Below, piece by piece: positions 1 through 34,489 of a stretch of DNA of 34,489 bases. Each line of letters begins with the position of its first letter. The stretch's first letter is position 1. The DNA is taken from positions 1 to 34,489 of IMG/VR virus record IMGVR_UViG_3300029268_002476. One strand, written 5' to 3'. The notes below the pieces were generated by a model. It made no database searches. It was not told the DNA's origin and worked only from the letters and a program-made list of their open reading frames with translations. The DNA is from a virus. The position numbers were made by a program, and so were the translations under genes.

Positions 1-672
1 TCAAAAGATTGGTATTTGCGGTCGGAAGGTCGATATTGCAGGAGTGTACGTAATAACAAGTTTCGGCCTTTTAGCGGTATCCGCAGAGTAATACGACGAC
101 CAGAAACCTGCGTAATGCTCCGGTGTCTCTGGCAACGATAGCCTGAGATATAGGATTTTCGACGAGTTTGTTTGCGCCCACTGCGTCATTGTAGTTATAT
201 CAATATTAGACCATGTGTTATTTGTCCCTGTTATGGTCGCACTGGCTGACCCTGTAGTCGTAATATCCGTTGATGTATTAGAGGCCCCTGCGGAAGCCCA
301 AGATGACCCAGTCTTGTAACTATTCCAGTTTACTTCAGACATTGCCATATCAGTCCGTACTACTCTATAGACTGATATCGTCTCCCCAGGTGTTAAACCT
401 CTCGAATATGTATACAATGACAATATTGCCGATGTTATAGTTGCTCCGGCTGGCAAAGCGGTAAAATCAAACCTTCCCGTTCCCCTCAGATTTATACTGG
501 TAGAATTGCCTGCATAGATAGATGTATCCGTACTTTGACTTGTGTCTGCATAATCGCCACGGATGCCGAACATGTTTGAAGCGGTTTGTATTGTCAGGGT
601 TTCGGCATTAACGATAGGACAGCACACCACGGCCATCATGATCAACATAACTTGGGCAATGATTCGCTTCAT
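1..672 (-). CDS. Secreted DNRLRE-type beta-sandwich protein, probable fiber/adhesin
   Basis: Complete 223-residue protein; its stop codon is the first three bases of the window. The first ~23 residues look like a Sec signal peptide: MKR, a hydrophobic stretch, then VNAET at a likely cleavage site. The rest resembles the DNRLRE (CBM96-like) extracellular beta-sandwich family, with RFDFTALPAGATITSAILSL near residues 67-86, a VYRVVR segment, and a terminal RPKLVITYTP strand. Such domains occur in cell-surface and carbohydrate-binding proteins. The start is supported by an AGGAGTG-like ribosome binding site just before ATG. It follows the fiber-like gene by 13 bases and is the last gene of the visible tail cluster, the usual place for receptor-binding or accessory proteins. 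It looks more AT-rich than its neighbours, which would fit recent acquisition. It could equally be a lysogenic-conversion surface protein. Confidence 0.7.
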   Translation of the reverse strand: MKRIIAQVMLIMMAVVCCPIVNAETLTIQTASNMFGIRGDYADTSQSTDTSIYAGNSTSINLRGTGRFDFTALPAGATITSAILSLYTYSRGLTPGETISVYRVVRTDMAMSEVNWNSYKTGSSWASAGASNTSTDITTTGSASATITGTNNTWSNIDITTMTQWAQTNSSKILYLRLSLPETPEHYAGFWSSYYSADTAKRPKLVITYTPAISTFRPQIPIF

Positions 673-685
673 GGATCACTCCTTC

Positions 686-1846
686 CTACGGAAGCTGGAA
701 AACCATTTCAACAATAAGCCCCTTGGGGGCAGTGGAAGAAACCGCATCGACGTCAATGCGGAGAACGTCACCAGTCACAACGTCGTCATGGCTCGTGTCG
801 ATTGTTCCGGGGGTAGCTGAGGTCCGGGTCGAAGTCTCCCCCGTTTCTATTGCCATCAAGGTGGACAGCATTTCCGCGCTGTCGGTGATACTGTAGATCG
901 CTACCGTGGTGCTGTTGGTCGTGCCAGCCGTTATAACGGTGGACGCGACCCTGACCAAGTTCATCCCGTTCAGCTCATCCGGGACGATGAAATATGCTTT
1001 GCCATCGCCGGTGGCCACGTCCGTGCCGTAGTCAAAAACTACTATTTCGACAACGCGCTTGCCGAAGTTCGACCCGGCCAGAGCGTCGGGGGTGATGGCC
1101 AGGGTGTCGCTTGTGCCGGTGTTCACCTCGATGGCAATTGCGAGTTCCACAATTCCGGATGCTGAGGTGGAGGCCGCAGGAAGGGCGGCGCTCGTCCAGT
1201 CCGTCCCATCGGACGTCATAACTTTCCCGGACGTGCTCGGAGCGACAGACGGGACATTGTGCGAGTCTTTCAATGCCTTTGCCGTGGCGAATTTGGCATC
1301 ATCCGTGCCGGTATCCAGTTCCGCCCCGGTTGCTTTCACCGGCACCGATACTGATCCGGCCGCCGGATTGAGGAGTTCCCAGCGCGTGTTGGCCAGATTA
1401 TATTGAACGATGCAGACGGCCAAGGCGCCCGGGATATCCCCTGCAGCGAGGGCGGACCCGCCGTTTTTCACGATCGTACGAGCCGTCAGACCGTCCGGGG
1501 CGAAGGTCGGCGTGGTCGTTGCATTGGCCGCAGAAGCGACAAAGGCGACCACCTTCATGTTGGCCAGGGTGATGTCCGGCGTGTAGTCCGCGGTGATCGC
1601 GTCCGCCGTCCCGGCCGCCGTCGCTATCGGAAGGCCCTGCAACAGCGCCTGCATGCTCAATGCGAAGTTTTCCCGCGTGATATTTTTGCTCGCCGGAGTA
1701 CCGCCGGGGTCCGAAGTGAAGGGGATGAGATCTCCCGTAGCCATCGAGGTTGCCGGGGCGAGATCTTCGAGGGCAATATTCGCCGCGACGGCCGGCGTTG
1801 CGAGGATCAGAAACGCAGCAATGATGAGATTGATGATCTTTTTCAT
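686..1846 (-). CDS. Tail-fiber-like protein with N-terminal signal peptide
   Basis: 386 residues. After a Sec-like N-terminus (two lysines, a hydrophobic run to about residue 18, then AVAAN), the protein has low-complexity Ala/Thr/Ser-rich text typical of phage fibers. Examples are an AGTADAITADYTP segment, a PDGLTARTIVKNGG segment, and a WELLNP motif near residue 160, all of which I associate with tail-fiber proteins. The C-terminal third looks like a beta-rich domain. The ATG is preceded by AGGAG at good distance. It sits at the distal end of the tail genes, after two small tail-tip proteins, which supports a fiber or tail-accessory role. A signal peptide is unexpected for a protein assembled in the cytoplasm. 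Fiber is the best reading; the receptor is unknown. Confidence 0.7.
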   Translation of the reverse strand: MKKIINLIIAAFLILATPAVAANIALEDLAPATSMATGDLIPFTSDPGGTPASKNITRENFALSMQALLQGLPIATAAGTADAITADYTPDITLANMKVVAFVASAANATTTPTFAPDGLTARTIVKNGGSALAAGDIPGALAVCIVQYNLANTRWELLNPAAGSVSVPVKATGAELDTGTDDAKFATAKALKDSHNVPSVAPSTSGKVMTSDGTDWTSAALPAASTSASGIVELAIAIEVNTGTSDTLAITPDALAGSNFGKRVVEIVVFDYGTDVATGDGKAYFIVPDELNGMNLVRVASTVITAGTTNSTTVAIYSITDSAEMLSTLMAIETGETSTRTSATPGTIDTSHDDVVTGDVLRIDVDAVSSTAPKGLIVEMVFQLP

Positions 1847-1855
1847 ATTTTCTCC

Positions 1856-2314
1856 TTAAATCTTCACGGTTATGTATTTTCCAGATGCATCGAGAATTCT
1901 GTTCCCGGACGCATCGGTCAAATAATTAAGTTCCGTCAGTGCCAAAACAATTGGCAAACTCCAGCGCCCATTGCGGACCAGGCCGGAGATAATATCGTCT
2001 GCATTCCAGAAACGCGCCTCCCAGTCGTTGCCGGCACTGTCGTTGTAATCCATCACGTTCGAAATCCCGCCAACGGCCGCAATAATGGCCAAAAGCGCCG
2101 CTTTTTCGGCAGTGCTCAACTGCCCGCAGTTGATCTCGTGGAACAGCTTTACGATGCCATTGTCGTACACAAACGTGTTTTCCCCGGCCGCCGCCTTGAT
2201 CTGCGGAGACATCCATACCTTTCGGACCGTCAGTTCACCCATTTCAGGCGCTGATGTTATGGTGCATATTGTCGCCGGCGACGTTCCATTATATGTGAGC
2301 GTGATCTGCGGCAT
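1856..2314 (-). CDS. Small tail protein, likely paralogue of the upstream gene
   Basis: 152 residues, starting at the ATG that shares one base with the upstream stop (TGATG); GGAG lies about 8 bases before it. A GTG one codon earlier is possible but less likely. No named family is recognised with certainty. The protein begins MPQITLTY, much like the upstream MSQITYTC. Both then carry a helix containing LL, a GxxN turn, an aspartate- and glycine-rich turn, an AR strand and a GRW/GRY segment in the same order. This suggests an ancient tandem duplication of a small tail-tip protein. The position after the tail-tip gene fits a distal-tail role, which is inference. Confidence 0.6.
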   Translation of the reverse strand: MPQITLTYNGTSPATICTITSAPEMGELTVRKVWMSPQIKAAAGENTFVYDNGIVKLFHEINCGQLSTAEKAALLAIIAAVGGISNVMDYNDSAGNDWEARFWNADDIISGLVRNGRWSLPIVLALTELNYLTDASGNRILDASGKYITVKI

Positions 2315-2691
2315 CACGTTATCTCCAGATTGTGCGAGACGTCGTATCTTCCGGTCTCGACTTCCCGCCAGGACAATGAATCGCCGACCAGGCGGGCCGT
2401 GTAGGTGACATCATCCATATCCTTGAATGTAAACGTGTTGGCCGGGCCGTGGATCGTGTCGAAAAACGCGACCAGGCTCAGCAGGTCGGCCTCCGGAAGG
2501 AGCGGATCCGGCCATCCGATCGTTCGGGCGCCAGACTCGCCTTTCCGGGCACTGTAAGGGGTCCCGTCGTCCGCCAGGCGCTTGGGCTGATGATACCGCT
2601 TGTTCTGAATATACCCGGAAGCGTAGCTCGGGTTTACCGTCGGCGTAAAGCTGGCGGGCGGGGAGGCGCATGTATAGGTAATCTGGCTCAT
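2314..2691 (-). CDS. Small tail-tip protein (minor tail-like)
   Basis: 125 residues. The start codon overlaps the stop of the 994-residue tail protein as TGATG, and the stop overlaps the start of the next gene in the same way, so translation is probably coupled on both sides. The sequence has a Pro-rich N-terminus, then a GWPDPLLPEADLLSLVAFF helix and a C-terminal beta-rich part (TFTFKDMDDVTYTARLVGD). This layout is seen in short siphophage minor tail proteins between the tape measure and the fiber. I cannot assign a family with certainty. It lies exactly where lambda-type phages put gpM/gpL-like tail-tip proteins. Confidence 0.6.
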   Translation of the reverse strand: MSQITYTCASPPASFTPTVNPSYASGYIQNKRYHQPKRLADDGTPYSARKGESGARTIGWPDPLLPEADLLSLVAFFDTIHGPANTFTFKDMDDVTYTARLVGDSLSWREVETGRYDVSHNLEIT

Positions 2692-5675
2692 CAGTATTCC
2701 CTCACCGTCAGGTTGATCATGTCAAGTGAGTCCTTGTATCCGGGAGCAGCCCCCGCCTTGAGCACTTCGCAAAGCAAATTCCCCAGCGCCGCCAGCGTCA
2801 CGCCATCGGCGAATTCGATATCGGAGATAACCATAAATGCCTCCAGGGTGATCTCCTTTTTCAGGTAGGCATAGCGTGCCAGGAAGAATGCCAGCAGATC
2901 AGCCGCCATAGCATCGTCCCTGACGAAGTCGAACAAAAAGAGATCCGGCTGCTCTTTCTCGCCGTAGGCCGCTATGGAGACGGGGTCCGTGTCCCGCAGG
3001 ATGGCCTGGTATGCCGACCGACCCTCCGCAAGGCTCCAGTCTCGTTTATAGCAGAGGTTGATTACATTGATCAGCTCATCCCGCGGCGATTCTCCGACAA
3101 CCACGGTGGTCGTATAATCGTCGTTCATGGCCGTCATCCCGGACGTGATGGTTTTAACCGAGGCGAGGCTGTCCGGCCGATACAGCAAATATGCCTTTGC
3201 GTTTGCAAAACGGAACCAGCATCGGCACTGCCGGGCCATGTAGGCCAGCCATTCCTTGATCTGTTTCCGCTCTTTGATCACCATGGCGAACTTATATCCC
3301 TTGGCCGCAAACGGGGTAGCTGCATCCGTAACGAAATCAGCGACCGCCACGACCGGACTCGGATAGGTATTGAGAAAATGCCGGAAGACATGATCCGGCA
3401 GCTCGATCAGGGCGTTCGGCGTGCCGGTGAAGGTGCCGGAACCGTCGTCCTGATAGCCCTCACCGTCTGCGGCATTCGGGACCCCATCCTTGCTCAGTTC
3501 GGGGGCAATCTCTCTGGTTTGGCACATTTCTACTTTGTCGATTTTCAGGGACGACGTGCCGCCCAGGAGCTGCCCGCCTGAATACACAATGGCGATGCTG
3601 CCGGTATTCCAAGTCCCGGTTTCTGCGACCTTATGGGGCGAGGTGATCGACGGGTGCCATCCGGTTGTATCCACGGTTCCGATGGTAACGGGTGATCCGC
3701 CGACGGTGATCGACAGTGTGGTCGCAGCTCCCGTCGCGGACTGGTCTGCATGGATAGCAGACACGGTTAACGAGATGTCGCCGTCAAACGGGGCCGTGGC
3801 CGAACAGGTCAAAGATATATTTCCCGGAACGATACCCGAGACCCCGCCCCACGCAACGGATGCGGGAGACGCCCCGGGCGATGCGATCAATCCAGCCGAA
3901 GTATATTCCCAGGTCGCTATTGTCACTCCTCCAGCCGCCTGGAGGTAAAATGTTACTTTTCCGCCGGGGGAAGGCAAGGAATCTACCACGGCGCTCCAAG
4001 TGATGATGATGGCTTGTGTGGGCGTCCCCGAATATGATAACTTGAATGACGCAGGGAACAACATATACCCGCCGTTCCCGTGACTTGAGCCGTTGAGACG
4101 GTACGCGTTGAGTGTGATTCCCGTGAAATCACCGCTTGTGGAGGCTGTATCAGGGTTTTCCGACACGGAGCACGTGAAATAGATCAGATAATATTTTTCC
4201 GTCACCGAACCCGTTGAATCCGGGGTCGCGTATGTCCCTGTCGCTGATGGAACGGTTTGACTTAACGTCTTAGGGAGCGCCGTACAGGCATAAACCTCGG
4301 TCGTCATGACCGCGGGAACGGTTATTACCGCCTTACCTTCATACCCGGCAAGTTCGCTCCCCGTCTGGCCGGTATATATCGTGCAGCGATTCGTAATATC
4401 AATAGCTACACCGTCCGATGTCATCCCGTAAATCTTCGATATAGTCTTGACGGAGTGGTCGGCGAACATAAATACAACATCTAATTTTTTTTGCCGGACC
4501 ATCGTGCCAGCCTGGTGGTGAACTATTGCGGTTGAATTGTATCCCCTGGTACACGCGATGATATGGGCGCCGGAAAGCGTGGTAATATAGATTTCCTCAT
4601 CCTCAATGATGATCGTGTCACCCGCGGCGATTCCCCGAACTGCGGATAGATAAAAGTCACTTTGTTCCGTGAGGCTTGAGACGAAAGCAACATCTGTATA
4701 TGCATCCGCGAACCCTGTTGATCCGAAAGTAAAACCGGCCCCAACCGGCCAAGCCGCGGCGGTTACATAGCCCATACGAACATGATCAGAGGCGCACGCG
4801 GGAAGGGCCGCCACGGCCTCGGGGGCGGTTGCAAATTGTGCAGCGACCTGATTTGTAGCCTCAATTGCATCGACAACTCCATCAGCGCCGATGTCAAACG
4901 CGACTGCGCCGTACATAAATCTGACAAGTGCGTCATTCCCCGGCACAATGCCAACCGAATCAGCCGCTTTTTCATACATAACCCCGGCGATCTCATACGA
5001 AAACGCACCATGTGCCACCCTTGACGTTGTTGAGCCCATCGTTAGGGCCGACCCACCGCCGCTTATCGTTGAGGGGAGAGTCGTCTGATCAGCAACATCC
5101 AGACCTATAAGCGGTGCGCCTTCAACGATTCCATAGATGATCGGGAGCTGATATCCGACCTTATTCAAATCACATAGCGGATAATCAGCCAGGGAAAGCA
5201 CGTTTCCGACATATTTGTCCAGACTGGCGCCCTCATCCACCAGGTCTACCTGGAAATACAGTTCGTTCTTCTGCGAGATGTTGCTGATATTCCCAGTCCA
5301 CCGGGGGAATGGCGGGTCGGTGGCGGCATCCAGGTCCGAGTCCCACTGATAGAGCACGCACCGCAGCTTGCCAACGGGCTCACCCCGGAGGAGATCATGG
5401 ATGCTCGACGCCGCGTTCGGATCAATGATGATATCGACGCTGAAATCCGACACGATAGGCATGGACAGACCGTTGGAAATGTCATCGTCAATGGTTCCCC
5501 AGCGGGCGATCAGGGGAAGAGTAACTATGGGCGGATCGTCCCAATTCGTGATGGTAAAGATACGATCCGACAGGTATACCGTCCCGGCGACGAACGGTAT
5601 TTTCAGAATCCAGACGGGCGCGGACCCGGTCTTTTTATTTTTTGCTGCCTCAAATAATGGCGTAAAGGACAACAT
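2691..5675 (-). CDS. Large tail-tip / baseplate hub protein
   Basis: 994 residues, starting directly after the tape measure stop (TAA then ATG). The N-terminal ~200 residues read like a tail-attachment domain (RWTGNISNISQKNELYFQVDL and a YPLCDLNKVGYQLPIIYG segment). The middle, roughly 200-700, is a string of Thr/Ser/Gly-rich beta domains. The C-terminal ~250 residues contain a WLAYMARQCRCWFRF segment followed by many beta strands, recalling hub proteins of siphophage tails. Its place immediately after the tape measure is where siphophages encode distal-tail and hub proteins. It probably caps the tail tube and anchors the fibers. Family assignment rests on position and general appearance, and the central part could be receptor-facing. 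Confidence 0.65.
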   Translation of the reverse strand: MLSFTPLFEAAKNKKTGSAPVWILKIPFVAGTVYLSDRIFTITNWDDPPIVTLPLIARWGTIDDDISNGLSMPIVSDFSVDIIIDPNAASSIHDLLRGEPVGKLRCVLYQWDSDLDAATDPPFPRWTGNISNISQKNELYFQVDLVDEGASLDKYVGNVLSLADYPLCDLNKVGYQLPIIYGIVEGAPLIGLDVADQTTLPSTISGGGSALTMGSTTSRVAHGAFSYEIAGVMYEKAADSVGIVPGNDALVRFMYGAVAFDIGADGVVDAIEATNQVAAQFATAPEAVAALPACASDHVRMGYVTAAAWPVGAGFTFGSTGFADAYTDVAFVSSLTEQSDFYLSAVRGIAAGDTIIIEDEEIYITTLSGAHIIACTRGYNSTAIVHHQAGTMVRQKKLDVVFMFADHSVKTISKIYGMTSDGVAIDITNRCTIYTGQTGSELAGYEGKAVITVPAVMTTEVYACTALPKTLSQTVPSATGTYATPDSTGSVTEKYYLIYFTCSVSENPDTASTSGDFTGITLNAYRLNGSSHGNGGYMLFPASFKLSYSGTPTQAIIITWSAVVDSLPSPGGKVTFYLQAAGGVTIATWEYTSAGLIASPGASPASVAWGGVSGIVPGNISLTCSATAPFDGDISLTVSAIHADQSATGAATTLSITVGGSPVTIGTVDTTGWHPSITSPHKVAETGTWNTGSIAIVYSGGQLLGGTSSLKIDKVEMCQTREIAPELSKDGVPNAADGEGYQDDGSGTFTGTPNALIELPDHVFRHFLNTYPSPVVAVADFVTDAATPFAAKGYKFAMVIKERKQIKEWLAYMARQCRCWFRFANAKAYLLYRPDSLASVKTITSGMTAMNDDYTTTVVVGESPRDELINVINLCYKRDWSLAEGRSAYQAILRDTDPVSIAAYGEKEQPDLFLFDFVRDDAMAADLLAFFLARYAYLKKEITLEAFMVISDIEFADGVTLAALGNLLCEVLKAGAAPGYKDSLDMINLTVREY

Positions 5676-8138
5676 TTAATTCACCCGTGCATCGAGGTTC
5701 CGCATTTTCGTTCTGAAAATTCTGATAGTTTCATCAACTATTTGCTCAGGAGACTTATTTTGCCCCCGGATGTTAATCGTCGGATGAAAATCAATTAACG
5801 CCCCCCCGCCGGACGCCTTTACCCCGAGTTTCCCGTCCGATCCGCGAGTCAGGGGCATGATGGCCTCGGTTCCCGCCTCCCCCATAAGTCCGAATCCCTT
5901 GGCCATAGGGAATAGTGTCGGCCTGTCGAAAATCCCACCAGACGCGAAAGGGATCACGTTTCCGCGATCAAATGCGAGGCCGTTCGCCGCAAATTCCGTA
6001 TACCCGCCGCCGGTAGGAGGGATACCGGGGTTTCCGCCGGTTCCGTCGTTTCCTCCGCCGCCGCCTTCCTTTCCGTTGACGGTATTTACCGTGTTCACGG
6101 TCAGTGTGATCGTCTTGCTCTGAATACTGTCCCACATAATTTTAAATCCGGAGACCGCCGCTTGTGCCATCGCGGTGTCTACGGTCAGCGCGATATTTTT
6201 ATCCATCTCGGAGATTTGGCGGGATAGATCGATAACCTTGTTTGTGTAGTCGTCCATTTCCTTTTTTGCCGATTCCATCGCCGTTTTGAGCTTGGCCTCC
6301 CAATCCTTCACGGTTTCGATTTCCCTTTTTTTGGCATCGGCCGCTGCATCGATGTTCTGCTTGATAAGGAGGTTGGCCTCGGCTACGTTTTTCGTGACAT
6401 CGACGATTGACTGTTCCGCCGTTTGAATCGTTTTCTGTTTCGTGACATAGCCCGTGCTCCACATGTCACGCTCTTTTTCATACTTCACGACTTCGCCCGT
6501 CAATTCCATCTGCGAAGCCTTATAAGCCTCAAGCGTCTTGATTTGCGCCTCTCCGGTCTGCGTCTTGGCCTGCTGCAGCAACGCTTCCGATGCGGCCTGC
6601 TTCATGTAAAATATTTCTGCGTCGTTCGCCTGTTTTCCCTGGGCGATCATGAGCTTTTCAGTCAGTTTTACCGTGTCATCAACGGCTACACGCTTCGCAT
6701 CCGCAGCCTTCGCCTCGATTGCCGCGAGCTCCTGGGTCTTGGTTTTCATCGCGTCCGTGGCCTTTGCGTGCTGGGCGGCCAGGGCGTCAAAGTATTGTTT
6801 CCACCCGGCGAGACGCTGTTCATTGGCCTCCTTTTCGATTTTGAGGAGCTCTCCCTGGATCTTCATTTGTTCGGCCGGTTTTGCTCCCGACCTTTCCAGC
6901 GCGGCCGCGATCTCCTTTTCCCCGGCGATTCGGGTATTGTAAACGGATTCGAGGGTGGCCAGATAGGTTTCCAGCCCTTTGCTCATCTGCGCGATGGTTA
7001 TGTTTTCCTTCTTCAGGATTTCAGCGAAGCCATCGCCCGCAAATTTAAGCCGGTCTTCATCGAGCTTCTGCATGATGGCGCTGAGGGATTCATACGCCTT
7101 CTGCAGCGCCTTTGTCTGCTCGGCCTGATCGGCGATAGCCTTCAATTTCTCGCGTTCCGCTTTGAGTTTTTCCTCCGCGGCCGCGATATTTTCCTTTGCG
7201 GATTTTGCCGCCTCTGCCGCCGCCTTTTTTTCTTCTTCGGTCTGTATGCCCAGGAGGGCGTTTCGCTGTTTCGTCAAATCATTGGCCAGACCGACGAGTT
7301 TATTGTGGGTATCCGTCTGGAATGTATACTTTGCCAGGCCCGCAGCCGCGTTTACAACAGCGGCATCGAGGCCGTACATCCCCGCCAGCATGTAAGTTGA
7401 TATCGATATCGATAATTTTCCGACCGATTCTTTGACATCGTTTATCGTGGCGTGAAATCTCTGAACACCTTCCGCGGCATTGGCGGACATTTCTCCCATC
7501 TTTGCGGCCTGCAGGGCCGCATGGGCCATTGCAATGTCATACAGATTTATATCCTCGACCCCTGCCGCCATCGCTCTGTTGACGAGGGCTATTTCATCCT
7601 TTGCAATCAGTCCGTACTGCCGGAGGGCGCGAGGCATGTTTGTGGAGATGGCATCCGTTATCTTCTCGTAGGCGGTCTTCACGTCCTCCCCGGTAACACG
7701 GGCGGCGACCCGCGCCGCTTCCATGATATGTATCATTTCGTCGCCGCTGAAGCCCTGCAGCATGCCTTTTATGGCCTTCTGCATGATGTCCGAATCATCC
7801 ACGGTACCGGCGGCGGCGCGGCCCATATCGGCAATAATACTATCGGCACTTTCCCCAACGGATTGGGCGACGCTACGGAAGGATTCTTCCGCCTGCTCCG
7901 CCTTCGCGCCCAGCTCGGCATACTCCATCGCCTTGTTGACGGCCATCCAGGCGGCAGTGGCTTTAATGGCGAGATCCGTAAAGCTCTTCTGTAGTGTGTC
8001 CATTCCCGCAGCCGCACGGGGACCTGCTTTCTCGACGTTCCCGAGAGATTTTTCCGCCTCGGAGCCGAACTGTTTGATCGTCACCGACCCGTTGTCGTTT
8101 ACGATGAGCTCTATCGCGATGGTGTTTTTATTGGCCAT
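5676..8138 (-). CDS. Tail tape measure protein
   Basis: 820 residues. Tape measure proteins fill the tail tube, set its length and help DNA entry. Seen here: a long Ala/Lys/Glu-rich coiled-coil region from about residue 290 to 620, a glycine-rich linker near 700, and the classic C-terminal motif FASGG...PTLFPMA...GLMGEAGTEAIMPLTRG at roughly 731-766. The N-terminal 60 residues (IELIVNDNGSVTIKQFG) also match tape measure openings. The start ATG lies inside the end of the frameshifted GT chaperone (8128-8138), as is usual for the G/GT/H gene order. At 820 residues the implied tail is of moderate length. Confidence 0.92.
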   Translation of the reverse strand: MANKNTIAIELIVNDNGSVTIKQFGSEAEKSLGNVEKAGPRAAAGMDTLQKSFTDLAIKATAAWMAVNKAMEYAELGAKAEQAEESFRSVAQSVGESADSIIADMGRAAAGTVDDSDIMQKAIKGMLQGFSGDEMIHIMEAARVAARVTGEDVKTAYEKITDAISTNMPRALRQYGLIAKDEIALVNRAMAAGVEDINLYDIAMAHAALQAAKMGEMSANAAEGVQRFHATINDVKESVGKLSISISTYMLAGMYGLDAAVVNAAAGLAKYTFQTDTHNKLVGLANDLTKQRNALLGIQTEEEKKAAAEAAKSAKENIAAAEEKLKAEREKLKAIADQAEQTKALQKAYESLSAIMQKLDEDRLKFAGDGFAEILKKENITIAQMSKGLETYLATLESVYNTRIAGEKEIAAALERSGAKPAEQMKIQGELLKIEKEANEQRLAGWKQYFDALAAQHAKATDAMKTKTQELAAIEAKAADAKRVAVDDTVKLTEKLMIAQGKQANDAEIFYMKQAASEALLQQAKTQTGEAQIKTLEAYKASQMELTGEVVKYEKERDMWSTGYVTKQKTIQTAEQSIVDVTKNVAEANLLIKQNIDAAADAKKREIETVKDWEAKLKTAMESAKKEMDDYTNKVIDLSRQISEMDKNIALTVDTAMAQAAVSGFKIMWDSIQSKTITLTVNTVNTVNGKEGGGGGNDGTGGNPGIPPTGGGYTEFAANGLAFDRGNVIPFASGGIFDRPTLFPMAKGFGLMGEAGTEAIMPLTRGSDGKLGVKASGGGALIDFHPTINIRGQNKSPEQIVDETIRIFRTKMRNLDARVN

Positions 8139-8858
8139 TCAACATATCCTCAATCAATCCGAGGTCCTCCCATTCCTCCAGGGACAGGGAGTCCGGCCCG
8201 AATGGATATCGGGCCTTTTGCAGCCTTCGGAGCCAGAACATCTTTCGCGTGTAATCACTTAAATCCTCTTGTTTCTTTTTCTCGCATTTTGAGCACGTCC
8301 AGGAGAGCAGATCGCCGAATTCCTCCCGGCATTTTCGCTCCTGGGCGACGTCGCAAATCCCGCGCCGGAGCGCAATCAGATCTGCGACAAAGGGTGTTCA
8401 TCCTTACCCTCCGCAGCTCCGACTGTGGCGTCTCCCGCCGTATCACCGGCTTCACCTTTTTGGGGGGCTTCTTCCTCCTCTTCGAGATCCGGCGTTTTGG
8501 CCATTGCAGACACTTCGAATACCATTATGGCCAGCGCGGCCACCAGGTCCGAGGCGTATTTCCGGACGAGAGTCTTCCAGGCCGGATCGTAGTTGGGCGA
8601 TTTGGGGTCCCAGGAGATCGGCCGCCCTTTAACGATGAAATCACCATCCTTGAACCCTGCGATGATTTTCAAGCCGTGTTTCACCCGGGTCTCGCTGGTC
8701 TTATTCTCGACTTTATTGCCCTTGCGGATAACCTGTTCGCTGGAGTAACTGATGCGCTCCTCCGTCGTGGGAAGATAATAGAAAAACGTAATCGTTGAGT
8801 TCGAGATTTTGTCCTCGAACATCATTTCGCAACGTTCGTCGCTCAAATCGCGGGGCAT
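8128..8858 (-). CDS. Tail assembly chaperone GT, made by -1 ribosomal frameshift
   Basis: About 243 residues made from two frames. Translation starts with the upstream chaperone at 8858, slips back one base at the heptamer CCCTTTG (8394-8388), and continues to a TAA at 8130-8128. The heptamer fits X XXY YYZ exactly in the zero frame (CCT TTG becomes CCC TTT). The new frame reads PFVADLIALRRGICDVAQ and later YPFGPDSLSLEEWEDLGLIE, typical of the T part of G-T proteins of siphophages. A CxxC pair (WTCSKC) lies in the extension. G and GT together coat the tape measure while the tail tube polymerises. Without the shift, translation stops 10 bases later at 8376. The final 11 bases overlap the tape measure start. 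Confidence 0.85.
8376..8858 (-). CDS. Tail assembly chaperone G (unshifted form)
   Basis: 160 residues. This is the major product of the chaperone pair. It sits between the tail tube gene and the tape measure, the fixed place for gpG-type chaperones. It begins with a mixed alpha/beta domain (FEDKISNSTITFFYYLPT, then a KTSETRVKHGLKIIAGF strand). A helix follows near 100-118, then an acidic, low-complexity tail (DLEEEEEAPQ) leading to the slip site. Translation ends at TGA 8378-8376, just after the slippery heptamer, so only frameshifting ribosomes add the T domain. About 90 bases separate it from the tail tube gene. Confidence 0.85.
   Translation of the reverse strand: MPRDLSDERCEMMFEDKISNSTITFFYYLPTTEERISYSSEQVIRKGNKVENKTSETRVKHGLKIIAGFKDGDFIVKGRPISWDPKSPNYDPAWKTLVRKYASDLVAALAIMVFEVSAMAKTPDLEEEEEAPQKGEAGDTAGDATVGAAEGKDEHPLSQI
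8388..8394 (-). promoter_or_regulatory. Slippery heptamer for -1 programmed frameshift
   Basis: On the minus strand the heptamer is CCCTTTG, read C CCT TTG in the chaperone G frame. Both tRNAs can re-pair after slipping back one base (CCC, TTT). The zero-frame stop follows three codons later, and the -1 frame stays open for 86 codons with T-like content, so the site and the extension support each other. Confidence 0.85.
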
Positions 8859-8948
8859 TTTATAAAATCCTTTCTCCCGCCGGGGCGGGAATGGAATGGT
8901 TTGTGTAGCGGTGCGGCCGCGCGCATGGGCGAGACCGCACCGGAATGG

Positions 8949-10466
8949 TTACGCGGCGTAGGTCGCCTGAAGGTTTTTCACGTTCACGATCACCGAACCG
9001 TAGGTGTCGTCCTCCAGGACGAGGAGATCTCCCGACTCGGCCAGGCGCTTTCCGTCGACGGTGAGCGGCGCCGTGAGCAGCCCGACCTTCGGGAATATAT
9101 ACTCCACCTGGTATTTGTGGGGTGAATCGTACACCGCCCCCTCCAGGAGGATAGAGACGCCGATTGTGTCGTTGTCGGTCAAATGCTGCTGCATGATGAA
9201 ATCGCGGAATTCCCGATCCAGCTTTAATTTCTGCACGCGGCCGTCGCGGAGCGCCCGGGAGGCATATGACCCGCCGCCCCCCGGCGCGAACTCGACCTTC
9301 AGGTTGTTGTTGAGGGACCTCTCGATCGATTTCACCTCGGCCGCAAGCTCCCGGCCTCCCAGGAATGTCGTCCCGTCCCATTTTCCGCCCACCTTCAGGG
9401 TCAATTCCGAGACCCGCAGCGGCGTCTCATTCACCCTCGAGGGGAAGGTCATCCAGCCGGTTTCCGTGGGGATATAGAGCACCTCATAGGTGGCGTCGGT
9501 GGATTCGATGATCGTCCCAGGATCGGTCCCCGCGTCGTATGGCACAGCAAATCCCGAGGAGTTGACCGGGACGGAGATCGAATCATCTCCGATGCGGGTG
9601 ACCGTCTGCTCGCCGTTGAGCCCGGACCAGTCCGCCTGGGTGATCCCGGCGATCGTGACCTTGTCGCCGTTGACCAGGCCGTGGCCGACCCAGTTGACCA
9701 CGCAGGCCGCCGCCTGGGAGAGCCCGGCAATCGCCGCGGCCGTGGCCGGAGGCGTGATGGTGATGACGGCGGGGGTCGCTCCGGAGACCGCAGAGAAGGC
9801 GACGTCCTGATACTCGGCGCTGTTCGGCGTCAGGACACGGATCTGCTGGACGTTCTGGAGCCTGGTCGGGGCGTCCGCGCCCTGGACAGCAAGGGCCGCC
9901 AGCGTCAGCGATGTGGCGTCAAACTCCGCCGTAACGTTCTCCTTGACCACATTGTCCGTGTGCTTTCCGGTGCCCTTCACCGTAGCCGAGATTTTGGCCC
10001 AGGAGTCCCGGTGGAAGCTCGCCGTGATCGCGTCGACAAACAGCGAGGCGAAACGCCTCCGGAGGACGGTACTTCCGTAACGCTGCGCCGCCGTGAAGGA
10101 AGGCAACGACCGGCTCCCGTCGAGATCTCCGTTGATCGGCGTGATGGTGTGCTCATAGCCGGTTCCGGCGGCGGCCGTCGAAACGGAGCCCAGGCCGTAG
10201 CCTTCCAGAAAGGCGAAGTGCTGCGGCTGGGCCTTGTCGAAGCTCGGGGAAAAATTGGCAATGTCGCCCAGGGCATAGATTGTGTCGGGCTCTTCCTTGC
10301 CCGTGGCCTCATTGGCATTCGACTCGCGCCGGGGGGCGAGATTGATCATATCCTTCAGCGCGCAGAGCATTGTTGTATCCAGCGTCTGCTCCGTATTGAT
10401 GGCCGTCTCTCGCGTGTTCGCGCTGACGGCTATCAGGTTGTGTGTTGCCCTGTATGACCTGGTCAT
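8949..10466 (-). CDS. Major tail tube protein with inserted FCCH-like domain
   Basis: 505 residues, larger than most siphophage tube proteins. Position (before G/GT and tape measure) and the N-terminal text, with alternating strands and KISATVKGTGK near 158-168, support a tube subunit. Residues ~205-325 look like an insertion: a beta segment, then a module near 252-320 (NWVGHGLVNGDKVTIAGI ... LNGEQTVTRI ... SSGFAVPYDAGT). That module resembles the E1_FCCH-like domain often annotated in phage structural proteins. The rest (330-505) returns to tube-like strands. Such insertions usually decorate the outside of the tail. Start ATG has GGAGG 10 bases upstream and lies 2 bases after the previous stop. 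Confidence 0.75.
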   Translation of the reverse strand: MTRSYRATHNLIAVSANTRETAINTEQTLDTTMLCALKDMINLAPRRESNANEATGKEEPDTIYALGDIANFSPSFDKAQPQHFAFLEGYGLGSVSTAAAGTGYEHTITPINGDLDGSRSLPSFTAAQRYGSTVLRRRFASLFVDAITASFHRDSWAKISATVKGTGKHTDNVVKENVTAEFDATSLTLAALAVQGADAPTRLQNVQQIRVLTPNSAEYQDVAFSAVSGATPAVITITPPATAAAIAGLSQAAACVVNWVGHGLVNGDKVTIAGITQADWSGLNGEQTVTRIGDDSISVPVNSSGFAVPYDAGTDPGTIIESTDATYEVLYIPTETGWMTFPSRVNETPLRVSELTLKVGGKWDGTTFLGGRELAAEVKSIERSLNNNLKVEFAPGGGGSYASRALRDGRVQKLKLDREFRDFIMQQHLTDNDTIGVSILLEGAVYDSPHKYQVEYIFPKVGLLTAPLTVDGKRLAESGDLLVLEDDTYGSVIVNVKNLQATYAA

Positions 10467-10468
10467 GA

Positions 10469-10699
10469 TTATTTACCTCCGTTCTTTTCCGAAGACGGCC
10501 CGGAGACCGTCTTCTTGATTTCGGCCTTCGCCGGTTTTTTCTCAGCGGCAGCCGGCGTCGGCGCGCCTCCGATCCTGTCAAAGCGCCGCTCCTCCCCCGG
10601 TGGAATTTGGTCATAGACCTTTCCCGGGGCAAACGTCCGCCCGGCAAAGGGTCCCTCAACCGGTGTGAATGATTCCTGCCCTTGTTTCAATCGGTACAT
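10469..10699 (-). CDS. Small hypothetical tail-region protein
   Basis: 76 residues. The ATG at 10699 is chosen because AAAGGAGAG lies 6-7 bases before it. An in-frame ATG farther upstream (10738) would translate a dispersed palindromic repeat and is rejected. The protein opens MYRLKQGQESFTPVEGPF and has FAPGKVYDQIPP, then a Lys/Ala/Pro-rich tail. Short proteins of this kind often precede the tail tube gene, but I do not recognise a family. Stop is 2 bases from the tail tube start, so the two are probably co-translated. Confidence 0.6.
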   Translation of the reverse strand: MYRLKQGQESFTPVEGPFAGRTFAPGKVYDQIPPGEERRFDRIGGAPTPAAAEKKPAKAEIKKTVSGPSSEKNGGK

Positions 10700-10713
10700 G
10701 TATGCTCTCCTTT

Positions 10714-10741
10714 CTGGATGCCGGATCAGGTCCGGCATGAC
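10714..10741. repeat. Dispersed palindromic repeat, copy 1
   Basis: The 28-base element starts CTGGATGCCGGA and ends TCCGGCATGAC. Arms GCCGGA and TCCGGC flank the loop TCAGG. It is the same design as the copy at 12974-13000 (CTGGATKCCGG ... CCGGMATGAC). Elements of this look are scattered in many proteobacterial chromosomes and are often mistranslated as MPDLIRHP. It fills half of the 52-base gap between two tail genes. Confidence 0.75.
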
Positions 10742-10751
10742 GGTTTATCTT

Positions 10752-11228
10752 TCAATTTGCCTCGGCCACGATCGCGCACAGCCTGCATTCCGCAAAATGA
10801 CACAGTGCCCCGCCGAACATCCGGGGCTCGATGGCATCGCCCTGCAGGCCGACCGCCCCGTCCATCGGCCCCCAGTCCGGATCGATCGTGAGGCATGTTC
10901 CGTTCAGGGTTTTATTGGTCCTAAATGCTACGCGCAGATCCTCCAGGTGGTCGTCAAATATAATCCCGGTCGCTTCATCATCCTTCAACGCCATAAACCG
11001 CCGGAAGGCGAATATATGGGCGATTTCGGTTTCGCCGATCGTCTGTTGCCTTTCCTGCCATTTCTCCCGGGCGAACGCGCAGCCGTTGATCCGGCCGGCG
11101 GGGTCCTTATAGAAATCGATGATCTTGTTCCAGTCGTTCGCCAGGCGCTCATAATCGTGGACAACGCCGATTCCTTCGACGCCCGCCAGGATGGCCTTGA
11201 TCTGCTCCCTGATATCCGCCAGGCTCAT
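10752..11228 (-). CDS. Probable tail completion/terminator protein
   Basis: 158 residues. It begins MSLADIREQIKAILAGVEGI, a short amphipathic helix typical of tail terminator-type proteins, and has mixed alpha/beta content after that. Order in the operon is connector (11743), HK97 gp10-like (11225), this gene, then tail tube, which is the standard neck-to-tail order in siphophages. The start overlaps the upstream stop by 4 bases (ATGA). Function is inferred mainly from order; no diagnostic motif is seen. Four cysteines near the C-terminal half are of unknown meaning. Confidence 0.55.
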   Translation of the reverse strand: MSLADIREQIKAILAGVEGIGVVHDYERLANDWNKIIDFYKDPAGRINGCAFAREKWQERQQTIGETEIAHIFAFRRFMALKDDEATGIIFDDHLEDLRVAFRTNKTLNGTCLTIDPDWGPMDGAVGLQGDAIEPRMFGGALCHFAECRLCAIVAEAN

Positions 11229-11722
11229 GCGCTCACCGCCTGTACGATGTCTCCCGGGATCTGCTCCAGGATTGCCAATACGCGGTCCTCATTTTGCTCA
11301 AATCCAAGACCAAACATATTCCGTGCCTTCGTGCCGCGTTTCGATATCGCCCGGGCGATGCAGAAGGCCGCGCTCTGGGCCTCCTTCCCGGACAGGCCGA
11401 GTTTCTTCTCGACCCAGAACTTGATCGGCGCGATCGGCGGGAAGTGCGGCTTGGTTCCATATTCCAGCGACTCGCCATAGATCGCGGGCGTCCCGACCAA
11501 TCCCCAGAAGCTCTCGCCGCGGAGACTGACCTCCTGGAATATCGTGTCCCGGATATGGATCGGCCCGGCGCCCTCGGGAGTGAGCCGTTTGACAGCCGCC
11601 TCAAGGAGGAGCAGCCCCTCGGTCAGCCGCGACCTGGTTGCCTTTGCCGAGGCCTCCGGATAACGCCTTGTCAGCTCCTCCAGGGCCTTTAGATCGACAG
11701 ACATCTTTATGTTTTCAGCCAT
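11225..11722 (-). CDS. HK97 gp10-like head-tail joining protein
   Basis: 165 residues. The central segment VGTPAIYGESLEYGTKPHFPP (about residues 76-96, given here as a motif region) is characteristic of the HK97 gp10 / minor tail Z-like family: a Y...LEYGT turn followed by a proline stretch. The N-terminal helix (LKALEELTRRYPEASAKATR) also fits. These proteins sit at the head-tail interface. It overlaps the next gene by 4 bases (ATGA), indicating coupled translation. Family is fairly clear; the precise place in this virion is inference. Confidence 0.75.
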   Translation of the reverse strand: MAENIKMSVDLKALEELTRRYPEASAKATRSRLTEGLLLLEAAVKRLTPEGAGPIHIRDTIFQEVSLRGESFWGLVGTPAIYGESLEYGTKPHFPPIAPIKFWVEKKLGLSGKEAQSAAFCIARAISKRGTKARNMFGLGFEQNEDRVLAILEQIPGDIVQAVSA

Positions 11723-11742
11723 ATTTTTGCTCTCTTCCGCGC

Positions 11743-12435
11743 TCAGCGGTACCTCCGCGGGTGCGTCGCTTTATCTCCGGCCCAGCTCCCCGCCTTATCC
11801 TGATCCCTGGTCACCGATGCCGCGGGCGTCTCGCCCTCCTTGATGCCCAGGTGATCGAAATACATCTTCCTGTATGCCCGCGCCCGGGAGGAGTACTCCG
11901 AGGCCTTGCTCTTGTGATCGACGCTGTCGGCCATGATGGTGCTGTCCGACGTCTGCGAGTAGTAAGCCGCCAGTTGCTCGCAGAATATCGAGGCGGCCAG
12001 GATCTGGAGGGCCTCCTCGTCATAAGACGGAACCGTGCAGGCAGCGTCCGTGCAGGTGTGCAGCGCCGTGTAGGTGATCCGGAGCGATTCCGTTGCCGCC
12101 GGAGTGTCCTCCAGGAGGCGGAGGTATTTCCCCGTCGGCTTATGGTAGATCTGCCAGGCGTCATCCTGGAGAATCGCCGCCGCCTGGGTTGTATCGTCCA
12201 AAGGGTATTCTACAGACTTGATCGTGGAAAATCCGTCAATCCAGGAGGCCAGGAGCGTGAGCGCATAGTCAAACGAGCCGTTTCCGACCTCGTCCTCGGA
12301 GACGATCAAGGGCCTGTGGCTGCTGTATTTATTCAGCGCTGCGGAGATTGCGAAGATCTTCTCCGGCTCGCCCAGCGGAAGCGACCCGCCCACCAGGTGC
12401 CCGATCGCCGTGATATAGTCCTGCCGTGTGCTCAT
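11743..12435 (-). CDS. Head-tail connector-like protein
   Basis: 230 residues, mostly helical: MSTRQDYITAIGHLVGGSLP at the start, then an EEALQILAASIFCEQLAAYY helix near residue 142 and a YSSRARAYRKMYFDHLG helix near 180. Helical proteins of this size just downstream of the capsid and decoration genes are usually head completion or connector subunits that extend the portal. No catalytic motif is visible. A charged, disordered C-terminal tail (DKAGSWAGDKATHPRRYR) closes the protein. Assignment comes from position and helix pattern. Confidence 0.5.
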   Translation of the reverse strand: MSTRQDYITAIGHLVGGSLPLGEPEKIFAISAALNKYSSHRPLIVSEDEVGNGSFDYALTLLASWIDGFSTIKSVEYPLDDTTQAAAILQDDAWQIYHKPTGKYLRLLEDTPAATESLRITYTALHTCTDAACTVPSYDEEALQILAASIFCEQLAAYYSQTSDSTIMADSVDHKSKASEYSSRARAYRKMYFDHLGIKEGETPAASVTRDQDKAGSWAGDKATHPRRYR

Positions 12436-12442
12436 GGCTGCC

Positions 12443-12955
12443 TCAGTTTTTGAATATTCCGGATATCTTGTACGTAAACGATGAAGACGAACCGGACGTT
12501 ACGTGTTTGATCCTGATGTAGTTTCCGAAATTCGTTATTGCTGAACGGACATTTTCCACCGTGGTGATTGCAGAAAGCGTCGTGTGCGTGTACCAGTTAA
12601 CATTATCCGGAGATGTCTCAATCGTAACGGTGAGCGTGCATGAGCTGACTTCTGTGGTTACGTTTACAAATATTTGCGCCTCGGTATAGGCACTGACATC
12701 AAATGCAGATGAATATGCCGTCTGCACTCCATAAACTGCCAAACTGACAAACGCTATCTCGCGCGTTTTCCGATCCTCCGCCCGGAGGGCCGAAACCAGA
12801 CCGAGCTGCACGATTAAAATAACCGCCAGCGCCGCCAGCATCGCCCAGGCGCGGAGATTAGATCCCCGGACGCCTGTATGCCCGTCCCGGTTCTCCGATC
12901 GCCCCGTACAGGTCAAATTTGCCAATTTGCGCAAGTTTGCTATCCGTCGTTTCAT
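12443..12955 (-). CDS. Membrane-anchored or exported beta-sandwich protein
   Basis: 170 residues from the ATG at 12955, chosen because GGGAGG lies 8-9 bases before it (a GTG three codons earlier is possible). The first ~38 residues are basic and polar. Then comes a strong hydrophobic segment, about 39-57 (AMLAALAVILIVQLGLVSAL), ending in RAED, which reads as either a signal-anchor or a late signal peptide. The remaining ~110 residues are Thr/Ser/Val-rich beta structure (CTLTVTIETSPDNVNWYTHT and IRIKHVTSGSSSSFTYKISG), similar to small phage surface domains. It sits between the decoration-like gene and the connector. Function is unknown; accessory virion or cell-surface protein are both possible. 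Confidence 0.55.
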   Translation of the reverse strand: MKRRIANLRKLANLTCTGRSENRDGHTGVRGSNLRAWAMLAALAVILIVQLGLVSALRAEDRKTREIAFVSLAVYGVQTAYSSAFDVSAYTEAQIFVNVTTEVSSCTLTVTIETSPDNVNWYTHTTLSAITTVENVRSAITNFGNYIRIKHVTSGSSSSFTYKISGIFKN

Positions 12956-12973
12956 CACTGCCACCTCCCGGTC

Positions 12974-13000
12974 CTGGATTCCGGCTTCCGCCGGAATGAC
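12974..13000. repeat. Dispersed palindromic repeat, copy 2
   Basis: The 27-base element runs CTGGATTCCGGC to GCCGGAATGAC. An 8-bp perfect stem (ATTCCGGC / GCCGGAAT) encloses the loop TTCC. It matches the design of the copy at 10714-10741, and its mistranslation (SGFRRND) is a familiar artefact in proteobacterial genomes. It lies directly upstream of the start of the 12443-12955 gene. Confidence 0.75.
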
Positions 13001-13057
13001 TGCTTCGCTGTTTTCGGCCTCCGGAATCCGCGACCGGTTGATCGCGGCGCCTGGAGG

Positions 13058-13083
13058 CCGGCGGAGGGTCTCCCCTCCGCCGG
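13058..13083. other. Strong GC hairpin without U-tract
   Basis: An 11-bp perfect stem (CCGGCGGAGGG / CCCTCCGCCGG) with the 4-base loop TCTC lies 23 bases downstream of the decoration-like gene. No run of T follows on either strand, so it is not a standard intrinsic terminator. It may protect the 3' end of the upstream message. Confidence 0.6.
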
Positions 13084-13105
13084 GTATATCTCTCCTGCCG
13101 GAGTC

Positions 13106-14200
13106 TTAGGTCTGGATCGCCGTCCTGGAGACCTCGTACCAATGCGTCCCGTCGGTAATGAACCGGACCGCGTAGAACCGGCTCGCCGTGCTCGCGCAGG
13201 TGAGCGTCCCCACGGACGAAACAAGCGTCGCGTGGAATGTCACGACCTCGTCTCCCGCAACTCCGACGCCAGTGGCGATGACGATCGTGATTTCATCCCC
13301 GGCGGTGCCCGCCCCCGAGAAAGTGATTGTCGTGTCCTCGTTATCGTTGATGGCCAGGGTGTAGAGATTCGACAGGCCCACGGTCAGCGTGACCGCAGCC
13401 CCCGGCGTCAGGACGCTGGCGGCCGAGGCGAGCTGAACCTGGCCGGTCCTGTTGGGAATCGTCACGGTCCGGTCGGCCGTCGGATCCACCACGGTGACCG
13501 TCGTCTCGAAAGCGTCCGCCGTGGCCCCCTCGTAAAGCAGGCCGTTGGACGTTCCCGTCACAGCGTTGGCTGCATCCGCTCCGTTCGTGGCCAGGCTGGA
13601 GAGCATCACCGTACCTGAAGCATCCGGCACGGTTACAGTCCGATCCGCCGTCGGATCCGTAACGGCAATCGTCGACTCGAATTCGTCCGCCGTCGCCCCC
13701 TCAAAGACCAGAGGCGTCGCCCCGGAGAGTGTTCCCAAAACCGTCAATGCGGAGCTGTCAAAGTAATTTTGAAACGCTACCAGGTAGTCGGTTGTGCTGA
13801 TCGCATATCCGACCTGCTGGCTGTAGGCAGGCGCGGACTGGGTGATCGCCGCGGCCGTCTCGGAGAGATACCCCGGCTGCCCTTCGGAGAGAGTGGACCA
13901 TCCGGACAGGATTCCGAAGGCGATGATCTCCACCTTAGCCCCCGAGGCCGCCCCCTTGCCGACGATTCCGCACGCGGGCCGCAGGGCCGCATCGTTGGCG
14001 TCCGCCTTGTAGGCGTACCCGTCGGCATCCTTGATCATGACCACGTTGCCCGTGGCCAGGGTTTCACCCGCCGTGGCGGAGAACCTGGCCCACACCTGTT
14101 TGACGCTGTAGGCCGCGAAGGACTCCGTGACCAGGAACATCAGGCAGATCAGAAGAACGATGCTGCCGAGCGTGAATTTTTGACCTATATTTTTTCTCAT
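13106..14200 (-). CDS. Decoration-like virion protein with signal peptide and two repeats
   Basis: 364 residues from the ATG at 14200, which has AGGAGG 6 bases upstream (a TTG two codons earlier is less likely). Residues ~12-30 are hydrophobic and end in SFAAYS, a typical Sec cleavage context. Residues ~35-150 (VKQVWARFSATAGETLATG, VMIKDADGYAYKADANDAAL, EGQPGYLSETA) resemble phage capsid decoration or fiber-head domains. Two copies of a module follow at about 165-200 and 222-257, each with EGATAD.FE and DPTADRTVT. A C-terminal beta domain ends the protein. It lies directly after the capsid gene, the usual place for a decoration protein. The export signal does not fit cytoplasmic assembly. Confidence 0.65.
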   Translation of the reverse strand: MRKNIGQKFTLGSIVLLICLMFLVTESFAAYSVKQVWARFSATAGETLATGNVVMIKDADGYAYKADANDAALRPACGIVGKGAASGAKVEIIAFGILSGWSTLSEGQPGYLSETAAAITQSAPAYSQQVGYAISTTDYLVAFQNYFDSSALTVLGTLSGATPLVFEGATADEFESTIAVTDPTADRTVTVPDASGTVMLSSLATNGADAANAVTGTSNGLLYEGATADAFETTVTVVDPTADRTVTIPNRTGQVQLASAASVLTPGAAVTLTVGLSNLYTLAINDNEDTTITFSGAGTAGDEITIVIATGVGVAGDEVVTFHATLVSSVGTLTCASTASRFYAVRFITDGTHWYEVSRTAIQT

Positions 14201-14236
14201 TTTCAACCTCCTGATTATATGTCTGTTTTCACTGCC

Positions 14237-14268
14237 CCTGGCGGGGTCTATTTTTCAACCCCGCCAGG
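14237..14268. other. Hairpin between capsid and decoration-like genes
   Basis: An 11-bp perfect stem (CCTGGCGGGGT / ACCCCGCCAGG) encloses a 10-base loop (CTATTTTTCA). On the transcribed strand no T-run follows the stem, so termination by the intrinsic route is unlikely. The position fits an mRNA stability or processing element that raises expression of the upstream capsid message. This is inference. Confidence 0.6.
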
Positions 14269-14295
14269 CGTGGGGTTTCCCGTCGGTCGCGTCGC

Positions 14296-15873
14296 TTATC
14301 CGGCCACGACGGCCTTGTAGCCGGTACGGTAATCGATCACGGCGCCGGCGTACTCATGCCGGATCTTGTGCCTGATCTTGTCGGCCACGAACACCTGCTC
14401 CGACTGGGGCGAATCGGCCATGAACAGCTCCGGTTCCTCGCGGCCGTTGAGGTATCCCATCTCGACAACGTCGGCGACGCCGGGCGGCAGGATCATGTAC
14501 CAGTCGGTCGCGTCGGTCAGCAGTGACAAAACGACCGGGTTGACCTTGCCCCTCAGCGGGTTGGGAACCTTGGTCGTCAGATCGTTCCCGGTATAGTAGA
14601 ACTCCTCGGTTGCGATCTTCTGGATCGTCTCCATGAGATCGATCGGACCCACCAGGTTCGGCAGGATGCTCGGGTCATCGAGCAACCCGAGCCGTTCGCT
14701 GCTGTCTTTTTCGGTCATCGCGGCCAGCGCTTTGTAGGCGATCAGGGCCGTGGCATGGGTCAGCGCTGCGGCCCCGAGGTTCACATGGGCGCCGCCGCCG
14801 GTAAACCATGCCGTGCCGTCCGAGCAGTTGGCGTTGGCGACGGCGAAATTCCAGACGTATTTCGCGTGGGTTCGCCTGGCCGCCCGGCCGAGGCCGTTGA
14901 TCAGCCGCTGCACGATCGACAGATCATCGTTGATGATCGTCTTGCGGGTGATCGTCAGGATGTTCCCCTTCTGCCCGACCGTGTAGGTGGACTCCTCGTC
15001 CGTAACCCCGCCGATCTCCGCGTAATCCGCTGCTTCCGGATCTACCGTGGACAGATCGGAGAATCCGCCGACGAGCACCGCTTCCTGGGCGCGGAAATCC
15101 CGCACGGGCTTGCGGATCGAGATCAGGAGATCCTCGCGGAACTTTGCATCCCGGTATGAGGCGACGAGACGCCGCGCCATCGTGTTGCCCAGGACAAAAG
15201 AGAACGTCGCGCTCGTGATGTCCATCCGGCTGCGCAGTTCCGACGGCAGGTTTCGACGCTCGAAACGGCCGTTCACCTCCGCATCGCCGGTGAAAAAGGC
15301 GTACATCTCGCGGAGGCTGCGGAACGCCGGGACCTGGTCGTATCCTGCCAGGTCCTGGGTACTCCGGACATCCTGGAAGAATGGCTGATTATCCAGCCGC
15401 CGCATCCCCGCCAGCGTCGACAGTTCCGCGCCCGTCAGGCCAAACAGATGGTCGCAGGCCATGCAGGCCCGCTCATAGGTTCCCAGACCGACGCTGATCC
15501 CGGAGATCGACACCGGAGTCGGCTCCGCCGTCGTATTGATCTTCGCCAGGTAATCCTTCTCGTCGGCGATCGCCTTGGTCAGGTCCGCATCCATGAATGC
15601 ATGCCCGGCAAAGGTCGTCCGGATCCGCGCCTGGGCGATCTCCGGCAGCTCGCTTTTGGCCAGCTCGCGATCGAGCGCCATTCCGCAGGCCATCACCTGC
15701 AGCTCCTGTTTGGTGGCCAGTGTTGCCGGGTCCACCTGAAATCCACTCCGGGGTTCGTCTATAGCCATCTGTGCAATGGCTCCCACTTCCTGATCGGTGG
15801 CGGTGTCGAACACCTTGCCTTTCAGGAGGTCCGGCCGCAACTTCATGATCAAATCCCACAAACTTTTCTTCAT
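14296..15873 (-). CDS. Major capsid protein from internal start of the fusion
   Basis: 525 residues if translation begins at ATG 15873-15871 (Met316 of the fusion). AGGAGG stands at 15884-15879 with a 5-base spacer, one of the best ribosome binding sites in the window, and the new N-terminus MKKSLWDLI closely matches the N-termini of two neighbouring head proteins. A capsid needs far more shell subunits than protease, so independent initiation would set the right ratio. The first ~100 residues are helical and probably act as a scaffold-like delta region removed by the protease. The shell domain follows. The start is inferred from sequence only. Confidence 0.7.
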   Translation of the reverse strand: MKKSLWDLIMKLRPDLLKGKVFDTATDQEVGAIAQMAIDEPRSGFQVDPATLATKQELQVMACGMALDRELAKSELPEIAQARIRTTFAGHAFMDADLTKAIADEKDYLAKINTTAEPTPVSISGISVGLGTYERACMACDHLFGLTGAELSTLAGMRRLDNQPFFQDVRSTQDLAGYDQVPAFRSLREMYAFFTGDAEVNGRFERRNLPSELRSRMDITSATFSFVLGNTMARRLVASYRDAKFREDLLISIRKPVRDFRAQEAVLVGGFSDLSTVDPEAADYAEIGGVTDEESTYTVGQKGNILTITRKTIINDDLSIVQRLINGLGRAARRTHAKYVWNFAVANANCSDGTAWFTGGGAHVNLGAAALTHATALIAYKALAAMTEKDSSERLGLLDDPSILPNLVGPIDLMETIQKIATEEFYYTGNDLTTKVPNPLRGKVNPVVLSLLTDATDWYMILPPGVADVVEMGYLNGREEPELFMADSPQSEQVFVADKIRHKIRHEYAGAVIDYRTGYKAVVAG

Positions 15874-16818
15874 GGTTTCCTCCTCGTTTCGGGCCGGCAG
15901 ATCAGCCAATGCCCTGATAAATTTCCCGCCGGCGGCGGGCCTCGTGACCACATCCACGCCGATGACCCGGTTGAACTTGTAGATGTTCATGCATTCCTTG
16001 CCATCGACCGTTTCCTTTTTCGCCCGGACGGCCGCGTCCCACGACAGGCCGTAGACCGGTGCGCCCGCGTCCATCGCGGCGAGCATGTTTTTTCCCAACT
16101 GCTTGAAGCTGTCGAGGAAGTGGACCACCCCCTTAAGCCCCTCTCCGGCGACGTACCGGACGTTGTCCAGCCAGCCGGCCTTGTTCTTCACCAGCAGTTC
16201 CTTGACGTCGGCCAGCGGGCCGCGGACGTGGGTGGCGCCCTTGCCGGGCAGTTCGTAGAGATTGATGTCCGACTTTTCGAAGAGCCCCTCGTCAACGGCC
16301 GCGCGCAGAGCTTCTTCCCGGATATGCCAGCCGTTCCGGGTGTGCCCCGCCTCGCAGACCGTCACGTCCCAGGACGATCCCTCGACGTCCTTTGCGGCCC
16401 CGATGAGCATCACGAGGCCTACGCTGTCGGCATCATCGACGACGAGCACTTCCTGTACCGAGCGCACCTCGATGTATTGCTGCTCCACCTCGACGTGGTT
16501 CTCGCCGAGCTTCACTTCGCCGTCCAGGATCGACCACCCGGCCTTGTAGTATTTGCCGTCCCGCTCATAGATCAGGTAGGAGGGAAAGACCTCCCGGACC
16601 CAGGTCCGCGCGGGCTCGATGCCGTCGCTTTCCCCGGGCGGCGTGAAAAGCTTCCGGACCGCCTCCCAAAGCATGTCGCGGATCCGGTCCAGGGACAGAT
16701 CCACGGCCATTCCGGCAAGGGTTTCGACCTCGGCGTCCGTGAGCTTGTCGATATCCTTCCCGGCGAGCAGATCCGGCCGTTTGTCCCGGATCATCTTGAG
16801 CAATGCTGCTTTGTTCAT
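14296..16818 (-). CDS. Prohead protease / major capsid protein fusion
   Basis: 840 residues in a single open frame. Residues ~70-310 read as a prohead protease: WVREVFPSYLIYERDGKYYK, an ATHVRG motif with candidate catalytic His197, GLSWDA with candidate Ser259, and the closing VDVVTRPAAGG at 288-298. Residues 316-840 read as an HK97-fold major capsid protein, including LTITRKTIINDDLSIVQRLI and a C-terminal KIRHKIRHEYAGAVIDYRTGY. The protease normally clears scaffold from the prohead. Internal Met316 has its own strong ribosome binding site (separate entry), so separate capsid protein is probably also made. A ~40-residue module opens both halves. Protease/capsid fusions are known in phages. 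A 22-base gap separates it from the 124-residue gene. Confidence 0.85.
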   Translation of the reverse strand: MNKAALLKMIRDKRPDLLAGKDIDKLTDAEVETLAGMAVDLSLDRIRDMLWEAVRKLFTPPGESDGIEPARTWVREVFPSYLIYERDGKYYKAGWSILDGEVKLGENHVEVEQQYIEVRSVQEVLVVDDADSVGLVMLIGAAKDVEGSSWDVTVCEAGHTRNGWHIREEALRAAVDEGLFEKSDINLYELPGKGATHVRGPLADVKELLVKNKAGWLDNVRYVAGEGLKGVVHFLDSFKQLGKNMLAAMDAGAPVYGLSWDAAVRAKKETVDGKECMNIYKFNRVIGVDVVTRPAAGGKFIRALADLPARNEEETMKKSLWDLIMKLRPDLLKGKVFDTATDQEVGAIAQMAIDEPRSGFQVDPATLATKQELQVMACGMALDRELAKSELPEIAQARIRTTFAGHAFMDADLTKAIADEKDYLAKINTTAEPTPVSISGISVGLGTYERACMACDHLFGLTGAELSTLAGMRRLDNQPFFQDVRSTQDLAGYDQVPAFRSLREMYAFFTGDAEVNGRFERRNLPSELRSRMDITSATFSFVLGNTMARRLVASYRDAKFREDLLISIRKPVRDFRAQEAVLVGGFSDLSTVDPEAADYAEIGGVTDEESTYTVGQKGNILTITRKTIINDDLSIVQRLINGLGRAARRTHAKYVWNFAVANANCSDGTAWFTGGGAHVNLGAAALTHATALIAYKALAAMTEKDSSERLGLLDDPSILPNLVGPIDLMETIQKIATEEFYYTGNDLTTKVPNPLRGKVNPVVLSLLTDATDWYMILPPGVADVVEMGYLNGREEPELFMADSPQSEQVFVADKIRHKIRHEYAGAVIDYRTGYKAVVAG
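15879..15884 (-). promoter_or_regulatory. Internal Shine-Dalgarno inside the protease-capsid frame
   Basis: AGGAGG on the minus strand, 5 bases before an in-frame ATG at 15873. In the protein it encodes part of an NEEET run between the protease and capsid halves. It looks like the original start region of a once separate capsid gene, kept after loss of the intervening stop. Confidence 0.75.
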
Positions 16819-16840
16819 GACTCCTCCTTACGCCGCCCCA

Positions 16841-17215
16841 TTATTTTTTGGCCGCGCCCGTGATGGGCTTGCGCTTTGCGGCCGGATTGATCCCGGTAAC
16901 GGAGATCTGGTCCAGGGCCTCGACCTTGTCGCCAGCCTTGAAGCGGACCTTCTTGCCGCCGTTGGTGACGATCGTCGCCACTCCGTCCTTGACGGCGCTT
17001 CCGACCACGTATTTGGAAACGATCCCGTAGGCCTCGCAAGCCGCGGCGATCAAATCCAGGGCGGTGCCAATGCCGTCAGATTTGTTCGAAATGTCGATCC
17101 CGGCGCCTTTGGCCAGCTCTTCGAGTGCCGCCTTCGTGATGTCCTCGTAGACCTTCCCGGCCAACAATTCAGGCTGTTTCCCCTGAATCAGATCCCACAA
17201 TTGCTTTTTGTTCAT
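16841..17215 (-). CDS. Small head-region protein with capsid N-terminal module
   Basis: 124 residues. The first ~40 (LWDLIQGKQPELLAGK, then a DITKAALEELAKGA helix) match the N-terminal modules of the downstream fusion protein at residues 1-40 and 316-355. The C-terminal half is predicted beta-rich (KYVVGSAVKDGVATIVTNGG, KKVRFKAGDKVEALD). It lies between the Mu F-like gene and the protease/capsid gene, where scaffolding or prohead accessory proteins occur. The shared module suggests it is packed into or templates the prohead. No family is recognised; the role is inference. Confidence 0.6.
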   Translation of the reverse strand: MNKKQLWDLIQGKQPELLAGKVYEDITKAALEELAKGAGIDISNKSDGIGTALDLIAAACEAYGIVSKYVVGSAVKDGVATIVTNGGKKVRFKAGDKVEALDQISVTGINPAAKRKPITGAAKK

Positions 17216-17248
17216 GTTCGTTGCTCCTTTCGTCTCAATGGTTTATGG

Positions 17249-18061
17249 TCACGCCCAGCTCGACATATACGGCACGGTGTAACAACTGCAATTGATCGTG
17301 TTCTTCGCGGATCCCGCCGGATCCCGCGGGTACATCAGTTGTTCGCCGCCGACGTTGAACGGCTCGCTCACGTTCCGGATCTGGCCGACGGCCGCCAGGT
17401 GCGAAGGGCGCGGCATCCGGACATTCTGCCCGTGGAACCACTGCTTCTGCAGACCCGGGATCAGCTTTGCCGCCTCCGTCAGGCGCGCCTGGGATGCCAT
17501 TTCGAGGACGCGGCCGGCCTCCGTCCGGGTAATCGTCTCGGCGCGCTTGGCGATGCTCGTGAAGATCGATTTATCCTTCAGGTTTTTTCCCACGGCTTCC
17601 ATCACCTCGAACGGTGTTTTCTGTCCCATGAGCCCCATCGTGATTTCGTTGTTGATCCTGAGCGCGGCGTCTTTCGCCAGCCCCTTGATCAGGTCGGCGC
17701 CATAGCCCTGCATGATGCTGAGGACCGTCGTGTCGATCGCCGGGAAGGACGCATATATGCCGACCTCGCGGATGGGTGCGTCCACGATGTTGATGCCGTC
17801 TTCGAAAAAAGAGCGCTGCGCCTCCCGGAGTTCCACGCCGTATTTGTCTCCGAACTGCTGTAGTGCCCGTTCGATCGCGTTTTTCAGCTCCGGCAGCCGA
17901 TAGGCCTGCCACTCCGTCGAGGCGACCGTCGCGGCGACCTCCTTTCGGGCGGCGGCGAGGAGCTCGATTACCTTCGCCACCGCGGCATCTTCCAGGCTTT
18001 GCGCCTGAGCGATCAGCTCCTTGACCTTCCGGTCGAAGGCGATTTCTTTTTTACTGCGCAT
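17249..18061 (-). CDS. Mu F-like minor head protein
   Basis: 270 residues. The C-terminal part (about 215-265) has the signature of the Mu gpF / SPP1 gp7 family: RMPRPSHLAA, a GGEQLMYPRDPAGSA segment and TINCSC. An ITRTEAGRVLEMASQARL helix comes before it. The N-terminal half is a long Lys/Ala/Glu-rich helix. Members sit inside the head near the portal and may travel with the DNA. The start overlaps the end of the portal gene by 11 bases and has GGAGG 6-7 bases upstream. Family assignment is strong; the exact role in the virion is unproven. Confidence 0.88.
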   Translation of the reverse strand: MRSKKEIAFDRKVKELIAQAQSLEDAAVAKVIELLAAARKEVAATVASTEWQAYRLPELKNAIERALQQFGDKYGVELREAQRSFFEDGINIVDAPIREVGIYASFPAIDTTVLSIMQGYGADLIKGLAKDAALRINNEITMGLMGQKTPFEVMEAVGKNLKDKSIFTSIAKRAETITRTEAGRVLEMASQARLTEAAKLIPGLQKQWFHGQNVRMPRPSHLAAVGQIRNVSEPFNVGGEQLMYPRDPAGSAKNTINCSCYTVPYMSSWA

Positions 18062-19511
18062 TGTCGCCTCCGGGTCCGCCGCTCCGCAGCGCTTCCTTCA
18101 GTTTGTCGGCCAGCAGTTTGTCGTAGTCCTTTTCCTCTTCCTTCGGCGCCGCCGCGGCCGCGTCGATCTGCGTCTGCGGGTCGATCTCGTAGCCGAGGTA
18201 CGAGGCAAAGAAGCAGAAGAGCTTGGTCGCCTCGTCCGGCGTTATCCACTTGTTGTTTTGGGCAATTGTGAGCGCCGTGGTGAGCTGCGGGACGCCGTTT
18301 ACCAGCGTCGTAAGATCCCGTTTGGAGACCTCGGGCATCGTCGCCGTGACTTCCGCTTCGGCCTTTCCCTCGCCCAGACGGCGATGGATGACGGCCTGGT
18401 CGCGGACGAACCGGCCTATATCCTCCAGGAGGCTCTGGTACAAATGGCTCCGGGAATCCAGATCGGCGATCGGCACCTGGCCGAACTGCTCCGCCTCTGT
18501 CTGGTAGGCCTTCCCGCCCTCCCCGAACCAGGACGACGGCCGGCCTGCGCCGCCCATGACGATCGACTTTCCCATGTCGAACCCGCCCTTGAAATCGGCT
18601 GCCTTGATGTCCGGCGCGACGGCGTCCCATTCGACATTTTCATTATGGGCACGGATCGCCCCGGGCTCCGGCGGCGGGTTGTCGCGCAGCCAGTCGCGGA
18701 TCTGGTCCGCGTTCATGCCCTTGAGCGTCACGTCCCAGACGAAATTCAGCAGGAACTCCGCCCGCTCCAGGTAATTGAACCCGTAGCGTTCGAGACCGTC
18801 AATCCAGTCGAACAGCGTCAGGTAATCGCTCCGCCCACGCGGCGAGTTCGGCGGGGCGTTGATCCGGTAAAAGAAGCACTCGCCGTCCAGGCGGCCGAAA
18901 GCCTTAGCGGTAAGTTCGGCGCTTTCCCGGACGGTGTTCAGCTTCCGGGTGTCGCGTCCGGCCCGGCTGCGCAACTCGATCAGCATGTGCTCCTCGATGT
19001 TCTCCGGGTTCACGAGCACGTCGACGATATCGGAGGGGTCCTCATAGGCCAGCGTTACCGCTCCATTGTAGGGGTTGACGACGACCGGCCAGATCTGTTC
19101 GCCCAGGATCGAGAGCCACATGCACCGATCCGGGAATCTCAGGTTGAGCTTGGTTTTCAGCGTGAAGGCGTCCAGGACCTCCTGGACGTCCGGATCGTCG
19201 GACGTCAGCTTGATCGGTCCGGAGAAGATGAACGATTTGTCCATCACCGCCAGGCGGCGCATCATCAGGCTGTTGTCCCACATGAAGTAGGCGATCTCGA
19301 ACATCCGGTCCTGCGCCATCGGCATCAGGTCCCGCAGGCGCGAGTCGAACCCGGACATCCGACGGTATCCCTCGTTTTTCGGGTCGTAGTTCGCGGAGAC
19401 CGGGAGCGCCATCTTTGCCCGCTGGATCTCCTCGGCGATGATGGTCCGGATTTCGGTATCGTTTTTCAGCCCCGGGGCCAGGTACCTGGCTATGGTTTCC
19501 CGAAATCTCAT
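18051..19511 (-). CDS. Portal protein
   Basis: 486 residues. ATG at 19511 is preferred because GGAGG lies 7-8 bases upstream; a longer in-frame start lacks this. The protein has the portal layout: an N-terminal alpha/beta clip (MRRLAVMDKSFIFSGPIKL near 85), a central segment with GRSDYLTLFDWIDGLERYGF near 230, and a C-terminal helix-rich part ending in an acidic/Lys tail (APKEEEKDYDKLL). It corresponds to Mu gp29 by order (terminase, portal, F-like). The portal forms the dodecameric DNA gate of the head. Its start overlaps the stop of a 49-codon gene as ATGA. Confidence 0.85.
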   Translation of the reverse strand: MRFRETIARYLAPGLKNDTEIRTIIAEEIQRAKMALPVSANYDPKNEGYRRMSGFDSRLRDLMPMAQDRMFEIAYFMWDNSLMMRRLAVMDKSFIFSGPIKLTSDDPDVQEVLDAFTLKTKLNLRFPDRCMWLSILGEQIWPVVVNPYNGAVTLAYEDPSDIVDVLVNPENIEEHMLIELRSRAGRDTRKLNTVRESAELTAKAFGRLDGECFFYRINAPPNSPRGRSDYLTLFDWIDGLERYGFNYLERAEFLLNFVWDVTLKGMNADQIRDWLRDNPPPEPGAIRAHNENVEWDAVAPDIKAADFKGGFDMGKSIVMGGAGRPSSWFGEGGKAYQTEAEQFGQVPIADLDSRSHLYQSLLEDIGRFVRDQAVIHRRLGEGKAEAEVTATMPEVSKRDLTTLVNGVPQLTTALTIAQNNKWITPDEATKLFCFFASYLGYEIDPQTQIDAAAAAPKEEEKDYDKLLADKLKEALRSGGPGGDNAQ

Positions 19512-19657
19512 CGGCCACCCTCCATCGCCGTCCGGCTTCCCCTCAAATCTCCCCAAAAAACGCCGCTTGACAGGTGTCTAACAGTTGTCAAGGGGGTTCC
19601 CGGCTCGTAGTGGCCGTTCGGAAAGAAAATCGATCCTGGGGCATTTTTGCGCATCAT
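19508..19657 (-). CDS. Short coupled gene between terminase and portal (49 residues)
   Basis: 49 residues. Its ATG shares one base with the terminase stop (TGATG) and its stop overlaps the portal start (ATGA). GGAGG precedes the ATG by about 7 bases. Such exact fit at both ends over a 145-base gap is unlikely by chance. The protein begins MMRKNAPGSIFFPNGHYEPG and continues TPLTTVRHLSSGVFWGDLRG, a balanced composition with no membrane segment. No family is recognised. It may help packaging or portal assembly, or serve mainly to couple translation from terminase to portal. Confidence 0.65.
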   Translation of the reverse strand: MMRKNAPGSIFFPNGHYEPGTPLTTVRHLSSGVFWGDLRGSRTAMEGGR

Positions 19658-21240
19658 CATGCCGCCCTCCGGAACCTGCCGAAAAGCCCCCCGGCCTTTG
19701 CCAGGGATCCGTAAACCCGCCCGCTGGTCGTCTGTCGTTTTTCGGGCTCCCTCCCCAGGCTCACCGCCTCCACGCCCTGGACCATGCTCACCGCCCCCTC
19801 GAGGGCGTCCGGCCCGTCGTCGTGAACGTTCTTGTTGAGGACGTAGATGAGCTGCTCGACGAGCGTGTCCTGGTCGCTATGGTGCTTCCGGAACTTCAGC
19901 TTTCCGTATTCGACCAGGTAGCTGAGGGTGCCGACGATCCGGGCCTCCTTGTTCGTCGAATGGGTGATCGGCCTCCAGGGGAGGAACCGGCCGACCTCCC
20001 GGGCGTAGTTGTTGATAGCCTCGTGGAGGAAGTCCTGGAGCATGTTCTCCTCGATGCCCACCGGGGCAGGGTATTCGTCATGCTGCCGGTAGGCGGCGGC
20101 GAACATCTCGCCGGGCGAGGAGTGCCGGATCCAGGCATGGAGCACATAGGTGATCATCTTCTCCCGGTCGCGGCCCACGGTGACGATGGCCTTGAAGTCG
20201 TTCTGCTCGCCGTTCTTCGCCGACGGATCGACAAAGGTCGCCACCTCCAGCGTCTTACCGGCGATCTCTTCAATTTCGTAATAGCCGTGATCATCGAACC
20301 ATGTCTCCGGGAAGGGGGATCCCTCGGCCCCGGTCAGGTTCATCATCTCGGCGTTGAAATCAACGGACCCCATCTGCTGGCGCTTCTTTTCGAGACGCTC
20401 GGGAGGCCAGAGCGCCGGCCAGAGAGGACGCTGATCCGGCTTGCCGTAGTCCAGCCAGGCGCGATAGACCCGGCTGACGTAGAGCGTGTTTCCGTCCTCG
20501 CCCTTCATGGCAATGAACTGGGCCAGGACGCTTTTGGGGTGGAAGAGGTTCCCGACCATGATGAACGTATAGCCCGCGCCCATCGAGCCGATGACGGCCC
20601 GCTTCAGCCAGCGGATTCCGCCTTCGACGAGCTTCGGGTTCTCGACGTTCTCGTCGTTCTCAAAATCGTCCACCACGGCGAAGTCCGGGCGGTGCTGCCG
20701 GTTCTTCAACCCCCGGACCTTTTCACCACGACCACGGGCGAGGATGCGCACGCCGTTGGCCGTCGTGAAGTCGTTCGATTTCCAGGGCGCTCCCCGGAAG
20801 TCTCCAAAGTCGTTCTTCAGCCTGGGGTTCTCCTCCAGCTCCAGGCGGATTGGAAGGCTGAATCCGGTGGCCTGGTCGTTCGTGTCCGAGATGATCAGTT
20901 GAAACCAGCGAAGCGCGAAGCATACGTTCCGGATCGGCACGGCGAAGGTAAAGAATGTTGATTTGGCATGCTCGCGCGGGGCGGCGCAGAATACGGACTC
21001 GTCCCGGATCTCCGTCAGCTCTTCCCATTCGTGATGGAACTCGCCGAACTCGGCCGTGAAATAATGAGGCAGATAGGTGGCGCAGAAATAGAGCAGGTCA
21101 TGCCTCGCCCTTTCCTTGCGGGCTTTCTGTTTGGCCGGCGTGTCGTCCTCGAACGGGGAGACGGACTCCGATATCCAGACCTTGAGTTTGTCCGCCCACT
21201 GGTCGAAACGATTTTCTGTAATCTCAGGTCGCTTGCGCAT
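19657..21240 (-). CDS. Terminase large subunit (Mu gp28-like)
   Basis: 527 residues. Packages DNA into the prohead using an ATPase and cuts it with a nuclease. The ATPase half has a variant Walker A loop APREHAKST at 87-95, Walker B FAVVDDFEND at 187-196 (D191, D192) and a coupling-type FIMVGN segment near 226. The nuclease half has EVATFVDPSAKNGEQND with an acidic residue in the usual first position, and DDGPDALEGAVSM near 475, the typical last acidic motif. In Mu-type phages the enzyme packages from the prophage end by headful. Order (small subunit, large subunit, portal) agrees. Start overlaps the previous gene by 17 bases. Confidence 0.92.
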   Translation of the reverse strand: MRKRPEITENRFDQWADKLKVWISESVSPFEDDTPAKQKARKERARHDLLYFCATYLPHYFTAEFGEFHHEWEELTEIRDESVFCAAPREHAKSTFFTFAVPIRNVCFALRWFQLIISDTNDQATGFSLPIRLELEENPRLKNDFGDFRGAPWKSNDFTTANGVRILARGRGEKVRGLKNRQHRPDFAVVDDFENDENVENPKLVEGGIRWLKRAVIGSMGAGYTFIMVGNLFHPKSVLAQFIAMKGEDGNTLYVSRVYRAWLDYGKPDQRPLWPALWPPERLEKKRQQMGSVDFNAEMMNLTGAEGSPFPETWFDDHGYYEIEEIAGKTLEVATFVDPSAKNGEQNDFKAIVTVGRDREKMITYVLHAWIRHSSPGEMFAAAYRQHDEYPAPVGIEENMLQDFLHEAINNYAREVGRFLPWRPITHSTNKEARIVGTLSYLVEYGKLKFRKHHSDQDTLVEQLIYVLNKNVHDDGPDALEGAVSMVQGVEAVSLGREPEKRQTTSGRVYGSLAKAGGLFGRFRRAA

Positions 21241-21715
21241 GCTTTGTCTTGAACTCCACGATCAGTCCGTCGAAATTGTTTGCCAATACCTTGAGCCCCT
21301 CCGGGTCGTTCGCCCGGAGATATCCGGCGATGAATTCAACCGCCTCCATGAAGAGGGCGGGCCTGTCTATTCTCATCTTCTGGTTCTCGATCTCCCTGAA
21401 CTTCACGGCCAGCGCGCCGATTTTGGATAGGTTGTCCAGGGTCCCCCCCTCGATCGCGCCCGGCTGCCGCTCCTCGGCGAAAGTCAACTCGCGCTCCAGG
21501 AGCGCCTCCATCCGCAGGCCGAAAGAGGCTTTGCGCGCTCGGGCCTTGTCCCATTCGTCGAGGTCCTCGCCGGGCTTCTTCGTCTGCCCTTTCCAGACGG
21601 AGAGTGTCTGACGGGAGACATCCAGGGCCGCTTCGATCGCCGTGAGGGTTTTCCCGTCAATGTACATTTGACGGGCTACGGTCTCGATCTGGCTTTTTGC
21701 ACCCTTCTCAGCCAT
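21224..21715 (-). CDS. Terminase small subunit-like (Mu gp27-like)
   Basis: 163 residues from ATG 21715, which shares a base with the upstream stop (TGATG). The N-terminal region (YIDGKTLTAIEAALDVSRQT, about 16-35) is a helix-turn-helix as in small terminase DNA-binding domains. The rest is helical with an acidic-basic pattern. In Mu, gp27 occupies this place before gp28. Small subunits bind packaging-start DNA and hand it to the large subunit. Assigned from HTH and order. Confidence 0.75.
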   Translation of the reverse strand: MAEKGAKSQIETVARQMYIDGKTLTAIEAALDVSRQTLSVWKGQTKKPGEDLDEWDKARARKASFGLRMEALLERELTFAEERQPGAIEGGTLDNLSKIGALAVKFREIENQKMRIDRPALFMEAVEFIAGYLRANDPEGLKVLANNFDGLIVEFKTKHAQAT

Positions 21716-21960
21716 CAGGTCAGCTCCTCGTCCAGGCGGCGGATCTCCTCGATGGCGGCTGCCAGCTCGCCCCATTTTTCTTTAAGATCGTCCCACTGGT
21801 CGTCCACCTCGGGGATCGGCAGATCCTCGGGCCTATTCAGGCTGCAATCGAGGTTGAAGCAGATCAGTCGGCAGAGCGATTTGATATCTCCGCGGAGCCG
21901 CTTGGCGGTGAACTCCAGGTTGGTCTTCTTCATGCGCCGCGTCTCATTCTGTAGGCTCAT
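21715..21960 (-). CDS. Small helical protein before terminase (Mu gp26-like position)
   Basis: 81 residues, nearly all helical: an N-terminal basic stretch (MKKTNLEFTAKRLRGDIKSL), two cysteines near 30-40, and a C-terminal WDDLKEKWGELAAAIEEIRR helix. It lies between the membrane protein and the small terminase, the place of Mu gp25/gp26. No function can be stated. Spacing of 2 bases from the previous stop indicates the same transcript. Confidence 0.6.
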   Translation of the reverse strand: MSLQNETRRMKKTNLEFTAKRLRGDIKSLCRLICFNLDCSLNRPEDLPIPEVDDQWDDLKEKWGELAAAIEEIRRLDEELT

Positions 21961-21962
21961 CT

Positions 21963-22286
21963 TTATTTCAACCTCTCCGTGATCCGTTGGAAGCAGGGGA
22001 TACGACCTCTGAGATACTGCGTAAGCTCGACGGTCGCCGAGGTGGAAAGCCGGATCGTATCGACCTGCTCGCCGGCGATCTTGTCGTATTTTTGGACCAG
22101 TTTGACGTTGTTCTCGTACATCGCAAGCGCGGCGTTATGCCGCTTTTCCATCGACCGGGAAACGTAATACATCATGATCCAGGGACCGAAGACGATGGCG
22201 AAGACGATCGATCCGATCTCCCAGGTTCCGACCTTGGAAACGATGGCCGCGATGGCCGTCAACGCCGCGATTTGCTCCGGACTCAT
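21963..22286 (-). CDS. One-pass membrane protein of the lysis region
   Basis: 107 residues. Residues ~25-42 (GSIVFAIVFGPWIMMYYV) form one clear membrane segment, preceded by a weaker hydrophobic helix (7-20) and followed by a charged, helical cytoplasmic or periplasmic tail. The start overlaps the cysteine hydrolase stop by 4 bases (ATGA). Position at the end of the lysis genes suggests a holin, anti-holin or related membrane-disrupting protein. The long tail is unlike small holins, so a holin call is tentative. No lipobox or spanin pair is seen nearby. Confidence 0.55.
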   Translation of the reverse strand: MSPEQIAALTAIAAIVSKVGTWEIGSIVFAIVFGPWIMMYYVSRSMEKRHNAALAMYENNVKLVQKYDKIAGEQVDTIRLSTSATVELTQYLRGRIPCFQRITERLK

Positions 22287-22822
22287 TCGACTACCCCCTC
22301 GAACACGATTTCGTAGTACCGGCTGATCTTCCAGCGATCGACCAGGTTATCCGGATTTATGCCGTAGTGGTTTTGCATAAACCCGGATGCTTTATCCGGC
22401 CCGAGATGTTCCGCGCAACCCACCTCGAATTTCGCCGTCAGTTCCGAGCAGACAACGCGATCCCAGTGGATCCACTTCCCCATGCCAATCAGATGGAGGA
22501 GCAGCCGGGGCGCCGGATACCATTGACCGATGTGCTCGCGGATCTTGTTGAATCCGGCGGTATAGACCGGAAGGGTCATGTTGATGTTGCGAACGATGAG
22601 AACCCTTTCGCCCTTGTAGGCCTCCCAGAGGTTCTGGGATTTGACCGTCCAGAGGGATTCGAGCGTGGCCCCGTAGGGGTCGGTGATGATGCCTGTATGG
22701 GTATACGTCGATTCGTTATCGACGGATTTTGCCTTCTGGACGAAGTTGATTGCGATCCCGAGGGCCATCGGGTTTTTCGTGGCGAACTCGTCGCCAGGTC
22801 GGAGTGTGGGACGATCCATCAT
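22283..22822 (-). CDS. Permuted NlpC/P60-like (YiiX/YebB-type) cysteine hydrolase
   Basis: 179 residues from ATG 22822, which overlaps the muramidase stop as ATGA and has GGAGG 7-8 bases upstream. The order of motifs is that of circularly permuted papain-like hydrolases: RPGDEF near 8-13, catalytic-type His42 in TYTHTGII, an acidic Glu55 in ATLESLW, then Cys125 in RVVCSELTAKF. Such enzymes act on peptide or amide bonds, often of peptidoglycan. With the muramidase next door, a second cell-wall cleaving activity in lysis or in DNA entry is likely. No signal peptide is visible. Substrate is inference. Confidence 0.7.
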   Translation of the reverse strand: MMDRPTLRPGDEFATKNPMALGIAINFVQKAKSVDNESTYTHTGIITDPYGATLESLWTVKSQNLWEAYKGERVLIVRNINMTLPVYTAGFNKIREHIGQWYPAPRLLLHLIGMGKWIHWDRVVCSELTAKFEVGCAEHLGPDKASGFMQNHYGINPDNLVDRWKISRYYEIVFEGVVE

Positions 22823-23400
22823 GCTCGTTCCTCCTTCCGATAATCCTGGATGCGCTTGGTCCACCCCCGGGTAAACTTGAACTGCTCCGGATCGCTCTTC
22901 ACGCGGTTCATGATCTCCGCCAGAATCCCTTCATCCGCGATCGCGACGAAGTGGACGAACTGCATCCCATTCAGGGCAACCATGAGCGCCCGGGGATCCT
23001 TCGAGCACCATTTGTTGAGCAACCCGATGGTCTCCGATCCCATGACGCCATCTGTGGCCAATTTTTCGCCGAGGTATTCCAGGGCAAGCTGGGCAACGAG
23101 AGTCGCGCGGCCTGGTCCGGAGTTCACCGCCGTATCGAATATCTCGCTGGCGATGCAGGGATCCGTAATTTCGTGAAGCCGGAGAGGATTCCACAAGAAT
23201 GTTTTATAGATCGCCTTGGCCTGGACAATGGTCAGATCCTTGACGTCGGTAACGCCGCTGATGATCTTCAGATCCAGGGCGTGCCGAAACGTCTCCTCGG
23301 TGATCCCGCACTTTGTCCGCCCGCCATGATCGCAGCGGACATCCGCGAAGCCGCCTTCCAGGCTGATCGTCTGCTCAACAATGGGTTCAAAGTAATCCAC
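22819..23400 (-). CDS. GH108-type muramidase (endolysin)
   Basis: 193 residues, start GTG 23400 with AGGA about 10 bases upstream. The N-terminal motif SLEGGF (catalytic-type Glu15), DHGGRTKCGIT (24-34) and a following helix match the GH108 family (E-GG ... D-GG-T--GIT). The AVNSGPGRATLVAQ segment and a C-terminal peptidoglycan-binding-like half are also typical. It cuts the glycan of peptidoglycan to release phage. There is no signal peptide, so it needs a holin or other release. It is the first gene after the hairpin-rich leader and so probably the first late gene. Confidence 0.85.
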   Translation of the reverse strand: MDYFEPIVEQTISLEGGFADVRCDHGGRTKCGITEETFRHALDLKIISGVTDVKDLTIVQAKAIYKTFLWNPLRLHEITDPCIASEIFDTAVNSGPGRATLVAQLALEYLGEKLATDGVMGSETIGLLNKWCSKDPRALMVALNGMQFVHFVAIADEGILAEIMNRVKSDPEQFKFTRGWTKRIQDYRKEERA

Positions 23401-23418
23401 GGCTACCGTCCTTTTGGT

Positions 23419-23540
23419 GCCTCCCCCGCAGATCCGGGGGAGGCGGGTGGCGGGTCAGTGCCCGCCTCTATTTGGCAATCGGCCAAAATGTATTCAAAGA
23501 GTGGGTGGTCGGGACTGTAGTGGGCCGCCACAGCCCCGAC
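23419..23540 (-). other. Structured 5' leader of the late cluster (four hairpins)
   Basis: In 122 bases upstream of the muramidase, four inverted repeats follow each other. They are 23508-23540 (11 bp, one mismatch), 23471-23487 (TTTGGC/GCCAAA), 23449-23466 (GGCGGG/CCCGCC) and 23419-23444 (perfect 10 bp, GCCTCCCCCG/CGGGGGAGGC). No T-run follows on the transcribed strand, so these are not ordinary terminators. They may form an attenuator, antitermination or mRNA-stability leader. No convincing gene lies in 23401-23693. Confidence 0.55.
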
Positions 23541-23570
23541 CGGGTGAGGAAGTGGTACGCGTCGGGAACG

Positions 23571-23611
23571 GATATGACAGATTGCGGAGGGGAAGTCTTA
23601 TGCACGGTGCA
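23571..23611 (-). promoter_or_regulatory. Candidate Mor-dependent late promoter
   Basis: A perfect palindrome TGCACGGTGCA (23601-23611) lies between the Mor terminator and the late leader. About 32 bases downstream of its centre is CATATC (23576-23571), a weak -10 with an upstream TG. In Mu, Mor binds a dyad about 34 bases before the -10 of the middle promoter, which lacks a good -35. The spacing here agrees. Weak -10 match keeps confidence modest. Confidence 0.45.
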
Positions 23612-23619
23612 CAAAATGA

Positions 23620-23647
23620 AAAGCCCCTCCAGGGGTGAAGGGGCTTT
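23620..23647. terminator. Intrinsic terminator after Mor
   Basis: A 9-bp stem (AAAGCCCCT / AGGGGCTTT) closes a 10-base loop, with T-rich sequence (TTTTCATTTT) after it on the minus strand. It is 47 bases past the Mor stop and probably ends the early/middle transcript. Confidence 0.75.
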
Positions 23648-23693
23648 CTTACTGATTGGCTGATAAGCCTTATCTGCCGCCGGAAGAAAAATG

Positions 23694-24020
23694 TCAAGCG
23701 TCATTGAAGAGCGAGGCCTGCTCGACTTCGTCCCTTCGGGTCGCGAGGATGTCATAAACCTCGCGGATGGAGAGCCCGGTCTCGAGGGCGATCCGGCGAT
23801 GGTTGAACGGCCGCGCCGGGCTGGCATTTGCGTAGCGATCCCTGATGAATTCTACCTTCGCGACCTTGAAGAGCTTCTTGGGGCTGATCAGGTAGATCGG
23901 CACGCTCGGCAGGGCGTGGGCAAGCTTGATCGTGTTCTCCAGCCCGATTGCGCCGGCCATGAGCTGGTAATCCTCGGGCAACTGATCCTCCTTGATGTAG
24001 TCCTGCCACGTCTTTTCCAT
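23694..24020 (-). CDS. Mor-family transcriptional activator
   Basis: 108 residues. The N-terminal half (LPEDYQLMAGAIGLENTIKL, then LPSVPIYLISPKKL) matches the dimerisation domain of the Mor/C family. The C-terminal half carries the HTH (NHRRIALETGLSIREVYDIL, about 73-92). In Mu, Mor switches on the middle promoter and thereby late genes. It is the last gene of the early/middle operon, just before a terminator and a palindrome with promoter-like spacing, so it likely activates the late cluster directly. Slightly shorter than Mu Mor. No separate C-type activator is seen. Confidence 0.88.
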   Translation of the reverse strand: MEKTWQDYIKEDQLPEDYQLMAGAIGLENTIKLAHALPSVPIYLISPKKLFKVAKVEFIRDRYANASPARPFNHRRIALETGLSIREVYDILATRRDEVEQASLFNDA

Positions 24021-24022
24021 AG

Positions 24023-24514
24023 CTAACCCTCCCGCGCCTCCTGCGGCTGATGCTGCAACAATCCTTTAAGCCCTTCAATCACCTTGCGGGCCTGATCGGC
24101 CGTAATGATCCTCTCGATCCCCATATACTTCGTCCGCCACCGCTGATAGCCGTCCTCGAAGCGCCAGGAGACTTTCTTCCGCAGGACATCGATCATATCG
24201 AGCTGCTCCCGGGAAGGCATTATGACGACGTTTCCCGGACGCTTCGCAGCACGCCTGCGGTCGTTTGCCGGCTGCCACCGGCCGCGCCTGGCTGCGCCCG
24301 AGGTCTTGATGTAGTTGCTCTGGATCTTGAATCCGAGCGTCTTGAAATAGTTGATCAGCGCGTCCGCCTCGAAATAGGTCAGATCCTTGCTGGACCACTT
24401 CTTTGCATGGGTCTGGGCGCCGATGCTCTGCCGGTATTCATCGTCCGACAGCCCCAACTGTGTTTTGGCGATATGGATCAACCGGATCTGGATCGGTTCG
24501 ATCATCTTCATCAT
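24023..24514 (-). CDS. gemA: GemA / Mu gp16 family protein
   Basis: 163 residues. The N-terminal ~60 residues (IRLIHIAKTQLGLSDDEYRQ, then an SSKDLTYFEADALINYF helix) match the Mu gp16/GemA family (DUF1018). A basic linker and a second helical domain with WRFEDGYQRWRTKYMG follow. In Mu, GemA affects host DNA topology and gene expression early in infection. Its start overlaps the previous stop by 4 bases (ATGA), and Mor follows after 2 bases, the same order as in Mu. Confidence 0.88.
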   Translation of the reverse strand: MMKMIEPIQIRLIHIAKTQLGLSDDEYRQSIGAQTHAKKWSSKDLTYFEADALINYFKTLGFKIQSNYIKTSGAARRGRWQPANDRRRAAKRPGNVVIMPSREQLDMIDVLRKKVSWRFEDGYQRWRTKYMGIERIITADQARKVIEGLKGLLQHQPQEAREG

Positions 24515-24726
24515 ACGCTCCTTTTATTCCATGCGGAAATTGAGTCTTGCCTCGGTAAAGTCTTGCTCGAGGCGTTGCATACATTACACTTCACCTTTCG
24601 CCACGGTTCCTCTTTATCAAGAACGGCGATCCCCGGAGTACCGTCCTTCTTCAAGTATATCCACAACGTGATCAGCGTTGCCTGTCCACCGCAAAAAGGG
24701 CAGGGAAGTAGTGAGGTATTTTTCAT
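24511..24726 (-). CDS. Lar-like restriction alleviation / zinc-ribbon protein
   Basis: 71 residues from ATG 24726, which overlaps the previous stop (ATGA). It has the pattern of the Lar family: LLPCPFCGG with C9 and C12, KCNVC with C47 and C50, and a C-terminal ISAWNKR. Lar of the Rac prophage reduces type I restriction of unmodified DNA. Here it would protect incoming phage DNA. The four cysteines suggest one zinc. Anti-restriction activity is inferred from family resemblance only. Confidence 0.7.
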   Translation of the reverse strand: MKNTSLLPCPFCGGQATLITLWIYLKKDGTPGIAVLDKEEPWRKVKCNVCNASSKTLPRQDSISAWNKRSV

Positions 24727-25229
24727 TCCTTTTCTCCCCATTGTCTCTTCAGATCGGCCACGGCCTGCCTTGTCGCTTCTGACATCGACGCCGGCTCCTC
24801 GTCCACCTCCCGGCTGCGCTTCTTCCTGGCCGCCTCGCGATCCGCTTCGGCCTTAGCTGCCAGCTCCGCCGCCAGATCCCAGGCGCATTTCCTCATGTAG
24901 TTGTGATTCTTGAGCCCCTTCGGGCCGCTGGCCAGAGTGGCCTCCATCGCCTTGCCCCAGATCTCCGGCGTGACGGGCCGCGTCTCTCCGCCCTGCCAGT
25001 GGACCGTTTCCTGTTCGGTCAGGTCCCGGAGGCTTTTGGCCAGCGTCAGAGCCCGACGCCAGGGGAGGGCCTTCCCCCCCTGGCGGAAGAGCCCGAGGTA
25101 ATGCAGCGTCCGGATCTGGACGGAGGCGGGGAGCTTGATCACCGTTTCAATGAAATTCCGGATGATCGAGTCATTCATCCAGGCTTCCGCGCTGGCAACT
25201 GCTCCGCATGATGGGCAGACAAGGCGCAT
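24723..25229 (-). CDS. Zinc-ribbon early protein of unknown function
   Basis: 168 residues from ATG 25229, which shares a base with the previous stop (TGATG). It begins MRLVCPSCGAVASAEAWMND, a single CxxC start, then a helical domain (LPASVQIRTLHYLGLFRQGG, LPWRRALTLAKSLRDL) and a very basic Ala/Arg/Lys helix (KAEADREAARKKRSREVDE). I have seen similar early proteins in transposable and other temperate phages, without known role. DNA or RNA contact is likely from charge and CxxC; this is inference. Confidence 0.65.
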   Translation of the reverse strand: MRLVCPSCGAVASAEAWMNDSIIRNFIETVIKLPASVQIRTLHYLGLFRQGGKALPWRRALTLAKSLRDLTEQETVHWQGGETRPVTPEIWGKAMEATLASGPKGLKNHNYMRKCAWDLAAELAAKAEADREAARKKRSREVDEEPASMSEATRQAVADLKRQWGEKE

Positions 25230-25423
25230 CAGATCACCCCCATCTTGCGTAGGATTCGCGCCAAGGTCTTTTCCTGTCTGAATTCGTTGACGTAATGTAT
25301 AGCAAGGCAATGCGCCGCTGACTTCTTCGTCTTGGGGAGACGTGATGGGCGGCACTGAAGCCTGATCGTGGCTTCGCCCGCCAGGTTGACAGAATCCTCG
25401 ATGATGATGGCTATCTTTGCCAT
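25229..25423 (-). CDS. Small early protein, hypothetical
   Basis: 64 residues from ATG 25423; GGAG lies 11 bases upstream, and the previous stop is 2 bases away. The sequence (MAKIAIIIEDSVNLAGEATI, then a basic helix) is unlike any family I know. A longer in-frame reading through 25660 is rejected because it overlaps the membrane gene. The tight packing supports it as a real gene. Confidence 0.55.
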   Translation of the reverse strand: MAKIAIIIEDSVNLAGEATIRLQCRPSRLPKTKKSAAHCLAIHYVNEFRQEKTLARILRKMGVI

Positions 25424-25425
25424 GA

Positions 25426-25635
25426 TTATGGTTTCTCCGTGGCGACGGCACCACGAATGGCTTCGCTGAATCCAGCAAGATCCCTCCGGATTCTCACCAA
25501 AAGAGCCCTTGCCGTAATGATGAAAGCCTGAACGACGCATATAAGCAACAGCGCTGCTATCCCGATTAACACTACGGACGTCAGCGTGCAAAACAGAGCC
25601 TGGGTTAACCCGCTCAATGCCAGTTCTATCTGCAT
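25426..25635 (-). CDS. Small membrane protein
   Basis: 69 residues with a long hydrophobic stretch from about residue 10 to 42 (LTQALFCTLTSVVLIGIAAL and onward), one or two membrane segments, followed by an Arg-rich cytoplasmic-type helix (ARALLVRIRRDLAGFSEAIR). It overlaps the winged-helix gene by 10 bases. In an early phage operon, small membrane proteins may act in exclusion or in tethering host factors; nothing here decides. Confidence 0.6.
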   Translation of the reverse strand: MQIELALSGLTQALFCTLTSVVLIGIAALLLICVVQAFIITARALLVRIRRDLAGFSEAIRGAVATEKP

Positions 25636-26036
25636 GATTGTAGTTCTCCTTCGAGTTCAAGCCGTCCCTGATTAAAAACCAGCTCCAGGGAAGATTTCTG
25701 TAAACGGGCGGCGCGGACCAGGATCATGATGCCGCGGTGCCGCAGGCTTCGGGTTGCCGTGATGATCTCGTCGGGTGTCTCGGCAATAAAGAACCCTGGC
25801 GGATCATCGACGGCGGATGCCACCAGGAAGCCGCGCTCCATGATGAGACTGCGAACGGTCTGGCGGATCTGCACGTCGCTCATCCCCGTCCTGGCGGCGA
25901 GATCTCGCGCGGACAAGGCGCGGGCGCGCCCATGCCTCAAGAGGCTGTAGACCGCCCGCTCCTCGCCCGATAACTCAAGATCAAATTCAAATGCCGCCTG
26001 ATCCACGCTGCAATCACCACTTGATGAGCAGGCCAT
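25626..26036 (-). CDS. Winged-helix DNA-binding protein, early region
   Basis: 136 residues from ATG 26036; a GTG at 26006 is an alternative, and both overlap the upstream gene or its end. Residues ~35-85 form a winged helix: LSGEERAVYSLLRHGRARAL, then LAARTGMSDVQIRQTVRSLI and a GFLVAS wing. A C-terminal segment contains PDEIITATRSLRHRGIMILV. Homologous-looking proteins occur in other transposable phages at this position. It probably acts in early transcription or replication control; no known name. Confidence 0.65.
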   Translation of the reverse strand: MACSSSGDCSVDQAAFEFDLELSGEERAVYSLLRHGRARALSARDLAARTGMSDVQIRQTVRSLIMERGFLVASAVDDPPGFFIAETPDEIITATRSLRHRGIMILVRAARLQKSSLELVFNQGRLELEGELQSCR

Positions 26037-26394
26037 CGAATGGCAGGCCGTGCTCGTGTTCAAAGAAAACCTTCATGTCCTGGAAGCTGTCAAACCCGTC
26101 AGCCACAACCAGGAAGGCGCGCTCCACGCCTCCATTTAGCCAGCGGCCCGACACGTTGATGCCGTTCTGGTCGATCGTGATCTCCTCGACGCTCTTGCAT
26201 GGCGCTATGCCCAACTTTCGACACACTTTGGTTCGAAGGCCGTAGTATAGAAAGAGGATCTCGCCGGGGTGTGGGTTCCGACCATCGCGCCTTTTGGCTC
26301 GGATGCTCTGGCGCTTCACCCGGCCGACCGGATGCTCCTTGAACCCTTCCTCGACCATCTCGGCAAACCGCTTTTTGAATCCTAAGAGTGGCAT
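26014..26394 (-). CDS. ASCH-type (PUA-like) domain protein
   Basis: 126 residues from ATG 26394, which has GGAGGAG directly upstream. It has the ASCH pattern: MPLLGFKKRFAEMVEEGFKE, an SIRAKRR segment, GEILFLYYGLRTKVCRKLG and a CKSVEEITID strand. A variable domain (ADGFDSFQDMKVFFEHEHGL) ends it. ASCH domains are RNA-binding-like folds linked to modified bases or RNA. Close relatives are frequent in Mu-like prophages. The true ligand is not known. Confidence 0.78.
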   Translation of the reverse strand: MPLLGFKKRFAEMVEEGFKEHPVGRVKRQSIRAKRRDGRNPHPGEILFLYYGLRTKVCRKLGIAPCKSVEEITIDQNGINVSGRWLNGGVERAFLVVADGFDSFQDMKVFFEHEHGLPFDGLLIKW

Positions 26395-26410
26395 TGTTCT
26401 CCTCCACTGA

Positions 26411-26653
26411 TCAAATCCCGTCCCCATCTGCAAACGCTACATCAGTGTGCCCAAAGTGGGCTGCTCCACATTTCTTGCAGAAGTACTCTCCGCAGAAGTA
26501 ACATTGAAACAGTCTCCCGAACGGACTCGGAAGCTTGAACTTGTCACCGCATCGGCACGGAATCGGCTTCACCTTGACAATTGCCCGCGTCTGCTCCCAA
26601 ATCATTTTCAGGTACAAGGCGTCGTCCCATCGCTGGACCTGGCAGACACTCAT
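26411..26653 (-). CDS. Small zinc-finger protein
   Basis: 80 residues. Cysteines are at 33, 35, 51, 54, 59 and 62, with His66 and His69 close by (PCRCG, FQCYFCGEYFCKKCGAAHFG), enough for two zinc sites. The N-terminal ~30 residues contain a helix with RWDDALYLKMIWEQ. The start overlaps the Gam stop by 4 bases (ATGA). A regulatory or nucleic-acid role is plausible; no family name can be given. Confidence 0.65.
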   Translation of the reverse strand: MSVCQVQRWDDALYLKMIWEQTRAIVKVKPIPCRCGDKFKLPSPFGRLFQCYFCGEYFCKKCGAAHFGHTDVAFADGDGI

Positions 26654-27180
26654 GCCGCCTCCCCGTCCGCCTCTTCCTTCTCGTCCCCTTTCAGCAAGGC
26701 CTCGACCAGTTTGTCGATCTCGCTGTCCGTGCTCTTGATCAACACGGCGTCCCCGTCTGCTCCGACCGTCACGCCGATCCGCTTCAGATCCGCCGCGGGG
26801 AGCTGTTGCAGGGCGCCCTTGACGAGCTTCTCCGTGGTCTTGATGAGCATGTCCGCCTGCTCGACGAAATGCTTTTTGATCAACTTGATAACCTGGCCGG
26901 CATCGCTCCAGGAGATCTTTCCCTTCTCCTTCTGGATGCCGATTTTCACCCCGTCGATGACCATTGTACGGGGCTTTGTGAAGAGCTCCCTGCTCTCATC
27001 GATTGCCGCATGGAGCTTTGCCTGGCGCTCGGCAACCGCTTCGACCTTTCTCTTGATCGCCACGATGTGCTGCCGTTTGATCGCTGCAATCTCGTGTTCC
27101 GCCACGAGGACGGCCTCCGTAAGCTGCCTGCGCCAGTCCGAGTAATCCTTTGTCAGTCTTTCGATTTCACCTAATGTCAT
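26650..27180 (-). CDS. gam: Gam-type host-nuclease inhibitor (DNA-end-binding)
   Basis: 176 residues from ATG 27180 with AAGGAG 7 bases upstream; about the length of Mu Gam (174). It is mostly helical (EIERLTKDYSDWRRQLTEAV, a KRQHIVAIKRKVEAVAERQA helix) and has the family segment KGKISWSDAGQVIKLIKKHF near 109-128. Mu Gam binds DNA ends as a Ku-like dimer and blocks exonucleases. It follows a small protein gene in the early operon after the MuB-like gene, as in Mu. Strong match to the family by eye. Confidence 0.9.
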   Translation of the reverse strand: MTLGEIERLTKDYSDWRRQLTEAVLVAEHEIAAIKRQHIVAIKRKVEAVAERQAKLHAAIDESRELFTKPRTMVIDGVKIGIQKEKGKISWSDAGQVIKLIKKHFVEQADMLIKTTEKLVKGALQQLPAADLKRIGVTVGADGDAVLIKSTDSEIDKLVEALLKGDEKEEADGEAA

Positions 27181-27190
27181 GTCTCGCTCC

Positions 27191-27415
27191 TTATGATTTG
27201 AAGTATCCGCAGCCGACGCACTTGTCGGGCTCGCGAGATTGCGGTACAATGCATACCGCCGTGTCGATCCGTGTCCTCCTCACCTGGCAATGGATTCCGT
27301 TGCCATTGGGCCGTTCACCCGGGGCCACTCCTGCAAAGAGTCCGGGCTGTTCGGTTGCGGTTCGACGCGGCTTTTTATCCTTCGGTTTCGCCCAGCGGCG
27401 TTCACGCTTCGTCAT
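27191..27415 (-). CDS. Small basic Cys-containing early protein
   Basis: 74 residues from ATG 27415, which has GAGG 8 bases upstream. The N-terminal half is very basic (MTKRERRWAKPKDKKPRRTA). The C-terminal part has cysteines (IHCQV, AVCIV, CVGCGYF) that could hold one zinc. Function unknown. A longer reading to 27487 would overlap the small membrane gene and is not favoured. Confidence 0.55.
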   Translation of the reverse strand: MTKRERRWAKPKDKKPRRTATEQPGLFAGVAPGERPNGNGIHCQVRRTRIDTAVCIVPQSREPDKCVGCGYFKS

Positions 27416-27420
27416 TTCTT

Positions 27421-27573
27421 TTACCTCAGAATGATTTGCAAACAGGCGGGTCCGAAATAGATCACCGCCAGGAGGATGATCACCCAACAGAACCGCTCCA
27501 GCAGATCAAACTGCCGGTCAAGATCCTCCTCCCATGATCCCCGCTCAATGAAGTTTCTAAATTTCTCGGCCAT
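27421..27573 (-). CDS. 50-residue single-pass membrane protein
   Basis: 50 residues, ATG 27573 preceded by GGAGGGGG 3-4 bases away. The N-terminal half is charged (MAEKFRNFIERGSWEEDLDR). The second half is hydrophobic from about residue 30 (WVIILLAVIYFGPACL). It fills the space between the MuB-like gene and the next gene, with 11 and 5 base gaps, so it is almost certainly part of the operon. No family recognised. Confidence 0.65.
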   Translation of the reverse strand: MAEKFRNFIERGSWEEDLDRQFDLLERFCWVIILLAVIYFGPACLQIILR

Positions 27574-27584
27574 GATCCCCCTCC

Positions 27585-28829
27585 TCAGATCGCCATGATG
27601 ACGGCTTCATTGACCTTCGACTCGCCCAGTTCGTGAGCCTTGTTCATCGCCCGCGCCGCGTAATTATTGACCGTCAGTGGATAGGCGTGGGAGATTACCT
27701 GATTCTGCCGATCCTGGAGCTTCAGCCGGAGTGACAAAGCCGGGAATGCATCGTCGGCGAAGATGTCACTGACCTTCGCGCCGATCCGTTTGAACTTCAG
27801 CGTCAGGTAGTCTTTGATGTTGCCGTTAAGCCCCTTGATCTCCGCCGTCTGGATTCGCCGGATCACCTCGCGCATCTCGATGTGGGCCTGCTCGGAGAAG
27901 ATATCCTTGAGCTCGACCTGGCCGACCAGGATGATCCCGAGGAGCTTCCGGTAACCGTCTTCAAGTTCATAAAAACGCTTCAGGTATTTCAGCGTGCTCG
28001 TGTGGAGATCGTGCGCCTCTTCGATGATGAGCACCGCGCGGAACCCCTGTTTCGCCCGCTCCAGGAGGAGCTTGTGGACCTGACGGGTTTTATCCTCCAG
28101 CTTCATCCTCGGCCGCTGCTCGGAGAGGTCCATGACAATCGCGTCGCAGATACTGGCCGCGTTCACGCGGTTCTTGTCGATCATCTGCGGAAAGATCACG
28201 ATGACGTCCCCGTCCTTTTTGAGCTGCTCTACCACCTTGCGCCGCATGACGGATTTGCCGGAGCCCACCTCCCCGATCACCGCCAGGAATCCTCCGTGGC
28301 GCGCCGCGTCGATCATTGCCGCCTCGATGTAGCGATGCTCCTCGCTCATGTAGATGTCCGAATCCTTCTGGATGTCGTCGATGAACGGGTTCCTGAACAA
28401 CTTGAAATATTTCATTGCCTCTTGACTGATCATCTCCACCTCCCCAGTGATGAATATTTGTTCCGGATCTCCCGGAACCATTGCCGGATTTCGCCGGGTC
28501 GCCCACATTTTCTTGTTAGTCCCAGACGGTGCTGCATTTCGCAGATCCTTGCCCAGCGGCTGCCAGATGTCCCCCAGCGTCAAATGCCGTTCCGCCAGCC
28601 ACTGCATGGCGCGTGGATTCGTTTTGATCATCCACTCCACTTTGCCCTTCGCTTCAGGATGATCGATGGGGATGTAGCCTCTGTTCAACATCAGGTTGAC
28701 CGACGGCCGGGAGATCGCCAGCACAGCGGCGATCGTCGCCTGGCTGATGCCGCAGTCCAGGGCCAGTTCCTTGAGCACGATGGGTAAAAAATTCATCTTG
28801 TATGCTGTTGCCCCGTTCGCCTTTGCCAC
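27585..28829 (-). CDS. MuB-like AAA+ ATPase, transposition target protein
   Basis: 414 residues, start GTG 28829 (GGAGG 7 bases upstream). The N-terminal ~95 residues carry an HTH (ISQATIAAVLAISRPSVNLM) as MuB does. The ATPase domain has Walker A GEVGSGKS (186-193), Walker B AVLIIEEAH (265-273) and a LGIILVGQ sensor-1-like strand near 299. MuB-type ATPases coat DNA and deliver target to the MuA transposase, and also give target immunity. It is ~100 residues longer than Mu B (312), with an extra segment around 100-165. Gene order A, small protein, B is kept. Confidence 0.9.
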   Translation of the reverse strand: MAKANGATAYKMNFLPIVLKELALDCGISQATIAAVLAISRPSVNLMLNRGYIPIDHPEAKGKVEWMIKTNPRAMQWLAERHLTLGDIWQPLGKDLRNAAPSGTNKKMWATRRNPAMVPGDPEQIFITGEVEMISQEAMKYFKLFRNPFIDDIQKDSDIYMSEEHRYIEAAMIDAARHGGFLAVIGEVGSGKSVMRRKVVEQLKKDGDVIVIFPQMIDKNRVNAASICDAIVMDLSEQRPRMKLEDKTRQVHKLLLERAKQGFRAVLIIEEAHDLHTSTLKYLKRFYELEDGYRKLLGIILVGQVELKDIFSEQAHIEMREVIRRIQTAEIKGLNGNIKDYLTLKFKRIGAKVSDIFADDAFPALSLRLKLQDRQNQVISHAYPLTVNNYAARAMNKAHELGESKVNEAVIMAI

Positions 28830-28847
28830 TGCTTCACCTCCCCGTTG

Positions 28848-29111
28848 TTAGTTCTTGACCTCAAAAGCATGAAAAACGAACGCGCCGCCAGATACCTGAA
28901 AGGTTCCTATGTATTCTCCGGGATTTTCTACGATGAGGTGCCCCGTGCCATATATCGCGATGCAGCGCGGTTCTTTCGGCGCTAACGGCTCGCAGAGCGC
29001 CCATAGGCAGGGCGTTGCATTTTGTATCTGTATCCCGAGCAGTTTTGCACCACGCGGCATCATCATCGTCTGTCTGTCTTGAATATCGAGCATCCATTTC
29101 CATATTCTCAT
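28848..29111 (-). CDS. DUF7352-like small early protein
   Basis: 87 residues from ATG 29111 with AGGAGG 5-6 bases before. The pattern MRIWKWMLDIQDRQTMMMPR, CLWALCEPL, IYGTGHLI and PGEYIGTFQVSGGAFVFHAF matches a small beta-rich family (DUF7352) common in phage genomes. No function known. It lies between the transposase and the ATPase, 10 bases from the former, and so is co-transcribed. A longer reading from 29171 overlaps the transposase and is not used. Confidence 0.7.
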   Translation of the reverse strand: MRIWKWMLDIQDRQTMMMPRGAKLLGIQIQNATPCLWALCEPLAPKEPRCIAIYGTGHLIVENPGEYIGTFQVSGGAFVFHAFEVKN

Positions 29112-29121
29112 ACCCGCCTCC

Positions 29122-30933
29122 TTATCCTCCCACCACTGCTGTCTTCCGTTCCTCCGCATGCCACGTCCCATCCTGTTCCTGTATTGACGCGATCACCTCC
29201 TCTGCTTCCTTGACCTCGATTCCGGAGGAGTACTGCGCACGGAGGGTCCGGTTCATCTCCGGGGCAATGATTCCGATCTCGGCGCTGAGCCGCTTCAAAA
29301 ATTCGACAAAGGAGATCTGCCTTTCCACAATTCCTCTCGAGAGGACAGCGGCGTCGGTCGTCAACTTAGTGTTTACCGGCATATCCTCAGCCGGTTTTAA
29401 CTCGAGGGGCGTTCCCTTCCTCTCGATGAACTCGACGTTGCCTACTTTGTCCGCCTGATGGCCGAAGACCGTCAGCGGCGATTCCTGCCCCATCGGCGGC
29501 GCCTCGGCCCGGCGCTTGTCTCCCGTGCCTTTCCAGGTGAGACCCCACTCCTGACCGATCTTCTCCATCTCCGTTTTGGCTTTCTGCGTCGCGGTGTGCT
29601 TGATTCCCTTGTATTCCCCATAGTGCACGCCGATCATCGGGCGGCCGAATCGATCGACATCAATGGGCTGGCATAGCCAGACGAAGCCGTTGAAATGGAC
29701 CTCCACGGCGGGCCGCTCATAGGGATGGCGAACCACGCTGACCCACTGGCCGGCCGCCTGGGGATCGGGAACCTGGTAGACCATTCCGTCCAGGCGTATC
29801 AGTTGGCTGCCGCTGGCCTTACTATTGATGGTTGGTTCCTTGATCAGGAGGCGGTAATATTTTTCCTCCGGGCAGAGGCGGAGCTGCTCCGCCGTGATGT
29901 AGGACCAGAGCACGGAGCGGGGAGCGACGCCGCGCATCAGCTTGACGGCGTTGTCGGCGATGCACCAGTCCAGCGCCCAGCGGTTCAGCTCGTCCAGATC
30001 CGCGGGCCGCTGGAGCTTCAACCGCCCTTCGAAGCGGTTGATGTGGTGCATCATCCCTTCGATCGCCCCTTTCGCCCTGGGATTGCCCGGCATGTGCGTC
30101 TCCAGTTTTACCCGCAGCGCGTCGAATAAGGCCTGGTTTGCCTTTGCCGCGACGATCGATCCGCGGTCCGTCACGAGCATGAAGGGAACACCGTGAAAAC
30201 GGTATTTTCCGATCTTGGTGCCTGATGAACCGTTCCAGGTGTGTTCGATCAGCTCATCCTTCGGCCGCATCGCCTCGAAGAGGAATTGCGACCCGTCCGC
30301 AGCGCGTTCGCCCGAGGCGTAAAAATACCGGAAGTAAAAAGCCCCGCTGCAATGATCGACTACGGCGTAGCGCAGGAGCTCCTTTTTGATGGCCCGGACC
30401 GTCTTGACCAGTTTGTTCTTGTAGAGGGTCATCTCCTCGTCCCGCTCGCCCAGGCCCCGCTTCTCGTCCAGGAAGTACTGGAGGCAGTTGGTCACATCAA
30501 ACTGCCAGACGTGGTTGGGATGGTCGGAGAGCAGGGTTACGTGGGGGGAGGGGCGGAGAAGATCCTTGGCTGATATCTGCTCCTGGCGCATCCGGGAGAG
30601 GAAGCGGCTGGTCGAGACGCCGGTTTCGATCCCGGAATCCTCCAGGATCTCCTTGGCGTCGCAGGATGGGAGCGGAATCTGCTTGGACGTCCGCTTCGAA
30701 ATCAGCAGGAGCGCCGAGGCCTCCATGAGGGTCTGGCGGGTGGCCTTCGACTCCCCCTTGCCGGTCCGCTCCTCGCGCCGCCGATCCCCCCGCAAGCCCG
30801 CCCAGCGGTTGACGGTTGCCGAGGTGACACCGTAATGACCGGCCAGATTCTTGACCGCCTGCGCGTATTCGCCTGCCGGAAGACCGCGCAACGTCGCCTG
30901 TACGTGATTCTGTATGGATTCAGAGACCGCCAT
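29122..30933 (-). CDS. MuA-type DDE transposase
   Basis: 603 residues. Cuts the prophage ends and joins them to target DNA; also replicative partner. The N-terminal ~60 residues include a VTSATVNRWAGLRGDRRREE helix-turn-helix (end-binding). The RNase H-fold core has D146 (VWQFDVTN), D256 (LVTDRGS) and E292 (AKGAIEGMMHHIN), with 35 residues between the second and third as expected for DDE enzymes. The C-terminal part (~380-590) contains the beta-barrel-like segment and an acidic-basic tail that may contact the ATPase. Shorter than Mu A (663), lacking part of the long N-terminal region for the enhancer. All three catalytic residues are in place. Confidence 0.93.
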   Translation of the reverse strand: MAVSESIQNHVQATLRGLPAGEYAQAVKNLAGHYGVTSATVNRWAGLRGDRRREERTGKGESKATRQTLMEASALLLISKRTSKQIPLPSCDAKEILEDSGIETGVSTSRFLSRMRQEQISAKDLLRPSPHVTLLSDHPNHVWQFDVTNCLQYFLDEKRGLGERDEEMTLYKNKLVKTVRAIKKELLRYAVVDHCSGAFYFRYFYASGERAADGSQFLFEAMRPKDELIEHTWNGSSGTKIGKYRFHGVPFMLVTDRGSIVAAKANQALFDALRVKLETHMPGNPRAKGAIEGMMHHINRFEGRLKLQRPADLDELNRWALDWCIADNAVKLMRGVAPRSVLWSYITAEQLRLCPEEKYYRLLIKEPTINSKASGSQLIRLDGMVYQVPDPQAAGQWVSVVRHPYERPAVEVHFNGFVWLCQPIDVDRFGRPMIGVHYGEYKGIKHTATQKAKTEMEKIGQEWGLTWKGTGDKRRAEAPPMGQESPLTVFGHQADKVGNVEFIERKGTPLELKPAEDMPVNTKLTTDAAVLSRGIVERQISFVEFLKRLSAEIGIIAPEMNRTLRAQYSSGIEVKEAEEVIASIQEQDGTWHAEERKTAVVGG

Positions 30934-30938
30934 GGCCG

Positions 30939-31334
30939 TTATCCTTTTTGAAAACGTCGATATTCCAATTCAGCGTCGATGACCGGGATTAGCTGGATAG
31001 AACCGGCGCCGATCATGACCCCTTTCATGATGGATAGTTCCTCGTCCGTATTCTCCATCAGGGTTAGGGCATTCCGGCACTTATGCAGGAAGGTTTCCGC
31101 GGCCAAAGCGCGCAGCTTGTACTGCCGCATCGGGTGCTTCGGACATTCCTCCACGTGCGCGGTAAGCGCCTCGTGATTGCTCGGCGGTGTCCCGGGAGGA
31201 TAGACCATGCCGCAGAAGACACAGGTCAAGGCCCGCGTGTCTTCGATGATGGCAAGCCACTCTTCGTTCAACCGTTCGACTTCAGCCTCCAGTCCTTTGA
31301 TTTGTTTCGTCCAACCGTTCTCAATTGTCTCCAT
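30939..31334 (-). CDS. Small zinc-finger early protein with coiled coil
   Basis: 131 residues from ATG 31334 (GGAGGA 7 bases upstream), overlapping the preceding gene by 14 bases. N-terminal coiled coil (KQIKGLEAEVERLNEEWLAI), then a C-C-H-H cluster (CVFCGMVYPPGTPPSNH, HVEECPKHP), then a second helical region. Zinc-finger of this layout occurs in many temperate phages, function unknown. It is directly upstream of the transposase, a place that would suit an adaptor or regulator. Confidence 0.65.
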   Translation of the reverse strand: METIENGWTKQIKGLEAEVERLNEEWLAIIEDTRALTCVFCGMVYPPGTPPSNHEALTAHVEECPKHPMRQYKLRALAAETFLHKCRNALTLMENTDEELSIMKGVMIGAGSIQLIPVIDAELEYRRFQKG

Positions 31335-32379
31335 CGGGTCCTCCTTCGGGACCGGCTTTTCCGGTCTTCTTCGCATCCACGGCAGCCTGCCGCTGGGCGC
31401 GCTTCGCCGTGACCTTCTTCCCAATCCCACGGCCAACAAAGCACGGCTGGTTATCGATGAGCGTCTCTTCGGGGATCAGCTCAAGCTCGTCCTCCCTGAT
31501 TTCCCAGGGTACGGCCTCGGCATCCCGATACGCCTCTTCGAGTTTCATACGCTCTTCCAGACAGGCCTTGCTCATGAGTATCAGCAGATAGTAATAGCTC
31601 CGGATGACGATCTCCGGCGCCTCGTTAGGTTTGATTGTTTTGTGGATGTCCGAAAGCCAGCCCATAAAATCGATCTGGACCTGGGAGAGAAGGTTTATCG
31701 CGTCCTGCTCCTCTTCGGTCAGATCCGTCTTCACGACCGTCTTTTCCAGGCGCTTGAGGTCCCGCTCCATCCTGTTGATGACCTTCTCCTTGGCGGCAGC
31801 AACCTTTTTCTGAGCGCTCAGTGCGGCCTCCAGCTCTTCTTTTTCCGCCTTGCTTGCTGTTTCGAGGTTCTCCAGGAGGGCTTGGATATCGTCTCTGTGC
31901 TCGGCGTCGAGGGGGATCGTTTCACCGGCGTAGGTGATGGCATTTCCGGCGACCGCCGCCATTTTTTGATCTACCGCCATTCCCAAGTATTTGATTTTAC
32001 CTAAGTCAACTCCGGAAAATTGGCGGAACGCCGCCAAAAATTCAAGACGGAAGGGTTGAAGGTCTTCGAGATGTTCATCGACTGTCCGCCGTTTTACACC
32101 TATTGACTCGCAGAACTCATCCCATGTCATACCGAGACGGGTGCGATATTCCTTTGAATCCTTAACCTGTTTCAGTAGGAGAAGATCGAAAAAACCTGCC
32201 TGCTCCTTAAAGAAGTGCGTCGCTTTGATCTTTCCTTTCATTTCATAGAGGGCGGCGATCGCCTCTTCCTTCTCCCGCTGTGCCGTGACGGCGTTCGTCT
32301 CGATGTTCTTCCGGGTCGCTTCCATCGATTCCGCCGCTTCCGAATAGTTCTTCACCAGTTTGTCCGCTTCCGTTGTCAT
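31321..32379 (-). CDS. Coiled-coil early protein, hypothetical
   Basis: 352 residues, almost wholly helical. Residues ~10-50 and 170-215 are strong coiled coils (EKEELEAALSAQKKVAAAKE). A middle part near 85-125 (MTWDEFCESIGVKRRTVDEH, DLQPFRLEFLAAF) resembles an HTH-like DNA-binding segment. The C-terminal tail is basic. It overlaps the previous gene by 4 bases (ATGA). Likely a DNA-binding early protein; no family can be named. Confidence 0.6.
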   Translation of the reverse strand: MTTEADKLVKNYSEAAESMEATRKNIETNAVTAQREKEEAIAALYEMKGKIKATHFFKEQAGFFDLLLLKQVKDSKEYRTRLGMTWDEFCESIGVKRRTVDEHLEDLQPFRLEFLAAFRQFSGVDLGKIKYLGMAVDQKMAAVAGNAITYAGETIPLDAEHRDDIQALLENLETASKAEKEELEAALSAQKKVAAAKEKVINRMERDLKRLEKTVVKTDLTEEEQDAINLLSQVQIDFMGWLSDIHKTIKPNEAPEIVIRSYYYLLILMSKACLEERMKLEEAYRDAEAVPWEIREDELELIPEETLIDNQPCFVGRGIGKKVTAKRAQRQAAVDAKKTGKAGPEGGPDGDN

Positions 32380-32681
32380 CGTTCACCCCCCACCAATTCA
32401 GTTAATTCCGTTTGTGCCCGTTCGATCTTCGCCTCCGTCACGGTCTTGCGCCTGGCCCACAACACAGCCAGCCGCATCCCCAGTACGTACCCGTCGCCGA
32501 TCCGGTCCACCCACCGCATGTCCTCCATCGTGCCCACCTGGCGGAAGACCATGTCCGTGGAGAGCCCCGTCAACCGGGTCAATTCCGAAACGCTCAGGGG
32601 ATCCTTGGAATCCTGCATCACCCCGAGAATCCGGTCCGTCGTGATCAATACATCGATCTTCCTGCAACTCTTCGCCGCCAT
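32376..32681 (-). CDS. Winged-helix regulator, IclR-type HTH
   Basis: 101 residues, ATG 32681 with GGAGG 5 bases before. Residues 10-70 form a winged helix of IclR style (RILGVMQDSKDPLSVSELTR, LTGLSTDMVFRQVGTMEDMR, WVDRIGDGYVLG). Second gene of the early operon; it may take the place of Mu Ner as early control protein, though Ner has a different fold. The C-terminal helix (TEAKIERAQTELTEL) could dimerise. Regulatory role is inferred from the fold. Confidence 0.65.
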   Translation of the reverse strand: MAAKSCRKIDVLITTDRILGVMQDSKDPLSVSELTRLTGLSTDMVFRQVGTMEDMRWVDRIGDGYVLGMRLAVLWARRKTVTEAKIERAQTELTELVGGER

Positions 32682-32694
32682 ACTCACCTCCCGT

Positions 32695-33180
32695 TTATTG
32701 TGCCTTCACCAGTGCCTTTTCCAGATCCTTGAGCTCATGAGTTTTCTTTGTGATTTCCTCCTTGAGTAGTCCTATCCGCGCCCGGACCACGTCTTTGCCC
32801 TTGAGGGCCTTGTAATTGCAGGCATCCACGAGGATAAACAGCGTCTCCCAATCCCCCGTTACGGCGCAGAAGGCGGGCAGGATATCGCCGGACATGCCCC
32901 ACCGCTTATTCCCGTTAAAATCGAGGACGTCGTTCGACAGATCCCTGCTCTCGGCCGACCAGCCGTCCAGGGTGCTTTTCGGCACCTCTTTCCCGCTCAG
33001 CTTGTAGATCTCCGCGCAGATGTCGATCCGATCTTTTCCGGAGTTCTTGATGGCGTTTGAGACGGCGTGGCGGAGCCGCATGCTGATGTCCATGCTGCCC
33101 GGCGCAGGCGGGATTTCGGGTTCGAGGTAGGTGAAGAGGCTGATCTGCTTTTCGTCAGTTTGTTTGCGCGTTTTTGACAT
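32695..33180 (-). CDS. First early-operon gene, hypothetical
   Basis: 161 residues from ATG 33180, with GGGGGA 5-6 bases upstream. Basic N-terminus (MSKTRKQTDEKQISLFTYLE), a middle helical domain (SMRLRHAVSNAIKNSGKDRI, then an IYKLSGKEVPKSTLDGW segment resembling an HTH) and a C-terminal coiled coil (RIGLLKEEITKKTHELKDLE). Similar proteins begin the early region of other transposable phages. Possibly an early DNA-binding or replication protein; not established. Confidence 0.6.
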   Translation of the reverse strand: MSKTRKQTDEKQISLFTYLEPEIPPAPGSMDISMRLRHAVSNAIKNSGKDRIDICAEIYKLSGKEVPKSTLDGWSAESRDLSNDVLDFNGNKRWGMSGDILPAFCAVTGDWETLFILVDACNYKALKGKDVVRARIGLLKEEITKKTHELKDLEKALVKAQ

Positions 33181-33236
33181 TGCAATCCCCCCGCTTTTAT
33201 GTAAAATCAAATCAACTTTGAAAAAGGACCTTCGCT
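33181..33236. promoter_or_regulatory. Divergent control region with short palindrome
   Basis: 56 bases between the early operon and the plus-strand gene. A near-perfect AT palindrome TTTTATGTAAAA (33195-33206) lies at its centre and could be an operator. No clear -35/-10 pair is visible for either direction. The position corresponds to the early-repressor control region in Mu-type phages. Confidence 0.35.
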
Positions 33237-33659
33237 ATGGGAAAAACAGTGGACATGGAGGAATGGATCGGAAATGCCCACGCCCTGATGTACGATTTGA
33301 AGCCCAAGGATGCAGGCATCGAGATCTTTGAACACGGGATGGCAGAAGAATCCTTCGCTGCCTTGGTGGATCGGGAAACGGCCCGTGTGAATGGTGCGCT
33401 TATCGCCATGAGCCTTGCTAAGAATCGTGACGCGGTGCACGCCATATTCAATGCGCTGTCTCGTGATACCGTCATTGTTTTTTTCTCTCGCTGGGCGCAT
33501 TACTACAAGGAATGGAAGAGCTATGAAGGCAATCCTCATCCGCCTTTGTGGATGCCGCCCTTTGATCTTTGGAGAGCCATATTTCTTGCGATGACGGATG
33601 ACGTGGCGGCAGCATCAACTGCCGCACAATTGATCTGGGGGGACGCGTGTAAAGTATGA
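33237..33659 (+). CDS. Plus-strand protein beside early operon, hypothetical
   Basis: 140 residues. AAAGGA lies 8 bases before ATG. It is the only convincing plus-strand gene. The sequence starts MGKTVDMEEWIGNAHALMYD and has helical content (NRDAVHAIFNALSRDTVIVF, AIFLAMTDDVAAASTAAQLI). No HTH or membrane segment is clear. In Mu the repressor gene is divergent to the early operon at this place, but this protein does not look like a repressor. It converges with the genes at 33706 and 34118. Could affect lysogeny; unknown. Confidence 0.6.
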   Translation: MGKTVDMEEWIGNAHALMYDLKPKDAGIEIFEHGMAEESFAALVDRETARVNGALIAMSLAKNRDAVHAIFNALSRDTVIVFFSRWAHYYKEWKSYEGNPHPPLWMPPFDLWRAIFLAMTDDVAAASTAAQLIWGDACKV

Positions 33660-33660
33660 C

Positions 33661-33686
33661 GCTACTTAATCTTGGCCAGCTACTTA
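33661..33686. repeat. Short direct repeat in convergent gap
   Basis: The 8-mer GCTACTTA occurs at 33661-33668 and 33679-33686, starts 18 bases apart. It lies in the 46-base gap between convergent genes. Binding site or chance; low weight. Confidence 0.3.
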
Positions 33687-33705
33687 TGTCCATTTTGCTT
33701 TCCTC

Positions 33706-34080
33706 CTATGCGGCCCTCTTGGGCCAGAGATCCTCGACCGCCATGCCGAGGGATTCGGCGATGACCTGTCGAGCTAACTTCCCCTTCTCTTTTGCTCCTA
33801 TGCGCCGACCGGTGATGATCATGGAGAGAAAAGGTTGTGAGACGCCGATCTGCTCGGCTAATTTGGTTCGGGAGCGATTGTTATTCTCATATTTTGGCGA
33901 ACCAAGCTTTATGTGGAATATTTTCATCGCCACGATAATCCAAGGGATAAGGATGAGAACCACGAATAGGCAGATGAACGCCGGGTCGGGTTGTATTTCC
34001 GACACAACTGGTTTTTCCCCGAAAATCACTGCTGCGGTGAGGGACACGATCCCTATGATCGCTACGATGGCCACCATCAT
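33706..34080 (-). CDS. Membrane-anchored HTH (XRE-like) regulator
   Basis: 124 residues. Two hydrophobic segments, about 2-20 (MVAIVAIIGIVSLTAAVIF) and 33-53 (PAFICLFVVLILIPWIIVAM), precede a C-terminal Cro/C1-type HTH at about 71-93 (RTKLAEQIGVSQPFLSMIIT) and a short end (ESLGMAVEDLWPKRAA). The start ATG has AGGAGG 5-6 bases upstream; internal ATG at residue 52 has only a weak site, so the membrane form is probably the main product. In the lysogeny region, it may be the phage repressor or a signal-sensing variant. Membrane-tethered HTH repressors are rare among phages. Confidence 0.65.
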   Translation of the reverse strand: MMVAIVAIIGIVSLTAAVIFGEKPVVSEIQPDPAFICLFVVLILIPWIIVAMKIFHIKLGSPKYENNNRSRTKLAEQIGVSQPFLSMIITGRRIGAKEKGKLARQVIAESLGMAVEDLWPKRAA

Positions 34081-34117
34081 GTCATCCTCCTCGTTATGAT
34101 GTCTATTTATGGGTTTC

Positions 34118-34489
34118 CTAATGATCTATGACCTTTGTTTTTCTTCCACGTCCGCTGTTTTTTCGTCCATAGTTGACGATTCCATGAATATGTTGCCTGC
34201 TGAACCCGGACATGGTCGCTATAAGATCAGTGGCCACACCGCGATCAACCAACTCGCTAATCATGTCGTCTCTGGAATTTTTATTTGGATTGTCCTGATT
34301 GATCACCTGTGCTTCCCAGGTGGTAATGCCGTACTTGTAGCGATTTATGGCAATGCCGTAATAATCGGCAAGAATTTTTTGCGCGCCTTCTATGCCGTAG
34401 ATTTTTCTGAGTTCGTACATCTGCTGACTACTTGGAAGGATCGTGTTTCCCTGTGCATCGCGAACTTCTTTGGTCATTTTTTCATTCAC
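34118..34489 (-). CDS. Partial HTH-like regulatory protein at window edge
   Basis: At least 123 residues; the frame is open to the window edge, so the true start may lie outside. GTG at the edge or ATG at 34477 are candidate starts, with no ribosome binding site visible for the former. The C-terminal part (MISELVDRGVATDLIATMSG, FSRQHIHGIVNYGRKNSGRG) resembles a helix-turn-helix with a basic tail. A middle segment (GIEGAQKILADYYGIAINRY) is also helical. Probably part of the lysogeny control module. Family not recognised. Confidence 0.5.
   Translation of the reverse strand: MNEKMTKEVRDAQGNTILPSSQQMYELRKIYGIEGAQKILADYYGIAINRYKYGITTWEAQVINQDNPNKNSRDDMISELVDRGVATDLIATMSGFSRQHIHGIVNYGRKNSGRGRKTKVIDH

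Follow-up and report, generated by a model that had tools for sequence, protein, structure and literature searches.

A conserved internal ribosome-binding site in a protease-scaffold-capsid fusion gene of a Mu-like phage points to two products from one reading frame

A phage shell needs hundreds of capsid subunits and far fewer proteases, and in phages with separate genes for the two proteins the protease dose is far below one per shell subunit. In lambda, the C/Nu3 pair has a nested in-frame start, the capsid protein E has a separate gene, and the protease is ClpP-like. Nested starts in prohead protease genes and single-gene protease-capsid fusions are both known. Among relatives of the Mu I/Z genes, PaMx73 gene 27 has an in-frame internal Shine-Dalgarno (SD) sequence and start just past the protease domain, from which the scaffold alone is made (PMC4378225), and KS10 gp28/gp29 have the same nested protease/scaffold start (PMC2628397). 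PMC8508860 describes lambda C/Nu3 as protease and scaffold from a single gene and HK97 gp5 as having an N-terminal scaffold (delta) domain that is removed by the protease. In the accessible parts of their published descriptions, phages MD8/F10, the Rhodobacter RcC phages, and the Arthrobacter AM/AU/AN phages encode protease, scaffold, and capsid in a single gene, as does the locus analyzed here, and those parts mention no internal start.

The window used in this study is the whole 34,489-nucleotide stretch of IMG/VR virus record IMGVR_UViG_3300029268_002476 (positions 1 to 34,489). Judged by its gene content, it is a Mu-like transposable tailed phage; it carries a Mu-like transposase and a transposition AAA (MuB-like) protein, with terminase, portal, and MuF-like genes upstream of the fusion gene and a tape measure gene downstream. 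The fusion gene is an open reading frame of 840 codons without an internal stop, running from ATG 16818 to a stop codon that ends at 14296. A first-pass annotation had recognized protease and capsid halves in this frame with the right coordinates and had given no strand, which is minus. The features of the locus are collected in Table 1. HK97 gp4/gp5 resemble it in the built-in N-terminal scaffold and the HK97 fold but differ in that protease and capsid are separate genes. Lambda differs in its separate capsid gene and its ClpP-like protease, and Mu-like phages encode the capsid (T) in a gene of its own, whereas here it is fused and the predicted inner product comprises scaffold and capsid.

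Table 1. Features of the fusion locus (window coordinates)
Feature	Coordinates	Strand	Size or support
Protease-scaffold-capsid fusion gene, outer product	14296..16818	-	840 aa
Predicted inner product, scaffold-like domain and capsid	14296..15873	-	525 aa
Outer SD AAGGAGGAG ahead of ATG 16818	16821..16829	-	
Internal SD AGGAGG	15879..15884	-	
Internal ATG, codon 316 (Met316)	15871..15873	-	
40-aa helical N-terminal module, residues 1-40	16699..16818	-	HMM E 7e-15
Second module copy, residues 316-355, RPDLL motif	15754..15873	-	
Protease domain, about residues 132-291, T4 gp21-like fold	15946..16425	-	
Disordered linker, residues 295-315; codons hold the internal ribosome site	15874..15936	-	pLDDT < 50
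Helical scaffold (delta-like) region, residues 316-428	15535..15873	-	structure model
HK97-fold capsid domain, about residues 440-840	14299..15501	-	
Upstream 124-aa gene, first 40 aa a third module copy	16841..17215	-	E 5e-11

The full-length fusion protein was modeled with a pLDDT of 81. Its capsid half matches the Pfam family Phage_capsid_4 (residues 536–836, E 5.5e-33), and its best structural matches in the PDB are to the HK97 capsid (E 2e-8), which identifies it as an HK97-fold major capsid protein; a sequence search of the PDB returned only weak matches to a Mu gpT domain (E 0.34). The protease half had no match in Pfam at E 1 and did not fit the family profiles of Peptidase_S78 or ClpP (S14). 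When modeled separately (pLDDT 83), it matched only the T4 gp21 protease (5jbl) in the PDB at E ≤ 1e-3, with a TM score of 0.51–0.59 on the target, a gp21-like fold. Residues His197, Ser259, and Asp289 of this half are invariant in 64 sequences and are candidates for the catalytic His, Ser, and acidic residues of a gp21-type protease. In the full-length model, a disordered linker at residues 295–313 precedes a helical region at residues 316–427, and residues 429–438 beyond it are again disordered and form a candidate cleavage zone. Two distant relatives that encode the capsid only (L011 and L012) start near the helical scaffold region. Because of this domain order, the internal ribosome site lies in codons of the disordered linker and the inner product would consist of the scaffold-like part and the capsid. 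The earlier description of this product as free capsid was therefore correct in that the capsid lies within it but not in that the capsid is bare, since the scaffold-like N-terminal part precedes it.

The 58 in-frame ATG, GTG, and TTG codons of the fusion frame were scored as candidate starts by their duplex energy to the anti-SD sequence. The strongest pairings are those ahead of ATG1 (-12.1 kcal/mol) and ATG316 (-11.8 kcal/mol), and the next is -7.4. The AGGAGG that had been noted 5 bases before an in-frame ATG at 15873 is indeed present at 15884-15879, separated by the spacer AAACC from codon 316 (15873-15871). The outer and inner sites of the window are thus about equal in predicted strength, and the SD sequences alone would not lead one to expect a large excess of the inner product. 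A promoter scan of positions 13900–17400 found no sigma-70-like site and so gave no sign of a separate transcript that begins within the gene.

About 80 relatives with 28–65% identity were recovered by scanning viral and genome contigs, and the window and its relatives, made non-redundant at 90%, formed a core set of 65 sequences. The named genomes among the relatives' matches are mostly Deltaproteobacteria-type MAGs; no cultured phage was matched in a search at the DNA level. Protease and capsid share one frame in all relatives whose gene is complete on the contig, and none of the 65 is split between the halves; L076 has a frame break within its capsid half, and in L073 the protease has lost its N-terminal part. 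The unbroken fusion in every complete relative suggests that the long product is also needed. Aligned on Met316, a start codon is present in all 77 full-length sequences. The first-pass annotation had put forward that one gene gives two products and that homologues lacking the site would count against this; the start codon has been lost in none of the 65 sequences, and 63 of them have a site with a duplex energy of -7 kcal/mol or below (55 of -10 or below), which supports that proposal. ATG stands at the site or one codon later in 64 of the 65, and in the remaining sequence, L066, GTG replaces it, so that Val takes the place of Met and a start codon is preserved. GGAGG is present in 55 of the 65, in 34 with a 5-nt spacing. 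A few relatives have weaker internal sites, among them L057 (-5.6) and L083 (-5.8), and Mae-JY22, a distant Microcystis phage, has no more than GGAG (-6.4). An in-frame start with an SD after the protease domain is accordingly a conserved feature of the family, and when all alignment columns were scanned, a start with a strong SD occurred in 55 of 65 sequences at this site and in 9 at the next-best internal column.

The excess over chance was estimated from a synonymous null that drew on the amino acids and codon usage of each individual sequence. GGAGG was observed within 3–12 nt of the internal start in 53 sequences as compared with 17.6 expected, a 3-fold excess, whereas elsewhere in the 65 fusion genes, excluding the internal site and the gene starts, it is depleted (259 observed, 372 expected). 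The corresponding z of 11 takes no account of the relatedness of the sequences, and greater weight belongs to the changes of frame and to the difference between this site and the rest of the gene. All three reading frames of GGAGG are used (xxG-GAG-G in 47, GGA-GG in 4, and GG-AGG in 2), and the SD is encoded through 24 different tripeptides, such as KEE, QEV, GGR, and GRR. The 40-nt segment centered on the internal start has a mean folding energy of -3.0 as compared with about -7 to -13 in the flanks; this region is less structured than its synonymous versions (z +0.65, t 4.5), and ten control windows all deviate in the opposite direction. The GGAGG excess, the variety of frames, and the low structure are independent marks of what appears to be a used translation start, and, as far as the sequences can tell, the conservation of the site at the nucleotide level is the result of selection for translation initiation. 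A GC-rich hairpin 30–70 nt upstream of the internal start was also considered as a conserved RNA element and was rejected, because on synonymous resampling the peptide RPAAGGKF accounts for it (z -0.12).

The residues that follow the two starts are related. Residues 1–40 and 316–355 align with a score of 84, as compared with 24 ± 5 and a maximum of 48 in 2000 shuffles. An HMM of the module after Met316 finds a copy at the fusion gene's own N terminus in 10 of 65 genes and another at the N terminus of the adjoining upstream 124-aa gene of the window, so that the starts at 17215, 16818, and 15873 each precede a copy of the same helical module. That the module found at true N termini also follows the internal ATG further supports initiation at Met316. 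The relatives of the 124-aa gene (L265, L267, L268, and L269) have the C-terminal domain only, without the module, which the window gene has gained. In L046, two tandem copies follow the internal start (fusion residues 251–335), and in L007, L008, L043, and L060 a ChaB domain (PF06150) replaces the module at the N terminus of the protease half. The outer N terminus of the fusion seems to be freely swapped. That the module serves as a tag for assembly or entry is a guess.

From one gene, the phage very probably makes both the protease fusion and, from the internal start, the shell protein with its scaffold-like part but no protease. The two ribosome sites and the domain order can be read directly from the sequence, as can the conservation under selection for initiation; from these we infer the production of both proteins, their ratio, co-assembly, and cleavage. 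Ribosomes starting at 16818 would make the 840-aa protease-scaffold-capsid protein, and ribosomes starting at 15873 on the same mRNA would make the 525-aa scaffold-capsid protein, which would supply the bulk of the shell subunits and bring its own scaffold. The long form would co-assemble through its identical scaffold-capsid part and carry the protease into the procapsid, where the protease would free itself and remove the scaffold parts, probably by cleavage near residues 429–440. We consider this explanation as a whole, with two starts on one mRNA, co-assembly, and protease release, to be likely. Within it, the division into a minor fusion and a major free capsid is plausible.

Three other explanations have to be weighed against two starts with a bulk inner product. 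It is quite unlikely that only the full-length chain is made, that the protease cleaves itself from each copy, and that the AGGAGG-ATG is a fossil of two fused ancestral genes. A single chain cleaved by the protease is the usual annotation of protease-capsid fusions, and a two-gene ancestor is plausible because separate capsid genes with their own strong SD occur in the distant L011 and L012 and in the Methanoculleus virus L4768. A fossil would decay, however, whereas this site is kept at the nucleotide level across 28–65% identity and in all three frames, its start codon is kept even where it encodes Val, and the mRNA structure around it is reduced.

Both starts could also be used with the opposite weighting, the long chain serving as main shell subunit and the short product as a minor form with a scaffold or regulatory role. 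This reading agrees with the equal SD strengths in the window. Among 63 members of the family, however, the inner SD exceeds the outer in strength in 42, matches it in 12, and falls short of it in 9, and shell subunits that each bore a complete protease would far exceed the protease dose of phages with separate genes, so that we regard this arrangement as very unlikely. A site whose codons specify a disordered linker joining two folded domains would also suit a pause, at which pairing of the internal site with the anti-SD delays elongating ribosomes, without initiation, so that the protease folds first. Such a pause needs neither a start codon 5–8 nt away, nor an unstructured region, nor a following N-terminal module, yet all three are conserved, which makes pausing extremely unlikely.

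With initiation at both sites, the conserved internal start would answer the stoichiometry puzzle of fused genes without a second gene and would also give each protease entry into the shell. The main shell protein is probably missing from database entries in which the fusion stands as a single protein. The likeness to lambda C/Nu3 proposed in the first-pass annotation stands and can be refined, as Mu I/Z, a protease with a nested scaffold, is equally near. No scaffold-only inner product with a separate capsid gene is encoded here, the capsid lying in the same frame, and what appears new is a Mu I/Z scheme in which the capsid has become part of the inner product. No report of a conserved internal start in protease-capsid fusions was found in a literature search that covered few subscription journals.

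Other fusions share the capsid but not the protease. The F10-, Psul1-, and RcMamaDuck-type capsids are homologous to that of the window (hhalign probability 99.7–99.8), whereas the window protease has no profile match to the Rc S78, F10, or Psul1 proteases and is unrelated to them by sequence. The RcMamaDuck protease is a Peptidase_S78, and PMC8508860 calls that of MD8, which belongs to the F10 group, ClpP-like. Matches to the NCBIfam models of protease/major capsid fusions, NF045541 (162.5 of 525 bits) and NF045540 (129.6 of 475 bits), were below the curated full-length cut-offs and covered the capsid part only. A start codon, Met214 in Rhodobacter RcMamaDuck itself, follows the protease in all 36 non-redundant RcMamaDuck-type genes, where the mean duplex energy is -7.65 as compared with -5.23 for synonymous versions and the SD is carried by differing peptides (TRTT, KEAE, RKGDQ, and TEAQ). 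The same position holds a start codon in 14 of 14 F10-type and 6 of 7 Psul1-type genes, in which the SD and the conservation of the peptide cannot be told apart (mean P 0.46 and 0.49, respectively), so that these two types are no more than consistent with an internal start. The cultured relatives Stenotrophomonas S1 (Met207) and Paenibacillus Pd_22F (Met204) also have an in-frame start after the protease, and Escherichia coli mEp043 and mEp460 have one at the F10 position with a weaker GAGGAA. A capsid lineage with a portable internal start, upstream of which unrelated proteases (gp21-like, S78, and ClpP) were fused and in which ribosome choice sets the ratio, with the 40-aa module a procapsid-entry or assembly tag copied to the protease end and to the 124-aa protein, is a tentative possibility that we hold to be somewhat doubtful.

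Several genes near or related to the fusion were also observed. Directly after the capsid gene and ahead of the connector genes, the gene at 13106-14206 (minus strand) has weak matches to tail-fibre/baseplate PHROGs. At the contig end, the gene at 1-672 (minus strand) encodes a protein with matches to carbohydrate-binding CBM96 and disaggregatase repeats, perhaps a tail adhesin. The protease-less distant capsid relatives L011 (2931-6047) and L012 (2567-6005) immediately follow a MuB-like AAA gene and GemA, which is an unusual position for the capsid gene of a Mu-like phage.
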